Positions 1-64,000 of a stretch of DNA of 64,000 nt are shown here, in pieces. Each line of letters starts with the position of its first letter. The first letter of the stretch is position 1. The stretch is from Castellaniella denitrificans (lineage in GTDB: Bacteria > Pseudomonadota > Gammaproteobacteria > Burkholderiales > Burkholderiaceae_B). The stretch is from the NCBI RefSeq assembly GCF_027214045.1, contig NZ_JAPWHE010000005.1:62001-126000 (forward strand). The letters are read 5' to 3'. The translations under genes and the position numbers were made by a program. The notes beneath the pieces are model-generated. The model searched no databases and had not been told where the DNA came from. It worked only from the letters and a program-made list of their open reading frames with translations.

Positions 1-485
1 CGGGGGTGACGCTGACGTTCGTCCGCAAGGATCTGATCGGCCATGCGTTGCCCTATTGCCCGTCGGTGTTCGACTACGCCAACGTGGCCGGCGCCCAATC
101 CATGTTCAATACGCCGCCCACCTATGCGATCTATGTGGCGGGGCTGGTCTTCAAGTGGCTGCTGCGCCAGGGCGGGGTGGCGGAGATGGACGCCGCCAGC
201 GAACGCAAGTCGCGCGCCCTGTACGATTATCTCGATGGTTCGTCCCTGTACGAAAATCGCATCGCTCCGGCGTGCCGTTCACGCATGAACATTCCGTTCT
301 TCCTGCGCGACGAGTCGCTGAACGCCGCTTTCCTGGCCGAGTCCGAGGCCGCCGGGCTGCTGGCGCTGAAGGGCCACAAGGCCGTGGGCGGCATGCGGGC
401 GTCGCTGTACAACGCCATGCCCATGGAAGGCGTGCAGGCCCTGATCGATTTCCTCAAGGATTTCGAGGCCCGCCATGGCGGATGA
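1..485 (+). CDS. serC: Phosphoserine aminotransferase, C-terminal part (5' end outside window)
   Basis: Only the last 160 or so residues are present; the reading frame is open from the first base, so the gene starts upstream of the window. The protein is a PLP-dependent aminotransferase that makes 3-phosphoserine from 3-phosphohydroxypyruvate in serine synthesis (and acts in pyridoxal phosphate synthesis in many bacteria). The visible part carries family features: [10 protein letters not shown] after the PLP-lysine region, [10 protein letters not shown] (the conserved TPPT.. segment) and a C-terminal [17 protein letters not shown] stretch that binds substrate phosphate. The stop overlaps the start of pheA by 11 bases, so the two are translationally coupled in the serC-pheA-hisC-tyrA-aroA supraoperon. 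Confidence 0.97.
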
Positions 486-1563
486 TACCCTCCAGGCGCG
501 GCTGGAGCCCCTGCGCGAACGCATCGATGCGCTGGATACGCGCATCCTGGACTTGCTCAACCAGCGCGCACAGGCGGCCCTGGAGGTCGGCGAGATCAAG
601 AAGGCCTTCGACGCCGCCGGTCCGATCCTCAAGCCCGAGCGCGAAGCCCTGATCATCCGGCGGCTGCAGTCGGACAATCCCGGGCCGATCCCCGAAGAGG
701 CCGTCGGCGCCATCTGGCGCCAGATCATCTCCACCTGTCGCGGGCTGGAAAGTGTGTTGACCGCCGCTTTCCTGGGGCCGCAGGGCTCGTTCTCCGAGCA
801 GGCGGCCTACGAGCATTTCGGCCATGCCATCAACGGCCTGCGCTGTGAATCATTCGACGAAGTCTTCCGCGCCGTCGAGGCCGGCCAGGCGGACGTCGGC
901 ATGGTTCCGGTGGAAAACTCCACCGAGGGCGCGGTCAACCGCAGCCTGGACCTGCTGCTGAATTCCTCGCTGAAGGTTCTGGGCGAGCGCACCATCCGCA
1001 TCCACCATAATCTGCTCACGTTGACCGGCGGGCTGGAAGGCGTCACCCGGGTGCTGGGCCATCCTCAGGCCCTGGCGCAGTGCCAGGCCTGGCTCAGCCG
1101 CAATCATCCCGGGCTGGAACGCCTGCCGGTGGCCAGCAACGCCCAGGCGGCGCGCATGGCCTCGGAAGACCCCGCCTGTGCGGCGATCGCCGGCGACGCC
1201 GCCGCCGCCGCCTGGGGGCTGAGCGCCGTGGCCAGCGGAATCCAGGACGATCCGCAGAACCAGACGCGCTTTGTGGCCGTCGGGCCGCGCGACGCCGGTC
1301 CCACCGGCCGCGACAAGACCAGCCTGGTGCTGGCGGTGCCGAATCGCGCCGGCGCGGTCTACGACATGCTGGCGCCGCTGTCCCGGCACGGCGTGTCCAT
1401 GACGCGCCTCGAGTCGCGGCCCGCCCGCACCGGGCAATGGGAATACTATTTCTACGTCGATCTGCTGGGCCACCGGGACGATGAACCCGTCGCCCAGGCC
1501 CTGGCCGAACTGCGTCAGCAGGTCGCCTTCTTCAAGGTGCTGGGCTCCTATCCCCGGCAATGA
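475..1563 (+). CDS. pheA: Bifunctional chorismate mutase / prephenate dehydratase (P-protein)
   Basis: A 362-residue cytoplasmic enzyme that turns chorismate into prephenate and then phenylpyruvate, the branch to phenylalanine. Residues 1-90 are an AroQ chorismate mutase helix bundle ([14 protein letters not shown]). Residues about 97-270 are the prephenate dehydratase domain ([18 protein letters not shown] at 262-266 with the catalytic Thr). Residues about 280-358 are an ACT domain with the ESRP motif at 313-316 that binds phenylalanine, so feedback inhibition is expected. Length is normal for the family. The ATG overlaps serC, and its stop touches the next gene, so it is an internal operon member. 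Confidence 0.98.
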
Positions 1564-1574
1564 GGTCCGTTTCC

Positions 1575-2687
1575 ATGACAGACATCCCGGCGCCCGCCCA
1601 CATCCGGGCCATCGCCCCCTACCAGGCCGGCAAGCCGATCGAGGAACTCGCCCGTGAATACGGGCTGGATCCCGAGGGCATCATCAAGCTGGCTTCCAAT
1701 GAGAACCCGCTGGGCTGCTCCGATCGCGTGCGCGCCGCGCTCGCCGAGGCCGCCGGCGCGCTGCACGGCCGTTACCCGGACGCCAATGGCTTCGACCTGA
1801 AGGAGGTGCTGGCGGCGCGTCACGGAGTGCAGGCGAACTGGATCACGCTGGGCAACGGGTCCAACGACTTGCTGGAACTCGCTTCCCTGGCCCTGCTGGA
1901 CGAAGGGACGTCGGCCGTTTACGCGCAGCACGCTTTCGTGGTCTACCGCCTCAGCACCCAGGCCCGGGGTGCCCGCCACCTGATGGTGCCGGCGCGCGAT
2001 TACGGTCACGATCTGGACGCCATGCTGGCGGCGATCGCCGACGATACGCGTCTGGTGTTCATCGCCAATCCGAACAATCCCACCGGCACTCATCTGTCGG
2101 GCCCTCGCGTGCGAGCCTTTCTGGAATCCGTCCGGGCCCGGCACGGGGACCGCGTCGCCGTACTGCTCGACGAGGCCTACGACGAATATCTGGACCCCGA
2201 AGAGCGCGCGGACAGCACGCAATGGGTGCGCGAATTCCCCAATCTGATCGTCACTCGCACTTTTTCCAAGGCCTATGGCCTGGCCGGGCTGCGGGTCGGG
2301 TATGCGTTGGCGCAGCCGGCGCTCACGGACTTGCTCAACCGGGTGCGCCAGCCCTTCAACGTCAACGTCCTGGCCCAGATCGCCGCGCGTGTCGCTCTGG
2401 ACGACACCGACTTCCTGGCCCGGACCTATGCCCTGAACCGGGCCGGCCGGGTGCAATTGCAGGACGGTTTCGCCGCCCTGGGCCTGGATTTCGTGCCCAG
2501 TCACACGAATTTCGTGCTGGTGCGTGTGGGCGACGCCGCGCGCGTGAACGGCGAACTCCTGCGCCGGGGCGTCATCGTGCGGCCGGTGGCCGGCGACGGC
2601 TTGCCGGAACACCTCCGGGTCAGCATCGGCCTGCCCGAGGAAAACGCCCGCTTCCTCGACGCCCTGAAGGCCGTGCTGCAAGGATGA
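1575..2687 (+). CDS. hisC: Histidinol-phosphate / aromatic aminotransferase
   Basis: A 370-residue class I/II PLP aminotransferase. The PLP lysine is K232 within TRTFSKAYGLAGLRVGYAL; the substrate-binding SNENPLG is near residue 35 and NPNNPTGT near residue 164. I chose the ATG at 1575 because a GAGG lies about 9 nt upstream and the product (MTDIPAP...) starts like relatives; an in-frame ATG at 1560 overlapping the pheA stop is the alternative. Its place between pheA and tyrA suggests that it transaminates phenylpyruvate and hydroxyphenylpyruvate as well as, or instead of, imidazoleacetol phosphate. That role is inferred from context. In such supraoperons this copy is often a second hisC besides the one in the his operon. 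Confidence 0.95.
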   Translation: MTDIPAPAHIRAIAPYQAGKPIEELAREYGLDPEGIIKLASNENPLGCSDRVRAALAEAAGALHGRYPDANGFDLKEVLAARHGVQANWITLGNGSNDLLELASLALLDEGTSAVYAQHAFVVYRLSTQARGARHLMVPARDYGHDLDAMLAAIADDTRLVFIANPNNPTGTHLSGPRVRAFLESVRARHGDRVAVLLDEAYDEYLDPEERADSTQWVREFPNLIVTRTFSKAYGLAGLRVGYALAQPALTDLLNRVRQPFNVNVLAQIAARVALDDTDFLARTYALNRAGRVQLQDGFAALGLDFVPSHTNFVLVRVGDAARVNGELLRRGVIVRPVAGDGLPEHLRVSIGLPEENARFLDALKAVLQG

Positions 2688-3577
2688 GCGAGCCTGGCTC
2701 TCCATTGGTCCGCGTTCTGGCCGTTGTTGGCACGGGGCTGATCGGCGGTTCGTTCGCGGCGGCCCTGCGCCGGGTGGGGCAGGTGGGCCGGGTACTGGGG
2801 GTCGGCCGCAATCCGGTCTCGCTGCAACGCGCGCGCGAACTGGGGCTGATCGACGAGGTTGCCGGTCTTGATCAAGCGGCGGCCGAGGCCGACCTGATTT
2901 TCCTCGCCACGCCGGTGGGCGCCATGGCACCGATGCTCCGTGAGCTGGCGCCCCGGTTGCGGCCCGATACCCTGGTCACGGACGCCGGCAGCACCAAGGC
3001 CGATGTGGCCGCCTTGGCGCGTGACATTCTGGATGAACGCTGCGCGCAGTTCATCCCCGGCCACCCCATCGCCGGATCGGAAATGACCGGACCCGAGGCG
3101 GCCGACCCCATGCTGTATCACGGCCGCAAGGTCGTGCTGACCCCGTTCGAGGATACCCCCGGCCTGTTGCTGCATCGCCTGATCCGGATATGGGAAGCCT
3201 GCGGCGCACGCCTGTCGTTGATGACACCCGAGGCCCACGACCGGGCGTTGGCGGCCGTCAGCCACGTGCCGCATTTCCTGGCGTCCGCCTACATGGCCGG
3301 GGTCGTCCGGGCCGAGGACGCCGATACGCGTCTGAGCCTGGCCGGCACGGGGTTCCGGGACTTCACCCGGATCGCGGCGGGTTCCGCCGAGGTCTGGCGC
3401 GACATTTTTCTTTCCAACCGGGCGGCGGTGCTGCGCGAACTGGACGATTTCGACCAGGCGCTGCGGCTGTTGCGGGCAACCCTTGAAGGTGATCCCGACC
3501 CTGCCGCGCTCGAAGCCCTGCTCGAACAGGCGGCGCTCGCCCGCCGGTTCTGGGGCGGCAGGAGCCAGATGCAATGA
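2684..3577 (+). CDS. tyrA: Prephenate dehydrogenase
   Basis: A 297-residue TyrA-type NAD(P)-dependent dehydrogenase that converts prephenate (or arogenate) to the tyrosine precursor. The Rossmann glycine motif [16 protein letters not shown] lies near residue 14, and [17 protein letters not shown] (residues about 127-143) is the conserved prephenate-binding region. There is no fused chorismate mutase, unlike the enteric T-protein; that activity is supplied by PheA. The ATG overlaps the hisC stop (ATGA), and the stop overlaps the aroA start (ATGA), so translation is tightly coupled through this block. Whether it prefers NAD or NADP is not decidable by eye. Confidence 0.97.
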
Positions 3578-5586
3578 ATACGATCGCCGCCGACGCGCGC
3601 GAACCCTCCCTGCGGCTGGAGCCGGCCGCGCATGCGCGCGGCACGGTGACGCTGCCAGGCTCCAAGAGCATTTCCAACCGTGCGCTGTTGCTGGCGGCGC
3701 TGTCCGAAGGGACGACCGAACTGGACGGTTTGCTGGATTCCGACGACACGCGGGTCATGCGCGCGGCTCTGCAGGCCCTGGGCCTGGATCTGCGTGAGGC
3801 CGGCGCGGGCGGGGTGAGCCTGGACGGCGCCGCCGACTGGCCGCAAAAACGAGCCGACCTGTTTCTTGGCAACGCCGGCACGGCCTTCCGGCCGCTGACG
3901 GCCGTCCTGGCGATGATGGGCGGCGACTATCGGCTGTCCGGCGTGCCCCGCATGCACGAGCGGCCCATCGGCGACCTGGTCGATGCGCTGCGCGGCCTGG
4001 GCTGCGAGATCGAGTACGAGGGACAGGACGGCTATCCGCCGTTGCGTATCGGCGGGGGATGCCTGGAAGTGCGCCGGCCCATCCGGGTGCGCGGGTCCGT
4101 GTCCAGCCAGTTCCTGACGGCGCTGCTGATGGCTGCGCCGATCGCCGCCCGGCGTACCGGCCGCGATGTGGTCATCGAACTGGACGGTCCGCTGATCTCC
4201 AGGCCATACATCCTGATCACGCTGAACCTGATGGAACGCTTCGGCGTCCGGGTGCGGCGCGAGGGCTGGGAACGTTTCACCATCCCGGCCGACGCGCGTT
4301 ACCGCGCCCCGGGCCGCTACCGCGTCGAAGGCGACGCCTCGTCCGCCTCGTACTTCCTGGGGCTGGGCGCCATCGCGGGCGGTCCGGTCCGCATCGAAGG
4401 CGTCGGCGGCGACAGCATCCAGGGCGATGTGGCCTTCGCCGAAGTGGTCGAGGCCATGGGTGCCCGGATAGAACGCGAGGCCGACGCCCTGGTGGTGCGG
4501 GGCCGCGTGGTGGCCGAGGGGGAACGGCTCAGGGCCTTCGACCGGGACTTCAACCTGATTCCCGACGCCGCCATGACCGCCGCCGTGCTGGCCTTGTACG
4601 CCGACGGCCCCTGCCGGCTGCGCAACATCGCCAGTTGGCGTGTCAAGGAAACAGACCGCATCGACGCCATGCACGCCGAACTCGCCCGCCTGGGTGCGCG
4701 CGTGGAGTCCGACGTCGACAGCCTGACCGTGCATCCTCTGCCGGCCGACGGCTGGCGTGCCGCCGAAATCCGCACCTACGACGACCATCGCATGGCGATG
4801 TGTTTCTCGCTGGCGGCCTTCGGGCCCGTGCCGGTGACCATCCTGGACCCGGGCTGCGTCAGCAAGACCTATCCGGACTATTTCAAGGACTTCCGCCGCC
4901 TGCTCGGGGCGGCCCTGGGCGCGAGACCCGCGCCGGTCATTACCATCGATGGCCCGACGGCCTCGGGCAAGGGCACGATCGCCCTGCGTGTGGCGCGGGC
5001 ACTGGGTTGGCACGCCCTGGACAGCGGCGCGCTTTACCGCCTGACCGCCCTGGCGGTGCTGCGCGAGGGGGGCGACGGGGCCGACGAGGCGCAGGCGGCC
5101 AGGCTGGCACGCCACCTGGACGTGCGTTTCGAGGGGGAGGCCATCCTCATGAACGGCGAGGATGTCGGCGGTCTGATACGACAGGAAGAAGTCGGCAACC
5201 TGGCCTCGCGCGTGGCCGCCTGGCCGGCGGTGCGCGAGGCGCTGCTGGCGCGCCAGCGGGACTTTTGCCGGGAGCCGGGGCTGGTGGCCGACGGACGCGA
5301 CATGGGTACCGTGGTCTTCCCCGACGCCCCCCTGAAGATCTTTCTCGACGCGGACGTCGAGGTGCGGGCGCGGCGGCGCCATAAGCAGTTGAAGGACAAG
5401 GGTTTTTCTGCTAATCTAGACGACCTTTTGCAAGACCTGCGGGCGCGCGATGCGCGAGACCGGGGCCGGGCGCATGCGCCGCTTGTCGCGGCGGCGGATG
5501 CGGTCACCGTGGATTCGTCCCGTCAAGGGATCGATGACGTGGTGCGACAAGTGCTGGATCTCTGGTCCGCACACGGGCCTGCCTGA
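3574..5586 (+). CDS. aroA-cmk: Fused EPSP synthase (AroA) / cytidylate kinase (Cmk)
   Basis: One 670-codon frame holds two enzymes. Residues 1 to about 445 are 3-phosphoshikimate 1-carboxyvinyltransferase: [17 protein letters not shown] near residue 25, [13 protein letters not shown] near 102 (class I, glyphosate-sensitive type by motif), and RVKETDR near 352. After a short linker, residues about 454-670 are CMP kinase: P-loop GPTASGKG at 460-467, DSGALYR, and [21 protein letters not shown]. The EPSPS part makes the chorismate precursor; the kinase phosphorylates CMP and dCMP. In most bacteria aroA and cmk-rpsA are neighbours, so the fusion equals loss of the aroA stop. Fused aroA-cmk is known in Bordetella-like bacteria. 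No stop, frameshift or restart is visible at the junction. Confidence 0.97.
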
Positions 5587-5694
5587 CGGGGCGCCGATTC
5601 CGGCGTTTCTTTCGGACGGGATGTTTTTTCACTCCGCCGGGCGTTTTGCCTGGCGTGTCATGATTGCCCCTCGGGGCGTATGGATCTATCGTTC

Positions 5695-7407
5695 ATGTCC
5701 ACCCTTACCACTGAAGCCGCCCTGGGCGGCGAAAGCTTCGCTGATCTGTTTGCCGCCAGCATCAAGGATCAGAACATGCGTTCCGGCGAAGTCATCTCCG
5801 CCGAAGTCGTGCGCGTCGACCACAATTTCGTCGTGGTCAACGCCGGTCTCAAGTCCGAAGCTTACATCCCCCTCGAAGAATTCCTGAACGACCAGGGCGA
5901 CCTGGAAGTGCAAGGCGGCGATTTCGTCTCCGTCGCCATCGATTCCCTGGAAAACGGCTACGGCGACACCATTCTGTCGCGCGACCGCGCCAAGCGCCTG
6001 TCGGCCTGGCTGCAACTGGAACAGGCACTGGAATCCGGTGAACTGGTCAACGGCACCATCACCGGCAAGGTCAAGGGCGGCCTGACGGTCATGACCAACG
6101 GCATCCGCGCCTTCCTGCCGGGTTCGCTGGTCGACCTGCGTCCCGTCAAGGACACGACCCCCTACGAAGGCAAGACCCTCGAATTCAAGGTCATCAAGCT
6201 CGACCGCAAGCGCAACAACGTCGTGCTGTCGCGCCGCGCCGTGCTCGAGGCCAGCATGGGCGAGGAACGCGAAAAGCTGCTCGAAACCCTGCGCGAAGGC
6301 GCCATCATCAAGGGTATCGTCAAGAACATCACCGACTACGGCGCGTTCGTGGATCTGGGCGGCATCGACGGCCTGCTGCACATCACCGACATGGCCTGGC
6401 GCCGTGTCCGCCACCCGTCCGAAGTGCTGCAGGTGGGCCAGGAAATCGAAGCCAAGGTCCTCAAGTTCGACCAGGAAAAATCCCGTGTCTCGCTGGGCGT
6501 CAAGCAACTGGGCGAAGATCCCTGGATCGGCCTGGGGCGCCGCTACCCGCAGGGCACCCGCCTGTTCGGCAAGGTCACCAACCTCACCGACTACGGCGCG
6601 TTCGTCGAAGTCGAAGCCGGCATCGAGGGTCTGGTGCACGTCTCCGAAATGGACTGGACCAACAAGAACGTCGATCCGCGCAAGGTCGTGACCCTGGGCG
6701 AGGAAGTCGAAGTCATGGTCCTGGAAATCGACGAGGACCGCCGCCGCATCTCGCTGGGCATGAAGCAGTGCCGCCCGAACCCCTGGGAGGATTTCGCCTC
6801 CAACTTCAAGCGCGGCGACAAGGTCCACGGCGCCATCAAGTCGATCACCGACTTCGGCGTGTTCGTCGGCCTGCCCGGCGGCATCGACGGCCTGGTCCAT
6901 CTGTCCGACATCTCCTGGTCCGAGACCGGCGAAGAGGCCGTGCGCAACTTCAAGAAGGGCGACGAGATCGACGCCGTGGTCCTGGGCATCGACACCGACA
7001 AGGAACGCATCTCCCTGGGTGTCAAGCAGCTCGAAGGCGATCCGTTCAACAACTTCGTGGCCACCTATGACAAGGGCGCCGTCCTGTCGGGCACCGTGAA
7101 GTCCGTCGAACCCAAGGGCGCCGTCGTGACGCTGTCCGTGGACGTCGAAGGCTACCTGCGCGCTTCGGAAATCTCCGCCGGCCGCGTCGAGGACGCCACT
7201 ACGGTCCTGAACGCCGGCGACCAGGTCGAAACCATGATCATCAACATCGACCGCAAGGCGCGTTCGATCCAGTTGTCGATCAAGGCGCGCGACAATGCCG
7301 AAACGGCTGAAACCATCCAGCGCATGACCGAAGCCAGCGCCTCCTCGGGCACCACCAATCTGGGCGCCCTGTTGAAGGCCAAGCTCGACCAGCACCGCGA
7401 CGAGTGA
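5695..7407 (+). CDS. rpsA: 30S ribosomal protein S1
   Basis: A 570-residue S1 protein with six OB-fold S1 repeats; the later repeats are easy to see by the recurring pattern [45 protein letters not shown] and [23 protein letters not shown]. It binds mRNA at the small ribosomal subunit and helps to load transcripts with weak Shine-Dalgarno sites. ATG 5695 ([12 protein letters not shown]) gives the usual length; ATG 5680 in the same frame would add five residues (MDLSF). Neither start has a strong Shine-Dalgarno sequence, which fits the known autogenous control of rpsA by S1 in enterics. It follows aroA-cmk by 108 bases and overlaps ihfB by one base. Confidence 0.98.
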
Positions 7408-7763
7408 TGCCCGGCCTGACCAAGTCCGAACTTATCGCCATGTTGGCGGGGCGCTATCCGCAGTTGGCGGCCCGCGACATGGACTTTGCGGTCAAGACGG
7501 TCCTGGATGCGATGGCCGATGCGCTGGCCCAGGGCCAGCGCATCGAAATCCGTGGCTTTGGCAGCTTTTCCCTTTCGCGGCGCCAGCCGCGTGTGGGCCG
7601 CAATCCGAAGTCCGGTGAAAAAGTGCATGTGCCGGCCAAGTTGGTGCCGCACTTCAAGCCGGGCAAGGAATTGCGTGAACGCGTGGATCAGGGGCCCGAC
7701 GGCGGTGACGCCGACGAGCCCGCCACCGTGGCCGATCTGTATCACGCCAGGATGATGGACTGA
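7407..7763 (+). CDS. ihfB: Integration host factor beta subunit
   Basis: A 118-residue DNA-bending protein of the HU/IHF family; it pairs with IhfA to bend DNA at specific sites in transcription, replication and recombination. Evidence: start [17 protein letters not shown], the DNA-contacting arm [30 protein letters not shown]. About 20 residues after the usual IHF end ([25 protein letters not shown]) form an acidic tail that is longer than in E. coli. The ATG at 7407 overlaps the rpsA stop as TGATG; a GTG one codon upstream is possible. A strong terminator follows, closing the supraoperon. Confidence 0.96.
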
Positions 7764-7781
7764 GTCGCGTCATCGCCAGTA

Positions 7782-7821
7782 AAAAACAAGCGGGGCCTCT
7801 TTGGAGGCCCCGCTTGTTTTT
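7782..7821 (+). terminator. Rho-independent terminator after ihfB
   Basis: A long inverted repeat, AACAAGCGGGGCCTC and GAGGCCCCGCTTGTT, with a four-base loop (TTTG), preceded by an A tract and followed by a T tract. The A and T tracts make it usable in both directions, so it may also stop transcription from the convergent MBL-fold gene at 7860-8738. Confidence 0.9.
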
Positions 7822-7859
7822 GGCGGCGGGACCGTCGTGTGTCGTATGGCGGTGCGGTC

Positions 7860-8738
7860 TCAGGCCTGGCCGGTGGCGAGGCTGACCGGAATTTTCAGGT
7901 AATGCACGCCGTTGGATTCGGCCTTGGGCAAACGGCCGGCGCGGATGTTGACCTGGATGGCGGGCAGCAGCAGCGTGGGTGCCGGCAATGAGGCGTCGCG
8001 TTGTCGGCGCATCTCGACGAATGCCTCGATACCGATGCCGTCGTGCACGTGCACGTTGTCGTGGCGCTGTCGCGCCACGGTCGACTCCCAGGCGTATGCG
8101 GTGCGCCCGGGGGCCTTGTAGTCATGGCACATGAACAGGCGCGTGTGCGGCGGCAGCTCGAGCAGGCGTCGAATCGAACGGTAGAGTGTCCGCGCGTCTC
8201 CGCCCGGGAAATCGGCGCGTGCGGTCCCGTAGTCCGGCATGAACAGGGTGTCTCCGACGAACACGGCGTCGCCGATGCGATAGGACACGCAAGCCGGTGT
8301 ATGGCCGGGCGTGTGCAGCACCTCGACGGGCAGCGAGCCGAGGTCGAAGATATCGCCATCCTGAAACAATCGGTCGAATTCGCTGCCGTCTCCCGGTACG
8401 TCGTCCAGATTGAAGACGGGGCGAAAGATCCGCTGCACGTCACGGATGCGCTCGCCGATGGCCACGGTCGCATGCGTCCGCGTCTTGAGGTAAGGGGCCG
8501 CGCTCAGGTGGTCGGCATGCGCATGTGTTTCGAGAACCCAGGTGATTCGCAGCTTGCGCGTGCGGGCGGCGGCCAGGATGCGGTCTGCCGAAGCCGTGGT
8601 GGCCTTGCCGCTGGCATGATCGTAATCCAGTACCGGATCGATGATGGCCGCCTGGCAGGTCTGGGGGTCGGAAACCAGATAGCTGACCGTGTGGGTGGCT
8701 TCGTCGAAGAAGGCTTGAATGTCGGCGCAGGAAGGCAT
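7860..8738 (-). CDS. MBL-fold metallo-hydrolase (ETHE1/BlhA-like)
   Basis: A 292-residue metallo-beta-lactamase-fold protein. Metal ligands are clear: THAHADHLS (HxHxDH), HTPGHTP, GDTLFMPDYGTARADFPGG and MCHDYKAPGRTAYAWES. The last two segments are typical of the persulfide dioxygenase / BlhA branch (ETHE1-like), which handles glutathione persulfide or related sulfur compounds; the exact substrate is inferred. There is no fused rhodanese domain. ATG 8738 was chosen because the frame upstream loses conserved sequence. The gene stands alone, reading away from lapA. Confidence 0.85.
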   Translation of the reverse strand: MPSCADIQAFFDEATHTVSYLVSDPQTCQAAIIDPVLDYDHASGKATTASADRILAAARTRKLRITWVLETHAHADHLSAAPYLKTRTHATVAIGERIRDVQRIFRPVFNLDDVPGDGSEFDRLFQDGDIFDLGSLPVEVLHTPGHTPACVSYRIGDAVFVGDTLFMPDYGTARADFPGGDARTLYRSIRRLLELPPHTRLFMCHDYKAPGRTAYAWESTVARQRHDNVHVHDGIGIEAFVEMRRQRDASLPAPTLLLPAIQVNIRAGRLPKAESNGVHYLKIPVSLATGQA

Positions 8739-8891
8739 GGCGTGCCCATGTAAGGTTGCGGCATTTCGCGGATGAGTCAGTGTATGCCAAAGCGGTGCAC
8801 GTTGATTCCGCCGCCCGTGGCCCGCGCGCCACGGGCGGCGCGAGGGCGCTTTCCGTTTACAATGAACGGATTGCCCCAAGGAGCTTGTCGC

Positions 8892-9215
8892 ATGCGCTAT
8901 CTGGTCTGGATTCTGCGGCTGGTGATCTTTGTCATCGTGCTGCTTTTCGCCCTGAAGAACACGGCCCCGGTGGACGTCGGCCTGTTCGCCGATCACGTCC
9001 TCAGACAGATCCCGCTGATCGTCGTGATGTTGACCGCCTTCGTCCTGGGGGTGGCCTTCGGACTGCTCGTGGCGGCCACGTCCATACTGCGCCGCCACCG
9101 CGAAATCAATCGCCTGCGGCGCGAGCTCGCCCGCGCCCAGGACGCCCTGGATCATCCGCAGAGCGCATCCGCCCCGGTGATTCCCGAAACCGTCGCGCCA
9201 CTGGCGCCCCTGTGA
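8892..9215 (+). CDS. lapA: LapA-family inner membrane protein (DUF1049)
   Basis: A 107-residue protein with two transmembrane segments (about residues 4-20 and 40-63) and a short cytoplasmic helix (RRHREINRLRRELARAQDAL). The motif NTAPVDVGLF between the helices is typical of LapA (lipopolysaccharide assembly protein A domain). Its start at 8892 has AAGGAG about 8 nt upstream. LapA works with LapB in regulating LPS synthesis in E. coli; here too the two are adjacent (16 bases apart). A TACAAT hexamer near 8858 is a plausible -10 element. Confidence 0.93.
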   Translation: MRYLVWILRLVIFVIVLLFALKNTAPVDVGLFADHVLRQIPLIVVMLTAFVLGVAFGLLVAATSILRRHREINRLRRELARAQDALDHPQSASAPVIPETVAPLAPL

Positions 9216-9231
9216 TTTTTCTGGAGCCGTC

Positions 9232-10443
9232 GTGGATTTCGAGCCCTGGTGGCTGATCATCGTCCCGGTGCTGTTCGGCCTGGGCTGGCTGGCGGCGCGC
9301 TTCGACTTCCGCCAGATTCTGTCGGAAACCCGGGCGCTGCCCGATTCCTACTTCAAGGGCCTGAATTTCCTGCTCAACGAGCAGCCCGACCGTGCCATCG
9401 ACGCTTTCATCGAGGTCGCCAAGCTCGATCCGGAAACCACCGAGCTGCATTTCGCCCTGGGCAGCCTGTTTCGCCGCCGGGGCGAAATCGAGCGTGCCAT
9501 CCGTGTGCACCAGAGCCTGCTCTCGCGCGAGGATCTGCCCCTGTCGGATCGCGAAAATGCCCAACTGGCCCTGGCACAGGATTTCCTCAAGGCCGGCATG
9601 CTGGACCGTGCCGAACAAGGGTTCCAGGCGGTGCTGCGGACGCGCCACGTGCTGGAGGCCCTGCGCGCCCTGGTCCGCATCCATGAGTCCGAGCACGACT
9701 GGGACAAGGCCATCGACACGGTCCAGCAGTTGCGTGGCCGCACCGACGAGCCCGTCCCCCAGTTGGCGCACTATCACTGCGAGCGGGCCCAGGCGTGGAT
9801 GGAATCCAGGACGCCGGACTTCGACGCCGCAGCCCAGGCGCTGGACGCCGCCGAGAACGCCGCTCGCCAGAATGGCGCCACCCCGGCCTCCGAGACCCGC
9901 GTGCGCATGCTGCGCGCCCGCTGGGCGGCCCTGCGCGGCGACCTGGAGTCCCAGCGTGCCCAGCTCCAGGACGTCCTGTCCACGGCGCCCGAATTCTCAG
10001 GCCTGGTCGCCCAGCCGTTGCTTGACTGTCATGCGGCCCTGGGGCGCGCTCCAGAAGGCCTGTCGCTGCTGCGCGACCAGTATGCCCGGCTGCCGACGCT
10101 CGACCTGTTCAACGTGATCTTCCGGGCGCTGCGCTTGACGGAGGGCGCCGTGCCGGCCTGGGCCTTCGCCCGCCAGGCGTTGCGCGCCCATCCCTCGCTG
10201 CTGGGGCTGGACCGCCTGCTCGAAGTCGAACTCGGCCAAGGTGCGGAAAATCTGCCGGATGAGCCCCTGGTGCCGGGCGCCGACCTGGGCCTGCTTCGCA
10301 GCATGATCCACAAGCACACCCAGCGCCTGGACCGCTACGCCTGCGGACAGTGCGGCTTCGAAGCCCGGCGCTATTACTGGCAGTGTCCGGGCTGCAACGC
10401 CTGGGAAACCTATCGGCCCCGTCGCCTGGAGGAAATTCGATGA
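9232..10443 (+). CDS. lapB: Lipopolysaccharide assembly protein B, TPR protein
   Basis: A 403-residue protein beginning with GTG at 9232. It has an N-terminal membrane anchor (residues 5-22), a run of TPR repeats (residues about 35-350) and a C-terminal rubredoxin-like metal site, CGQCGF...CPGC (residues about 362-385). This layout matches LapB/YciM, an inner-membrane adaptor that controls LpxC stability through FtsH and so sets LPS levels in enterics. The stop overlaps hldA (ATGA), linking LPS control with heptose synthesis. Confidence 0.95.
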   Translation: MDFEPWWLIIVPVLFGLGWLAARFDFRQILSETRALPDSYFKGLNFLLNEQPDRAIDAFIEVAKLDPETTELHFALGSLFRRRGEIERAIRVHQSLLSREDLPLSDRENAQLALAQDFLKAGMLDRAEQGFQAVLRTRHVLEALRALVRIHESEHDWDKAIDTVQQLRGRTDEPVPQLAHYHCERAQAWMESRTPDFDAAAQALDAAENAARQNGATPASETRVRMLRARWAALRGDLESQRAQLQDVLSTAPEFSGLVAQPLLDCHAALGRAPEGLSLLRDQYARLPTLDLFNVIFRALRLTEGAVPAWAFARQALRAHPSLLGLDRLLEVELGQGAENLPDEPLVPGADLGLLRSMIHKHTQRLDRYACGQCGFEARRYYWQCPGCNAWETYRPRRLEEIR

Positions 10444-11375
10444 CGCCATTCCCGGCCCGGGCGGCCGCCGCCGCCCGGATCCTCGTCGCCGGAGACATCA
10501 TGCTGGACCGCTACTGGTTCGGCGAAGTCGATCGCATCTCGCCCGAGGCACCCGTACCCGTGGTGCGGGTCGCCCGCCGGGAAGATCGCCTGGGCGGCGC
10601 GGCCAACGTCGCCCGCAACATCGTCGCGCTGGGCGCCAGCGTGGGCCTGTTGGGCGTGGTCGGCGCCGACGAGGCCGGCGCCCGTGTGCGCGCCCTGGCG
10701 CGCGAGGCCGGCGTGCGCGACCATCTGGTCGTGGACGCCGAGGGCATGGACACCACGCTGAAGATGCGGGTGCTGGGGCGCCAGCAACAGTTGCTGCGGG
10801 TCGATTTCGAGCAGGGGCCCGGTGCGCGCGCGCTGGATGCGCTGGACACCGGTCTGGCCGATGTCCTGGCAGACTACGATCTGCTGGTGCTGTCGGATTA
10901 CGCCAAGGGCGCCCTGTCCCGGGTCGAGCCCATGATCCGGGCAGCCCGCGAGCGCGGCATTCCGGTGCTGGTCGATCCCAAGGGACACCGCTATCCGCGC
11001 TATCGGGGAGCTAACCTGGTCACGCCCAATCGCAGCGAAATGCAGGACGCCGTCGGCCGCTGGGATTCCGAGGACGACCTGACGCGCCGGGCCCAGGCCC
11101 TGCGCCGGGAACTGGATCTCGAGGCCCTGCTGATTACCCGTTCCGAACAAGGCATGACCCTGTATACCGCCGAAGGCCGCCGGCACGTGGACGCCCAGGC
11201 GCACGAAGTCTTCGATGTGTCCGGCGCGGGCGATACCGTGCTGGCCACGCTGGCCGTCGCCCGGGCCGCCGGGCTGGACTGGTTCGATGCCATGACGTGG
11301 GCCAACCGCGCCGGTGGGATCGTCGTCGGCAAGCTGGGCACCTCCATCGTTACCGCAGAGGAATTGACATCATGA
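10440..11375 (+). CDS. hldA: D-glycero-beta-D-manno-heptose-7-phosphate kinase
   Basis: A 311-residue PfkB/ribokinase-family enzyme. Evidence: N-terminal [38 protein letters not shown], the DYAKGALS segment and the catalytic [19 protein letters not shown] near residue 258. It phosphorylates heptose-7-phosphate at C1 in ADP-heptose synthesis for the LPS inner core. It equals only the N-terminal domain of E. coli HldE (RfaE); the adenylyltransferase half is missing and must be a separate gene (hldC/rfaE2) elsewhere. The ATG overlaps lapB, and the stop overlaps hldD (ATGA). Confidence 0.95.
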
Positions 11376-12376
11376 TCGTGGTCACCGGCGCGGCCGGATT
11401 CATTGGCAGCAACCTGGTCCGCGGCCTGAACGCGCGCGGCGTCACCGACATCCTGGCGGTCGACGACCTGACCGACGGCGACAAGTTCCTCAATCTGGCC
11501 GACCTGGAGATCGCCGACTACCAGCACAAGGACGAGTTCCGCCGCCGCGTCCTGGCGGGCGAACTGCCGCGTCCCGACGCCGTGTTCCACCAGGGCGCCT
11601 GCTCCGACACGACGGAGCGCGACGGCCGCTTCATGATGGACAACAACTTCCGGGTCACGCTGGAACTGTTCGAATACTGCCAGGCCCGTGAAGTCCCCTT
11701 CCTGTACGCCTCGTCGGCCGCCGTGTACGGGGCTGGCCCGCGCTATGTCGAGGAACCGGCCTGCGAGGCGCCGTTGAACGTCTACGGCTATTCCAAGCTG
11801 CTGTTCGACCAGGTCCTGCGCCGTCGCATGGACCGCCTCACGGCCCAGGTCGTGGGCCTGCGCTATTTCAACGTCTACGGTCCGCGCGAACAGCACAAGG
11901 GCCGGATGGCGTCGGTGGCCTTTCACAACATGAACCAGTACGCGCGCGAGGGCCACGTGCGGCTGTTCGGCGGCTGGGACGGCTACCCGGACGGCGGCCA
12001 GCAGCGGGATTTCATCTTCGTCGACGATGTGGTCAAGGTCAACCTGCACTTCCTGGATCACCCGGAGGTCTCCGGCATCTTCAACTGCGGCACCGGGCGC
12101 GCCCAGCCCTTCAACGACGTGGCCCAGACCGTGGTCAACAGCCTGCGTGCGCACCAGGGGCAACCGGCCCTGCCACTGTCCGAACTGGCGGCGGGCGGGC
12201 ATCTGCGGTACATCCCGTTCCCGGATGATCTGAAGGGCCGCTACCAGAGCCATACCCAGGCCGATCTGACCCGGCTGCGCGCCGCCGGCTATACGGAAAC
12301 CTTCAGCGACGTGCAAACAGGCGTGGGCGCCTATGTCGGCCGGCTGCTGGAATCGGGGCGACTGACGGTCGGCTGA
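11372..12376 (+). CDS. hldD: ADP-L-glycero-D-manno-heptose-6-epimerase
   Basis: A 334-residue extended short-chain dehydrogenase/epimerase. It starts with the NADP-binding GAAGFIGSN, has the [13 protein letters not shown] segment specific to heptose epimerases, and the catalytic Y-x3-K as YGYSK. It inverts C6 of ADP-D,D-heptose to give the L,D form used in the LPS core. The Shine-Dalgarno GAGGAATT lies just before the ATG, within the end of hldA. It is the last gene of the lapA-lapB-hldA-hldD run; the 94 bases that follow hold no obvious terminator. Confidence 0.97.
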
Positions 12377-12470
12377 TGTTTTTCCGGACGGACATTCCGG
12401 ATCAAGACCTCCTCCATTCCCCGTCCTCTCAAGGCATCATGACCGGACCCTCACACCACAGGAGTCGCTC

Positions 12471-12986
12471 ATGAATCCTTTTCTGCACGAGACAGCCGGT
12501 CGCCCGGCAGGCGGGTCTTCCGGCGCCATGCGCGTCCTCGCCTCAGTGGCCGGAGCACCGCTCCCGGATCAGGTGGCCGGCCGGGCGCACGCAGCGGCGC
12601 GCGACAGGCCGCGCCCGGCGTATCGACGCGGGCGCGGCCTGTCGCGCCTGCTGACGGCGGCCGGCATCGCCGCACTGACCTGGGTCGGCACGGCGGGTGC
12701 CGTGGATCTGAACACCGCTACGCTGGATCAGTTGCGGGGGATTCGAGGCATCGGTCCCAAGACCGCCCAGATCATCCTTGACGAACGCGCGCGGGGCGGG
12801 CGCTATCTGTCGTTCGCCGACCTGTCGGACCGGGTGCGCGGCATCGGCCCGCGTCGTGCCCAGTCCCTGCAGTCGGCGGGCCTGACCATCGACGGCGGCG
12901 GTACGCGCCTGTCAGGGAAGGGTGCAGATGCCCGGGCCGGCGGTCCGGCCGGCTCGCCCAGGGCGCCCTCGACGGGCGGTCGCTGA
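12471..12986 (+). CDS. ComEA-like helix-hairpin-helix DNA-binding protein
   Basis: A 171-residue protein with a hydrophobic export signal at about residues 58-77 (LLTAAGIAALTWVGTAGAVD) followed by two helix-hairpin-helix motifs (LNTATLDQLRGIRGIGPKTAQ and FADLSDRVRGIGPRRAQSL). ComEA-like proteins bind incoming double-stranded DNA in the periplasm during transformation. ATG 12471 has a good site (CAGGAG). Oddly, about 57 residues, many Arg/Ala/Pro, precede the signal segment, and the DNA for residues 43-59 forms a 19-bp perfect hairpin. A start further in is possible but none has a good site. The tail after residue 145 is low-complexity. Confidence 0.8.
   Translation: MNPFLHETAGRPAGGSSGAMRVLASVAGAPLPDQVAGRAHAAARDRPRPAYRRGRGLSRLLTAAGIAALTWVGTAGAVDLNTATLDQLRGIRGIGPKTAQIILDERARGGRYLSFADLSDRVRGIGPRRAQSLQSAGLTIDGGGTRLSGKGADARAGGPAGSPRAPSTGGR
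12599..12647 (+). repeat. 19-bp perfect inverted repeat inside the comEA-like gene
   Basis: GCGCGACAGGCCGCGCCCG at 12599-12617 is matched by its exact reverse complement at 12629-12647 with an 11-base loop. It lies in the unusual N-terminal extension of the ComEA-like protein, just before the signal segment. There is no T tract after it, so it is not a standard terminator. Confidence 0.9.
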
Positions 12987-13093
12987 GTCCCCGCGGCTTG
13001 TTTCCGGTGCCGGAATATGCTTATGAAAAGAAGGCATGTTCCGGCCAGGGGGCAAGCCCGGCACTGCGGGTGGGCGGGTGTATGATTTCGTCC

Positions 13094-13999
13094 ATGAAAA
13101 CCTACCCCACCATCGAAGACATCGTCGGTTCCACGCCTCTGGTGCGGCTGCGGTGGTTGCCAGGCGACGTCGGCGAACCGCGCGGCAACGTGATCCTGGC
13201 CAAACTGGAAGGCAACAACCCGGCCGGCTCGGTCAAGGACCGCGCCGCCCTCAGCATGATCCGCCAGGCTGAATTGCGTGGCGACATCCGTCCCGGCGAC
13301 ACCCTGATCGAGGCGACCAGCGGCAACACCGGGATCGCCCTGGCCATGGCGGCCGCCGTGCGCGGCTACCGCATGGTCCTGATCATGCCGGACAACTCGA
13401 CCCAGGAACGCTGCGCCGCCATGACGGCGTATGGGGCGGAGCTCATCCTGACGCCCGCGCAGGGCGGGGGCATGGAATACGCCCGCGATCTGGCGTTGCG
13501 GATGCAGTCCGAAGGCAAGGGCAAGGTCCTGGACCAGTTCTCCAACGCCGACAACCCCCGCGCCCATTACGAGACCACCGGTCCGGAAATCTGGGAGCAG
13601 ACCGGCGGCGAGGTCACGCACTTCGTCAGCGCCATGGGCACGACCGGCACCATCATGGGGGTGGGCTCGTACCTGCGGGAACGCAATCCAGGCGTGCGCA
13701 TCATCGGCGCCCAGCCGGCCGAAGGCGCTCATATCCCCGGCATCCGCAAATGGCCGGAAGCCTATCAGCCCAGCATCTACGACCCGGCGGGCGTCGACGC
13801 CTTCGAACCCATCACCCAGGAGCAGGCGGAAACTATGGCCCGTCGCCTGGCCGCAGAGGAAGGCATCTTCGGCGGCATTTCCGCCGCTGGCGCGGCCGTG
13901 GCCGCGCTGCGCGTGGCCGCCACGGTGCGCGACGCCACGATCGTCTTCATCGTCTGCGACCGGGGCGACCGCTACCTGTCTTCCGGCGTTTTCAACTGA
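13094..13999 (+). CDS. cysM: Cysteine synthase B (O-acetylserine sulfhydrylase)
   Basis: A 301-residue PLP enzyme that makes cysteine from O-acetylserine and sulfide or thiosulfate. Evidence: IVGSTPLVRL, the PLP lysine in LEGNNPAGSVKDRAA, EATSGNTGIALAMAAA, and GTTGTIMGVG. NPAGSVKDR is typical of CysM rather than CysK. I chose ATG 13094 (MKTYPTIED); ATG 13082 in frame adds four residues. A TATGAT hexamer ends exactly 7 nt before 13094 and there is no Shine-Dalgarno site, so the mRNA may be leaderless. Confidence 0.95.
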   Translation: MKTYPTIEDIVGSTPLVRLRWLPGDVGEPRGNVILAKLEGNNPAGSVKDRAALSMIRQAELRGDIRPGDTLIEATSGNTGIALAMAAAVRGYRMVLIMPDNSTQERCAAMTAYGAELILTPAQGGGMEYARDLALRMQSEGKGKVLDQFSNADNPRAHYETTGPEIWEQTGGEVTHFVSAMGTTGTIMGVGSYLRERNPGVRIIGAQPAEGAHIPGIRKWPEAYQPSIYDPAGVDAFEPITQEQAETMARRLAAEEGIFGGISAAGAAVAALRVAATVRDATIVFIVCDRGDRYLSSGVFN

Positions 14000-14018
14000 A
14001 CGCCGCTGCACGCGGCGC

Positions 14019-15194
14019 CTAGGCCCCCGGTCCGCCGAAGCGGTTCGGGTCGCCGTAACCGATGCGGTCGGCGATCTCGTGCGCCAGGTCCGCCACCGAT
14101 GCCGCGTAGAAATAGCTGCGGTTGTAGTGGGTGATGGCGAAGAAATTGGGTGTGGCGCAGCGTACATCGTGGGTGCCGCGGATTTCGTCGCGCAGGTCGA
14201 TCACCCCCAGCGCCTGAGTCTGCCAGGCCTGGCCGGCGCCAGGCCGCGCACGGGCGCCGGAGGCTTTCAGCGTGGCCCAGTCGCTTGCCGGTTTCAGCCC
14301 GTCCTGGGCCAGACGCTCGGCGCCGGCGGGCAGGGCCACAGGCGCGAAGACCGGCACGTTGCGTACCCAGCCGTGGGCCTCAAGGAACGCCGCCACCGAG
14401 GCGATGGCGTCGTCCGTATTGCCGGCCAGATCCACGCGGCCGTCGCCGTCGCCGTCCACCGCATAGCGCATCAGACTGCCCGGCATGAACTGCGGCAGCC
14501 CCATGGCGCCCGCGAACGAGCCTTCCACGATGCGCGCGTCCAGTTTCCCCTGGTGGTCCAGCACGATCAGATCGGCCAGTTGCTCGCGGAACATTGCCTG
14601 ACGCTCCGGCCTGTTCGGATCGGGGTAACGGAATCCCAGCGTGGTCAGGGTGTCCAGCACCCGGTGATCGCCGGTGTAGCGGCCGTAAACGGTTTCGATG
14701 CCGATGATGGCGACGATGATCGAGGGCGGCACGCCTGTCCGGGCGCTGGCCCGGTCGATCGCGGCCTGGTGTGTCCGCCAGAAGGAGACGCCCTCGCGGA
14801 TGCGCACCGCGTCGACATGGCGCTGGCGGTAGCTGTTCCAGGCGCGGCGGATGCGGCCCGTGCGTGCCGGCGGCGCCATCAGGCGGGCCGCCGTGGCGTT
14901 GTAGCGGGCCTCGGCCAGCAGGGCCTCGACATCTTGCAAGGGGATGTGGTTCGCCCGGGCGGTTTCCCGGGCGAACGTCCGCACTTCCGGCAGCAGTCCG
15001 CCATCGGGGCCGAGGAAATCTCCCCGCACTGGCGGTGTTCTGCTAGAATTAATACGATCGTTTGAAACAATCGTTTGATTTGTTGCGCCCGCAAGGGCGG
15101 CGGCGGGCGGCTCGGAACCGCTATGGCTGCTGGCGCAGCCGGATATAAAAAGCGACGCTACGGCAACTTGCAAAATACGGGTTGGTCTGAACAT
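14019..15194 (-). CDS. mltB: Membrane-bound lytic murein transglycosylase B (lipoprotein)
   Basis: A 391-residue GH103 lytic transglycosylase that cleaves peptidoglycan to anhydromuropeptides at the outer membrane. It starts with a lipoprotein signal with lipobox LFISGC (Cys 20). The catalytic glutamate is E167 in IIGIETVYGRYTGDHRVLDTL, followed by the GAMGLPQFMPGS signature. The start lies only 10 bases from the divergent deacetylase start, so each promoter must sit in the other gene; an AT-rich island at 15041-15083 inside this gene has two copies of ATCGTTTGA. Confidence 0.95.
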   Translation of the reverse strand: MFRPTRILQVAVASLFISGCASSHSGSEPPAAALAGATNQTIVSNDRINSSRTPPVRGDFLGPDGGLLPEVRTFARETARANHIPLQDVEALLAEARYNATAARLMAPPARTGRIRRAWNSYRQRHVDAVRIREGVSFWRTHQAAIDRASARTGVPPSIIVAIIGIETVYGRYTGDHRVLDTLTTLGFRYPDPNRPERQAMFREQLADLIVLDHQGKLDARIVEGSFAGAMGLPQFMPGSLMRYAVDGDGDGRVDLAGNTDDAIASVAAFLEAHGWVRNVPVFAPVALPAGAERLAQDGLKPASDWATLKASGARARPGAGQAWQTQALGVIDLRDEIRGTHDVRCATPNFFAITHYNRSYFYAASVADLAHEIADRIGYGDPNRFGGPGA

Positions 15195-15204
15195 AATCGC
15201 CCTT

Positions 15205-16128
15205 ATGGAGACACTCTATATTACCCATCCAGACTGCCGACTGCATGAGATGGGGGCCTGGCACCCCGAATGCCCTCAACGCCTGGATGCGGTGGCCGAT
15301 CAGTTGACCGCCAACGGCTTGATGGACTTCCTGTCTCATCGCACGGCGCGCCCCGCCGGCCCCGAGGACGTGCTGCGGGTGCACACGCCGGAATACCTTG
15401 CGTTTCTGCGCCAGCACATTCCGGCGCACGGTTATTTCCCGCTGGATCCGGACACGATCATGAATCCGGACACCCTGCGGGCGGCCTGGGCGGCGGCCGG
15501 CGCGGGTCTGACGGCCCTGGACGAGATCATGGCCGGCCATGCGCAGACCGCCTTTTGCGCCATCCGCCCGCCGGGACATCATGCCTGTCCCGAAAAAGCC
15601 ATGGGGTTCTGCTTCTTCAACAATATCGCCATCGCGGCCCGCTACGCTCTGGACCATTACGGGCTGTCGCGCGTCGCCATCGTGGATTTCGACGTGCATC
15701 ATGGCAACGGGACGGAAGAGGTCTTCCTGAAAGAGTCCCGGGTCATGATGTGCAGTTTTTATCAATACCCCTTGTTCCCGGATACCCGTCATGAGGACCT
15801 GGGGCCGAATATGCTCAATATTCCGGTCGATGCGTATTCCGGCGGCGACGTGATCCGCGATCTCGTGTCGAAATACTGGCTGCCGGCGTTGAGCGGCTTC
15901 CGGCCCGAGCTGATCCTGGTGTCCGCGGGCTTCGATGCCCATCGCGAGGACGACATGGGCAGCCTGAAACTGGTCGAGGCGGACTATGCCTGGATCACCG
16001 AACGTCTGGTCGAGGTCGCGGCCGAATCCGCCCAGGGGCGGATCGTCAGCTTTCTCGAAGGCGGTTATGACCTGTCCGCCCTGGGGCGCAGCGCGGTGGC
16101 GCATGTGCGGGCGCTGGGCGGTTACTGA
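15205..16128 (+). CDS. Histone deacetylase-family (arginase-fold) hydrolase
   Basis: A 307-residue zinc hydrolase of the class II HDAC / acetylpolyamine amidohydrolase family. Zinc and catalytic motifs: RPPGHHA, VDFDVHHGNGT, SAGFDAHRED and LEGGYDLSALGRS. Bacterial members remove acetyl groups from polyamines, lysine or small molecules; the substrate here is unknown. A TTGCAA-N18-CATAAT promoter (15168-15197) ends 7 nt before the ATG with no Shine-Dalgarno site, suggesting a leaderless transcript. It is followed by etfBA 72 bases later, as in related genomes, though a functional link is not shown. Confidence 0.9.
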   Translation: METLYITHPDCRLHEMGAWHPECPQRLDAVADQLTANGLMDFLSHRTARPAGPEDVLRVHTPEYLAFLRQHIPAHGYFPLDPDTIMNPDTLRAAWAAAGAGLTALDEIMAGHAQTAFCAIRPPGHHACPEKAMGFCFFNNIAIAARYALDHYGLSRVAIVDFDVHHGNGTEEVFLKESRVMMCSFYQYPLFPDTRHEDLGPNMLNIPVDAYSGGDVIRDLVSKYWLPALSGFRPELILVSAGFDAHREDDMGSLKLVEADYAWITERLVEVAAESAQGRIVSFLEGGYDLSALGRSAVAHVRALGGY

Positions 16129-16200
16129 TGGGGCCGCGCACGATGCGATTCATCGTCGGACGTGGCCGTCCTGTTTTCTTTTCATTCTGGAGTATGCTCG

Positions 16201-16950
16201 ATGAAGGTCCTGGTACCGGTCAAGCGCGTGGTTGACTACAACGTCAAGGTACGCGTCAAATCCGATCACACTGGCGTGGACATCGCCAACGTGAAGATGT
16301 CGATGAATCCGTTCGACGAGATTGCCGTCGAAGAGGCCACCCGGCTGAAGGAAAAGGGCGCGGCCACGGAGATCGTGGCGGTGTCGTGCGGGGTGGCGCA
16401 ATGCCAGGAGACGCTGCGCACGGCCATGGCGATTGGCGCGGACCGCGGCATTCTGGTGCAGAGCGATGCCGAGCTGCAGCCGCTGGCGGTGGCCAAGCTG
16501 CTCAAGGCGCTGGCCGACAAGGAACAGCCGGGCCTGGTGATTCTGGGCAAGCAGGCGATCGACGACGACGCGAACCAGACCGGGCAGATGCTGGCCGCGC
16601 TGCTGGACTGGCCGCAGGCGACCAATGCCAGCCAGGTCGAGGTCCAGGGTGACCGGGTGCAGGTCACCCGCGAGGTCGACGGCGGTCTGGAGACGCTGAG
16701 CCTGTCGCTGCCGGCGATCATCACGACGGACCTGCGCCTGAACGAGCCGCGCTACGTGACGCTGCCGAACATCATGAAGGCGAAGAAAAAGCCCCTGGAG
16801 ACGGTCACGCCCGAGGCACTGGGCGTGGACGTGGCGCCGCGCCTGAAGACGCTGAAGGTCGTCGAGCCGCCCAGCCGCTCGGCCGGCGTGATCGTGCCCG
16901 ATGTGGCGACCCTGGTGGACAAACTCAAGAACGAAGCGAAGGTGGTGTAA
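16201..16950 (+). CDS. etfB: Electron transfer flavoprotein beta subunit
   Basis: A 249-residue ETF small subunit. It starts with [20 protein letters not shown], carries [11 protein letters not shown] and the AMP-binding/ETF signature around [20 protein letters not shown], and ends with the recognition-loop region [21 protein letters not shown]. With EtfA it passes electrons from acyl-CoA dehydrogenases to ETF-ubiquinone oxidoreductase. The stop is immediately followed by the etfA ATG. Confidence 0.98.
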
Positions 16951-17880
16951 ATGAGCATTCTGGTGATAGCCGAACATGACAACGCCCGGCTGGGTGCGGC
17001 GACCCGCAACGTGGTGGCCGCGGCGGCGGCGATCGGTGGCGAAGTGCACGTGCTGGTGGCGGGCGGCGGGGCGCGCGCCGTGGCCGAAGAGGCGGCCCAG
17101 GTGGCCTCTGTGAGCAAGGTGCTGCTGGCCGACGGCCCGTCGCTGGCCGAGGGGCTGGCCGAGAACCTGGCCGCGCAGGTGCTGGCGGTGGCCGGAGGCC
17201 ACAGCCACATTCTGTTCGCCGCCACGGCGTCTGGCAAGAACGTTGCGCCGCGCGTGGCGGCCCGGCTGGATGTGGCGCAGATCTCGGACATCGTGGCGGT
17301 GGAGTCGGCCGACACGTTCGTGCGCCCGATCTACGCGGGCAACGCGCTGGCGACGGTGCAGTCGGCCGACGCGACCCAGGTCATCACGGTGCGCACGACG
17401 GCCTTCGATCCGGTGGCGGCCACGGGCGGCTCTGCGGCGATCGAGTCGATCGAGGCGGTGGCCGATGCGGGCAAGTCGCGGTTCGAGGGCCGGGAACTGG
17501 CCAAGAGCGACCGCCCGGATCTGACGGCTGCGACGGTGGTGGTGTCGGGCGGCCGCGGGCTGGGCAGCGCGGAGAACTTCAAGATTCTGGATCCGCTGGC
17601 CGACAAGCTGGGCGCGGCGCTGGGGGCTTCGCGCGCGGCGGTGGACGCGGGCTATGCGCCCAACGACTGGCAGGTGGGCCAGACGGGCAAGATCGTGGCG
17701 CCGCAGTTGTACGTGGCGGTGGGGATCTCCGGGGCGATCCAGCATCTGGCGGGGATGAAGGACTCGAAGGTGATCGTGGCGATCAACAAGGACGCCGAGG
17801 CGCCGATCTTCGGGGTGGCCGATTACGGCCTGGTGGCCGACCTGTTCCAGGCTGTGCCCGAACTCGTCCAGGCCCTCTAG
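16951..17880 (+). CDS. etfA: Electron transfer flavoprotein alpha subunit
   Basis: A 309-residue FAD-binding large subunit of ETF. Evidence: N-terminal [13 protein letters not shown], the conserved [15 protein letters not shown], and the FAD-binding [34 protein letters not shown]. It adjoins etfB without a gap. The downstream tandem repeat is where its transcript most likely ends, and the acyl-CoA dehydrogenase that would feed it lies beyond this repeat. Confidence 0.98.
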
Positions 17881-17903
17881 GTCTGAGCTGACCGACATCG
17901 AGA

Positions 17904-18150
17904 GGGCCTTTTTTGCCGCCGGGCCGTCCCAAGGCAAAAAGCGCCCCCTCGGGGGGCGGCAAGCTGAAAGCGCGGCGTGGGGGCCTTTTTTGCCGCCGGG
18001 CCGTCCCAAGGCAAAAAGCGCCCCCTCGGGGGGCGGCAAGCTGAAAGCGCGGCGTGGGGGCCTTTTTTGCCGCCGGGCCGTCCCAAGGCAAAAAGCGCCC
18101 CCTCGGGGGGCGGCAAGCTGAAAGCGCGGCGTGGGGGCCTTTTTAGGATC
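17904..18150 (+). repeat. Tandem 77-bp intergenic repeat, three full copies plus a partial one
   Basis: The unit starts at 17904, 17981, 18058 and (truncated) 18135, an exact 77-base period. Each unit has two hairpins: TTTTTGCC...GGCAAAAA and GCCCCCTCGGGGGGC. Because of the A and T tracts either side, the first looks like a bidirectional terminator. Related single or degenerate copies in the opposite orientation occur at 26935-27056 and 46010-46066. It fills the etfA-acyl-CoA dehydrogenase gap. Confidence 0.95.
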
Positions 18151-18200
18151 CGCGTCGCTTCATGCGGGGGGCCATCCCCCCGCGCATCATGGGAATTGCG

Positions 18201-20015
18201 ATGACATACCAGGTTCCTACCCAGGATATCCGTTTCATTCTGCGCGAATTGGCCGACCTGAAGGGCGTGCTGGCGCTGCCGGGCTTCGAGGAAGTCTCCG
18301 AGGACCTCGTCGATGCCGTGCTCGAGGAAAACGCGCGTTTCGTCGAACAGGAGATCGCGCCACTGAATCGCGCGGGCGACACCGAGCCGGCCCGCTGGAG
18401 CGAGGAGGGCGTGCGTACCACGCCCGGTTTCAAGGCGGCTTTCCAGGCTTTCGCGCAGGGCGGCTGGCAGGGCCTGCCGCACGAGGCCGAGTTCGGCGGC
18501 CAGGGCTTGCCCAAGCTGGTCGCCGCACCGGTCACGGAAAGCATCAACGCCGGCAACCTGGCCTTTTCCCTGTGCCCGTTGCTGACCGACGGGGTGATCG
18601 AGGCCCTGTCCATGGTGGGCTCGGACGAGCAGAAAGCCCGTTTCATTCCGCCCCTGCTGGAAGGCCGCTGGACCGGTACCATGAACCTGACCGAGCCGCA
18701 GGCAGGCTCCGATCTGGCGCTGCTCAAGTCCCGGGCCGTGCGTCAGGACGACGGCAGCTACCGCATCACCGGCCAGAAGATCTTCATCACGTATGGGGAT
18801 CACGACATGGCGGAAAACATCATCCACCTGGTGCTGGCGCGCACGCCGGACGCGCCCAAGGGCGTCAAGGGCATCTCCTTGTTCATCGTGCCCAAGTTCC
18901 TGGTCGGGGACGACGGGGGCCTGGGCGCCCGCAACGACGTGGTGTGCGCGTCCCTCGAACACAAGCTCGGCATCCATGGCAGCCCGACCGCGGTGCTGCT
19001 GTATGGCTCGGGCCAGGGCGAGGCGGGCGAGGGCGGCGCGATCGGCTACCTGATCGGCGAGGAAAACCGTGGCCTGGAATATATGTTCATCATGATGAAC
19101 GCGGCGCGCTACGCGGTCGGCCTGCAGGGCGTGGCGGTGTCCGAACGCGCGCTGCAACACGCGGCGGCCTACGCGGCCGAGCGCATCCAGGGCAATGCCC
19201 TGGAAGGCTCTCCGGGGCCGGTGCCCATTGTCCGCCACCCCGACGTGGCGCGCATGCTGGGGATCATGCGCGGCCTGACCGAAGGCGCGCGCGCGGTGGC
19301 TTACGTGGCGGCCGGCTACCGGGACAAGGCGGCCCATCTGGCGGACGAGGCGGAACGCGCCCGCTGCAAGGCTGCGTATGAATACTTCGTGCCCATCGTC
19401 AAGGCGTTCTCCACCGAGTCTTCCGTCGAAGTCGCCTCCCTGGGCGTGCAGGTGCATGGCGGCATGGGTTTCATCGAAGAGACCGGCGCGGCCCAGTACT
19501 ACCGCGACGCCCGCATCCTGCCCATCTATGAGGGCACCACGGCCATCCAGGCCAATGACTTCATCGGTCGCAAGCTCGCACGCGACGGCGGCGCCGTGGC
19601 GCGCGAGCAGATCGCCGGGATGCGCGACACGGCGGCTACTCTGCGGGGGGGCGGCGGCGTGCATGCCGAAGCCCTGAGGATGATCGGCGAGCGCCTGGAG
19701 ACGGCGGCCGGCGCCTACGAGTCGGCGCTGGCTTTCGTGCTGGAGCACATTCGCGATGACGTCCGGGGCGTCTTCACGGGCAGCGTGCCGTGCCTGATGC
19801 TGGCCGGGACGGCGCATGCGGGCTGGCAACTGGGTCGCGCGGCCCTGGCGGCCGCCGCCGCCATCGACGCGGGTTCGACCGATGCCTTCCATCCGAACAA
19901 GATCGCCACGGCCGTGCAGTATGCCGCCCACGTGCTGCCGCGCGCATTGGCGCTGGAGTCCGCCATCCGGGACGGCGGGCTGGCCGATCGCTATGTGCGT
20001 CAAGCACGGATATAG
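18201..20015 (+). CDS. Acyl-CoA dehydrogenase (large, about 600-residue type)
   Basis: A 604-residue flavoprotein with the ACAD fold plus the extra C-terminal domain of the long DmdC/FadE5-like group. Evidence: MNLTEPQAGSDLALLKSRA (FAD/substrate motif), GQKIFITYGDHD, and GGMGFIEETGAAQYYRDARILPIYEGTTAIQAND in the C-terminal half. It should oxidise an acyl-CoA and hand electrons to EtfAB encoded just upstream. Chain length and substrate are not readable from motifs. ATG 18201 has GGGA about 7 nt upstream; ATGs at 18162 and 18189 are in frame. Confidence 0.93.
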   Translation: MTYQVPTQDIRFILRELADLKGVLALPGFEEVSEDLVDAVLEENARFVEQEIAPLNRAGDTEPARWSEEGVRTTPGFKAAFQAFAQGGWQGLPHEAEFGGQGLPKLVAAPVTESINAGNLAFSLCPLLTDGVIEALSMVGSDEQKARFIPPLLEGRWTGTMNLTEPQAGSDLALLKSRAVRQDDGSYRITGQKIFITYGDHDMAENIIHLVLARTPDAPKGVKGISLFIVPKFLVGDDGGLGARNDVVCASLEHKLGIHGSPTAVLLYGSGQGEAGEGGAIGYLIGEENRGLEYMFIMMNAARYAVGLQGVAVSERALQHAAAYAAERIQGNALEGSPGPVPIVRHPDVARMLGIMRGLTEGARAVAYVAAGYRDKAAHLADEAERARCKAAYEYFVPIVKAFSTESSVEVASLGVQVHGGMGFIEETGAAQYYRDARILPIYEGTTAIQANDFIGRKLARDGGAVAREQIAGMRDTAATLRGGGGVHAEALRMIGERLETAAGAYESALAFVLEHIRDDVRGVFTGSVPCLMLAGTAHAGWQLGRAALAAAAAIDAGSTDAFHPNKIATAVQYAAHVLPRALALESAIRDGGLADRYVRQARI

Positions 20016-20124
20016 ACATAACTATCGGATATTTCAATAGCGGTTTATATTCTGCAAGAATCTTTAGTGTTTAAAGCGCCGCCCGGATCGTCCGGGCGGC
20101 GGTCACTTGAAACAGGAGCTATCG

Positions 20125-20766
20125 ATGGCCACTCTGCGTCTGGGCGACACCGCCCCCGATTTCGAACAGGAATCCTCCCTGGGGAAAATCAAGTTCTACG
20201 AGTTTCTCGGCGACAGCTGGGGTGTCCTGTTCTCCCATCCGGCCGATTTCACACCGGTGTGCACCACCGAACTGGGCTACACCTCGATCTTGTCGGGCGA
20301 GTTCGCCAAGCGCGGCGCCAAGGTGATCGCCGTGTCGGTCGACGGCAAGCAGTCCCACCTGGACTGGATCAAGGACATCAACGACACCCAGAAGACCAAC
20401 GTCCAGTACCCGATCCTGGCCGATGAGGACCGCAAGGTCGCGACCCTCTACGACATGATCCATCCGAACGCCAGCACCACCGCCACGGTGCGCTCGGTGT
20501 TCGTCATCGACCCGCACAAGAAGATCCGTCTGATCCTGACCTATCCCGCCAGCACGGGGCGCAACTTCGATGAGATCCTGCGCGCCCTGGACTCCCTGCA
20601 GCTGACCGACAATTACAGTGTCGCCACCCCGGTGAACTGGAAACAGGGCGAGGACGTCATCATCGTCCCGTCGCTCAAGGATCCGGCCGTCCTGAAGGAA
20701 AAATTCCCCAAGGGCTACACCGAGATCCGCCCCTATCTGCGCATCACGCCGCAGCCGGATCGCTGA
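20125..20766 (+). CDS. Peroxiredoxin, 1-Cys Prx6 type
   Basis: A 213-residue AhpC/TSA-family peroxidase. The peroxidatic cysteine is in HPADFTPVCTTELG near residue 47. The C-terminal extension (IIVPSLKDPAVLKEKFPKGYTEIRPYLRITPQP) is typical of the Prx6 branch; I see no resolving cysteine of the 2-Cys type. It reduces hydrogen peroxide and organic peroxides in the cytoplasm. ATG 20125 follows CAGGAG at 8 nt. The upstream 100 bases are unusually AT-rich, with a TATATT-like -10. Confidence 0.95.
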   Translation: MATLRLGDTAPDFEQESSLGKIKFYEFLGDSWGVLFSHPADFTPVCTTELGYTSILSGEFAKRGAKVIAVSVDGKQSHLDWIKDINDTQKTNVQYPILADEDRKVATLYDMIHPNASTTATVRSVFVIDPHKKIRLILTYPASTGRNFDEILRALDSLQLTDNYSVATPVNWKQGEDVIIVPSLKDPAVLKEKFPKGYTEIRPYLRITPQPDR

Positions 20767-20816
20767 TCCCGGCGAATCGGATCCCGGGCGCCGGCGTGGG
20801 GGGTACCATACCCTCC

Positions 20817-21986
20817 ATGGAACACATCAACGCAAGGGAATGGCTGCGGACGCTGGTGGCCTTCGACACGACCAGCCGGAATTCCAACCTCGGGATGATC
20901 GAGGCGATCCGCGACGCATTGGCCGCGCAGGGCGTCGCGTCCGAACTGACCTATGCGCCGGAAGGCGGAAAGGCCAATCTGTTCGCCACACTGCCCGCCC
21001 ATGATGGCGCCGTGCAAGGCGGGATCATCCTGTCCGGACACACCGATGTCGTGCCGGTGGATGGACAGGACTGGGACTCGGATCCGTTCTGTCTCACTGA
21101 AAAGGACGGCAGGCTTTACGGCCGGGGGACGGCGGACATGAAGGGCTATATCGCGGTCGCCCTGGCCCTCGTGCCCGAATTCCTGGCACTGAAGCGCGCC
21201 AAACCCCTGCATCTGGCCTTTTCGTACGATGAGGAGGTCGGCTGCCTGGGGGCGCCCGTCATGCTGGAGGCGCTCAAGCGGCGCGGTCTGCGAGCCGAGG
21301 GCTGCGTGGTGGGCGAACCCACCGGGATGCGGGTGGTGGTCGCGCACAAGGGCATGAATCTGTATCGTTGCCGGGTGCATGGCAAGGCGGCGCATTCTTC
21401 GTTGACGCCTCGCGGCTGCAACGCCATCGAATACGCCGCCCGCCTGATCTGCCGGGTGCGGGACCTGGCGGACGAGTTCCGGTCCCGCGGCCCTTATGAC
21501 GATTGCTTCGATGTGCCCTTCACCACGATGGGCACCAATCTGATCGCCGGTGGGATTGCAGTGAACACCATTCCGGACGCCTGCGAATTCAGCTACGAAT
21601 TCCGCAACCTGCCCGGTATGTCGCCGGATGAGATCCAGGGGAGGATCGAGGCGTACATTCAGGATGATCTTTTGCCCAGGATGCGGCGGGATCATGACGC
21701 GGCGCGCATCGAAATCGAAGCCATGCCGGCGGCGGTCCCTTCTCTGGAGGCGTCCGAGCGCGATGCGGTCACCCGGCTGGCGCGCGCCTTGACCGGCGAC
21801 CGGGGGACGGCCAAAGTCAGCTACGGCACCGAGGGCGGGCAATTCCAGAACGCCGGCATCCCCGCGGTGATCTGCGGCCCCGGCCATATCGAGCAGGCGC
21901 ATCGGGCCGACGAGTTCATCGAAATCGCGCAACTGGACGCCTGCGAGGCTTTCCTGCGCAGGCTGGCGGGTTCGCTGGCGGGTTGA
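20817..21986 (+). CDS. argE: Acetylornithine deacetylase
   Basis: A 389-residue M20-family metallopeptidase-fold enzyme that removes acetyl from N-acetylornithine in arginine synthesis. Metal-site motifs: SGHTDVVPVDGQDWDSDPF, GRGTADMKGYIA, DEEVGCLGA and GEPTGM. It closely follows the ArgE pattern rather than succinyl-diaminopimelate desuccinylase, but substrate assignment by motif is not absolute. TACCAT ends 7 nt before the ATG and there is no ribosome-binding site, as for cysM. Confidence 0.92.
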   Translation: MEHINAREWLRTLVAFDTTSRNSNLGMIEAIRDALAAQGVASELTYAPEGGKANLFATLPAHDGAVQGGIILSGHTDVVPVDGQDWDSDPFCLTEKDGRLYGRGTADMKGYIAVALALVPEFLALKRAKPLHLAFSYDEEVGCLGAPVMLEALKRRGLRAEGCVVGEPTGMRVVVAHKGMNLYRCRVHGKAAHSSLTPRGCNAIEYAARLICRVRDLADEFRSRGPYDDCFDVPFTTMGTNLIAGGIAVNTIPDACEFSYEFRNLPGMSPDEIQGRIEAYIQDDLLPRMRRDHDAARIEIEAMPAAVPSLEASERDAVTRLARALTGDRGTAKVSYGTEGGQFQNAGIPAVICGPGHIEQAHRADEFIEIAQLDACEAFLRRLAGSLAG

Positions 21987-21994
21987 TTCCGGGC

Positions 21995-22630
21995 TTACAG
22001 GATGCGGCGCCCATGCGGGGTGTCGATGTGCGCGGCCAGCCGCACCGGGTCGCCGGGTCCGGCCTGGCGCACAGCGACCGGGGCTTCCAGTTCCAGCGAT
22101 GACAACAGGCGGGAAATCCGTTCCGGATCCGGGTGAAAAATCTCGAGCAGGGCGAGGGCGCATCCCTTGTCCTCCATCCGTGCGGCCGGATGCGCATCGG
22201 CATGCCATTGGATGAGTGCGGGGGCGGCGCCTTCCAGGGGTACGGAACCATCGGCGGGAATGGTGATGAGCCAGTCGAGCGCGCTCCGGCGCATGGGTTC
22301 GAGATCGCCCAGGGGTTCCGAAGCGGCCGCTGCCGAGGCCTGGATATCGGTGCTGCGCACGACCCAGGCGGAGAGGGCTGGGAGCGCATGGGGGGCGAGC
22401 GTGTCGAGCCCGAACCAGCGCGGCCGGCCGGGCGACCGGGCCGCCGGGTTGGGGGCGATCACCTCCAGATACATGGACTTGCCCAGACGCAGCAGCCGGT
22501 TGTGGGTCGCCATGCGCGGATGTTCGCCGCCGCGCTGCGTCTCGACGCCAAGCGTGTCGGCGACGAGTGCGGCGCCGGCTTCCAGCGAAAAGGCGGTGAT
22601 GGCGATGTGGTCCAGAAAGGTGCGCGGCAT
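21995..22630 (-). CDS. Glyoxalase-like (VOC) domain protein
   Basis: A 211-residue protein that starts LDHIAITAFSLEAGAALVADTLGVETQRGGEHPRMATHNRLLRLG, the pattern of the glyoxalase-like family (PF13468-type) of vicinal oxygen chelate proteins. The HxxI..., E (YLEVIA) and later H residues could bind a metal. Substrate unknown. ATG 22630 is preceded by CGGAG. Upstream lies a double LexA box covering a possible divergent promoter (TTGTTT-N17-TACTGT on this strand), so DNA damage may induce it. It converges on argE with 8 bases between. Confidence 0.8.
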   Translation of the reverse strand: MPRTFLDHIAITAFSLEAGAALVADTLGVETQRGGEHPRMATHNRLLRLGKSMYLEVIAPNPAARSPGRPRWFGLDTLAPHALPALSAWVVRSTDIQASAAAASEPLGDLEPMRRSALDWLITIPADGSVPLEGAAPALIQWHADAHPAARMEDKGCALALLEIFHPDPERISRLLSSLELEAPVAVRQAGPGDPVRLAAHIDTPHGRRIL

Positions 22631-22697
22631 GGGGCGGCTCCGGTGAAAAATGTACTTTAAGCCGTTTGCGGCGATGGATCTCATCTTGCGTAGATCA

Positions 22698-22741
22698 CTG
22701 TTTCTTTGTACAGTATTCATGAGTACTGTATAAAACAACAG
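22698..22741. promoter_or_regulatory. Double LexA (SOS) operator over divergent promoters
   Basis: Two perfect CTGT-N8-ACAG boxes lie at 22698-22713 and 22726-22741, centres 28 bases apart. On the plus strand TTGTAC (22707-22712)-N16-TATAAA (22729-22734) forms a promoter inside them; on the minus strand TTGTTT (22733-22738)-N17-TACTGT (22710-22715) forms one towards the VOC gene. This is the standard gamma/beta-proteobacterial LexA consensus. Confidence 0.85.
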
Positions 22742-22782
22742 TTCCGGCGGTCTTCGAGCCGGGCGCCCTTGGGAGATACGAC

Positions 22783-23091
22783 ATGGCTGGATCGATGACT
22801 TTGAACGAGGCGTGGGCTTGGGCCGGCGCGCGTGGCCGCCCCGGGCGTGCTGCAAGGACCCTGGGTGTCCGGCGGGTCGTGGGGCGGCCGACCCGCCGGA
22901 CGCGGCGCCCGGCGGGGGCGGGCGGCACCGGTCGGCCGGGCGGCTGTCATGGTGCATCGGCCCAGCGCGGGCCTGCGGATCGGCTGGCGCCGCCTGGCGG
23001 CGCTGGCGGGCGATGTCCTTATGGTCCTGGCCTGGGCCGCCATGGTTCCCGGCATGATGTGGCTGGGGGCGGTGGCGGGCTTCTGATATAA
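22783..23091 (+). other. Doubtful open frame behind the SOS promoter
   Basis: An ATG at 22783 has a good ribosome-binding site (GGGAGA, 6 nt away) and lies 42 bases after the predicted start of the LexA-controlled plus-strand transcript. The first 28 codons look acceptable (MAGSMTLNEAWAWAGARG...), but the rest is Gly/Arg/Pro-rich and looks like an out-of-frame read. A frame +1 to it, open from a GTG at 22832, reads better and contains the small membrane protein at 22949-23086. Either the SOS gene is very short, or it has shifted frame near 22830. The 536-base gap 22631-23166 otherwise holds only the LexA operator and, near 23089, a TATAAT probably serving rplS. Confidence 0.35.
22949..23086 (+). 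CDS. Possible 45-residue single-helix membrane protein
   Basis: An ATG at 22949 opens a 45-residue product, MVHRPSAGLRIGWRRLA followed by a strongly hydrophobic helix (about residues 18-45, including DVLMVLAWAAMVPGMMWLGAV). Arginines before the helix suggest an N-in topology. Codon third positions are G/C-rich as in true genes of this window. No known family recognised. The frame stays open upstream to a GTG at 22832. It lies downstream of a LexA-box promoter and just before rplS. No Shine-Dalgarno site is seen at 22949. Confidence 0.45.
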   Translation: MVHRPSAGLRIGWRRLAALAGDVLMVLAWAAMVPGMMWLGAVAGF

Positions 23092-23166
23092 TCCTCGGTT
23101 TGCATCCTCTGGACCGGCATTATCAATACCTCCACGCCCGGTGCCCATGATGCCCTGGAGCCCATC

Positions 23167-23538
23167 TTGAACCTGATCGAAACCCTCGAAAAAGAAGAAA
23201 TCGCGCGCCTGTCCGAAGGCCGCACCATCCCCGAATTCGCCCCTGGCGACACGGTCATCGTGAGCGTCAACGTGGTCGAGGGCTCGCGCAAGCGTGCCCA
23301 GGCCTATGAAGGCGTGGTCATCGCTCGCCGCAATCGCGGCCTGAACTCCGCCTTCACCGTGCGCAAGATCTCGTCGGGCGAAGCCGTCGAACGGACTTTC
23401 CAGTTGTATTCGCCGCAGATCGCCTCGATCGAAGTCAAGCGTCGCGGTGACGTCCGCCGTGCTAAACTGTATTATCTGCGCAACCTGACGGGCAAGGCCG
23501 CTCGCATCAAGGAAAAACTGGTTCGCAAGGCCGTCTGA
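23167..23538 (+). CDS. rplS: 50S ribosomal protein L19
   Basis: A 123-residue ribosomal protein at the 30S-50S interface. Evidence: [44 protein letters not shown] and the C-terminal [26 protein letters not shown]. The start is TTG at 23167, with CTGGAG about 7 nt upstream; no ATG fits. Here rplS is not preceded by rpsP-rimM-trmD in the window, unlike in many bacteria. A terminator follows directly. Confidence 0.97.
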
Positions 23539-23559
23539 TCACGGCATCGCGGATAGATC

Positions 23560-23592
23560 CAAGGGCACCCGTTCGGGTGCCCTTGTTTTTTT
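23560..23592 (+). terminator. Rho-independent terminator after rplS
   Basis: AAGGGCACCCG and GGTGCCCTTG pair around a short TTCG-type loop, followed by seven T residues. It ends just 16 bases before the Nudix gene start. Confidence 0.9.
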
Positions 23593-23607
23593 GGTCCTCG
23601 GAATTTC

Positions 23608-24366
23608 ATGTCGAATCGGATGCCGTCCCCGGACAGGAGTCGTATCGCGGGTTTCGATCCCCAGATCCAGCCTGTCCTGCCCAGCGAGCCCCTGCCGCTC
23701 TTGCCGCCGGATTGCCTCTGTCTGGACGCCATCCGCCAGGCTTTCCGGCAACCGGTCGATTGGCAGGTGGAACCGCTGTTCGCCCAGGCTTTCGTGCCGG
23801 GCGGCGATTCCTACGCCCGGGCGCGCCAGGCCGCGGTCCTCATGCCGCTGGTTCAGCGCAAAACCGGTCTGAATGTGCTGTTCACGCGCCGCGCCGATCA
23901 TCTGCATCATCATGCCGGCCAGATCAGCTTTCCAGGCGGGCGCATCGAATCCACCGATAGCGGGCCGGTGGCGGCCGCTATCCGCGAGACCCACGAGGAG
24001 ATCGGCGTCGAACAGCGCTTCGTCCAGGTCATCGGCATGCAGCCGACGCTGCTGACCACGACGCAATTCCTGATGACGCCCGTGGTCGGCGAACTGCTGC
24101 CCGGCTTTCGCCTCCGGCCAGACGAGGCCGAGGTCGCCGAGGTCTTCGAGGTGCCCCTCGCGGTCCTGATGGATCCCGGTCTGCACGTGCTGCATCGCAT
24201 GGAGACCTCGCTGGGTCATGGGCGCTGTTATTTCGCCATTCGCTGGCAGTCCCATTTCATCTGGGGCGCCACGGCGATCCTGATCCGCAACTTCTACCAT
24301 TTCCTGGCTGCCGCGCGAGGTATCAGGACGCCGGACGCAGGGGACGGCGTGCGCGTGGTTCCCTAG
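23608..24366 (+). CDS. Nudix hydrolase, CoA pyrophosphatase type (NudL-like)
   Basis: A 252-residue protein. The Nudix box starts at GGRIES and ends RETHEEIGVE; before it lies LFTRRADHLHHHAGQISFPGG, which fits the NuCoA signature of coenzyme A diphosphatases (LLTxRSxxLRxHxGQxxFPGG). It likely splits CoA or acyl-CoA into phosphopantetheine and ADP. About 75 residues precede the domain. Its stop overlaps the convergent cupin gene by three bases. Confidence 0.88.
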   Translation: MSNRMPSPDRSRIAGFDPQIQPVLPSEPLPLLPPDCLCLDAIRQAFRQPVDWQVEPLFAQAFVPGGDSYARARQAAVLMPLVQRKTGLNVLFTRRADHLHHHAGQISFPGGRIESTDSGPVAAAIRETHEEIGVEQRFVQVIGMQPTLLTTTQFLMTPVVGELLPGFRLRPDEAEVAEVFEVPLAVLMDPGLHVLHRMETSLGHGRCYFAIRWQSHFIWGATAILIRNFYHFLAAARGIRTPDAGDGVRVVP

Positions 24367-24773
24367 CGGGCCGGCAGGATGGGAGGGGTATTCCTGTTCT
24401 TGATCAGCACCGCCAGGAACCTGGCGGGCCGGGTGGCGCTGGCGTTGCGGCCGACGGTATGGATATCGTCCGGGCCTTCGTGAAAGGCCTGGCCAGGGCG
24501 CAGAACCGTCTCGGCGCCTCCGCGCACGCCCATCACGATTTCCCCTTCCAGGACGTAGATCAGGCCGTGGGCGTCGTGCCGGTGAACGGGATCGACCCCG
24601 CCGGGCGGATATTCCACCAGCAGCATCAGGGCTTCCTTGCCCGGCATGTCGGGCAGATCCTGTTTCATGACCTGAGTGACGATCGGGCCGGGCGGAGGCG
24701 CCGGCGGCGGCTCGGCCGCAGATGCGCCGCAGGCCAGGCAAAGGAGCGCCGCGAAAATCTTCGGATGGGGCAT
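24363..24773 (-). CDS. Exported cupin-domain protein
   Basis: A 136-residue protein with an N-terminal signal peptide (PHPKIFAALLCLACGASAAEPP) and a single cupin barrel: PVHRHDAHGLIYVLEGEIVMGVRGG and PGQAFHEGPDDIHTVGRN. The histidines could bind a metal. It is probably periplasmic. It is the last gene of a minus-strand run headed by the AhpD-like gene, 31 bases after the SDR gene, so it likely belongs to the ECF41 regulon. Substrate unknown. Confidence 0.85.
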   Translation of the reverse strand: MPHPKIFAALLCLACGASAAEPPPAPPPGPIVTQVMKQDLPDMPGKEALMLLVEYPPGGVDPVHRHDAHGLIYVLEGEIVMGVRGGAETVLRPGQAFHEGPDDIHTVGRNASATRPARFLAVLIKNRNTPPILPAR

Positions 24774-24804
24774 GGTTGTTCCTCGGTGATGGTCAGGGGG
24801 GGCT

Positions 24805-25557
24805 TCAGGCGATGGCGAGACCGCCGTCGACACGTAGGATCTGGCCGGTGATCCAGACGGACCCGGGCGTGGCCAGCGACACGATCCAGGGCGCGATGTC
24901 CTCGGGCTCGCCACGCCTTCCCATGGGGATCCTGGCGCGCTCGTCGGCCTTGACTGCTTCGATCTGTTCGATGGTGAGTAGCATCCGGTCTTCCAGAAAA
25001 CGGGTCTCGGTCGGTCCGGCGGCGACCGCGTTGACGCGGATGCCGTCCGCCGCGAACTCCAGCGCCCAGCAGCGTGTCATGTGTTCCAGGGCGGCCTTGC
25101 TGGCGGCGTAGTGCGAGAGCCCGGCGGCGGCCTTGCGGCCGAAGGTGCTGGACACATTGACGATGGCGCCGGCGGCCGCCTTGAGGTGGGGCAGGGCGGC
25201 GCGCGTCAGCAGCGAGGGGCCGATGACGTTGGTGGCGAAGATCGCGGCGATCCGGTCGGCGCCGGCCTGCGACAGCGGCAGGATGGCGCCGGCGCCCGCG
25301 TTGTTGACCAGGACGTCCAGCCGCCCCCAGCGCTGGATGGTGGTGGCGATGGTGCGTTCCGCGTCCGCTTCGCTGGCCGCGTCCGCGACGATGTAGTCGA
25401 TGCCCGGCGTGTGCCGGGCGGCGGCCGCCAGACGGGCCTCGTTCCGTCCGGTGATGACGGCGCGGGTGCCTGCGGCGGCGAAGGCCCTGGCCGCCGCCAG
25501 GCCGATGCCGGCGCCTCCGCCGGTGATGAGTGCGATCCGTGGCATGGTTGTCTGCAT
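24805..25557 (-). CDS. Short-chain dehydrogenase/reductase
   Basis: A 250-residue classical SDR. Evidence: cofactor motif TGGGAGIG, NNAGAG, catalytic Ser in VNVSSTFG and YAASK, and C-terminal ITGQILRVDGG. Start ATG 25557 has GAGGA about 5 nt upstream; ATG 25545 is the alternative. It lies 11 bases after the NmrA-like gene and is one of the oxidoreductases typically linked to ECF41 sigma factors. Substrate unknown. Confidence 0.93.
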   Translation of the reverse strand: MQTTMPRIALITGGGAGIGLAAARAFAAAGTRAVITGRNEARLAAAARHTPGIDYIVADAASEADAERTIATTIQRWGRLDVLVNNAGAGAILPLSQAGADRIAAIFATNVIGPSLLTRAALPHLKAAAGAIVNVSSTFGRKAAAGLSHYAASKAALEHMTRCWALEFAADGIRVNAVAAGPTETRFLEDRMLLTIEQIEAVKADERARIPMGRRGEPEDIAPWIVSLATPGSVWITGQILRVDGGLAIA

Positions 25558-25568
25558 GGGATCCTCTA

Positions 25569-26324
25569 TCAGCGGACCGGCGCTGCCCGGGTCGACAGCC
25601 AGGTTTCCAGGGACAGGGTCCCGAGCCTGGCCTGCGCGCCGGGCATCAGGGTCGTGTCATCGATCCGGTCGCCGAAATACGGTGCGTCGTCGTCCTGGAT
25701 GATCTTCGTCGCGGCCTGTGCCGGGCGCGTCTTGCGCAGCAGGTCGGTCAGGCGCAACGGCGCGGGGCCGGCGACTTCGCGCATGCCGTTCAGAGGCGGC
25801 TCCGTGGCGACCCGGGCAAGCGCCTCGGCGACGTCGTCCGCGGCCATCGGCTGCAACAGGGCGGCGGGCGCGCGGATGGCACCGCTCCGCGTGAAGGATT
25901 GGGCGATGGCGTCCAGGAATTCGAAGAACTGTGTTGCCCGGACGATCGTGTAGGGGAGCCCGCCGTCCGCGATCAGGGCTTCCTGGGCAATCTTGGCGCG
26001 GAAGTAGCCGCTTTCGGGCAGACGTTCGGAACCGACCACGGACAGCGCGACGTAGTGGCGGATGCCGGCGGCCCGGCCGGCGCGCAGCAGGTTGCCGGTG
26101 GAAGCGCGGAAGAACGCCATCACGGCGTCTTCCTCGAAAGAGGGGGCATTGGTGACGTCGATCAGGACCTCGGCGCCTGCCAGCGCCCGGTCCAGGCCTT
26201 CGCCGGTCACCGAGTTCACGCCCGAGGAGGGCGCGGCGGCCAGCACGGCGTGGCCCGCTTGCTCCAGGCGCGCCGAGAGCTTGCGGCCGATGAGGCCGGT
26301 ACCGCCGATAATGACGATGTTCAT
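25569..26324 (-). CDS. NAD(P)-binding NmrA-like/epimerase-family protein
   Basis: A 251-residue atypical SDR beginning MNIVIIGGTGLIGRKLSARL, with GIRHYVALSVVGSERLPESGYFRAKIAQEALI (Y-x3-K present as YFRAK) and PYTIVRATQFFEFLDAIAQSF, the pattern of the NmrA/SDR_a5 group. ATG 26324 has AAGGA at 6 nt. It is 72 bases downstream of the AhpD-like gene and probably in its operon. Its partner genes make this a typical COE (carboxymuconolactone decarboxylase, oxidoreductase, epimerase) target set of an ECF41 sigma factor. Confidence 0.9.
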   Translation of the reverse strand: MNIVIIGGTGLIGRKLSARLEQAGHAVLAAAPSSGVNSVTGEGLDRALAGAEVLIDVTNAPSFEEDAVMAFFRASTGNLLRAGRAAGIRHYVALSVVGSERLPESGYFRAKIAQEALIADGGLPYTIVRATQFFEFLDAIAQSFTRSGAIRAPAALLQPMAADDVAEALARVATEPPLNGMREVAGPAPLRLTDLLRKTRPAQAATKIIQDDDAPYFGDRIDDTTLMPGAQARLGTLSLETWLSTRAAPVR

Positions 26325-26396
26325 CAGGGTTCCTTGCATGGGAATGAAACGGGGAGGGCGCCCGCCCTCCCGGGGATCGAAGCGGGAGGGCCGCAT

Positions 26397-26855
26397 TCAG
26401 TCGATCGCTTGCGCGGGGATGGGCGCGCTCATGCCGATGGCCATCCGGTTCCAGGCGTTGATCGCGGCGATCCCCCAGCACAACGCCACGATTTCCTGTT
26501 CGTCGAACTCGGCCTGGAGCGCCGCGAAGTCGGCGTCCCGGTCGCTGTGCCGGTCGGCCAGGCGGGTCATGGTCTCGGCCCAGTTCAGCGCCGCCCGTTC
26601 GCGGGCGCTGTACAGTCCGGCCTCGCGCCAGGTCGAGAGGCTGTTGATGCGTTGCCAGGTCTCGCCGTGCTTGCGCAGGTCGCGCGCGTGCATGTCCACG
26701 CAGAAGGCGCAGCCGTTGATCTGCGAGACGCGGGTCTGGACCAGATCCGTCAGGATCGGCCCCAGGGTGGAGCTGGAGAGGGTGGCGTTGACGCCGGCCA
26801 TGGCCTTGTAGGTCTTGGGCGCGATGTCCGTCCAGTTCAGGCGGGGGTGCGACAT
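26397..26855 (-). CDS. Carboxymuconolactone decarboxylase / AhpD-like protein
   Basis: A 152-residue AhpD-fold protein with the redox motif INGCAFCVDMHARDLRKHGE (CxxC followed by histidines). Such proteins act as peroxidases or disulfide reductants rather than true decarboxylases. First gene of the operon running to the cupin. Its upstream region has a near-perfect ECF41 promoter (26896-26922), and the sigma factor itself lies just beyond. GAGG is about 8 nt before the ATG. Confidence 0.93.
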   Translation of the reverse strand: MSHPRLNWTDIAPKTYKAMAGVNATLSSSTLGPILTDLVQTRVSQINGCAFCVDMHARDLRKHGETWQRINSLSTWREAGLYSARERAALNWAETMTRLADRHSDRDADFAALQAEFDEQEIVALCWGIAAINAWNRMAIGMSAPIPAQAID

Positions 26856-26895
26856 GGAATCACCTCGAGTGGGAAGTTGAAGGGTTCACACTCAA

Positions 26896-26922
26896 GACGG
26901 ACGGCGATGCCGTCTTGTGACG
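26896..26922 (-). promoter_or_regulatory. ECF41-type promoter of the AhpD-like operon
   Basis: On the minus strand CGTCACA (26922-26916), a 16-base spacer and CGTC (26899-26896). This matches the known ECF41 consensus TGTCACA-N16/17-CGTC except for the first base. It lies about 40 bases before the AhpD-like start and has the same spacing as the promoter of the sigma factor gene. Confidence 0.75.
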
Positions 26923-26934
26923 GCATCGGTCAAC

Positions 26935-27056
26935 CAGGGGGCGTTTTTTGACTTGGGATGGCCCGGCGGCAAAAAAGGCCCCCACGCCGCGCTTTCAGCT
27001 TGCTGCCCCCCGAGGGGGCGCTTTTTGCCTTGGGACGGCCCGGCGGCAAAAAAAAT
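26935..27056 (-). repeat. 77-bp family repeat, one full and one degenerate copy, reversed
   Basis: The sequence is the reverse complement of the 17904-18150 repeat: a divergent partial copy at about 26935-26985 and then a nearly exact unit (hairpin GCCCCCCGAGGGGGC and AAGGC/GCCTT A/T-tract arms) to 27056. It separates the ECF41 sigma gene from its target operon and may stop the sigma transcript. Confidence 0.88.
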
Positions 27057-27088
27057 TTCATTCCAGCGTCTCGGCGCCGGCTGCCGGG

Positions 27089-27994
27089 TCAGGGTTGTAC
27101 GCTCAGTTCGCGGCCCAGGACTTGCGCCAGCCGCGCGAGCTTGTCGGGATTGCGCTGCGCGTGGATGCGGGTGATGCGCGCGCCGTCGGTTTCCAGATAT
27201 TGCACCGATTCCAGTTTGTCGTCGATGAAGCGCAGCAGCCGCCATTGGCCTTCGGCGAGGGCGATCTCGCAGCGCACCCGGCCGCGGAAGCGCAGGCAGG
27301 TCGCCAGGTAGAGCTGCGCGATGCGCTGCCCGCCCAGCAGCGGCACGCCGAAGCTGGCGACCTTGCCGCCGCCGTCGCCGACCAGTTGGGCGTCGGCCGC
27401 CAGCACTGACTTGAGCGCCGTGAAGTCGCCCGTCGAGGCGGCCTGGGCGAAGGCCTGGAGCAGGCTTCGTTGCGTCTCGGGATCCACGGTCGCCGGCTTG
27501 CGTTCGTCTTTCAACCGGGCCCGGGCGCGGTGCACCAACTGGCGGCAGGCGGCCTCGGTCCGCTCCAGCACCCGGGCGATCTCGTCGTAGCCTTCGTCGA
27601 ACACATCCCGCAGCAGAAAGGCCGCGCGCGCCTCGGGCGAGAGCCGTTCCAGCACAGCCAGCAGGGCGTAGGAGACGTCGTGCGAGCGTTCCAGCGCTTG
27701 TTCGGGCGAGGGTGCGGGATCGGCCAGGTCCGTCAGATCCGGCTCCGGGAGCCAGGCGCCGACATAGTGTTCCCGCTGGATTCTGGCCGCCCGGAGCCGG
27801 TCGATGGACAGCCGGGTCGTGACCGAGACCAGCCAGGCCTCGACGTTGGCCAAAGCGCTCCGGTCGGCCGCGTGCCATTTGAGCCAGACGTCCTGAACGA
27901 TGTCTTCGGCCTCGGCCCAGGAGCCGAGCATGCGGTAGGCGACGCGCTGCAGGCGGGGACGGTGGAGATTGAAAGCGAGGGTCGTATCGTGCAT
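27089..27994 (-). CDS. ECF41-family RNA polymerase sigma factor with SnoaL-like C-terminal domain
   Basis: A 301-residue sigma factor. Residues 1-75 are region 2 (YRMLGSWAEAEDIVQDVWLKW), residues about 110-165 region 4 (LSPEARAAFLLRDVFDEGYDEIARVL), and the rest a SnoaL/NTF2-like domain. The three ECF41 hallmarks are all present: WLPEP at 81-85, DGGGK near 200 and NPDKL at 282-286. In this group the C-terminal domain replaces an anti-sigma factor and controls activity. ATG 27994 was chosen because it lies just after its own ECF41 promoter. The target operon lies directly downstream. Confidence 0.95.
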   Translation of the reverse strand: MHDTTLAFNLHRPRLQRVAYRMLGSWAEAEDIVQDVWLKWHAADRSALANVEAWLVSVTTRLSIDRLRAARIQREHYVGAWLPEPDLTDLADPAPSPEQALERSHDVSYALLAVLERLSPEARAAFLLRDVFDEGYDEIARVLERTEAACRQLVHRARARLKDERKPATVDPETQRSLLQAFAQAASTGDFTALKSVLAADAQLVGDGGGKVASFGVPLLGGQRIAQLYLATCLRFRGRVRCEIALAEGQWRLLRFIDDKLESVQYLETDGARITRIHAQRNPDKLARLAQVLGRELSVQP

Positions 27995-28005
27995 ATCGGC
28001 ATCCA

Positions 28006-28032
28006 GACGATCGATGTCCTCATTTTGTGACA
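28006..28032 (-). promoter_or_regulatory. ECF41 autoregulatory promoter
   Basis: On the minus strand TGTCACA (28032-28026), a 16-base spacer and CGTC (28009-28006): a perfect match to the published ECF41 consensus. It ends 11 bases before the sigma factor start, so the 5' leader would be only a few bases. Confidence 0.85.
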
Positions 28033-28103
28033 AACCCGGCCATCGGGCCAGGGGCGGGAAGGGAAATGAAGGGCGGTGTCCGCGCGATGCGTGTGAACAG
28101 GTC

Positions 28104-29003
28104 CTAGTACCGCCGGGCCGCTTCGTTTTCCGCCAGGATGCGCATGTACAGGGCATGGCGTTCGGCGCGGATATTGCCGTGCTCGACGGCCGCCAGCACG
28201 CCGCAGCCCGGTTCGTGCCGGTGTGTGCAGTTGTAGAAGCGGCATGTCTCGATCGGCGCGGCGAATTCCGGAAAACCCTGTTCGATGTCGTGGGCGCTCA
28301 GATGCTGCAGGCCGAAGGCCTGGAAGCCGGGCGAATCGATCAGGCCGCCGCCGTCTCGCAGGGGGTAGAGCTGCGTGCGGGTGGTCGTGTGGCGACCGGT
28401 GCCCAGCGCCTCGGAATGCGCCTGGGTCGCCGCCAGCGCATCCGGCACCAGCGCATTGAGCAGCGTGGACTTGCCCATGCCGCTCTGGCCCAGCAGCAGT
28501 GTGAGACGGTCGTGCAGCAGGGGGCTCAGCCGGGTGCGGACCTGGTCCGTGTCCAGGGCGCTGAGCGTGATGACGGGTGTGCCCAGGGATTCCACGGTCG
28601 CCAGCCTCGCGCGGGCGGCGCCGGCGCCGGGCAGGTCGGCCTTGTTCAGCACAATGAGGGCCGGCACCCCGGCGCTGGCGGCCGCCACCAGGGCTCGTCC
28701 GGTCAGGTCGTCGGAAAATTCGGGTTCCGGCGCCAGCACCAGCAGCAACTGGTCGATGTTGGCGGCGAACTGTTTGCTGCGCTGGGCGTCGGAGCGGTAG
28801 AACAGGTTGCGGCGCGGCAGGATGTCGAGAATGACGCCTTCCTGGCGGCCTTCGGGCCTGACGCGCACCCGGTCGCCCACGGCCGGACCGGACTTCTTGC
28901 CCCGTGTGTAGCATTGGCGCCTGCCGTCGCCGTCGATCTCGACGTCGTAGTGGCGTCCGTGGGAGGCGACGACGCGGCCTTCCAGCGCGGCGGGTTCAGC
29001 CAT
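28104..29003 (-). CDS. rsgA: Ribosome small subunit-dependent GTPase A
   Basis: A 299-residue RsgA/YjeQ protein, a circularly permuted GTPase for late 30S maturation. Order: OB-fold (residues about 5-75), G4 (LNKADL) before G1 (LGQSGMGKSTLLNAL) and G3 (IDSPGFQAFGL), then a zinc knuckle CRFYNCTHRHEPGCGV. ATG 29003 overlaps the end of the upstream M48 gene by eight bases; a TTG at 29018 in frame is less likely. Confidence 0.96.
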   Translation of the reverse strand: MAEPAALEGRVVASHGRHYDVEIDGDGRRQCYTRGKKSGPAVGDRVRVRPEGRQEGVILDILPRRNLFYRSDAQRSKQFAANIDQLLLVLAPEPEFSDDLTGRALVAAASAGVPALIVLNKADLPGAGAARARLATVESLGTPVITLSALDTDQVRTRLSPLLHDRLTLLLGQSGMGKSTLLNALVPDALAATQAHSEALGTGRHTTTRTQLYPLRDGGGLIDSPGFQAFGLQHLSAHDIEQGFPEFAAPIETCRFYNCTHRHEPGCGVLAAVEHGNIRAERHALYMRILAENEAARRY

Positions 29004-30240
29004 CGCGCAGGTGCGCAATCCGCACGGGGGCCGGCGGGTGGCTGTCGTACCAGGCTGAATGGACCGGGTCCGGCGTCAGCGTGGCGGCGTTATCGTCATA
29101 GAGCTTGACCAGCGCGCTGGCCAGAGGCGCCGCGCCGCATTGTCGTATCGCGTAGCGGTCGGCCTGGAACTCGTCGCGGCGCGACAGCAGGCTGGCGATG
29201 GGCGTGGACCAGAACGTCAGTACCGGCAGGGCCAGCATGAACAGCACCAGGGCCAGCCCGTCGTTGGGCCGGCCCAGTTGCGGGATGACGCCCAGGCCGG
29301 TGTAGAACCAGAGCTGGGTGGACAGCCAGGCCAGCAGGTGCAGCAGCACGCCGGCCGTCACGAAACTGATGACGATGCGCCGCAGGATGTGGCGGTGGGC
29401 GAAGTGGCCCAGCTCGTGCGCCAGGACGGCTTCGACTTCGTCGGCGTTCAGGCGTGCCAGCAGGGTGTCGAAGAACACGATGCGGCGATGGCGGCCGAAG
29501 CCGGTGAAATAGGCGTTGCCATGAGCGGAGCGTCGCGACCCGTCCATGACGAACAGGCCCGACAGGCTGAAATGACAGCGTTTGGCCAGGGCATGGATGC
29601 GCTGGCCGAGTTCGGGGTCGTCCAGCGGTGTGAAGCGGTTGAACAGCGGGGCGATGAAGCTGGGGTACAGCCACAGGACCAGCAGATTGAAGCCGACCCA
29701 GACGCCCCAGGCCCACCAGGCCCAGTCGGTGCCGGCCGAGCGCATGATCCACAGGATGGCGGCCAGCAGCGGGATGCCCAGCGCCAGCGTGACGGCCAGC
29801 ATCTTGAGGGCGTCGGTGACGAAGAGGCGCGGCGTCATGCGGTTGAAGCCGAAACGGGCCTCCAGGCGGAAGGTGCGCCACGCGGAAAAAACCAGTCCGA
29901 CGGCGCCCAGCAGGGCCAGCACGGCGCCCACCAGGGCCATCTGGCGCCAGAGTTCGGATTCGATGAGGCGGCCCAGGGCCAGGTCCAGGGCCTGCAGGCC
30001 GCCAAGCAGGGTCAGGCCCAGCAGCACGGCGGCCTCGACGATGCGCTCGATCATGGACAGCTGGCAGCGGGCCACGGTGTAGTCGGCGGCGCGCTGGTGG
30101 CTGTGCAGGCCGACCCGGTCGGCGAATGCCGGTGGGACCGCGTCGCGATGGGCGAGCACATGGCGGATCTGGCGGCGCGCCAGCCAGTAGCGCAGGAGCA
30201 GGTCGCCCAGCAGGCAGGCGAGAAACAGAAAGGTCAGCAT
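28996..30240 (-). CDS. M48-family (Ste24-like) membrane metalloprotease
   Basis: A 414-residue integral membrane protease. It has an N-terminal Ste24-type region with several membrane helices, the zinc motif HELGHFAHRH and the downstream glutamate in RRDEFQADRYA. The family includes CAAX prenyl proteases; in bacteria it acts in membrane protein quality control. ATG 30240 begins the first helix (LTFLFLACLLGDLLLRYWL). It is co-transcribed with rsgA and divergent from orn. Confidence 0.93.
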   Translation of the reverse strand: MLTFLFLACLLGDLLLRYWLARRQIRHVLAHRDAVPPAFADRVGLHSHQRAADYTVARCQLSMIERIVEAAVLLGLTLLGGLQALDLALGRLIESELWRQMALVGAVLALLGAVGLVFSAWRTFRLEARFGFNRMTPRLFVTDALKMLAVTLALGIPLLAAILWIMRSAGTDWAWWAWGVWVGFNLLVLWLYPSFIAPLFNRFTPLDDPELGQRIHALAKRCHFSLSGLFVMDGSRRSAHGNAYFTGFGRHRRIVFFDTLLARLNADEVEAVLAHELGHFAHRHILRRIVISFVTAGVLLHLLAWLSTQLWFYTGLGVIPQLGRPNDGLALVLFMLALPVLTFWSTPIASLLSRRDEFQADRYAIRQCGAAPLASALVKLYDDNAATLTPDPVHSAWYDSHPPAPVRIAHLRDG

Positions 30241-30295
30241 GTCCGTCCGGCCAATGTGCGAAAATCGGTGCTTTGCAAGCAAAGGATTATAGGAT

Positions 30296-30841
30296 ATGGC
30301 CGCAAACGATCAGCGCCTGATCTGGCTGGACATGGAAATGTCGGGCCTGGACCCCGAAAAAGAGCGCATCCTGGAAATCGCCATGGTCGTGACCGAACCC
30401 GACCTGACGCCGGTGGCGCAGGCGCCGGTCCTGGTGATCCACCAGGACGACGCCGTGCTGGACGGCATGGACAAATGGAACCAGTCCACCCACGGCAAGA
30501 GCGGCCTGATCGACAAGGTCAAGGCCTCGACTCTGACCGAATCCGCGGCCGAAGACGTCCTGCTGGCTTTCCTGGCGCCGCTGGTGCCGGCCGGCAAGTC
30601 GCCGATGTGCGGCAACACCATCGGCCAGGACCGCCGCTTCATGGTGAAATACATGCCCAGGCTGGAAGCCTACTTCCATTACCGCAATCTGGATGTCAGC
30701 ACGCTGAAAGAACTGTCCCTGCGCTGGAAACCCGAGGTCTACCGCAGCTTCGTCAAGGCCAGCAAGCACGAGGCCCTGGCCGACATCCAGGAATCGATCG
30801 ACGAGCTCAAGCACTACCGGGAACATTTCATCCGCTTGTGA
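30296..30841 (+). CDS. orn: Oligoribonuclease
   Basis: A 181-residue DEDDh 3'-5' exoribonuclease that degrades di- to pentanucleotides, including pGpG from cyclic di-GMP. Motifs: [20 protein letters not shown] (Exo I), [11 protein letters not shown] (Exo II) and [18 protein letters not shown] (Exo III). Full length. The upstream AAAGGATTATAGGAT could serve both as ribosome-binding site and as a -10 element. Confidence 0.98.
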
Positions 30842-30907
30842 CCCGCGCCGGGCCGTCCGACGCGGCCCCGGGCGCGCTTCGCCCTCGCTGTTTCTTCGGA
30901 GTCCTTC

Positions 30908-31345
30908 GTGTCCACAGGAGCCATCGCCGGTATCGGCACCGACCTGCTGCGGGTCGAGCGCATCGAGCGCATCCACGCGCGGCATGGCGACCGTTTCGTC
31001 CGCCGCATCCTGGGGCCTGAAGAGCAGGTCGTGCACCAGCGCCGCCAGGCGCGCGACCCGCGCCGGGGCATCCTTTACCTGGCGACCCGTTTCGCGGCCA
31101 AGGAGGCTTTTTCCAAGGCCATCGGACTGGGCATCCACATGCCCATGACCTGGTCGCGGGCGCAGATCCTGAACCGCCCCGGTGGCGCCCCCGAAATCCG
31201 CCTGTCCGGCCCTCTGGCCGACTGGTACGCGGTCCGCTTCGGCCAGGCGCACGTGTCCATGACCGATGAGACCGACATGGTGGCGGCCTTCGTCGTGATC
31301 GAGGCGCTGCCCCCCGGGCCGCACTCCAAGGAAGATATCGCATGA
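30908..31345 (+). CDS. acpS: Holo-[acyl-carrier-protein] synthase
   Basis: A 145-residue phosphopantetheinyl transferase that activates ACP. Motifs: [15 protein letters not shown] (Mg-binding Asp) and [17 protein letters not shown] (Glu and Lys of the active site). The start is GTG 30908 with GGAG about 8 nt upstream. pdxJ, often the neighbour, is not here. The stop overlaps nagZ (ATGA). Confidence 0.97.
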
Positions 31346-32418
31346 CCTTGTCACAGAATACGCATTCGGGCGGCCGCGCCGCCATGCCTCCGGGACCCGT
31401 TATGGTCGATGTGGCCGGATTGGAACTGACCGACGTCGAGCGCACCCGTTTGCGCCATCCCCTGGTCGGGGGCGTGATCCTGTTCGCGCGCAATTTCTCC
31501 GCTCGGGCCCAGCTCGCCGCCCTGTGCGACGCGATCCACAGCGTGCGCGACGAACCCCTGCTGATCGCCGTGGACCATGAAGGCGGCCGGGTGCAGCGTT
31601 TCCGCACCGACGGCTTTACTCCGCTGCCGGCGATGCGGGTCTTCGGCCAGTGGTACGACCGCGATCCCCAGGCCGCCCTGCATGCGGCCACCGAGACCGG
31701 CTTCGTGCTGGCCAGCGAATTGCGGGCCTGCGGCGTGGATTTCAGCTTCACGCCGGTGCTGGACCTGGATTACGGGGTCAGCCAGGTGATCGGCAACCGG
31801 GCGCTGCACGAGGATCCGGCCGCCGTAGCCCTGCTGGCCCGCGCGCTGGTCCAGGGGCTGTCCCAGGCGGGTATGGCGGCCTGCGGCAAGCATTTCCCAG
31901 GCCATGGCGCGGTGGCGGCCGATTCCCATCTGGCGATTCCCGTGGACGAGCGGCCGCTGGACGAGATCCTGGACGCGGACGCGGCGCCGTACCGCTGGCT
32001 GGGCGACCTGGCGTTGCCGGCCGTCATGCCGGCCCATGTCATCTATCCCCAGGTGGCGCCCGAGCCGGCGGGATTCTCGCGCCGCTGGGTCACCGACATC
32101 CTGCGCGGCCAGTTCGAGTACGACGGCGTGGTGTTCTCGGACGACCTCACCATGGAAGGCGCGAGCGTGGCCGGCGACATCCGTGCCCGGGCGCTGGCCG
32201 CGCTGGACGCGGGCTGCGACATGGTGCTGGTCTGCAATCGCCCCGACCTGGCCGATGAGCTGCTGGCATCGCTGGCGGACCGTCCCCTGGATCCCCAGGC
32301 CGTGCGCCGCATCCGGCGGCTGATGCCGTCCCTGCCCGCGCCCGACTGGACGGGGCTGCTGTCCGATCCGAGATATCTCCGTGCCCGAAGCCTTCGATCT
32401 GAAAACCTTTCTGTCTGA
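31342..32418 (+). CDS. nagZ: Beta-N-acetylglucosaminidase (peptidoglycan recycling)
   Basis: A 358-residue cytoplasmic GH3 enzyme that removes GlcNAc from anhydromuropeptides, the products of enzymes such as MltB. Evidence: [13 protein letters not shown], the catalytic-loop motif [14 protein letters not shown] and [10 protein letters not shown] with the nucleophilic Asp. A first ten-residue stretch may be absent if the ATG at about 31384 is used. It overlaps uvrC by 38 bases. Confidence 0.96.
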
Positions 32419-34204
32419 CCTGCCGCATCTGCCGGGAGTCTATCGCCACATCGACGAACAGGGCGAGGTTCTGTACGTCGGCAAGGCGCGCGACCTGAAG
32501 CGGCGCGTCAGTTCGTATTTCCAGAAGTCCGGCCACGGCCCGCGCATCGAGCACATGCTGGCGCGCGTGGCGCGCACCGAGATTACGGTCACACGCACCG
32601 AGGCCGAGGCCCTGATCCTGGAAAACAACCTGATCAAGCGCCTCAAGCCCCGCTACAACATTCTGTTCAGGGACGACAAGTCCTACCCCTATCTGCACAT
32701 CACCGCGCACGAGGCCCCGCGCATTGTGTACTACCGGGGCAGCACGCACGGCCCGGGCCGGTTTTTCGGCCCCTATCCCAACTCCTGGGCGGTGCGCGAG
32801 ACCATCCAGATCCTGCAGAAAGTCTTTCGCCTGCGCACTTGCGAGGACAGCGTCTACGCCCACCGCACGCGCCCGTGCCTGCTGCACCAGATCGGCCGTT
32901 GCTCGGCGCCCTGCGTGAACCTGATCCCGCTGGAGGACTACAAGGCCGATGTCGAGCGCGCCATCCGCTTCCTGGAGGGTCGGGCGAGCGAGGTGCTGGA
33001 GGACATCGAGCGGCGCATGACCGCCGCTGCCGGGCAACAGGATTTCGAGCAGGCCGCCGCGCTGCGCGACCAGATGCGTGCGCTGGCCAAAGTCCTGCAG
33101 CAGCAGACCATGGAACAGGTGGGCGACGACAGTGTCGACATCATCGTGGTGGAACAGGCGGGTGGCCGGGTGTGCGTCAATCTGGCGATGGTGCGGGCCG
33201 GTCGGCATCTGGGCGACAAGCCCCTGTTCCCCACCCAGGCGCAGGACGAGTCCGCCGGGGACGTGTTGAGCGCCTTCGTGGCCCAGCACTACGCCGACAA
33301 CCCGGCTCCTCCCGTGCTGGTGTGCTCCCACCCCCTGTCCGATCCCGATCTGGCGCCGCTGCTGGCCGAACAGCATGGCCATCGCATCCGCGTGTTGACC
33401 CGTCCCCAGGGCGCGCGCCGCGCCTGGCTGGAACAGGCGCAGCGCAACGCCCGGATGGCGCTGGCGCAGCGCCTGTCCGAGTCCAGCGCGCGCGAGGCGC
33501 GCACGCGGGCGCTGGCCGTGGAACTGGACCTGGATACCGATGATGAGTCGCTCGACGCCCTGCATATCGAGTGTTTCGACATCAGTCACACGGCGGGCGA
33601 AGCCACCCAGGCGTCCTGTGTGGTGTACCGCCATCATGCCATGCAGTCCTCGTTGTACCGGCGCTTCAACATCGCCGGCATCGAGCCGGGCGACGACTAC
33701 GCCGCCATGCGTCAGGCGCTGACGCGGCGCTACGCGCGGGTGGCCGACGGCGAGGCGGAAATGCCCGATGTGGTGCTGATCGACGGCGGCGAGGGCCAGG
33801 TTGGTGTCGCGCGCCAGGTTTTCGTCGAGCTGGGGCTGGACGTCAGCCGCATCGTCGGCGTGAAGAAAGGCGACCACCGCAAGGTCGGCCTGGAGACCCT
33901 GGTTTTCGTCGACGGCCGGCCTTCGGTGGCGCTGGGGGTCGAATCCGCCGCCCTGATGCTGGTGGCGCAGATCCGCGACGAGGCCCACCGCTTTGCCATC
34001 ACCGGCATGCGCGCCCGGCGGGCCAAGGCCCGCAACATCTCGCGTCTGGAAGACATCGAGGGTGTGGGCAAGCAGCGGCGCCAGAATCTGCTGGCGCGCT
34101 TCGGCGGTTTCACCGGTGTGGTGGATGCCAGCATCGACGAATTGCGCAGCGTCGAGGGCATTTCGGAGGCGCTGGCCGAGCGCATCTACCATGCCCTGAG
34201 ATAG
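32381..34204 (+). CDS. uvrC: UvrABC excinuclease subunit C
   Basis: A 607-residue nucleotide excision repair nuclease that makes both incisions around a lesion. Domains: GIY-YIG ([22 protein letters not shown], residues about 18-95), a UvrB-binding UVR motif around 200-235, the C-terminal RNase H-like nuclease ([22 protein letters not shown]) and tandem helix-hairpin-helix (residues about 545-605). The start is GTG 32381 ([10 protein letters not shown]). No LexA box is seen immediately upstream. Confidence 0.97.
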
Positions 34205-34312
34205 GGGCGCCCGCGACCCGCCCTCTCTCGGAGGCCGGTGCGCGGCCGTGACGCGGGGATGGGCCGGATGCGCGGGCGGCGGGCGGTTCCTTGCGGTAGT
34301 ATTACGTTTATC

Positions 34313-34882
34313 ATGCCGCTCAATATCCCCATCGCCCTGACCTGGCTGCGCATCGCCATGATCCCCCTGATCGTGGGCCTGTACTATCTGCCCGATGCCT
34401 GGACCGCGTCGGGCTGGCGCGATTGCGCGGCGGCCATCGCCTTCATCGTGGCCGCCGTCACCGACTGGCTCGATGGCTGGCTGGCGCGGCGCTGGAACCA
34501 GACTTCCGCCTTCGGCGCCTTCCTGGACCCCGTCGCAGACAAACTGATGGTGGTGGCGGCGTTGTTGATCCTGCTGAATCTGGGACGCGTCGATCTGCTG
34601 ATCGCCTTGGTCATCATCGGTCGTGAACTGACCATTTCCGCCTTGCGCGAATGGATGGCGAAGATCGGCGCCAGCAGCAGCGTGGCCGTGCACCGATTGG
34701 GCAAATTCAAGACCGCCGCGCAGATGGTCGCCATTCCCTGCCTGTTGTACTGGCAGCCCCTGGAAGGCCTCTCCACCCGCATCGTGGGCGAAATCCTGAT
34801 CATCGTCGCGGCCATCCTCACGGTCTGGTCGATGTGCTACTACCTGAAAAAGGCCTGGCCGGAGATCCGCGACCGGGCATGA
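34313..34882 (+). CDS. pgsA: CDP-diacylglycerol-glycerol-3-phosphate 3-phosphatidyltransferase
   Basis: A 189-residue inner-membrane enzyme of phosphatidylglycerol synthesis with about five helices. The CDP-alcohol phosphotransferase signature D-x2-DG-x2-AR-x8-G-x3-D-x3-D is seen as DWLDGWLARRWNQ followed by GAFLDPVADK. I chose ATG 34313 (MPLNIPIALTWLRI), as the frame before it is Arg/Gly-rich. TATTAC ends 7 nt before the ATG and no ribosome-binding site is visible. It follows uvrC by 108 bases, a conserved pairing. Confidence 0.96.
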   Translation: MPLNIPIALTWLRIAMIPLIVGLYYLPDAWTASGWRDCAAAIAFIVAAVTDWLDGWLARRWNQTSAFGAFLDPVADKLMVVAALLILLNLGRVDLLIALVIIGRELTISALREWMAKIGASSSVAVHRLGKFKTAAQMVAIPCLLYWQPLEGLSTRIVGEILIIVAAILTVWSMCYYLKKAWPEIRDRA

Positions 34883-34893
34883 ACGTCGCGGTC

Positions 34894-35724
34894 CTACTGC
34901 CGCAGCGTCCGTACCTGTCCGATGTCGGTGGGCTGGAAATTCGCCCGCCAGGGATTGATATCCAGCCCGCCGCGCCGGGTGTAGCGCGCGTAGACCAGCA
35001 GTTCCTCCGGCGCGCAGCGCGCCATGATTTCCCCGTAGATCTTTTCCACGCACAGTTCGTGGAATTCCTGGTGCCGGCGCAACGACACGACGTAGCGCAG
35101 CAGCCCGGCGTGGTCGATGCGCGGGCCCGCGTAGCGGATCTGCAGGCTGGCCCAGTCCGGTTGCCCGGTGACCGGGCAATTTGATTTCAGCAGTTCGGAT
35201 ACCAGGATCTCGCGCACGAACGGCGCGGGCTCCGACAGGACCAGGCGGTCGGGACTCGGTGTCTGGCCGGGTTCGAAATCCAGGTCCTGGTCGTCGATGG
35301 AGGTGCCGCGCAGCGGCGCACAACTCAGTTCGAAGGCCGGCCGCACCGACAGGATTTCCACGTGCACGGGCTTGCCGCAAGCGCGGGACAGGTCCGTGTG
35401 CAGGCGTTGGCGGACGATGTCCGCATAGTCGAAGCGTTCCTCGTTGTAGCTGTTCAGATAGAGCTTGAGCGACTTGGATTCGATCAGGCTGGGACTGTCC
35501 ATGGGCACGGTGAAGCGGCCGATCGCCACGACCGGCTTGCCTTTGGCGTTCAGCCAGGACAGTTCGTAGGCGTTCCAGATATCGGCGCCATGGGCCGCCT
35601 GGGGCAGGTCCAGCCCGGCGCGCGTCTCGGCGCGGGCGATCGGAAACAGCAAGGCCGGGTCGTAACGCGTCGGGCCCGGGGTGGCGCGTCCCAGCGGGCT
35701 GGCGGAAAGGGCATCGGGATTCAT
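34894..35724 (-). CDS. queF: NADPH-dependent 7-cyano-7-deazaguanine reductase (long type)
   Basis: A 276-residue enzyme that reduces preQ0 to preQ1 for queuosine in tRNA. It is the two-lobed (YqfC-like, type II) form: QueF motif ESKSLKLYLNSYNEERF in the N-terminal half and the active-site cysteine in LKSNCPVTGQPDW in the C-terminal half. TAAAAT ends 6 nt before the ATG. Convergent with pgsA with an 11-base gap. No preQ1 riboswitch was recognised upstream. Confidence 0.97.
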   Translation of the reverse strand: MNPDALSASPLGRATPGPTRYDPALLFPIARAETRAGLDLPQAAHGADIWNAYELSWLNAKGKPVVAIGRFTVPMDSPSLIESKSLKLYLNSYNEERFDYADIVRQRLHTDLSRACGKPVHVEILSVRPAFELSCAPLRGTSIDDQDLDFEPGQTPSPDRLVLSEPAPFVREILVSELLKSNCPVTGQPDWASLQIRYAGPRIDHAGLLRYVVSLRRHQEFHELCVEKIYGEIMARCAPEELLVYARYTRRGGLDINPWRANFQPTDIGQVRTLRQ

Positions 35725-36000
35725 GCGCTCATTTTACTGCCGCGATCAACAAGCCCGACGCAAGATTTCATATGATGGCATTTTCATTCCACGATATGAA
35801 AAATAAATGTTGCACCGCATGCCGAGCATTTTCATGGTCAGAAATTTGATTTCATAACATGGAATATATATACCAATTAATTGATTTTAATAATAAAAAT
35901 TTTCTGTCTTATATAAGATAGAAGTCATGTGTGCGATGCATCATCGGCGTAGACTGTCTTTCATCGATGACCGGTTTTTTCTTCTTTCAGGAGCACCATC
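35725..36000 (+). promoter_or_regulatory. AT-rich control region between queF and aceA
   Basis: The 276 bases hold no gene. From about 35765 to 35935 the sequence is strikingly AT-rich for this genome. It contains an 8-bp inverted repeat TTTCATAT...ATATGAAA (35766-35801, 20-base loop) and the palindrome TCTTATATAAGA near 35907. The aceA ribosome-binding site CAGGAG lies at its end. A binding region for a regulator of the glyoxylate bypass is plausible but no known box was matched. Confidence 0.6.
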
Positions 36001-37320
<1,320 letters not shown>

Positions 37321-37339
37321 TCACGACAGAGTGAGAGAG

Positions 37340-37396
37340 GACGAGGCGGGACAGCCGACAGTCCCTTGAGGACTGTCGGCTGCCAGACGAGTCGGA
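37340..37396. repeat. Divergent single copy of the 79-bp hairpin repeat, reversed
   Basis: A 12-bp perfect stem, AGCCGACAGTCC at 37353-37364 and GGACTGTCGGCT at 37370-37381, followed by GACGAGTCGGA and then the first GCGGC...GCCGC hairpin. Reversed, this order and sequence match the unit found three times at 52384-52618. No T tract follows. Confidence 0.8.
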
Positions 37397-37612
37397 GCGG
37401 CGTGCAAGCCGCGACGTGGGCGAGGCGGAGAAGCGGTCCACTTCGCGGCGTGCAAGCCGCGACGTGGGCGAGGCGGAGAAGCGGTCCACTTCGCGGCGTG
37501 CAAGCCGCGACGTGGGCGAGGCGGAGAAGCGGTCCACTTCGCGGCGTGCAAGCCGCGACGTGGGCGAGGCGGAGAAGCGGTCCACTTCGCGGCGTGCAAG
37601 CCGCGACGTGGG
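37397..37612. repeat. Tandem 48-bp repeat, four full copies plus a partial one
   Basis: GCGGCGTGCAAGCCGC recurs at 37397, 37445, 37493, 37541 and 37589, an exact 48-base period, with nearly identical sequence between. Each unit carries a GCGGC/GCCGC hairpin. As 48 is a multiple of three, all frames stay open and read as a 16-residue periodic peptide, which I judge non-coding. Reversed, 29 bases of the unit match the 79-bp repeat after ectD with two differences. Confidence 0.93.
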
Positions 37613-37691
37613 GGAATGTTTCAAACCGAGAGACATCCCGCGACAGCCGCTGGTCTGGCAGATAGGGAGGAAGTCCCCCTCGGTGTGCTTT

Positions 37692-37720
37692 CGGGAAGGC
37701 TCGCGCCTTCCCGTTTTTTT
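37692..37720 (+). terminator. Rho-independent terminator between aceA and the FUSC gene
   Basis: CGGGAAGGC and GCCTTCCCG form a nine-base stem with a TCGC loop, followed by seven T residues. It lies 370 bases after aceA, beyond the repeat array, so the repeats are probably transcribed as the aceA 3' UTR. Confidence 0.85.
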
Positions 37721-37743
37721 CGTCCGTGTTTAGGGGCGGGCTT

Positions 37744-38880
37744 TCAGCCGGACAGGCGCGACCGATGGTGATGCGCAAGCTGCCGCCGGTCTTCCAGTGT
37801 GGAGAGCGCCACGGCGATCACGATGCCGATCAGGGCGCCCAGCAGGGTGTCGGCCACCCGCTCTGGCGCGAGGGACGCGTCGGCGGCGGGTGCGGCCAGG
37901 TGCGTCATCAACAGCGCCATGGGCGTGACGAGCACCTGCCCGAGCCCGTAGTTCAGGCCGATGACGATTTCGGTGAGGATCTGCAGCAGCGCGAGCATGG
38001 CCAGAATCGGCCAGACCGAGGGCTGCTGGGCGAGCAGCAGCCATGCCAACGACGCGCCCGCCATCGTGCCGGCCATGCGTTGCAGGGCACGGTGCATGCT
38101 GATGTGGAGGTGGCTGCCCTGCATGACGGCGACGGCTCCCATCGCCGCCCAGGCCGGATGGGCTAGGCCCAGGGCGTGGCTTGCGAAGACGACGACGAGC
38201 GCGGCGATCGCGGCGCGTGCCGCCATGAAGCCCAGTTCGCCCAGGGACCGCTCCGGGTCTTGCGGGAAGGGCAGGTCCGGCGTCGGCGGGCGGCGCAGGG
38301 CCTCGCTGGCTACGCAGATCAGCCAGGCGGCCAGGGCGGCGATGGCGGTGGCCAGCGTGCGTTCGACGACCTGCGCCAGGTCCAGCGTGTCCGTCATCGC
38401 GGCACCGACCGCGAAAATGAAGATCAGCGGACCGGGCGCGCCGAACCGGTGCCGGAAGCAGATCAGCAGGTAGAAGCCGCAGGATGCGGCCAGCAGAACC
38501 AGTTGGGCCGCTGGCGGCCAGCCCAGCCAGGCGGTCGCCGACATGGCGAAGACCGCGAAGGTCTGCCAGAACGCGCATTGCAGCACGATCCCCGTGCGGC
38601 TGCGTCGCGGCGCGAAGCGCCCGAACAGCGCCACCAACGCGCCCAGCGAGGCAAAACCCACCAGATGCGCCCATGGCGAGCACAGGAACAGTGGCACGCA
38701 GAGCGCGGTGGCGAGCGCCGCCTGCAGGCCCGCGAGTGCCGAATTGCGCACCGGGGGCGGCGTGCCCAGCCGGAAGCTTTCCCGGAAGCGGTGTGTGTGC
38801 AGCAGGTGGCGCACCGCGTCGCGCCGGCGCGTGGGCAGGGCGGCATGCGCCGGATCATTCATCGTCCGGACATCGTCCAT
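37744..38880 (-). CDS. FUSC-family inner-membrane transporter (aromatic acid/fusaric acid efflux type)
   Basis: A 378-residue protein with two blocks of about five to six hydrophobic helices (residues about 50-190 and 225-365) separated by a short soluble part. The second block has the FUSC-like GLAHPAWAAMGAVAVMQGSHLHISMHRALQRMAGTMAG. Shorter than AaeB or full FusC. It starts one base after the MarR regulator stop, so both are in one operon under the 30-bp palindrome. Likely exports an aromatic acid or drug; ligand unknown. Confidence 0.87.
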   Translation of the reverse strand: MDDVRTMNDPAHAALPTRRRDAVRHLLHTHRFRESFRLGTPPPVRNSALAGLQAALATALCVPLFLCSPWAHLVGFASLGALVALFGRFAPRRSRTGIVLQCAFWQTFAVFAMSATAWLGWPPAAQLVLLAASCGFYLLICFRHRFGAPGPLIFIFAVGAAMTDTLDLAQVVERTLATAIAALAAWLICVASEALRRPPTPDLPFPQDPERSLGELGFMAARAAIAALVVVFASHALGLAHPAWAAMGAVAVMQGSHLHISMHRALQRMAGTMAGASLAWLLLAQQPSVWPILAMLALLQILTEIVIGLNYGLGQVLVTPMALLMTHLAAPAADASLAPERVADTLLGALIGIVIAVALSTLEDRRQLAHHHRSRLSG

Positions 38881-38881
38881 G

Positions 38882-39385
38882 TCAGCGGGTCTCCGGATGG
38901 CGGTGCGTCGTCATGGGCGGCGTTTCTTCGAGCGCTTCGATCCGCTGTTCGATGCGGTCGAAACAGGCCAGCACACCGGCAAGATCCTGGTCGGACAGGC
39001 CGGCCAGGAGCGTTCTTTCGCCCTTGCCGAGCTCGTGGCGGATGCGGGCCACCCGGCGTTCACCTTCGGGCGTGAGGCTGACCAGCCTGGCGCGTCCGTC
39101 GGTTTCGCAGCGCCGCCGCTCGATCAGGCCCTGGCGTTCGAGGATGTCGAGCACACGGACCAGGCTGGAACCATCGACGCCGACCCGTCGCGCCAGGTTG
39201 GTCTGGCTGATTCCGCCGCCCGTTTCGTCCAGATGAATCAGCGGCGCCCAGGTCGCATCGGTGAGCCCGGTCTGCGCGAGGTGCGCGTCGAGCCTTTGGC
39301 GCCAGCGCCGGGCGAGCAGAGAAAAACGGATGCCGAAGCGCGCGCGCGGGTCGGACGACGAAGCCTGGGTCGGTTTCTGGTGCAT
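38882..39385 (-). CDS. MarR-family transcriptional regulator
   Basis: A 167-residue winged-helix repressor: FSLLARRWRQRLDAHLAQTGLTDATWAPLIHL (dimer region), ISQTNLARRVGVDGSSLVRVLDILERQGLIERRRCETDGRARLVSLT (helix-turn-helix and wing). It most likely controls itself and the FUSC transporter. ATG 39385 was chosen; ATG 39394 in frame would start inside the palindrome. MarR proteins of this type usually bind phenolic acids; the ligand is unknown. Confidence 0.92.
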   Translation of the reverse strand: MHQKPTQASSSDPRARFGIRFSLLARRWRQRLDAHLAQTGLTDATWAPLIHLDETGGGISQTNLARRVGVDGSSLVRVLDILERQGLIERRRCETDGRARLVSLTPEGERRVARIRHELGKGERTLLAGLSDQDLAGVLACFDRIEQRIEALEETPPMTTHRHPETR

Positions 39386-39392
39386 GGGAGCC

Positions 39393-39422
39393 ATATAATT
39401 TGATTTGCAAATCAAATTATAT
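39393..39422. promoter_or_regulatory. 30-bp perfect palindrome, probable MarR operator
   Basis: The half-site ATATAATTTGATTTG (39393-39407) is followed without spacer by its exact reverse complement to 39422. Each end contains TATAAT, so the palindrome overlaps a -10 element on either strand. It sits right before marR, as expected for an autoregulated MarR gene. Confidence 0.85.
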
Positions 39423-39478
39423 GGGCGTGCGAAAAATGGCGCCATCAGCAGAGGCCCGGCCCGGGGCGGGTATTGGTT

Positions 39479-39520
39479 TTGATCTGCATCAAGGGGAATG
39501 GGTGGTCTCATGGCTATAGT
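39479..39520 (+). promoter_or_regulatory. FNR box and class II promoter before the CcoI-like gene
   Basis: TTGAT-CTGC-ATCAA at 39479-39492 is a perfect FNR/ANR site. TATAGT at 39515-39520 lies exactly where the -10 should be if the box is centred at -41.5, giving a transcript start at about 39527, next to the ATG at 39528. Confidence 0.85.
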
Positions 39521-39527
39521 TCACCCT

Positions 39528-40478
39528 ATGCGCGCATCCTCCCTTTTCACGCCTCCGCCGAACATGACCGATGCCATGCGCCGCGCCCGGCGGCACATGC
39601 TCGCCCGCACGGGCCTGGCCTGGCTGGTGATGATGCAGGTCATGATGCTGGCTTTCCCAGGCTATCTGCGCCACGGCGCGCGCGCGCCCGACGCCCAGCA
39701 ATCCCTGGAGCAGGCCATCGTGCTGATGAACTGGCTCAGTCTGGTCCTGTGCGTCCCGCTGGTCCTGTACTGCGCCTGGCCGGTCTGGCGCGGCGCCTGC
39801 CGCGCCCTGTCGCGCCGGCGCGTCGGCATGGACGTGCCGGTCGCGCTGGGCATCCTCGCCGCGTTCGTGCCCAGCGTCGTCGCCACCTGGCGCAACGCGG
39901 GGGAAGTCTATTTCGATTCGGTATCCATGTTCGTGGCCTTTCTGCTGACGGCCCGTTTCCTGGAAACCTGCGCCCGCCAGGCCGTCAGCGGCCAGCCCCA
40001 CGAAAGCCGGGATGTCGAATTGCTGCGGTCCGCCGACCGGCTGGCCTTCTGGTTCGTCTGCCTCCAGATCCTGCTGGCCGCCGTGGTCGGCCTGTATTGG
40101 TGGAATGTTCAGCCGGATCATGCGGTCGCCGTGACAGTGGCCCTGCTGGTCATGAGCTGTCCCTGCGCCATGTCCATGTCGGTGCCGTCCGCCCTGGCGG
40201 CCCGCCACGCGGCGCGGCTGCGCGCGGGCGCGGACGGAGTGCGCGACCCGGCGGCGCTGGATCGCGCCATGCGGCGCGTCGCGCGCCAGAACCTTCATGG
40301 ATCCCTGGCCTGGCACTTGCTGATGGCCCCCTTGGCGGCCTGCGGCTGGGTGCAGCCCTGGGTGGCGGCCATCACCATGTTGCTCTCGTCCCTGGCCGTC
40401 GCGGCCAACGCCTGGCGCCTGACGCGCCCGGTGGACGGCGGGGCGGGGGGGCGCCAGGCGGCCGCCCAGCCTGTCTGA
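39528..40478 (+). CDS. CcoI/CopA-like P-type ATPase remnant with only the membrane domain
   Basis: A 316-residue membrane protein. It aligns by eye with the membrane part of copper-exporting CcoI/FixI: helix pairs at the start, then LTARFLETCARQ and, after just 20 residues, RLAFWFVCLQILLAAVVG, the metal-binding helix VMSCPCAMSMSVPSALA, and the final helix pair (ARQNLHGSLAWHLLMAPLAACGWVQPWVAAITMLLSSLAVAANAWRL). The actuator domain (TGE), the phosphorylation site (DKTGT) and the nucleotide domain are missing, as is any N-terminal metal-binding domain. The frame is intact. It cannot hydrolyse ATP; a copper-binding or assembly role for cbb3 oxidase is inferred. I chose ATG 39528 from the promoter; ATGs at 39498, 39510 and 39564 are in frame. 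Confidence 0.82.
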   Translation: MRASSLFTPPPNMTDAMRRARRHMLARTGLAWLVMMQVMMLAFPGYLRHGARAPDAQQSLEQAIVLMNWLSLVLCVPLVLYCAWPVWRGACRALSRRRVGMDVPVALGILAAFVPSVVATWRNAGEVYFDSVSMFVAFLLTARFLETCARQAVSGQPHESRDVELLRSADRLAFWFVCLQILLAAVVGLYWWNVQPDHAVAVTVALLVMSCPCAMSMSVPSALAARHAARLRAGADGVRDPAALDRAMRRVARQNLHGSLAWHLLMAPLAACGWVQPWVAAITMLLSSLAVAANAWRLTRPVDGGAGGRQAAAQPV

Positions 40479-40486
40479 GGCCGGCC

Positions 40487-40648
40487 ATGGATGCACTGTT
40501 TCTGCTTTTGCCGATTTCCCTGCTGTTCGTCCTGGGGATCGGCGCGGCGTTCTGGTGGGCGATCTTCGCCGGCCAGTTCGACGACACCCGGGATGCGGCC
40601 ACCGCCATCCTGGACGATGACGATCAGGCCCACCCCGGGGCACATTGA
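40487..40648 (+). CDS. ccoS: cbb3 oxidase assembly protein CcoS
   Basis: A 53-residue protein, MDALFLLLPISLLFVLGIGAAFWWAIFAGQFDDTRDAATAILDDDD..., with one membrane helix followed by the family signature GQFDD and a conserved acidic ILxDDD end. CcoS is needed for cofactor insertion into cbb3 oxidase in other bacteria, together with CcoI. It starts 8 bases after the CcoI-like gene. Its stop lies inside the FNR box of the ccoN promoter. Confidence 0.92.
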   Translation: MDALFLLLPISLLFVLGIGAAFWWAIFAGQFDDTRDAATAILDDDDQAHPGAH

Positions 40649-40658
40649 CCTATATCAA
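40645..40658 (+). promoter_or_regulatory. FNR box of the ccoN promoter
   Basis: TTGAC-CTAT-ATCAA, one base from the perfect FNR site. With centre at -41.5 the transcript would start near 40693, about 43 bases before ccoN, and GATTAT at 40681-40686 would be the -10. The fnr gene itself lies at the end of this cluster. Confidence 0.8.
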
Positions 40659-40735
40659 GGCTGTTTCGGGGCGGGTAAGGGATTATTCAGCTTTTCAAAA
40701 ATTCACGTCTTAACCTTGTTCTGAGGGGAATGTTT

Positions 40736-42217
40736 ATGGGCACGACCGGTACAGCCGGGGCACCGGCCGAAACCTTCAATTACGGCGTCGTCAGACAGTT
40801 CACCATCGCCACGATTTTCTGGGGCGTGGTGGGCATGGCTGTCGGCGTGCTGATCGCATCGCAATTGATCTGGCCGGAACTGAACTTCAACATTCCGTGG
40901 CTCAGCTACGGGCGCCTGCGGCCGCTGCACACCAACGGGGTGATTTTCGCCTTCGGCGGCAGTGCCTTGTTCGCCACTTCCTATTACGTCGTGCAGCGCA
41001 CCTGTCAGGTCCGTCTGTTCTCCGACAAGCTCGCTGCCTTCACTTTCTGGGGCTGGCAGGCCGTGCTGGTCGGAGCCGTGATCACATTGCCTCTGGGTTA
41101 TACCTCGTCCAAGGAGTACGCCGAGCTCGAATGGCCGATCGACATCCTGATCACCCTGGTCTGGGTGGCCTACGCCATCGTGTTCTTCGGCACCATCGCC
41201 AAGCGCCGCGTCCGGCACATCTACGTGGCGAACTGGTTCTTCGGATCCTACATCCTGACGATCGCCATCCTGCACATCTTCAACAACCTGGCACTGCCGG
41301 TGTCGTTGTGGAAATCCTATTCCGCCTACGCGGGGGTGCAGGACGCCATGGTGCAGTGGTGGTATGGGCATAATGCCGTGGGCTTCTTCCTGACGACCAG
41401 CTTCCTGGGCATGATGTACTACTTCGTCCCCAAGCAGGCGGACCGTCCGATCTATTCCTATCGCCTGTCGATCGTGCACTTCTGGGCGCTGGCCTTCACC
41501 TACATGTGGGCCGGTCCGCACCATCTGCTGTACACCTCGCTGCCCGACTGGACCCAGTCGCTGGGCATGGCGTTCTCGCTGATCCTGCTGGCGCCGTCCT
41601 GGGGCGGCATGATCAACGGCATCATGACCGTCTCGGGCGCCTGGCACAAACTGCGCACCGATCCGATCCTGAAGTTCCTGGTGGTGGCGCTGTCGTTCTA
41701 CGGCATGTCGACCTTCGAAGGCTCCATGATGTCCATCCGCACGGTCAACGCGCTGTCGCACTATACCGACTGGACGATCGGCCATGTGCACTCCGGGGCC
41801 CTGGGCTGGGTGGCGATGATCACTTTCGGTTCGATGTACTACCTGATCCCGCGTCTCTATGGCCGCGACAGCATGGCACGCCCGGACTTCATCAATCTGC
41901 ACTTCTGGCTGGCGACGCTGGGGGTGGTGCTGTATATCGCCTCGATGTGGATCGCAGGCGTGATGCAGGGCCTGATGTGGCGCGCCACGGGCGAGGACGG
42001 CATGCTGACCTACAGCTTCGTCGAGGCCGTGAAGTCCACTTACCCGTTCTACGTCATCCGCATGATCGGCGGCCTGTTCTTCCTGACGGGCATGGGCCTG
42101 ATGGCCTGGAACACCTGGCTGACGGTGCGCGGCCAGCCCCGGGTCAATCCGGTGGTGCCCCTGGACAGTCCGGACGCCCGTGCCATTCCCCAATCCGCTG
42201 TGCCGGCATCGGCCTAA
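40736..42217 (+). CDS. ccoN: cbb3-type cytochrome c oxidase subunit I
   Basis: A 493-residue catalytic subunit with about 12 membrane helices. Heme and CuB histidines occur in [34 protein letters not shown] and [11 protein letters not shown]. It reduces oxygen at very low concentration and pumps protons. ATG 40736 has GAGGGGA at 7 nt; ATG 40730 would lie too close to it. First gene of ccoNOQPG. Confidence 0.98.
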
Positions 42218-42227
42218 GGAGTTGACC

Positions 42228-42884
42228 ATGTCTGGTACCAAGAAACGCTTTTCCCATGAAATGTTGGAACGCAATGTCGGCCTGCTGATCGTATTCAGCA
42301 TCCTGGTGGTGTCGTTCTCCGGCCTGGTGCAGATCATTCCGCTGTTCTTCCAGCATTCCACCACCACGGCGGTCGAGGGCGTCAAGCCCTACGAGGCTCT
42401 GCGGCTGGTGGGGCGCGACGTCTATATCCGCGAGGGCTGTGTGGGCTGCCATTCCCAGCAGATCCGCAAGCTGCAGTCCGAGGTCCAGCGCTATGGTCCT
42501 TACTCGATCGCCTCGGAGTCCGTCTACGATCATCCCTTCCTGTGGGGTTCCAAGCGCACGGGTCCGGATCTGGCGCGCGTCGGCCAGCGGTATTCCGACG
42601 AATGGCACCGCATCCATCTGCGCAATCCGCGCAACGTGGTCAAGGAATCCAACATGCCGGCCTACCCCTGGCTGCAGAAGAACACGGTCGAGGGTGCCGA
42701 CGTCCAGGCGCGCATGAGGGTCCTGCGCACGCTGGGCGTGCCCTACACGGACGAGGAAATCGCCGCCGCGCCCGAACAGCTCAAGGGCAAGACCGAGGAA
42801 GACGCGGTCGTGGCCTACCTGCAGGGCCTGGGCGTGGGCGGCCGCGCCGCCGCGCAGCAATCGATGATCGACGGGGGACGCTGA
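42228..42884 (+). CDS. ccoO: cbb3-type cytochrome c oxidase subunit II (monoheme c)
   Basis: A 218-residue membrane-anchored cytochrome c. One N-terminal helix ([21 protein letters not shown]), the heme site [10 protein letters not shown] near residue 70, and the methionine ligand in SNMPAYPWL. It passes electrons from CcoP to CcoN. AAGGAG is about 7 nt before ATG 42228; upstream in-frame starts lie within ccoN and are rejected. Confidence 0.98.
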
Positions 42885-42885
42885 C

Positions 42886-43062
42886 ATGCTCGGCCTCATC
42901 AACGGGATCATGACTGTGCTGGCGATAGTGACGTTTGCCGGCATCGTGTGGTGGGCCTGGTCGACACATCGTGCCGAGGCCAATCGCCAGGCCGCGATGC
43001 TGCCTTTCGCCCTGCCCGAGGAATATCAGAACGACAAGAACACCGGGGAATCAAATGAGTGA
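42886..43062 (+). CDS. ccoQ: cbb3-type oxidase subunit CcoQ
   Basis: A 58-residue protein beginning MLGLINGIMTVLAIVTFAGI with one membrane helix (VLAIVTFAGIVWWAW) and a charged tail ending LPFALPEEYQNDKN, the usual CcoQ layout. It stabilises the complex. Starts one base after ccoO and overlaps ccoP by eight bases. Confidence 0.92.
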   Translation: MLGLINGIMTVLAIVTFAGIVWWAWSTHRAEANRQAAMLPFALPEEYQNDKNTGESNE

Positions 43063-43957
43063 TTTCGTCAGCAGTTTCTGGAGCTACTACATCGCGGTCA
43101 TCGCCCTGGGCGGGATCGTCTGGTGCGTGTATCTGCTGTTTTCCCAGCGCGCCTGGCTCAAGCGCGACGTGGAGCAGGTCGAGGACACCGGCCACGTCTG
43201 GGACGGCGACCTGACCGAACTGAACAATCCCGTGCCGCGCTGGTGGACGGTGATGTACCTGGGGCTGTGCATTTTCGCGCTGGGCTACCTGGTGCTGTAT
43301 CCGGGGCTGGGCAGCTGGAAGGGCACGCTCGGCTTCACGGCCGGACAGCAGGTCCTGCAGGAGCAGGACGCGTTCAACGCGCGCATCCAGCCCGTGTACG
43401 AGCGTTTCCGCGACATGCCCATTCCGGACATCGCGCGCGATGAACAGGCCCAGGACATCGGCCAACGGTTGTTCCTGAACAACTGTGCCCAGTGCCACGG
43501 CTCGGACGCCAAGGGCGGCCGCGGCTTTCCCAATCTGACCGCGGGCGCCTGGCTGTATGGCGGGTCGCCGGAACAGATCCAGCAGACCATCACGGAAGGC
43601 CGTCACGGCGTGATGCCCGCCTGGGGCGCGGCGATCAAGCCCGACGAGGCCTCGGCCATCGCACAGTACGTCCGCTCCCTGTCCGGGCTGGCCCACGATC
43701 CGCTGCGCATCAATGCCGGCAAACGCGGGTTCGAGACCTACTGCGTCGCCTGCCACGGTATCGACGGCAAGGGCAACCAGGCCCTGGGCGCGCCCAACCT
43801 GACCGACGATGTCTGGCTGTATGGCAGCTCCGAGGCCACCATCGTCGAGACCATCCTGAAAGGCCGCGACAACCAGATGCCCGCCCAGAAACAGCACCTG
43901 ACGCCCGAGCAGATCCGCCTGCTGACGGCCTGGGTCTGGGGTCGGTCCAACCGCTAA
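43055..43957 (+). CDS. ccoP: cbb3-type cytochrome c oxidase subunit III (diheme c)
   Basis: A 300-residue membrane-anchored diheme cytochrome c. Two N-terminal helices (YYIAVIALGGIVWCVYLLF and the WWTVMYLGLCIFALGYLVL region), then heme sites CAQCH (about residue 147) and CVACH (about residue 230). It takes electrons from soluble cytochrome c. The ATG at 43055 lies inside the end of ccoQ; the open frame upstream is a shadow of ccoQ. Confidence 0.97.
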   Translation: MSDFVSSFWSYYIAVIALGGIVWCVYLLFSQRAWLKRDVEQVEDTGHVWDGDLTELNNPVPRWWTVMYLGLCIFALGYLVLYPGLGSWKGTLGFTAGQQVLQEQDAFNARIQPVYERFRDMPIPDIARDEQAQDIGQRLFLNNCAQCHGSDAKGGRGFPNLTAGAWLYGGSPEQIQQTITEGRHGVMPAWGAAIKPDEASAIAQYVRSLSGLAHDPLRINAGKRGFETYCVACHGIDGKGNQALGAPNLTDDVWLYGSSEATIVETILKGRDNQMPAQKQHLTPEQIRLLTAWVWGRSNR

Positions 43958-43973
43958 CAGGACAGAGGACGCC

Positions 43974-45479
43974 ATGCAGAAGGAACCCCCCCAGCAGGCC
44001 GCAGCGCAGACGCCGCGCGACGACCCGGCCTGGCAGCCCGTGCGCAGGATACGCAAGGGCTCGGGGGGCGGGACTTCGCCCCAGGTCGAGAAGGCGCTGG
44101 CCGAGGTCCGCTCCAAGATCTATCCCCGGTCCGTCCAGGGGAATTTCGCGCGCATCCGCGTGCTGATGGTGTTTCTGACCCAGTTGGTCTTCTACGGCCT
44201 GCCCTGGGTCGAATGGAGCGGTCGCCAGGCCGTGTTGTTCGACCTGGGCGCGCGCAAGTTCTACCTGTTCGGCATGGTGCTGTGGCCTCAGGATGTGATC
44301 TACCTGACGGTGCTGCTGGTGCTGTCGGCTTTCGCCTTGTTCCTGTTCACGGCCATGGCGGGGCGCCTGTTCTGCGGCTACGCCTGTCCGCAGACGGTCT
44401 ATACCGAACTGTTCATGTGGATCGAGGCCAGGGTCGAGGGCGACCGTCTGGCCCGCATCCGCCTGGACGAGCAGCCCTGGAACGCCCGCAAACTGCGCAT
44501 CAAGGCCACCAAGCATTTCCTGTGGGTGGTCCTGGCCCTGTGGACAGGCTATACCTTCATCGGCTATTTCGCGCCGATCCGCGAACTGGGCGCGCACCTG
44601 GTGGCTTTCGACCTCGGCCCCTGGCAGTGGTTCTGGATGTTGTTCTACGCCTTCGCCACCTGGGGCAATGCCGGGTTCATGCGCGAGGCCGTCTGCAAGT
44701 ACATGTGCCCCTATGCACGCTTCCAGAGCGTGATGGTGGACGATGACACCTTCGTCGTGACCTACGATCACGTGCGCGGCGAGCCGCGCGGCGGGCGCTC
44801 GCGCAAGATCGATCACAAGGAAGCCGGCATGGGCGACTGCGTGGACTGCAGCCTGTGCGTGCAGGTCTGTCCGACCGGCATCGATATCCGCGATGGCCTG
44901 CAATACATGTGCATTGGCTGCGGGGCCTGCGTCGACGCCTGCGACACGGTGATGGACAAGATGGGCTACGAGCGCGGCCTGATCCGCTACACGTCGGGCA
45001 ACGCCATCACCGAACGGCTGACCCAGCCGCAGGTGCGTCGCCGCATGCTGCGCCCCCGCGTGCTGGCCTATTCGGCCTTGCTGGGGGCCATCGCCATTGC
45101 GTTCGTGTTCTCACTGGCGACGCGCACGACGCTGCGGGTGGACGTGATCCGCGACCGGGGCGCGTTGGGCCGCGAGGTCGCCGGGGGCCTGATCGAGAAC
45201 GTCTACCGGCTGCAAATCATCAATTCCGACGAAAGCCCGGTCGATCTCGACCTGCGCGCCACGGGGGTGCCGGGCCTGGTCCTGCTGACCGCCGACCAGG
45301 GCGTTTCCAGTGTGCGGGTGGAGGGCTCGGCCAACCGGCTGGTCCCGGTGGTGCTGCGCGCGCCGGCCGACGGTCTCAAGCCGGGCCTCTACGACATCCA
45401 GTTCGAGACGACCGGCACGCGGGATTCCGGTGAGGCCGCCACGGTGATCGAACAATCCAGTTTCTATGTGCCGAATTGA
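43974..45479 (+). CDS. ccoG: cbb3 oxidase accessory protein CcoG (FixG/RdxA)
   Basis: A 501-residue membrane protein with several helices, a polyferredoxin part (CVDCSLCVQVCPTGIDIRDGLQYMCIGCGACVDAC), a preceding FCGYACPQTVYTELF motif and a C-terminal Ig-like domain. CcoG acts as a cupric reductase in copper supply for cbb3 assembly. It starts 16 bases after ccoP. Its presence with a degenerate CcoI suggests that copper delivery is arranged differently here. Confidence 0.97.
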   Translation: MQKEPPQQAAAQTPRDDPAWQPVRRIRKGSGGGTSPQVEKALAEVRSKIYPRSVQGNFARIRVLMVFLTQLVFYGLPWVEWSGRQAVLFDLGARKFYLFGMVLWPQDVIYLTVLLVLSAFALFLFTAMAGRLFCGYACPQTVYTELFMWIEARVEGDRLARIRLDEQPWNARKLRIKATKHFLWVVLALWTGYTFIGYFAPIRELGAHLVAFDLGPWQWFWMLFYAFATWGNAGFMREAVCKYMCPYARFQSVMVDDDTFVVTYDHVRGEPRGGRSRKIDHKEAGMGDCVDCSLCVQVCPTGIDIRDGLQYMCIGCGACVDACDTVMDKMGYERGLIRYTSGNAITERLTQPQVRRRMLRPRVLAYSALLGAIAIAFVFSLATRTTLRVDVIRDRGALGREVAGGLIENVYRLQIINSDESPVDLDLRATGVPGLVLLTADQGVSSVRVEGSANRLVPVVLRAPADGLKPGLYDIQFETTGTRDSGEAATVIEQSSFYVPN

Positions 45480-45498
45480 GTCACGAGGAGAAAACGTC

Positions 45499-45723
45499 AT
45501 GACATCGAGAACCCGTGAAACCGAAGCGCTGTCCGAGGGGTTGCCCTGGTGGCGGCACCGCTGGCCCTGGCTGCTGATCCTGGGCCCCGCCCTGGCGGTG
45601 GTCGGCTGCGCCATCACCATCGTGCTGGCATTCCAGTCCTACGGAGATCAGGCTATCATCGACGGAGGGGCCCGGCAGGGTCTGGTCGTCACCGCGCCCG
45701 CGGCTTCGGCGGCGCAGCGTTGA
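45499..45723 (+). CDS. ccoH: Short FixH/CcoH-like membrane protein
   Basis: A 74-residue protein with one helix (PWLLILGPALAVVGCAITIVLAF) preceded by LPWWRHRWP and followed by GDQAIIDGGARQGLVV, the N-terminal pattern of FixH/CcoH. The usual periplasmic domain of about 80 residues is missing, so it is short for the family. CcoH binds CcoN during assembly. ATG 45499 follows GAGGAG. Confidence 0.78.
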   Translation: MTSRTRETEALSEGLPWWRHRWPWLLILGPALAVVGCAITIVLAFQSYGDQAIIDGGARQGLVVTAPAASAAQR

Positions 45724-45752
45724 ATTCACTGTTCACCTATGGGAGACAGGCT

Positions 45753-46004
45753 TTGCACGCACGCAATCTGATGTGGATCCTGTGGCCGTCCTTCCTCATG
45801 GCGGGCGCTGCGAGCGCGGTCGTGTTCGCGCTCGTCGACCCCCTCGATGTCGTGTTCCTGGGACATCTGCAGGCGGGCCGCATCACGGTGTACACCGTGG
45901 GCTTCTTCATTTTCTGGATCATGGCGGCCCTGTCCAGCGCGCTGACGCTGCGCATCGCGCCGCGCGGGGTCGAACTCGACGAATTCGGCGATCCGGTGGA
46001 ATAA
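45753..46004 (+). CDS. Small two-helix membrane protein of the cbb3 cluster
   Basis: An 83-residue protein, MHARNLMWILWPSFLMAGAASAVVFALVDPLDV then a second helix (VYTVGFFIFWIMAALSSALTL). The start is TTG 45753 with GGGAGA 7 nt upstream; ATG 45771 is the alternative. I do not recognise a named family. Position directly after ccoH suggests a part in oxidase assembly or electron transfer; this is inferred. Confidence 0.8.
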   Translation: MHARNLMWILWPSFLMAGAASAVVFALVDPLDVVFLGHLQAGRITVYTVGFFIFWIMAALSSALTLRIAPRGVELDEFGDPVE

Positions 46005-46009
46005 GGCAA

Positions 46010-46066
46010 AGGCCCCCGAGAGGGAACGCTTTTTATCTTGGGGCGGACCGGCGGTAAAAAGGGCCT
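46010..46066 (-). repeat. Degenerate copy of the 77-bp repeat, reversed
   Basis: The sequence GGCCCCCGAGAGGG...GCTTTTTATCTTGGGGCGG..CCGGCGGTAAAAAGGGCC keeps the order of the 77-bp unit (reverse complement) with many changes. It lies between the convergent cbb3 cluster and fnr and probably ends both transcripts. Confidence 0.75.
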
Positions 46067-46838
46067 AGCTGCAGTCCGTGCCGGACAATGCCTGCAGGCC
46101 GGCCATGTCCAGGATGTGGACTTCGCGCTGCTGGACGCGGATCAGTCCCTCGCGGGCGAAGCGCGAGAACAGCCGGCTGACGGTCTCCAGGGTCAGCCCC
46201 AGGAAATTGCCGATTTCCTCGCGGCTCATGCGCAGGATGAATTCATAGGGCGAGTAGCCCAGCACCTGCAGGCGCTGGGACAGGTTCAGCAGGAAGGCCG
46301 CCAGGCGCTGTTCCGAGCGCAGGCTGCCCAGCGCCAGCAACAACTGGTGTGAACGGCTGATTTCCTTGCTCATCAGGCGGCGCAACTGGCGTTGCAGCGA
46401 AGGCAACTGGGGCGCCAGCCGATCCATTTCGTCCAGCCGGATGATGCAGACCTCGGAGTCTTCCAGGGCGATGACATGGGAGACCTGCTGATCGTTCATC
46501 AATCCGTCCAGGCCCAGGACCTCGCCGGGCAGCAGGAAACCGGTAATCTGGACCTGGCCGTTGGCGTCCTCGATCTGGGTCTTGAGCGATCCGGACCGCA
46601 GGCCGTAGACGGCGTCGGCGGCATCCCCCTGGCGATACAGCGTGCCGCCCTTGGACAGGCGGAAGCGTTCCTTGATCAGTTCATCCATCTTGACCACGTC
46701 CTGTCGCGTCATGCCCAACGGCAGGCAGATGGCATTCAGCATGCAGGTGGAACAACGCGTCGACTCGGGCGCGACGGAAATGCGCCGGGGAGCGTTGGCC
46801 CTTCGGATCGGCCCGGAAGATGGAGGGTCAGCCAGCAA
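46065..46838 (-). CDS. fnr: FNR-type oxygen-sensing transcriptional regulator
   Basis: A 257-residue CRP/FNR protein. Cysteines 29, 32, 38 and 131 fit the four ligands of the oxygen-labile 4Fe-4S cluster. The recognition helix LTLETVSRLFSRF has the E-x2-S-R that reads TTGAT sites, in keeping with the two FNR boxes in the neighbouring cbb3 cluster. No ATG lies before the cysteines; TTG 46838 is the best start, with AGG about 8 nt upstream; TTG 46853 is possible. A TATAAT on this strand (46895-46900) may be its -10. Confidence 0.93.
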   Translation of the reverse strand: MLADPPSSGPIRRANAPRRISVAPESTRCSTCMLNAICLPLGMTRQDVVKMDELIKERFRLSKGGTLYRQGDAADAVYGLRSGSLKTQIEDANGQVQITGFLLPGEVLGLDGLMNDQQVSHVIALEDSEVCIIRLDEMDRLAPQLPSLQRQLRRLMSKEISRSHQLLLALGSLRSEQRLAAFLLNLSQRLQVLGYSPYEFILRMSREEIGNFLGLTLETVSRLFSRFAREGLIRVQQREVHILDMAGLQALSGTDCS

Positions 46839-47022
46839 AATGGAACCTACCAAAAAAAAAGAGTTTCAGGGAAAGGCCCCTGATCTCATGAGGGATTATA
46901 AGTTCTTTGCCGGGACATTTGGGGTCTGCACTATTCATTTCCCGGAATTCGGTCGTGAAACTTGAGGTTTGTCGGCTGTTCCTGAGAATCTTGCGCCCCT
47001 TCCGGGGGTGTTGCCGTGAACC

Positions 47023-47047
47023 AGGTTGACATAGAAATTATCAACCT
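47023..47047 (+). promoter_or_regulatory. Inverted repeat before nirK
   Basis: AGGTTGA (47023-47029) and TCAACCT (47041-47047) are perfect inverted repeats with an 11-base spacer, 53 bases before the nirK start. It resembles FNR/NnrR half-sites (TTGA/TCAA) but the spacing is wrong for a classic box. It may bind an NO- or nitrite-responsive regulator. The rest of the 262-base fnr-nirK gap shows only the fnr -10 and the nirK ribosome-binding site (GGAAGGGGA). Confidence 0.5.
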
Positions 47048-47100
47048 CCATCATCGAAGCAAGAAATATTTCGTCGTCAAATAAACAGGAAGGGGAAATC

Positions 47101-48507
47101 ATGAGGTTTTTCGATCGATTGCTGGGAGGCGCCTTGCTGTGCGCGGCCAGCCTCGGTCTGGCCGGCGCGGCCTGGGCCGAACACGCCGGCGCGCCGGGCA
47201 CGGACCAGACGGTGACCTACAAGCCGGACGTCACCTTCACGTTGCGCACGTCGATCTCCGGCGGCAAGCTGGTGTTCATCGGCGATCGCGGTGCGATCGC
47301 CGACGCGGTCAACCCGGACCTGAAGGTGCCCGAAGGGGCCGTGGTCCAGATCAATCTGATCAACGGCGACGGCGCCACCCACGACATCGCGGTGCCGGAT
47401 TTCCATGCGCATTCGGACCAGATCTCGGGCAAGAACGCGGCCACGGCCATCGTGTTCAGGGCATCGAAAAACGGCACTTACGAGTACCTGTGCACCCTGC
47501 CGGGCCACAAAGCGGCGGGCATGGTCGGCAAGCTGGTCGTCGGTGAGCCTTCCCAGGAGGCCAGAATCGAGGCGCCGCAGATCGCGCACGATCCGTCCAT
47601 CGTCGGGACTCCGGTGGGCAAGCGGGGGCCTCAGATGGTGACGGTGGATCTGCTGACCACCGAGGTCGAGGGCCGCCTCGGCGACAACAGCACCTACCGG
47701 TTCTGGACCTTCAACAACAAGGTGCCGGGGCCGTTCATCCGGGTGCGGGTCGGCGACACGGTCACGGTCAACGTGTCCAACGCCAAGGACAGCACACACA
47801 TCCACTCGGTGGACTTCCACGCGGTCACCGGACCGGGCGGCGGGGCCGCCGTGACCCAGGTGCCGCCAGGCCAGACCAAATCCTTTTCCTTCAAGGCGCA
47901 GCACCCGGGCCTGTTCGTCTACCATTGCGCCACGCCGATGGTGGCCCAGCACATCACCAACGGCATGTACGGCATGATCCTGGTCGAGCCCGAAGGCGGC
48001 CTGCCCAAGGTGGACCGCGAGTTCTACGTCATGCAGGGCGAACTCTATACCGCTCAGGCTCACGGTGGCAGCGGTCTGCAGGAATTCTCGCTGGAAAAAC
48101 TGCTGGCGGAAAACCCCGAGCACATGATGTTCAATGGTTCCATGGACGCGCTGACCAAGATCTACCATATGGAATCCCGGGTCGGGGATACAGTACGGAT
48201 CTTCTTCGGCGTGGGCGGTCCGAACCTGACTTCCAGCTTCCACGTCATCGGCGAGGTCTTCGACCGCGTCTACGATCAGGCCTCGCTGACCAGCAAGCCG
48301 CTGACCGATGTGCAGACCACGCTGGTGCCCCCGGGCGGGGCCACGATGGTGGAGTTCAAGACCGACTATCCGGGCCGCTACCTGTTGGTGGACCACGCCC
48401 TGTCGCGGGTGGAAAAGGGGCTGGCGGGCTTCCTGACCGTCAAGGGCAAGGAAGACCCGGCGATCTTCCACAGCGACGAGCCGGTCGACCCGCATTCGGG
48501 ACACTGA
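47101..48507 (+). CDS. nirK: Copper nitrite reductase with an extra N-terminal cupredoxin domain
   Basis: A 468-residue periplasmic enzyme that reduces nitrite to NO. A signal peptide (1-26) is followed by an extra cupredoxin (about 35-150) with a full type 1 copper set: H94 (ATHDIAVP), C131, H136 and M141 (CTLPGHKAAGM). The NirK core follows: type 1 ligands H235, C276, H284, M289; type 2 histidines H240, H275 and the one in LLVDHALSR; catalytic His in SSFHVIGE. Typical NirK is about 100 residues shorter. The fused cupredoxin, known from Hyphomicrobium, may be a built-in electron donor. A strong terminator follows. Confidence 0.95.
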   Translation: MRFFDRLLGGALLCAASLGLAGAAWAEHAGAPGTDQTVTYKPDVTFTLRTSISGGKLVFIGDRGAIADAVNPDLKVPEGAVVQINLINGDGATHDIAVPDFHAHSDQISGKNAATAIVFRASKNGTYEYLCTLPGHKAAGMVGKLVVGEPSQEARIEAPQIAHDPSIVGTPVGKRGPQMVTVDLLTTEVEGRLGDNSTYRFWTFNNKVPGPFIRVRVGDTVTVNVSNAKDSTHIHSVDFHAVTGPGGGAAVTQVPPGQTKSFSFKAQHPGLFVYHCATPMVAQHITNGMYGMILVEPEGGLPKVDREFYVMQGELYTAQAHGGSGLQEFSLEKLLAENPEHMMFNGSMDALTKIYHMESRVGDTVRIFFGVGGPNLTSSFHVIGEVFDRVYDQASLTSKPLTDVQTTLVPPGGATMVEFKTDYPGRYLLVDHALSRVEKGLAGFLTVKGKEDPAIFHSDEPVDPHSGH

Positions 48508-48542
48508 ACGGGGATCGGACGCCGCCTGATTCCGTCTCTCGC

Positions 48543-48574
48543 AAACGCCCCGACATGGATCGGGGCGTTTTTTT
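48543..48574 (+). terminator. Rho-independent terminator after nirK
   Basis: AAACGCCCCGA and TCGGGGCGTTT form a perfect stem with a six-base loop (CATGGA), followed by a run of T. It stops just before the ectR promoter. Confidence 0.92.
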
Positions 48575-48577
48575 GCC

Positions 48578-48626
48578 TTGACCCTGATTATTCATGGGCT
48601 TATCATTTCAATAGAAATTAATTCTA
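48578..48626 (+). promoter_or_regulatory. Promoter and probable operator of the ectRABCD operon
   Basis: TTGACC (48578-48583), a 17-base spacer and TATCAT (48601-48606) form a good sigma-70 promoter, giving a start near 48613. The inverted repeat TAGAA-N5-TTCTA at 48612-48626 lies on that start and is a candidate EctR site. The region is AT-rich compared with its surroundings. Confidence 0.7.
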
Positions 48627-48643
48627 GAGGACATATCACCGTC

Positions 48644-49180
48644 ATGACTACCCAGACGGATGCGCAGCAGGCATACGACCTGCGGATCCTGCGGGCCGTG
48701 CGCCGCATCACCCGGGCCGTCGCCCTGCATTCCCGGCAATTGTCCGCCTGCAGCCACATCACCGGCCCTCAACTGGTCTGCTTGCGGACTGTGATCGAGA
48801 AGGGACCGATGACGGCCACGGCCATCAGCCGCGAGGTCCACGTCAGTGCCAGCACGGTCGTCGGCATCCTCGATCGTCTGGAAGACAAGGGCTTGATCGT
48901 GCGCGAGCGCGGTCGCGCGGACCGTCGGATCGTGTTCGTCAGCGCCACCGACGCCGGCCGCGATCTGGCGCGGGATACTCCGTCGCTCCTGCAGCAGAAG
49001 CTTGCCGAGGCGTTGAAGGCGCTGCCGGAACTGGAGCAGGCCACCATCACCCTGTCGCTGGAGCGCGTGGTGGATCTGATCGAGTCCGGCGCCGGGCTGG
49101 TCCCGGCGGTCGACCCCCAGTCGCCCATGCTGGACGTCCCGGTGGGCGGCGTGGCGCCCGAATCCGGGCTGGTGGTTTGA
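48644..49180 (+). CDS. ectR: MarR-family regulator of ectoine synthesis (EctR-like)
   Basis: A 178-residue winged-helix protein (MTATAISREVHVSASTVVGILDRLEDKGLIVRERGRADRRIVFVSATDAG). It lies directly upstream of and overlaps ectA, and EctR repressors of this kind control ect genes in methylotrophs and others. There ectR is usually apart or divergent; here it is the first gene of the operon. ATG 48644 is 13 bases from AGAGG; the frame before it holds the promoter. Confidence 0.87.
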   Translation: MTTQTDAQQAYDLRILRAVRRITRAVALHSRQLSACSHITGPQLVCLRTVIEKGPMTATAISREVHVSASTVVGILDRLEDKGLIVRERGRADRRIVFVSATDAGRDLARDTPSLLQQKLAEALKALPELEQATITLSLERVVDLIESGAGLVPAVDPQSPMLDVPVGGVAPESGLVV

Positions 49181-49713
49181 CGGCTCGCTTGCCGCCGGAC
49201 CGCCGGGCGCGGCTGCGCCCGCCGGATCGAGCGGACGGGCCGGCGCTGCGGGATCTCGTGGCGCGCTGTCCGCCGCTGGATCTGAATTCCGTCTACCTCT
49301 ATCTGCTCCTGACCGAGCATTTCCCCGACACCTGCATCCTGGCCGAGGACGACGAGGGCCTGCTGGGCATGGTGACGGGCTACCGCCCCCCGGGCCGGGA
49401 CGACACGCTGTTCGTCTGGCAAGTGGCGGTCGACCCGCGGGCGCGCGGCCGGGGGTTGGGCCTGGACATGTTGTTGGGCCTGTTGTCGCGCTGCGCGCGG
49501 CATCCGGCGCACTGGATCGAGACGACGGTAGGGCCCGGGAACCGGGCCTCCCGCGCGTTGTTTTCCCGGCTGGCCGCCCGATTGGGCGCTCCGCTGGGTG
49601 AAACGGCGCTGTTCGACGCCGCGCTGTTCGGCGCGGACGCTCACGAGGCCGAGCCGCTACTGCGCATCGGCCCGTTCACACCGCCGGCCCCGGACGCGGA
49701 CCGGATTCCATGA
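49177..49713 (+). CDS. ectA: L-2,4-diaminobutyrate acetyltransferase
   Basis: A 178-residue GNAT enzyme that acetylates diaminobutyrate, the second step to ectoine. Evidence: LNSVYLYLLLTEHFPDTCILAED, GYRPPGRDDTLFVWQVAVDPRARGRGLGLDMLLGLL (acetyl-CoA loop) and ETTVGPGNRASRALF, all typical of EctA. The only suitable start is TTG 49177, which overlaps the ectR stop (TTGA), so translation depends on coupling. Confidence 0.94.
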   Translation: MTARLPPDRRARLRPPDRADGPALRDLVARCPPLDLNSVYLYLLLTEHFPDTCILAEDDEGLLGMVTGYRPPGRDDTLFVWQVAVDPRARGRGLGLDMLLGLLSRCARHPAHWIETTVGPGNRASRALFSRLAARLGAPLGETALFDAALFGADAHEAEPLLRIGPFTPPAPDADRIP

Positions 49714-49733
49714 ACGATGAAAAGGAGGAACCC

Positions 49734-51041
49734 ATGGACTTGAAAATTTTCGACCGGATGGAGTCGGAGGTCAGAGGCTACGTCCGGTCGTTTCCAGTCA
49801 TTTTCAGCAAGGCGCGGGGCTCGGAGCTGTTTGACGAGGACGGTCGCGGCTATCTCGATTTCTTCAGCGGCGCGGGCACGCTGAACTATGGGCACAACAA
49901 TCCGATCCTGCGCGAGCGCATGATGGCGTATCTGGAGTCCGACGGCGTGACCCATGGCCTGGATATGGCCACCAGCGCCAAAAAATATTTCATGCAGACG
50001 ATGAGCCGGCTGGTGCTCGAACCGCGCGGCCTGGATTACGTGCTGCAGTTCACCGGCCCAACGGGCACCAATGCGGTCGAGGCGGCGTTGAAGCTCGCGC
50101 GTCAGGTCAAGGGCCGTCAGAATGTGATTTCCTTCACGCACGGCTTCCATGGCGTGTCCGGCGGCTCGCTGGCGGCCACGGCCAACAGGAAATTCCGCAA
50201 GGCCGCCGGCGTGGCGCTGGGCAACATCAGCTTCATGCCCTATGACGGCTATTTCGGCCCGGACGTGAACACCATGGCCTACCTGGAGCGCATGCTGGAC
50301 GATCCCAGCAGCGGCCTGGACCACCCGGCGGCGGTGATCGTCGAGACGGTCCAGGGCGAAGGCGGGGTGAATGTGGCTTCGCAGCGCTGGCTGCGCGAAC
50401 TGGAGCGTCTGTGCAGGCGCCACGACATGCTGCTGATCGTCGATGACATCCAGGTCGGTTGCGGACGCACGGGCGGCTTCTTCAGTTTCGAGACGGCGGG
50501 GATCACGCCGGACATCGTCACGCTGTCGAAGTCCCTGTCGGGCTTCGGACTGCCCATGTCGCTGGTGCTGTTGCGCCGAGAGCTCGACGTCTGGGAACCC
50601 GGCGCGCACAGTGGCACTTTCCGCGGCAACAACCTGGCGTTCGTCACTGCGGCCCAGGCGCTGGAGACCTACTGGGCCGACGCGGCGCTGAGCGAGGAGG
50701 TCGCCGCCAAGGAGCGCCTGGTGCGCGATTGGCTGGAAAACCTGGCGCACAGTTGCCGGAACGCGGGACTGGGCGTGCGTGGACGTGGATTGATCCAGGG
50801 GCTGGTCGCGCCGGTGGGCGATGGCCTGGCAGGCCGGATCGCGCGCCGCGCCTTCGAGCAAGGCGTGGTGATCGAAACCTCCGGGGCGCACGACGAAGTG
50901 CTCAAGGTGCTGCCCGCCCTGACCATTTCTCGCGAGCAGTTGCAGCGTGGGCTGGAAATCATCGAGCGCAGCGTGGGCGAGGTGCTGGCCGGCGAGGGAC
51001 TCCGTCCCCGGGCGCTGAAGGTTGCGGGAGGTGAACGATGA
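49734..51041 (+). CDS. ectB: Diaminobutyrate-2-oxoglutarate aminotransferase
   Basis: A 435-residue PLP aminotransferase that makes diaminobutyrate from aspartate semialdehyde, the first step to ectoine. Start sequence [24 protein letters not shown] is typical of EctB. PLP lysine K266 in [30 protein letters not shown] and [18 protein letters not shown] are conserved. ATG 49734 follows a perfect AAGGAGG at 6 nt; ATG 49710, overlapping the ectA stop, is less likely. It overlaps ectC by four bases. Confidence 0.96.
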
Positions 51042-51433
51042 TCGTGCGCAACGTCGAAGACGTGATCGGGACCGACCAGGAAATCATCACGGAGAACTGG
51101 ACCAGCCGCCGGGTGCTGCTGTCCCGGGACGGCATGGGGTTTTCTTTTCATGAGACCGTGATCTTTCCGGGCACCGAGACGCACATCCATTACCGCAATC
51201 ACCTGGAAGCCGTGTGGTGCATCGAGGGGGACGGCGAGATCGAGACCATCGCCGACGGCCGGAAATACGCCTTGGGCCCCGGCGTGGTCTACGCGCTGGA
51301 CCAGCATGACGAGCATTGGCTGCGCGGCGGTGAGCGGCCGTTGCGGGTGATCTGCGTGTTCAACCCTCCGTTGACGGGCCGCGAGGTCCATGATGCCTCA
51401 GGCGTCTATCCGGAGGCGGACGCCGCCGCCTGA
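51038..51433 (+). CDS. ectC: L-ectoine synthase
   Basis: A 131-residue cupin enzyme that closes the ring of N-acetyl-diaminobutyrate to ectoine. It begins [16 protein letters not shown] and has the EctC-typical [50 protein letters not shown]. Full length. Starts within the ectB stop (ATGA), as in a tightly coupled operon. Confidence 0.97.
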
Positions 51434-51455
51434 TTGATTGGGAGTCGATGAAAAG

Positions 51456-52358
51456 ATGAAGGATTTTTACGTATCACGGACGGGGCGGGACGCGGCGCTG
51501 ATCGCGCGTGGCGATCCCGTGGTGTACGACGAGGGCCGTTATGCCGATGCGCTGGATGAGGCGCAATTGCGGGCCTACGAACAGGATGGCTTCCTGGTGC
51601 TGCCTGGCGTGCTCGATGCCGACGAGGTCGAGGCATTGCGCCGCGAGGCGCTGGCGCTGGAGCACGATCCGGCGGTGCGCGAAGGCGAGGAAGTCATCCG
51701 CGAGCCGGGCGGCAAGGCCCTGCGATCGATCTTCCGGGTTCACGAACTGGGGCGGCTGATGGCCGAGCTGCCGCGTGATCCCAGGCTGCTGGATGTGGCG
51801 CGCCAGATCCTGGGGTCCGAGGTCTACATTCATCAGTCACGGGTGAACATGAAACCCGCGCTCGATGGCAAGGAGTTCTATTGGCATTCCGACTTCGAGA
51901 CCTGGCATGTGGAGGATGGCATGCCGGCCATGCGTGCGCTGAGCTGCTCGGTGCTGTTGACGGACAACACCGCCTTCAATGGGCCGCTCACGCTGATCCC
52001 GGGTTCGCACCGGCAGTTCGTGGCTTGCGTGGGCGAGACGCCCGAGGATCATTACCGGACTTCGCTGCGCCGCCAGGAAGTGGGTGTGCCCGACCCGGTC
52101 AGCCTGCGCCTGTTGGCCGAAAAGGGCGGGTTGCGCGCGATCACGGCGCCGGCAGGCTCGGTGGTCTTCTTTGACTGCAACACGCTGCACAGTTCGGGCG
52201 GCAACCTGTCGCCCTGGCCGCGCAGCAATGTCTTCATGGTCTACAACAGCGTGGAAAATCGCCTGGAGGCGCCGTTCCATGGCATGAAGCCCAGGCCTGA
52301 GCATATCGCGGCGCGGCGTTCGGCCGAGCCGCTGACGCCATTGCGGGTAGCCGCCTAA
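51456..52358 (+). CDS. ectD: Ectoine 5-hydroxylase
   Basis: A 300-residue non-heme iron, 2-oxoglutarate-dependent dioxygenase that makes 5-hydroxyectoine. Iron ligands H144 and D146 in FYWHSDFETWHVEDGMPAMRALS (the EctD signature) and H245 in NTLHSSGGN. Start ATG 51456; a TTG at 51438 in frame is the alternative. It is the last gene of the operon; no aspartokinase gene (ask_ect) follows. A tandem repeat separates it from the convergent ehu genes. Confidence 0.96.
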   Translation: MKDFYVSRTGRDAALIARGDPVVYDEGRYADALDEAQLRAYEQDGFLVLPGVLDADEVEALRREALALEHDPAVREGEEVIREPGGKALRSIFRVHELGRLMAELPRDPRLLDVARQILGSEVYIHQSRVNMKPALDGKEFYWHSDFETWHVEDGMPAMRALSCSVLLTDNTAFNGPLTLIPGSHRQFVACVGETPEDHYRTSLRRQEVGVPDPVSLRLLAEKGGLRAITAPAGSVVFFDCNTLHSSGGNLSPWPRSNVFMVYNSVENRLEAPFHGMKPRPEHIAARRSAEPLTPLRVAA

Positions 52359-52383
52359 CGTTTTCCGGGCGGCGGCAGTTCGT

Positions 52384-52618
52384 CCACCTCGCGGCTTGTA
52401 CGCCGCTCGGATTCGTCAGGCACCGGACAGTCCGCAGGGGACTGTCCAGTGTCCAGCCTCGCCCACCTCGCGGCTTGTACGCCGCTCGGATTCGTCAGGC
52501 ACCGGACAGTCCGCAGGGGACTGTCCAGTGTCCAGCCTCGCCCACCTCGCGGCTTGTACGCCGCTCGGATTCGTCAGGCACCGGACAGTCCGCAGGGGAC
52601 TGTCCAGTGTCCAGCCTC
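52384..52618. repeat. Tandem 79-bp repeat, about three copies
   Basis: GCGGCTTGTACGCCGC recurs at 52391, 52470 and 52549, an exact 79-base period. Each unit has that hairpin and a second one, GGACAGTCC-GCAGG-GGACTGTCC. It fills the gap between the convergent ectD and ehuA genes and runs into the ehuA stop codon. It shares 29 bases (two differences) with the 48-bp repeat after aceA. Confidence 0.95.
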
Positions 52619-53429
52619 ATCCACCCTGGCGGGTGTCGATGAAAGTCTTCAGGAATTCCCGGGTGCGGTCTTCGCGCGGCTCGGTGAACATGATCTCGGG
52701 CGGCGCCTGTTCCACCACCACACCCTTGTCGAAGAAGCACACCCGGTCCGAGATCTGGCGGGCGAATTCCATTTCGTGGGTCACCAGCAACATGGTCAGG
52801 TCGTGTTCCTCGGACAGGCGGCGGATGACGGTCAGCACTTCGCCGACCAGCTCCGGGTCCAGGGCCGAGGTCGGTTCGTCGAACAGCATGATGTTCGGAC
52901 GCATGGCCAGCGCGCGCGCGATGGCCACGCGTTGTTGCTGTCCGCCGGACAATTGGCTCGGGAACTTGTCGGCATGATCGATCATGCCGACGAGGTCCAG
53001 GTATTCATGGGCGCGGCGGTCGGCCTCGGCTTTGGACAGACCCAGCACATGGACGGGCGATTCGGTGACGTTGCGCCGCACCGTCATATGGGGAAACAGA
53101 TTGAACTGCTGGAACACCATGCCCATTTCCTTGCGCATGGCGCGCAGGTGGGACTCGCTGGCGGGCACGGGCCGGCCGTCGCGGTATTCGTGCCATAGAG
53201 GTTTGCCGGCCACGTGGATCAGGCCTTCGTCGATGGTCTCCAGCGTCATCAGGATGCGCAGGACCGTGGATTTGCCCGAACCCGAGGGGCCGATGATCGT
53301 GACTTTCTCGCCCTTGGCCACCTGGAAATCCAGGTGATCGAGCACGGTCGCGTCGCCGAATCGCTTGACGACCTGATCCATGACGATGATGGGGGAGGCC
53401 GGATCGGGAGGGTTCGAAATATCGTTCAT
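52617..53429 (-). CDS. ehuA: Ectoine/hydroxyectoine ABC transporter ATP-binding protein (EhuA-like)
   Basis: A 270-residue ABC ATPase of the polar amino acid type. Walker A GPSGSGKST, Q-loop VFQQFNLFPHMTV, signature LSGGQQQRVAIARAL, Walker B IMLFDEPTSALDPE, H-loop VTHEME. It powers import through the two permeases encoded upstream. Naming as Ehu rests on the neighbouring ect operon and the gene set; by motif alone it could be a glutamine-type transporter. Confidence 0.85.
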   Translation of the reverse strand: MNDISNPPDPASPIIVMDQVVKRFGDATVLDHLDFQVAKGEKVTIIGPSGSGKSTVLRILMTLETIDEGLIHVAGKPLWHEYRDGRPVPASESHLRAMRKEMGMVFQQFNLFPHMTVRRNVTESPVHVLGLSKAEADRRAHEYLDLVGMIDHADKFPSQLSGGQQQRVAIARALAMRPNIMLFDEPTSALDPELVGEVLTVIRRLSEEHDLTMLLVTHEMEFARQISDRVCFFDKGVVVEQAPPEIMFTEPREDRTREFLKTFIDTRQGG

Positions 53430-53436
53430 TGTTCGT

Positions 53437-54129
53437 TCAATGCAGCGGAATGCCGCGTTTGGGCAAGCGTTCGTCCAGGATGCGCACGCCGGCGGAGGCG
53501 ATCAGGGTCAGGATCAGGTACAGCGCGCCCACCAGGGTCAGCGGCACCATGTAGTTGAAGCTGCGGTCGCCGATGATGCGCGCGACGTTGAGCATTTCCA
53601 GGATGGACACCACCGACAGCACGGGCACGTCCTTCATGATGGACACCAGGTAGTTGCCCAGGGCCGGGACGATGCGGGGGATCGCCTGGGGCAGGATGAT
53701 CACCGTGAATGTGCGCAGTGGCGAGATGTCCAGGGCGCGCGCGGCCTCGGTCTGGCCCCGGGTGATCGATTCCAGCCCGGCGCGGTAGACCTCGGACATA
53801 TAGGCACTGTATTGCACGCCCAGCGCCAGCGCCCCCGTCAGGAAAGCGGGCAGCACCAGGCCGTATTCCGGCAGCACGTAGTACAGGAAGAACAGTTGCA
53901 CCAGCAGGGGCGTGTCGCGCAGGAATTCCGTGAATACCCGGGCGGGCCAGGAGATCAGCCGGATGCGCACGCTCTTCAGGGCCGCCAGCACCAGGCCCAG
54001 CGCGGCGCCGACCACGAAGCCCAGCAAGGTGGCCTCGATCGTGACGACCAGGCCGCGCAGCAGGATAGGCAGGATCGACCAGGCGAATACCCAGTCGTTG
54101 GCGGTGTTCCATTCGATGCCGAACAGCAT
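53437..54129 (-). CDS. ehuD: Ectoine/hydroxyectoine ABC transporter permease (EhuD-like)
   Basis: A 230-residue HisM/GlnP-family permease with about five helices and the EAA-like loop EAARALDISPLRTFTVIILPQAIPRIVPALGN that contacts the ATPase. Starts at ATG 54129, immediately after the stop of the other permease, so the two are translated together. Confidence 0.85.
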   Translation of the reverse strand: MLFGIEWNTANDWVFAWSILPILLRGLVVTIEATLLGFVVGAALGLVLAALKSVRIRLISWPARVFTEFLRDTPLLVQLFFLYYVLPEYGLVLPAFLTGALALGVQYSAYMSEVYRAGLESITRGQTEAARALDISPLRTFTVIILPQAIPRIVPALGNYLVSIMKDVPVLSVVSILEMLNVARIIGDRSFNYMVPLTLVGALYLILTLIASAGVRILDERLPKRGIPLH

Positions 54130-54801
54130 TCAGACCCCCCTGGCGCGCCAGCGCCCGACATGGGTTTCCAGGAGTCGCATCAGGCCGGCCAAGACCAGTG
54201 CCATGCCGAAATACATCAGCAGCAGCAGGGTGTAGACCCCGACGCTGTCCTGGGTGAAGTTGCGCACGCGTTCCGCCTGGAAAGCCAGGTCGCCCAGGCC
54301 GATCAGCGACACCAGGGCCGTGTCCTTCAGATTCTGCACGGCCAGGTTGCAGAAGCTGGGCATCATCTCCGGGATGGCTTGAGGGATGGCGATGCGCCAC
54401 ATCGTCTGGCGCGGTGTGAAGTCCAGCGCCTTGGCTGCTTCGTGCTGGCTGCGGGGCACGGCCTGGATCGCGCCGCGCACGACTTCGGCGCCATAGGCGC
54501 CGATGTTCAGGCTCAGGGCCAGCGTGCCCGCCACGACCGGCGGCAGGCGCAGGTCCATGCCCAGGGCCTGTCCCAGCACCGGCAGGGCGAAAAACAGCCA
54601 GAAGAGCTGGACCAGCAATGACGTACCCCGGAAGACTTCGATCAAGGCGATGGAAGTCCAGCGGCAGGGCAGGGACCGCGACAGGCGGCCGATACCGAAC
54701 AAAAAGGAAAACACCGCCCCCAGGAGGGTGGAATACAGGGCCAGCCGGATCGTGACCCAGGCGCCCTCCATCAGGGGGTTCAGGTAGGACAGCCAGTCCA
54801 T
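54130..54801 (-). CDS. ehuC: Ectoine/hydroxyectoine ABC transporter permease (EhuC-like)
   Basis: A 223-residue permease of the same family with about five helices (IRLALYSTLLGAVFSFLFGIG, ALIEVFRGTSLLVQLFWLFFALP and others) and the EAA loop HEAAKALDFTPRQTMWRIAIPQAIPEMMPS. It forms the channel with EhuD. Seven bases separate it from the binding protein gene. Confidence 0.85.
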   Translation of the reverse strand: MDWLSYLNPLMEGAWVTIRLALYSTLLGAVFSFLFGIGRLSRSLPCRWTSIALIEVFRGTSLLVQLFWLFFALPVLGQALGMDLRLPPVVAGTLALSLNIGAYGAEVVRGAIQAVPRSQHEAAKALDFTPRQTMWRIAIPQAIPEMMPSFCNLAVQNLKDTALVSLIGLGDLAFQAERVRNFTQDSVGVYTLLLLMYFGMALVLAGLMRLLETHVGRWRARGV

Positions 54802-54808
54802 GCGGCGC

Positions 54809-55681
54809 TCAGCCGGCGCAGAGCTGCGCCGTAGAGCGCTCGAAGGATTGCGAGGCGTCCTCGGCGGAGAAGCCGTAGCCGCTCATGATCTTCTTCCAGT
54901 CGTCGGTCTTCTTGAACTTCGCCAGTTCCTTGTTCACGGCGTCACGCAGCGCGCCGGAATCCTTCGAGAAAGCGAAACCGCCCCAGCTGCGGACCGCCTG
55001 GCCGTCCACCACGGGGTCCTTGAAATCGCTGGCGACCTCGGTCTTGCCCTTGCTCTTGGCGGCCAGTTCGCCGACCGTCAGGCTGGTGGCGGCGTAGCCG
55101 TCCGCGCGTCCGGTGGTCACAGTGGAGATCGCGTCCGCATTGTTGGCGATGGTGACGATCCGGTCGGCGGGGACTTTCAGGGCCTGGAGGATTTCCAACT
55201 GGTCGGCGCCGGCCATGATGGCGATCTTGCCACCCGAATTGGCGAAGCTTTCGTAGCCGTGCAGGTTCTTCGGATTGCCCTTGGCGACCAGCAGTCCCTC
55301 GCCGTAGGAACTGTTCGGCTCGGAATAGAGCACCTGCTTGCAGCGCTGCGGCAGGATGGCCATTTCCGCGGCGACCATGTCGTAGCGATCGGCCTGGAGG
55401 CCCGGGATCAGGGAGCCGAACGCCGTCGTGGTCCACTCGATTTTGCCAATCCCCAGGGCTTTCGCGATGTGCTTGGCCACGTCCGGGCCGACACCCTTGG
55501 CCTCGCCCTTCAGATCCATGTAGCCGTAGGGGATTTCATTGGCGACGGCCACCCGCAGCGTGCCGCGGTCGCGGATGGCGTCGAGATCGGCGGCCTGCGC
55601 GGCGGCGCCCAGACCCAGGACACAGGCGGCTGCGGCCAGCAGCCGGGGAGTCAGTGCGGATTGCTTGAGTGCGGTTTTCAT
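54809..55681 (-). CDS. ehuB: Ectoine/hydroxyectoine-binding periplasmic protein (EhuB-like)
   Basis: A 290-residue solute-binding protein of family 3. A signal peptide (about 1-30, ending AAAQAAD) precedes IRDRGTLRVAVANEIPYGYMDLKGEAKGVGPDVAKHIAKALGI, the binding fold. The start GTLRVAVANEIPYGY and the ect context support EhuB. A strong promoter (TTGATT-N16-TATAAT) and AGGAGGG ribosome-binding site precede it, so it heads the ehuBCDA operon. No eut ectoine-degradation genes follow, so import is probably for osmoprotection. Confidence 0.87.
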   Translation of the reverse strand: MKTALKQSALTPRLLAAAACVLGLGAAAQAADLDAIRDRGTLRVAVANEIPYGYMDLKGEAKGVGPDVAKHIAKALGIGKIEWTTTAFGSLIPGLQADRYDMVAAEMAILPQRCKQVLYSEPNSSYGEGLLVAKGNPKNLHGYESFANSGGKIAIMAGADQLEILQALKVPADRIVTIANNADAISTVTTGRADGYAATSLTVGELAAKSKGKTEVASDFKDPVVDGQAVRSWGGFAFSKDSGALRDAVNKELAKFKKTDDWKKIMSGYGFSAEDASQSFERSTAQLCAG

Positions 55682-55732
55682 GAGAGCCCTCCTGGATATA
55701 TATGTATGAAATGATCTCTAGGCGAAATATGC

Positions 55733-55760
55733 ATTATAGAATGATTTGTGTACTAATCAA
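55733..55760 (-). promoter_or_regulatory. Promoter of the ehuBCDA operon
   Basis: On the minus strand TTGATT (55760-55755), 16-base spacer, TATAAT (55738-55733). The -10 lies in a near-palindrome CATTATAGAATG, which may be an operator. The transcript would start about 45 bases before ehuB. Confidence 0.8.
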
Positions 55761-55800
55761 TTCATGTGGAATCTTATCGCCGGGTGGGAAAGGATGTGCG

Positions 55801-56010
55801 GGTACGGAAAATCCTTCGGGAGTCGATAGCGCAATTTTCTTGCCGCATTGGAGGGGTGGCGTGCTAGGATTCACCCGTCAATTCTCTGCGGAACGCGCGC
55901 ACCGCATGGGAAAGGCTTGAGAAGCGTGGAAAATCTTCCAGGTGCGGAAAGTCGTCCGGGTTCGGGTGGAGCAACTTTCTTGCCTCGAAGGGGCGGGCTG
56001 TGCTAGGATT
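55801..56010 (+). repeat. Duplicated 70-bp segment with promoter-like elements before aroG
   Basis: Segments 55801-55871 and 55942-56010 are diverged copies: both read G-T-[AG]-CGGAAA-..., then GCAA-YTTTCTTGCC, a G-rich run, and finally GTGCTAGGATT. CTTGCC and TAGGAT are possible -35 and -10 elements 18-19 bases apart. The second copy ends just before the leader peptide start. Confidence 0.7.
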
Positions 56011-56015
56011 TGTCG

Positions 56016-56099
56016 ATGCACTCGATTCCTTATTTTTTCTACTTTTTTACGTTTCCAAAACCGCTGGTGGAGGAAGGGAATCGCTGTACGAAAAGGTAG
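56016..56099 (+). CDS. Phe/Tyr-rich attenuator leader peptide
   Basis: A 27-codon frame: MHSIPYFFYFFTFPKPLVEE, then GNRCTKR. Seven of residues 6-13 are Phe or Tyr, closely like the E. coli pheA leader (PheL). AGGA lies 7 nt before the ATG; it also overlaps the TAGGAT -10-like hexamer. It ends 14 bases before the terminator in front of aroG. Ribosome stalling at the Phe/Tyr codons when these tRNAs are uncharged should favour the antiterminator. Too short for ordinary gene finders. Confidence 0.85.
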   Translation: MHSIPYFFYFFTFPKPLVEEGNRCTKR

Positions 56100-56113
56100 A
56101 CCACACATTCCCG

Positions 56114-56146
56114 AAAAAGCCGCCGGCGCTGCCAGGCGGCTTTTTT
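56114..56146 (+). terminator. Attenuator terminator before aroG
   Basis: AAAAAGCCGCC and GGCGGCTTTTT form the stem, with a 10-base loop and six T in all. It lies 40 bases before the aroG start, so it must be read through for expression. A competing antiterminator pairs GGTGG (56066-56070) with CCGCC (56120-56124) and GGGAAT (56076-56081) with ATTCCC (56107-56112). Confidence 0.88.
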
Positions 56147-56186
56147 GTTGCCGCCCCCGCATCCGGCCCATGAATGGAGCAAGACC

Positions 56187-57284
56187 GTGTCACACAATAC
56201 CGACGATACCCGCATCCGAGAAATCCGCGAGCTGGCGCCGCCCGCCCACGTGATGCGTGAATTCCCCTGCACGGCGGACATTTCCCGCACGGTCCACGAT
56301 GCGCGGCGGGCCATCCACGACGTGCTTTATGGCGACGACGATCGCCTGGTCGTCATCGTCGGCCCGTGCTCCATACACGACACCCAGGCGGCCCTGGAAT
56401 ACGCCCGCCGCCTGGCGCCGCAGCGCGAACGCCTGGACGCGGACCTGGTCATCGTCATGCGGGTGTACTTCGAGAAGCCCCGCACGACGGTGGGCTGGAA
56501 AGGCCTGATCAACGACCCGGGCCTGGACGGCAGCTTCGACATCAACCAGGGCCTGCGCACCGCGCGCGAGCTGTTGATCGACATCAACGCCTTGGGCCTG
56601 CCGGCCGGCACCGAATTCCTGGACATGATCACGCCGCAGTACATCGCCGATCTGGTGTCCTGGGGCGCCATCGGGGCGCGCACCACCGAAAGCCAGGTGC
56701 ATCGGGAACTGGCTTCGGGGCTGTCCTGCCCGGTGGGCTTCAAGAATGGCACCGACGGCAACACGCGCATCGCCATCGATGCGATCAAGGCCTCGTCGCA
56801 GCCGCATTACTTTCTGTCGGTCACCAAGGGCGGGCATTCCGCCATCGTATCCACGCGCGGCAACGAGGATTGCCACGTGATCCTTCGCGGCGGCAAGGCG
56901 CCCAACTATCAGGCCGAGCATGTCCAGGCGGCGGCCGAGGCCCTGGAAAAGGCCGGGATGCGTCCGCGCGTCATGGTGGATGCCAGCCATGCGAACAGCA
57001 GCAAGGATTACACCCGCCAGCCCCTGGTGATCGAGGACGTCTGCACCCAGATCGAGGCCGGCGATACGCGCCTGTTCGGCGTGATGGTCGAAAGCCATCT
57101 GGTGGGCGGACGCCAGGATCTGGTGCCGGGCAAGCCCCTGGTCTATGGCCAGAGCATCACGGACGGCTGTGTGGACTGGGACACGACCGCCGCCGTGCTC
57201 GATCGCCTGGCTGCGGCTGTGCGCGCGCGCCGTCAGGCGACGCGCGCGGATGAGACGGAACGCCGGTCGGTGCCTGCGGACTGA
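56187..57284 (+). CDS. aroG: 3-deoxy-7-phosphoheptulonate (DAHP) synthase, class I
   Basis: A 365-residue AroF/AroG/AroH-type enzyme that joins PEP and erythrose-4-phosphate, the entry to the shikimate pathway. Evidence: IVGPCSIHD, MRVYFEKPRTTVGWKGLINDPGLDGSF, GARTTESQVHRELASGLSCPVGFKNGTDG, and VMVDASHANSSKD. Start is GTG 56187 with GGAG 7 nt upstream. Regulation by transcription attenuation in response to Phe/Tyr is predicted from the leader; allosteric type (Phe- or Tyr-sensitive) is not clear by eye. Confidence 0.97.
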   Translation: MSHNTDDTRIREIRELAPPAHVMREFPCTADISRTVHDARRAIHDVLYGDDDRLVVIVGPCSIHDTQAALEYARRLAPQRERLDADLVIVMRVYFEKPRTTVGWKGLINDPGLDGSFDINQGLRTARELLIDINALGLPAGTEFLDMITPQYIADLVSWGAIGARTTESQVHRELASGLSCPVGFKNGTDGNTRIAIDAIKASSQPHYFLSVTKGGHSAIVSTRGNEDCHVILRGGKAPNYQAEHVQAAAEALEKAGMRPRVMVDASHANSSKDYTRQPLVIEDVCTQIEAGDTRLFGVMVESHLVGGRQDLVPGKPLVYGQSITDGCVDWDTTAAVLDRLAAAVRARRQATRADETERRSVPAD

Positions 57285-57335
57285 CCAGCGTCCGGCCGGC
57301 CGTTGACGCGGATTTTCGAAAATACAGGATCGGAC

Positions 57336-58751
57336 ATGGATACCTTGCATATCGTTCAGCAGGCCCGGCCGTTGCCGGATGGATTCCTGGCGGCGCTGCG
57401 CGGACGTTTCGGCGAACGATGCTCCACGGCGCAGGCGGTGTGCGCGCATCATGGACGCGACGAATCCCCATATCCGACCATGCCGCCCGATGCCGTGGTT
57501 TTCGCCCAGGACGTGGAAGAAGTCGCCTGGGTGGCGCGCCATTGCCACGATCATGGCATCGCCCTGATCCCCTATGGCGCGGGCTCGTCCCTGGAAGGCC
57601 ACCTGCTGGCGGTCCAGGGCGGGGTCTGTCTGGACCTGTCGGGCATGAACCGGATCGTGGACATTCACGCCGAGGACTTCACGGCCACGGTCCAGGCCGG
57701 CGTGACGCGCAAGCAGCTCAACGAATCCTTGCGGGAAACGGGGCTGTTCTTTCCGATCGACCCGGGCGCCGACGCCAGCCTGGGCGGCATGGCGGCCACC
57801 CGCGCCTCCGGTACGAATGCCGTGCGCTACGGCACCATGCGCGAGAACGTCATGTCGCTGAAGGTCGTCACGGCCGACGGGCGGGTGATCGAGACCGCCA
57901 ACCGGGCGCGCAAATCGTCGGCGGGCTATGACCTGACCCGCCTGTTCGTGGGCAGCGAGGGCACTCTGGGCATCATCGTCGAAGTCACCGTGCGCCTGTA
58001 TCCCCAGCCCGAGGCCGTGTCCGCGGCGATCTGCAATTTCCCGGACCTGGACGCCGCCGTCGGCAGCGTGATCGAGGTCATCCAGACGGGCGTGCCGGTG
58101 GCCCGGATCGAGTTCATGGACGCCCATGCGGTGCGTGCCACCAACCGCTACAGCCATCTGACCCTGCGCGAATCGCCGCTGCTGCTGTTCGAATTTCACG
58201 GCAGTCCGGCCTCGGTGCGCGAGCAGGCGGAAACGGTCCAGTCCATTGCGCGCGAACATGGCGGTCAGGACTTCGCATGGGCCGAGCGGCCCGAAGACCG
58301 CAGCCGCCTTTGGACGGCCCGGCACAATGCCTATTTCGCGGGCCTGCAGTTGCGCCCCGGTTGCCGCTCCAGCACGACCGACGTGTGCGTGCCGATCTCA
58401 CGTCTGGCCGAATGCGTGGGCGAAACCGCGCGCGAACTGGACCGTGCCAGCTTTCCCTACACGATCGTGGGCCATGTGGGCGATGGCAACTTTCACGTCC
58501 TGATGCTGCTGGACCCGGACGACCCCGGCGAGTGGGCCGAGTCCGAACAACTGAACCAGCGTCTGGTGGCCCGCGCCATCGCCATGCAGGGCACTTGCAC
58601 CGGCGAGCACGGGGTCGGCCTGCACAAGCAGGCTTTCATGCGCGCCGAGCACGGCCAGGACGCCCTGGATGTGATGGCTGCGCTGAAGACTGCGCTGGAC
58701 CCGCGCAACGTGCTCAATCCCGGCAAGATCCTGCCGCCGGCGACCGCCTGA
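57336..58751 (+). CDS. FAD-linked oxidase, D-lactate dehydrogenase (cytochrome) type
   Basis: A 471-residue VAO/PCMH-family flavoprotein related to GlcD and human LDHD. FAD-binding region: IPYGAGSSLEGHLLAVQGGVCLDLSGMNRI, DPGADASLGGMAATRASGTNAVRYGTMRENV; C-terminal half with VGHVGDGNFHVLML and GTCTGEHGVGLHKQAFM. It oxidises a D-2-hydroxyacid, likely D-lactate. It precedes glcDEF by nine bases, so probably in the same operon. ATG 57336 follows AGGAT. Confidence 0.88.
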   Translation: MDTLHIVQQARPLPDGFLAALRGRFGERCSTAQAVCAHHGRDESPYPTMPPDAVVFAQDVEEVAWVARHCHDHGIALIPYGAGSSLEGHLLAVQGGVCLDLSGMNRIVDIHAEDFTATVQAGVTRKQLNESLRETGLFFPIDPGADASLGGMAATRASGTNAVRYGTMRENVMSLKVVTADGRVIETANRARKSSAGYDLTRLFVGSEGTLGIIVEVTVRLYPQPEAVSAAICNFPDLDAAVGSVIEVIQTGVPVARIEFMDAHAVRATNRYSHLTLRESPLLLFEFHGSPASVREQAETVQSIAREHGGQDFAWAERPEDRSRLWTARHNAYFAGLQLRPGCRSSTTDVCVPISRLAECVGETARELDRASFPYTIVGHVGDGNFHVLMLLDPDDPGEWAESEQLNQRLVARAIAMQGTCTGEHGVGLHKQAFMRAEHGQDALDVMAALKTALDPRNVLNPGKILPPATA

Positions 58752-58760
58752 AGGATTCCC

Positions 58761-60257
58761 ATGGACATCGCAAGCTCCACGGAAGCACGGCACGACACCG
58801 TGCCCGATTTTCCCGGCTTCCTCGCCCGCATCGCGCGGGACGTGCCGGCGCACTGCGTCCTCACCCGGCCAGACCAGACGCGCGTTTACGAATGCGACGG
58901 GCTGGCCCTGTACCGCGAACTGCCCCCCGTGGTGGTGCTGCCCGAAAACGAGGCCCAGGTCGTCGCCATCCTCAAGGCCTGCCACGAGCACAATGTGCCG
59001 GTGGTGCCGCGAGGCACGGGCACCGGCTTGTCGGGCGGCGCCACGCCGCACCCCCAGGGGGTGGTCGTGGGACTGGCCAAACTCAACCGCATCCTGCGGC
59101 TGGATCCTGAAACCTGCGTGGCCGTGGTCGGACCGGGTGTGCGCAATCTGGCGATCTCCGAGGCCGCCGCCCCGCACGGCCTGTACTATGCGCCGGACCC
59201 GTCCAGCCAGATCGCCTGTTCCATCGGCGGCAACGTGGCGGAAAACTCGGGTGGCGTACATTGTCTGAAATACGGCCTGACGGTGCACAACGTCCTGCGC
59301 GTGCGCGTGGTCACGATTGAGGGCGAGATCGTCGAGCTCGGCGGCGAGGCGCCGGACACCCCGGGCCTGAACCTGCTGCAGGCGTTCATCGGCTCCGAGG
59401 GCATGCTCGGCCTGGTGACCGAGGTCACGGTGCGGCTCATTCCGCGTCCGCGGCTGGCCCGGGTGGTCATGGCCAGTTTCCCCGGCGTCGAGCAGGCGGG
59501 CGAGGGCGTCACGCGCATCATCGCGGACGGCATCATCCCGGCCGGGCTGGAACTGATGGACAAGCGCGCGGTGCACATGGTCGAACCGTTCGTGAAGGCC
59601 GGCTACGACCTGGAGGCCGAGGCCATCCTGTTGTGCGAGTCCGACGGCACGCCCGACGAGGTCGCCGAGGAAATCGCCCGTGTCGAGGCCTTGCTGCGCG
59701 AGGCGGGCGCCACCCGCCTGCAGACGTCCTCCTCCGAGGAGGAGCGCCTGAAGTTCTGGGCCGGACGCAAGAACGCCTTTCCCGCGGCCGGACGCATCTC
59801 GCCCGACTACTACTGCATGGACGGCACCATCCCGCGCCGCCATCTGGGCAAGGTCCTGGCCGCCATCGCCGGGATGGAAAACCAGTTCGGCCTGCGTTGC
59901 TCGAACGTATTCCACGCCGGCGACGGCAATCTGCATCCCCTCATCCTGTTCGATGCCAACCAGCCCGACGAGGTCGAACGCGCCGAGGCCTTCGGCGCCG
60001 CCATCCTGGAACTGTGCGTCCAGGTGGGTGGCACCATCACCGGCGAGCACGGTGTGGGCCTGGAAAAGATCAACCAGATGTGTTCGCAGTTCACGCGCGA
60101 CGAGCTGGACGTCTTCTCGGCGGTCAAGCGCGCCTTCGATCCTTACGGGCTGCTCAATCCGCTCAAGCTCATTCCGACGCTGGTGCGCTGCGCCGAATAC
60201 GGCAAGATGCACGTCCATCAGGGCGACATCCGTTTTCCCGACATCCCCCGGTTCTAG
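58761..60257 (+). CDS. glcD: Glycolate oxidase subunit GlcD
   Basis: A 498-residue FAD-linked subunit of membrane-associated glycolate oxidase. PRGTGTGLSGGATPHPQGVVVGLAKLNRIL, DPSSQIACSIGGNVAENSGGVHCLKYGLTVHNVL, and NVFHAGDGNLHPLILFD with GGTITGEHGVGLEKI. It oxidises glycolate to glyoxylate, passing electrons via GlcF to the respiratory chain. Confidence 0.95.
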   Translation: MDIASSTEARHDTVPDFPGFLARIARDVPAHCVLTRPDQTRVYECDGLALYRELPPVVVLPENEAQVVAILKACHEHNVPVVPRGTGTGLSGGATPHPQGVVVGLAKLNRILRLDPETCVAVVGPGVRNLAISEAAAPHGLYYAPDPSSQIACSIGGNVAENSGGVHCLKYGLTVHNVLRVRVVTIEGEIVELGGEAPDTPGLNLLQAFIGSEGMLGLVTEVTVRLIPRPRLARVVMASFPGVEQAGEGVTRIIADGIIPAGLELMDKRAVHMVEPFVKAGYDLEAEAILLCESDGTPDEVAEEIARVEALLREAGATRLQTSSSEEERLKFWAGRKNAFPAAGRISPDYYCMDGTIPRRHLGKVLAAIAGMENQFGLRCSNVFHAGDGNLHPLILFDANQPDEVERAEAFGAAILELCVQVGGTITGEHGVGLEKINQMCSQFTRDELDVFSAVKRAFDPYGLLNPLKLIPTLVRCAEYGKMHVHQGDIRFPDIPRF

Positions 60258-60276
60258 GATTGAATAGGCCCTGACC

Positions 60277-61371
60277 ATGGAATTCGTATTGTCCGAACTT
60301 TGCGAGCAGGTCGTGACTGCTCGCGCGGCCCAGCGTCCGCTCCTGATCCGGGGCGGTGGCACGCGGCTCTTTTACGGCGGCCCATTGCCCCCGGAGGGCA
60401 CCGTGTCCCGGCTGGACCTGTCAGCCTATCAGGGGGTGGTGAGCTACGAGCCGTCCGAACTGGTGCTGACCGCGCGGGCCGGCACGCCGCTGGCCGAAAT
60501 CGAGGCGCTGCTGGCATCGAGGGACCAGATGCTGGCCTTCGAGCCGCCGCGTTTCGGCGCCGCCGGCACCCTGGGGGGCTGCGTGGCCTCGGGCCTGTCC
60601 GGTCCCCGCCGCATGGCCGCGGGCTCGCTGGCCGATTTCGTGCTCGGGACGCGTCTGTTGAACGCCGATGGCAACGTGCTGCGCTTCGGCGGCGAGGTCA
60701 TGAAGAACGTCGCCGGCTACGATGTTTCGCGCCTGCTGGCGGGTTCTCTCGGCGTCCTGGGCGCCCTGGTGGAGGTCTCGCTCAAGGTCGCGCCCCGGCC
60801 GCGCCGCGAGGCCACCACCGTGCTGGCGCTGGATGAGTCCTGTGCCCTGGATCTGTGCCTGCGCTGGCGTTCCCGGCCGCTGCCGGTGTCGGCGACGGCC
60901 TGGGTGGCCGATGCCTCGGGTGCGAGCGGAAAGCTCTCGGTGCGCCTGTCGGGCAATGAATCCGCCGTGCGCCAGGGCCTGGAGGAAATCGGCGGCGAAC
61001 AGTTGCCGGAAGAAGCCGCCGATGCCTTCTGGCTGGTTCTGCGCGATCAGACCCACGCGTTTTTCCGCCAGCGGCCCTTGTGGCGCATCGTCCTGCCCGC
61101 CGGCGCGCCGGCGCTGGGTCTGGGGCCCGTGCTGCACGAGTGGGGCGGCTGCCAGCGCTGGCTGGCCGGATCACACGATGCGGCCGCGCTGCGTGACCGG
61201 GTGCGGGCGCTGGGCGGTTCGGCCTGCCTGTACCGGCGCGAGGGCGCGTCCGCCGACGTGCCGGCTTTCCATCCCCTGGCCGACGGCGTCCTCCAGATCC
61301 ATCGGCGGCTGAAGCGGGAATTCGATCCCGCCGGGATCTTCAACGCCCATCGGCTGTACCCGGAACTCTGA
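60277..61371 (+). CDS. glcE: Glycolate oxidase subunit GlcE
   Basis: A 364-residue FAD-binding subunit, shorter and more divergent than GlcD. FAD-binding pattern: IRGGGTRLFYGGPLPPEGTVSRLDLSAYQGVV, EPPRFGAAGTLGGCVASGLSGPRRMAAGSLADFVLG and FGGEVMKNVAGYDVSRLLAGSLGVLG. It is typical of GlcE and lies between glcD and glcF with gaps of 19 and 9 bases. Confidence 0.95.
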   Translation: MEFVLSELCEQVVTARAAQRPLLIRGGGTRLFYGGPLPPEGTVSRLDLSAYQGVVSYEPSELVLTARAGTPLAEIEALLASRDQMLAFEPPRFGAAGTLGGCVASGLSGPRRMAAGSLADFVLGTRLLNADGNVLRFGGEVMKNVAGYDVSRLLAGSLGVLGALVEVSLKVAPRPRREATTVLALDESCALDLCLRWRSRPLPVSATAWVADASGASGKLSVRLSGNESAVRQGLEEIGGEQLPEEAADAFWLVLRDQTHAFFRQRPLWRIVLPAGAPALGLGPVLHEWGGCQRWLAGSHDAAALRDRVRALGGSACLYRREGASADVPAFHPLADGVLQIHRRLKREFDPAGIFNAHRLYPEL

Positions 61372-61380
61372 GGACACACC

Positions 61381-62610
61381 ATGCAGACACAACTCGCGGA
61401 ATGGGCGCGCGACACCGATTTCGGCCGGGAAGCCGATGAGATCTTGCGGCGCTGCGTGCATTGCGGCTTTTGCCTGGCGACCTGTCCGACCTATCAGATC
61501 ATGGGCGACGAGCTCGACAGTCCGCGCGGCCGCATCTATCAGATCAAGCAGATCCTCGAAGGCGCCGAACCGACCTACGTCACCCAGCAACACCTGGACC
61601 GCTGCCTGACCTGCCGCAATTGCGAAACCACCTGCCCCTCGGGCGTGCAATATGGCGCCCTGGTGGACATCGGCCGCCAGATCGTCAACGAGCGTGTGCG
61701 CCGCCCTCTGCGCGAGCGCCTGATCCGCGGGACCCTGCGCCGCCTGATGGGGTCGCGCTGGTTCGGACCGCTGTACCGGATCGGCATCTGGGTGCGGCCG
61801 GTTCTGCCCGCCGTGCTGCGGGCGAAGATCGCGCAGTCCCGGCCTGCGGGACTGCTGCCCGCCGATCCGGGCCGCCATGCGCGCCAGGTCCTGATGCTGG
61901 CCAATTGCGTCCAGCCCGCCATGATGCCGTCCATCGATGCCGCCACGCTGCGCGTGCTGGATGCGGTGGGAGTCGGTACTCGCATCGCCGCCGGATCGGG
62001 CTGCTGTGGCGCCATCAATTTCCACCTCGACGCCCAGGAAGCCGGCCGCGACCAGATGCGCGCCAACGTGGACGCCTGGTTGCCGCTGCTGGAATCCGGC
62101 GAGGTCGAGGCCGTGATCGTCAACGCCTCGGGCTGCGGCGGCATGATCAAGGACTACGCCCATCATCTGAAGCACGACCCGGCCTATGCCGAACGCGCCG
62201 CGCGTCTGATGCCGTATGTCAAGGACATCGCAGAATTTCTGGCGCCCATGGCGGCCGAGGTCCGCTCGAAGATGCGCCGCGCGCCGGGTCGCAGTGCTTT
62301 CCATCCGCCCTGCACGCTGCAGCACTGGCAGGGTCTGCGCGCCGTCACCGAGCGGCTGCTGTCCGATCTGGGTTTCGATCTCCAGTCCTTCGGAGAATCG
62401 CACCTGTGCTGCGGTTCGGCGGGCACGTATTCGATCACCCAGCCCGTGCTGTCGAAATCCTTGCGCGACCGCAAGCTTCAGGCGATCGAGGCGACGCTGC
62501 CCGAGACCATCGTGTCCTCGAACATCGGCTGTATCTGCCATCTCCAGAGCGGCACCGGCACACCGGTGCGCCACTGGATCGAAACCGTGGACGAGGCCCT
62601 GCATGACTGA
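61381..62610 (+). CDS. glcF: Glycolate oxidase iron-sulfur subunit GlcF
   Basis: A 409-residue protein with two 4Fe-4S motifs ([12 protein letters not shown] near residue 26 and [12 protein letters not shown] near residue 77) and two CCG-type domains ([13 protein letters not shown]... and the [17 protein letters not shown] segment). It passes electrons from GlcDE to quinone. ATG 61381. Its stop overlaps mnmA by eight bases. The usual regulator glcC is not here. Confidence 0.96.
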
Positions 62611-63718
62611 TCGTCCGTCGCGCGGCGCGCGGGTCGTCATCGGCATGTCGGGCGGGGTGGACTCCTCGGTGTCGGCCTGGTTGCTCAAGCAGCAGGGTTA
62701 CGAAGTGGTCGGCCTGTTCATGAAGAACTGGGAGGACGATGACGACAGCGAATACTGCTCGTCGCGCCAGGACTGGCTGGACGCCGCCAGCGTGGCCGAC
62801 GTGGTGGGCGTGGACATCGAGGCGGTCAATTTCGCCGCCGAGTACAAAGACCGGGTGTTTGCGGAATTCCTGCGGGAATATTCCGCCGGCCGCACGCCCA
62901 ATCCCGACGTGCTCTGCAATGCCGAGATCAAGTTCAAGGCTTTCCTGGACCACGCCATGGGACTGGGCGCCGACTACATCGCCACCGGCCATTATGCCCG
63001 GGTGCGGCGCATCGGCACGCCCCGGGGGACGCGCAGTCAGCTGTTGAAAGCGCTGGACGTCACCAAGGACCAGAGCTATTTCCTGCACCGGCTGAACCAG
63101 GACCAGCTGGCGCGCACGCTGTTTCCCCTGGGTGAGCTGCCCAAGACCGAGGTCCGGCGCATCGCGCGCGAGATCGGCCTGCCCAACGCCGCCAAGAAAG
63201 ACTCCACAGGCATCTGCTTCATCGGCGAGCGACCGTTCCGGGAATTCCTGAACCGTTATCTGCCCACGAAGCCGGGGCCGATGCTGACGCCCGAAGGTCG
63301 GCAGATCGGCCGGCATCAGGGCCTGGCCTTCCATACCCTGGGCCAGCGCAAGGGCCTGGGCATCGGCGGAGTGCGCGGCGCCCAGCGCGAGGACGGCACG
63401 GCCGACGCCTGGTATGCGGCCCGCAAGGATCTGGAAAACAATATCTTGTACGTCGTCCAGGGGCATGACCACCCCTGGCTGCTCAGCGAGCGGCTGCAAA
63501 CCCAGGACGCCACCTGGATCGCGGGCGAGCCGCCGGTCCCCGGCGCCTACGCCGCCAAGACCCGCTACCGCCAGGCCGACGCCGCCTGTGTCCTGGAGCC
63601 GGGGGCGGGCGCGGATTTCGCGCTCCGCTTCGCGGAACCTCAGTGGGCCGTGACGCCGGGGCAGTCCGCCGTGCTGTACGACGGCGACGTCTGCCTGGGC
63701 GGCGGGATCATCGTCTGA
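62603..63718 (+). CDS. mnmA: tRNA-specific 2-thiouridylase
   Basis: A 371-residue enzyme that adds sulfur to U34 of tRNA for Lys, Glu and Gln. ATP-binding GMSGGVDSS near residue 13, catalytic cysteines in [12 protein letters not shown] and [14 protein letters not shown] 62603 overlaps the glcF stop. A housekeeping gene that probably also has its own promoter. A terminator follows. Confidence 0.97.
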
Positions 63719-63747
63719 GGTCGGACGGCTTTGAGCGGTCCCAGATG

Positions 63748-63786
63748 AAAAACCCCGCGCAGGTCGGCCCGGCGCGGGGTTTTTTC
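63748..63786 (+). terminator. Rho-independent terminator after mnmA
   Basis: AAAACCCCGCGC and GCGCGGGGTTTT form a 12-base stem with an 11-base loop; the A and T tracts also make it work for the convergent GST gene. Confidence 0.9.
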
Positions 63787-63809
63787 TGTGGCGGGAATCC
63801 GCACGGAAT

Positions 63810-64000
63810 CTAGGCGGCGGGAGGGCGGGTCGCGGCAAAAGACGGGCGCGTGCCAAGTTTTTCCGCCAGGCGGGCCAGGTGAGGGTGGCCCGCGCGCCAG
63901 TCCGTGTCCGGGAAGCGCAGGTCCAGGTAGCCCAGGGCGGCGCCCACGGCGATGTCGGCCAGGCACAGGTTGACGCCCATGCAGTAGGACTGCTCTCCGA
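63810..64000 (-). CDS. Glutathione S-transferase, C-terminal part (5' end outside window)
   Basis: The last 63 codons of a gene that continues beyond the window. The product ends ...GVNLCLADIAVGAALGYLD, LRFPDTDWRAGHPHLARLAE, KLGTRPSFAATRPPAA. The LADIAVGAALGYLDLRF and RPSFAATRPP segments are typical of the C-terminal helical domain of bacterial YibF-like GSTs. The catalytic thioredoxin domain is not visible. Confidence 0.88.
   Translation of the reverse strand, partial: GEQSYCMGVNLCLADIAVGAALGYLDLRFPDTDWRAGHPHLARLAEKLGTRPSFAATRPPAA

Follow-up and report, generated by a model that had tools for sequence, protein, structure and literature searches.

The aroG gene of the window (the whole 64,000-nucleotide stretch of Castellaniella denitrificans DNA analysed here), which encodes the enzyme that opens aromatic amino-acid synthesis, lies behind a short reading frame rich in Phe and Tyr codons, an intrinsic terminator and a set of mutually exclusive RNA pairings. 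Classical ribosome-mediated attenuation, as a first-pass annotation of this DNA had proposed, is the best reading of the conserved frame and the exclusive pairings, and we put the probability of this class of mechanism at about 0.9; the levels of charged tRNA-Phe and tRNA-Tyr would then govern aroG expression. Sequence, folding and comparison back this reading with the frame itself, selection on its aromatic codons, and exclusive pairings that are conserved.

Leader frame, terminator and gene

All coordinates of the first-pass annotation, including its six named pairing segments, were correct when read directly and by tool. The features of the region, all on the forward strand, are:

55980..55985, +, -35-like hexamer TTGCCT, a weak match and a predicted element
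56001..56009, +, putative extended -10 box TGCTAGGAT, of the form TGnTAnnnT
56016..56099, +, leader peptide frame of 27 codons, translation MHSIPYFFYFFTFPKPLVEEGNRCTKR
56031..56054, +, control codons Tyr-Phe-Phe-Tyr-Phe-Phe-(Thr)-Phe, from the sequence
56053..56062, +, region 1, pairing with 56066-56075 in the conserved 1:2 hairpin
56062..56081, +, region 2, 5' side of the antiterminator: CGCTGGTGG (56062-56070) and GGGAAT (56076-56081)
56107..56128, +, region 3, 3' side of the antiterminator and 5' arm of the terminator: ATTCCC (56107-56112) and CCGCCGGCG (56120-56128)
56114..56146, +, intrinsic terminator (3:4), a stem with a T run, from its arms and its fold of -20.9 kcal/mol
56176..56179, +, ribosome-binding site GGAG of aroG, from the sequence
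56187..57284, +, aroG, class I DAHP synthase with a GTG start, NF006723 equivalog

The run Y-F-F-Y-F-F-T-F occupies residues 6-13 of the leader frame, whose stop codon (56097-56099) stands 14 bases before the terminator arms. These arms (AAAAAGCCGCC/GGCGGCTTTTT) are 11 nt long and 100% complementary, and 40 bases lie between 56146 and the GTG of aroG at 56187; both distances are those originally annotated. The gene 3' of the terminator is AroG by NF006723 (584.3 bits; cut-off 568). The window's genome gave one match to class I DAHP synthase and none to the type II enzyme, and apart from aroG PF00793 matched just KDO8P synthase; the aroG behind the leader is the sole DAHP synthase found in this genome. 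The neighbour 5' of the leader (54809-55681, minus strand), by its look a putative ABC transporter binding protein, is divergent, and the terminator therefore has no upstream gene to serve. A scan of the genome returned no second copy of the element, its other three matches being terminator-only.

Occurrence upstream of aroG

To quantify the arrangement, we used a leader-plus-terminator test that asks for a frame with at least four of eight residues F, Y or W and a stop between -70 and +12 around a terminator. On both strands of the window, the aroG leader was the single match, and 758,402 strand-bases of the relatives' flanking, largely coding DNA gave none. The test was passed upstream of 153 of 190 aroG loci, the window's own (L002) included: 28/30 and 71/80 loci of the window's family, in two batches, and 54/80 named loci. 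These passes include L106 and L118, whose frames are doubtful, and the 190 loci hold the apparent duplicate records L033/L149 and L032/L125. The combination of leader and terminator before aroG is not due to chance. The lack of conservation that the annotation had named as grounds for rejecting its proposal did not occur. The fold of 55990-56190, which it had also suggested as a check, exceeded shuffles in stability by itself to a mild degree only (z -1.99).

The window-family loci are the best match of 110 of the 192 genomes with a match (30 + 80), mostly the better-ranked ones and with genomes of 0.7-0.8 Mb left out. An aromatic frame was found upstream of 106 of these 110. Eleven failed the strict test, of which seven still carry an aromatic frame and four do not. 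The latter (L179, L183, L187 and L188; four genomes in four genera) have an aroG with neither an aromatic leader frame nor a terminator by the tests used, and are apparent losses of both. Two genomes of one genus (L189, L190) have a short leader of 18 codons (MKQVSHVFFFFYFTFSTQ and kin) with its stop inside region 2.

The first-pass annotation had placed the design in one betaproteobacterium. It is present here, but also in many Burkholderiales and Xanthomonadales and in several Rhizobiales. Among named loci (groups assigned from record names), the element occurs in Bordetella, Burkholderia, Paraburkholderia, Caballeronia, Cupriavidus, Trinickia, Massilia, Janthinobacterium, Rugamonas and Noviherbaspirillum, as well as in Xanthomonas, Stenotrophomonas, Dyella, Rhodanobacter, Bradyrhizobium, Mesorhizobium and Devosia. 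It is absent in 26 of the 80, 20 of which belong to Rhodocyclales, Chitinibacteraceae, Ferrovum, Enterobacterales or Vibrionaceae; one of the 26 (L078) has just 55 bases of upstream sequence. Because the named loci are the best 80 of at least 592 by similarity and not an even sample, these counts are not frequencies.

Selection and codon content of the leader

F or Y fills six successive positions in nearly every one of 77 distinct leader 5' parts. Across 85 family leaders, pN/pS was 0.39 upstream of region 2 (404 pairs) and 1.23 from region 2 on (3007 pairs), with pairs that are not independent. Purifying selection acts on the aromatic part of the leader but not on the codons from region 2 onward, a contrast expected if the RNA rather than the peptide is kept from there on. 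TTT made up 0.80 of the Phe codons in leaders compared with 0.28 in the counted aroG genes of the same family; eight genes of the window use 14 TTT and 80 TTC. The aromatic content differs between groups: Trp lies within the densest ten residues in 6/99 leaders of the window's family, 11/13 of Burkholderiaceae and 0/12 of Oxalobacteraceae, and in all leaders of Xanthomonadales (7/7) and Rhizobiales (12/12).

Pairing regions and the switch

We examined the pairings in two alignments. The family alignment (A1) comprises 72 of the 99 family leaders, after exclusion of near-copies, five odd leaders and one over-long leader; the wider alignment (A2) combines L002 with 32 of the 54 named leaders, after exclusion of Oxalobacteraceae, Devosia and kin, two odd leaders and near-copies.

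The terminator folds as annotated (-20.9 kcal/mol). In the relatives it was 91.9% paired with 14 compensatory cells, and 0/500 shuffles scored as high, with the caveat that the covariation score of the control slid by +1 (0.058) exceeds that of the true register (0.048). The annotated 2:3 antiterminator (GGGAAT/ATTCCC plus GGTGG/CCGCC), which takes the 5' arm of the terminator, likewise pairs at the positions given for it and folds at -24.3 kcal/mol. Among the 72 relatives its outer helix was 91.3% and its inner helix 68.2% paired, or 82.2% overall against at most 54.4% in slid controls. The 2:3 core is nearly invariant, and its covariation was not above shuffles (103/500 in A1, 136/500 in A2).

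For the 1:2 hairpin, the first-pass annotation had named the pair 56023-56029/56077-56083. This pair exists here and, together with the U-rich codons, gives the stronger fold in the window (-17.1 kcal/mol versus -5.5 kcal/mol for a nearer hairpin), but it was 49% paired in the 72 relatives, no better than slid controls, and is not kept beyond close kin; we therefore ruled it out as the conserved form. The consensus fold revealed instead the nearer 1:2 hairpin, UUCC..RCC-gcu-GGY..GGAA, which sits just 3' of the control codons and joins 56053-56056 to 56072-56075 and 56060-56062 to 56066-56068. Pairing of this hairpin in A1 reached 97.2%, both sides had changed in 24 cells and 0/500 shuffles scored as high, whereas its register was unsupported in A2 (67.9% versus 68.8% when slid by -3).

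The folding energies fit a switch. The long form of 1:2 together with 3:4 reaches -41.4 kcal/mol, and with region 1 masked the free fold of 56062-56145 is the antiterminator at -29.7 kcal/mol. A free transcript that ends at 56128 adopts 2:3 rather than 1:2. Compared with spacer shuffles, the native leaders kept more of the nine terminator-arm bases paired, 7.84 versus 4.78 in the family and 7.22 versus 4.72 in the named set; at most two of 50 spacer shuffles folded as well in 75/99 family and 36/54 named leaders. With the full terminator present and region 1 masked, 123 of 153 leaders still have the terminator in their minimum-energy fold, and the window is among the 30 that switch; antitermination in the 123 would hence have to be kinetic.

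Promoter and probable leaderless start

Across 98 family leaders there are 94 matches to TGnTAnnnT that end 6-9 nt ahead of the leader ATG; from shuffles, 0.86 are expected for 5-9 nt. Since TGCTAGGAT ends at 56009, the predicted +1 is 56016, the A of the leader ATG. This promoter position strongly suggests a leaderless start, and the leader mRNA is probably leaderless in the window's family. We set aside the AGGA before the leader ATG as a Shine-Dalgarno sequence, as the same place in related genera reads TAGAGT, which fits a -10 box; despite its resemblance to a ribosome site, AGGA would be part of that box.

In 52 named leaders, the strict TGnTAnnnT at 5-9 nt gave just 4 matches (0.27 expected). 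By eye, Xanthomonadales and Rhizobiales have other -10-like boxes at the same distance from the ATG, and Burkholderiaceae and Oxalobacteraceae a TATAAA- or TATAGT-like box about 25-40 nt upstream. Because the strict motif is scarce outside the family, the leaderless reading for Xanthomonadales and Rhizobiales rests on inspection. The available part of a Bradyrhizobium study describes TGnTA upstream of experimentally mapped leaderless mRNAs (PMC4842269).

The promoter-bearing unit of the window is duplicated (55801-55871 and 55941-56010, 73% over 44 nt), with identical GTGCTAGGATT boxes 139 nt apart. Of nine loci checked from this genus, counting the window's, just the window and L003, its nearest relative, have the second GTGCTAGGATT box. 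In the window, the upstream promoter copy is not followed by an aromatic frame with a terminator.

Proposed mechanism and alternative readings

The element combines a short leader frame rich in codons for end products with an intrinsic terminator between this frame and aroG. Its antiterminator is exclusive with the terminator and uses its 5' arm, as judged from complementarity and energy with covariation at the level of shuffles, and in the family a 1:2 hairpin lies beside the control codons, in a register that the wider alignment leaves unsupported. From this arrangement we infer a leaderless start, ribosome stalling and a response to Phe and Tyr. Transcription would begin on the leader AUG or no more than about 3 nt from it, so that a ribosome could load on the 5' end as it emerges. 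With ample Phe and Tyr, the ribosome would pass the control codons and region 2 and reach the stop at 56097-56099, where its footprint would lie over the end of region 2 and the 2-3 spacer; 3:4 would then form and transcription would terminate before aroG. If Phe or Tyr were short, the ribosome would stall at 56031-56054 with its front covering region 1 and, given the place of the nearer 1:2 hairpin just 3' of the control codons, that hairpin as well. Region 2 would then pair with region 3, the terminator would not form and aroG would be transcribed. Without translation, the 1:2 hairpin would sequester region 2 and the terminator would win.

The short frame could also encode a functional small hydrophobic peptide, with the terminator merely fixing the level of aroG. 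We consider this very unlikely: which residues are F or Y differs by lineage and Trp enters whole lineages, from region 2 on it is the RNA and not the peptide that is conserved, and the exclusive RNA pairings are conserved as well. Slightly less probable still is that the element belongs to Phe_leader, the enterobacterial pheA RNA family, and was moved to aroG. RF01859 was the best Rfam match, at full length, of both the window stretch (28.2 bits) and L015 (34.7 bits), but both scores lie far below the gathering score of 55, the E-values are weak (0.018 and 0.023), L015 alone matched among seven loci checked, and the controlled gene is not the same. We accordingly rejected membership of RF01859 for the window element; the annotation's term "PheL-like" fits the design but not the family.

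A ligand-binding riboswitch or T-box before aroG would share the layout of a 5' element with a terminator. It is the least probable of these readings, with no Rfam family at its gathering score anywhere in the window and with the conserved sequence accounted for by the control codons and the frame.

Spread of the element and of aroG

We applied a covariance model built from the family alignment (R1) to 66 of the 80 named loci. With an E-value limit of 0.1, it recovered the element at full length in 40 of 42 loci (41 that pass the test plus L040), missing L036 and L059, with L032 and L033 near-identical to training rows; there was no match in the 24 named loci without a leader. Among these, scores were 81 and 82 bits in Xanthomonas, 37 to 73 in Devosia and 34 to 50 in Bradyrhizobium. 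The extra matches were short antisense terminator ones, plus one weak, off-site match in L047. L040, from Candidatus Burkholderia humilis, keeps the RNA element (78.6 bits) and has a leader reading frame unlike those of its relatives, perhaps through decay. A blind covariance scan of 274 genomes of the class, an even draw with 12 candidates scored per genome and hence of low sensitivity, gave six matches besides the window locus; the four best lie directly before an aroG and the two weakest do not.

We then placed the element on quick trees of AroG. The first tree has 89 rows, after removal of near-copies from the window family; on it the leader requires 7 changes versus 22.7 when shuffled, and Alcaligenaceae, Xanthomonadales and Rhizobiales make up one side of a branch (29 rows, SH-aLRT 99.3). 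For the AU test we used a second tree of 75 rows, from which 14 long or unplaced ones had been removed; a grouping of all Burkholderiales rows was mildly rejected (AU p 0.032). The element thus tracks an aroG clade that spans Alcaligenaceae, Xanthomonadales and Rhizobiales, which suggests joint transfer of gene and switch; such a transfer would be the simplest reading, and we hold it with moderate strength.

A more far-reaching scenario is tentative, and we rate its chances at somewhat under even. One aromatic-sensing switch and its aroG would have moved as a cassette among Beta-, Gamma- and Alphaproteobacteria. In the mobile clade the leader mRNA would be leaderless, with 70S ribosomes that initiate directly at its 5'-terminal AUG and remain coupled to RNA polymerase throughout, and lineages would have retuned their sensing by codon swaps in the same frame, to Phe/Tyr in Alcaligenaceae and to Phe/Tyr/Trp in Xanthomonadales and Rhizobiales.

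Viral contigs also encode relatives of AroG (L204-L228; 25 loci with 42-79% identity over the matched part). The model found no element in the 17 of these 25 that were scanned.

Relation to known systems

We take the IP..FF..FFTFP run of the leader to resemble PheL. The element is like the E. coli pheL-pheA attenuator (RF01859) in its Phe-rich leader peptide and its alternative 1:2, 2:3 and 3:4 hairpins. Unlike that system it controls aroG, adds Tyr codons, has region 2 inside the reading frame, is probably leaderless and scores below the RF01859 gathering score.

For a DAHP synthase gene, the accessible portion of an RNA-seq study reports a putative attenuator leader with Phe-Tyr-Phe before Corynebacterium glutamicum aroF (PMC4046766). 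Going by this description, the two are alike in the Phe-Tyr-Phe run before such a gene and differ in that the C. glutamicum leader is actinobacterial. In Sinorhizobium meliloti, the trpL (rnTrpL/peTrpL) attenuator transcript begins at the ATG, according to the part of the source available (PMC7298713); this reported start resembles the one predicted here, but it belongs to a Trp leader before trpE(G). Attenuation was also predicted, by database or SVM, for Vibrio aroF-tyrA-type operons (PMC1173090) and Shewanella aroF (PMC2659441). As far as the accessible text of these two sources goes, the predictions are similar in proposing attenuation before a proteobacterial DAHP synthase gene and differ in concerning a Tyr-sensitive enzyme, with no Phe/Tyr leader of the present type described. 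The Bordetella attenuator in the accessible table of PMC1173090 lies before the gyrA-serC-pheA-tyrA cluster, not before aroG.

The first-pass annotation knew of no described example for its group; in the open literature searched, in the portions accessible, we too found no description of an aroG attenuator in these bacterial groups. As far as we have searched, the mechanism is of a known kind and the element constitutes a new, widespread family for aroG in these bacteria, one that could become an Rfam family. The attenuator may supply a missing control point, gating the entry of carbon into aromatic synthesis in many Burkholderiales and Xanthomonadales and in some rhizobia. Together, the loci form a large natural series of related attenuators in which the sensed amino acids and the probable mode of start vary by lineage; with this series, how attenuator specificity evolves and what leaderless initiation contributes to attenuation can be tested directly.
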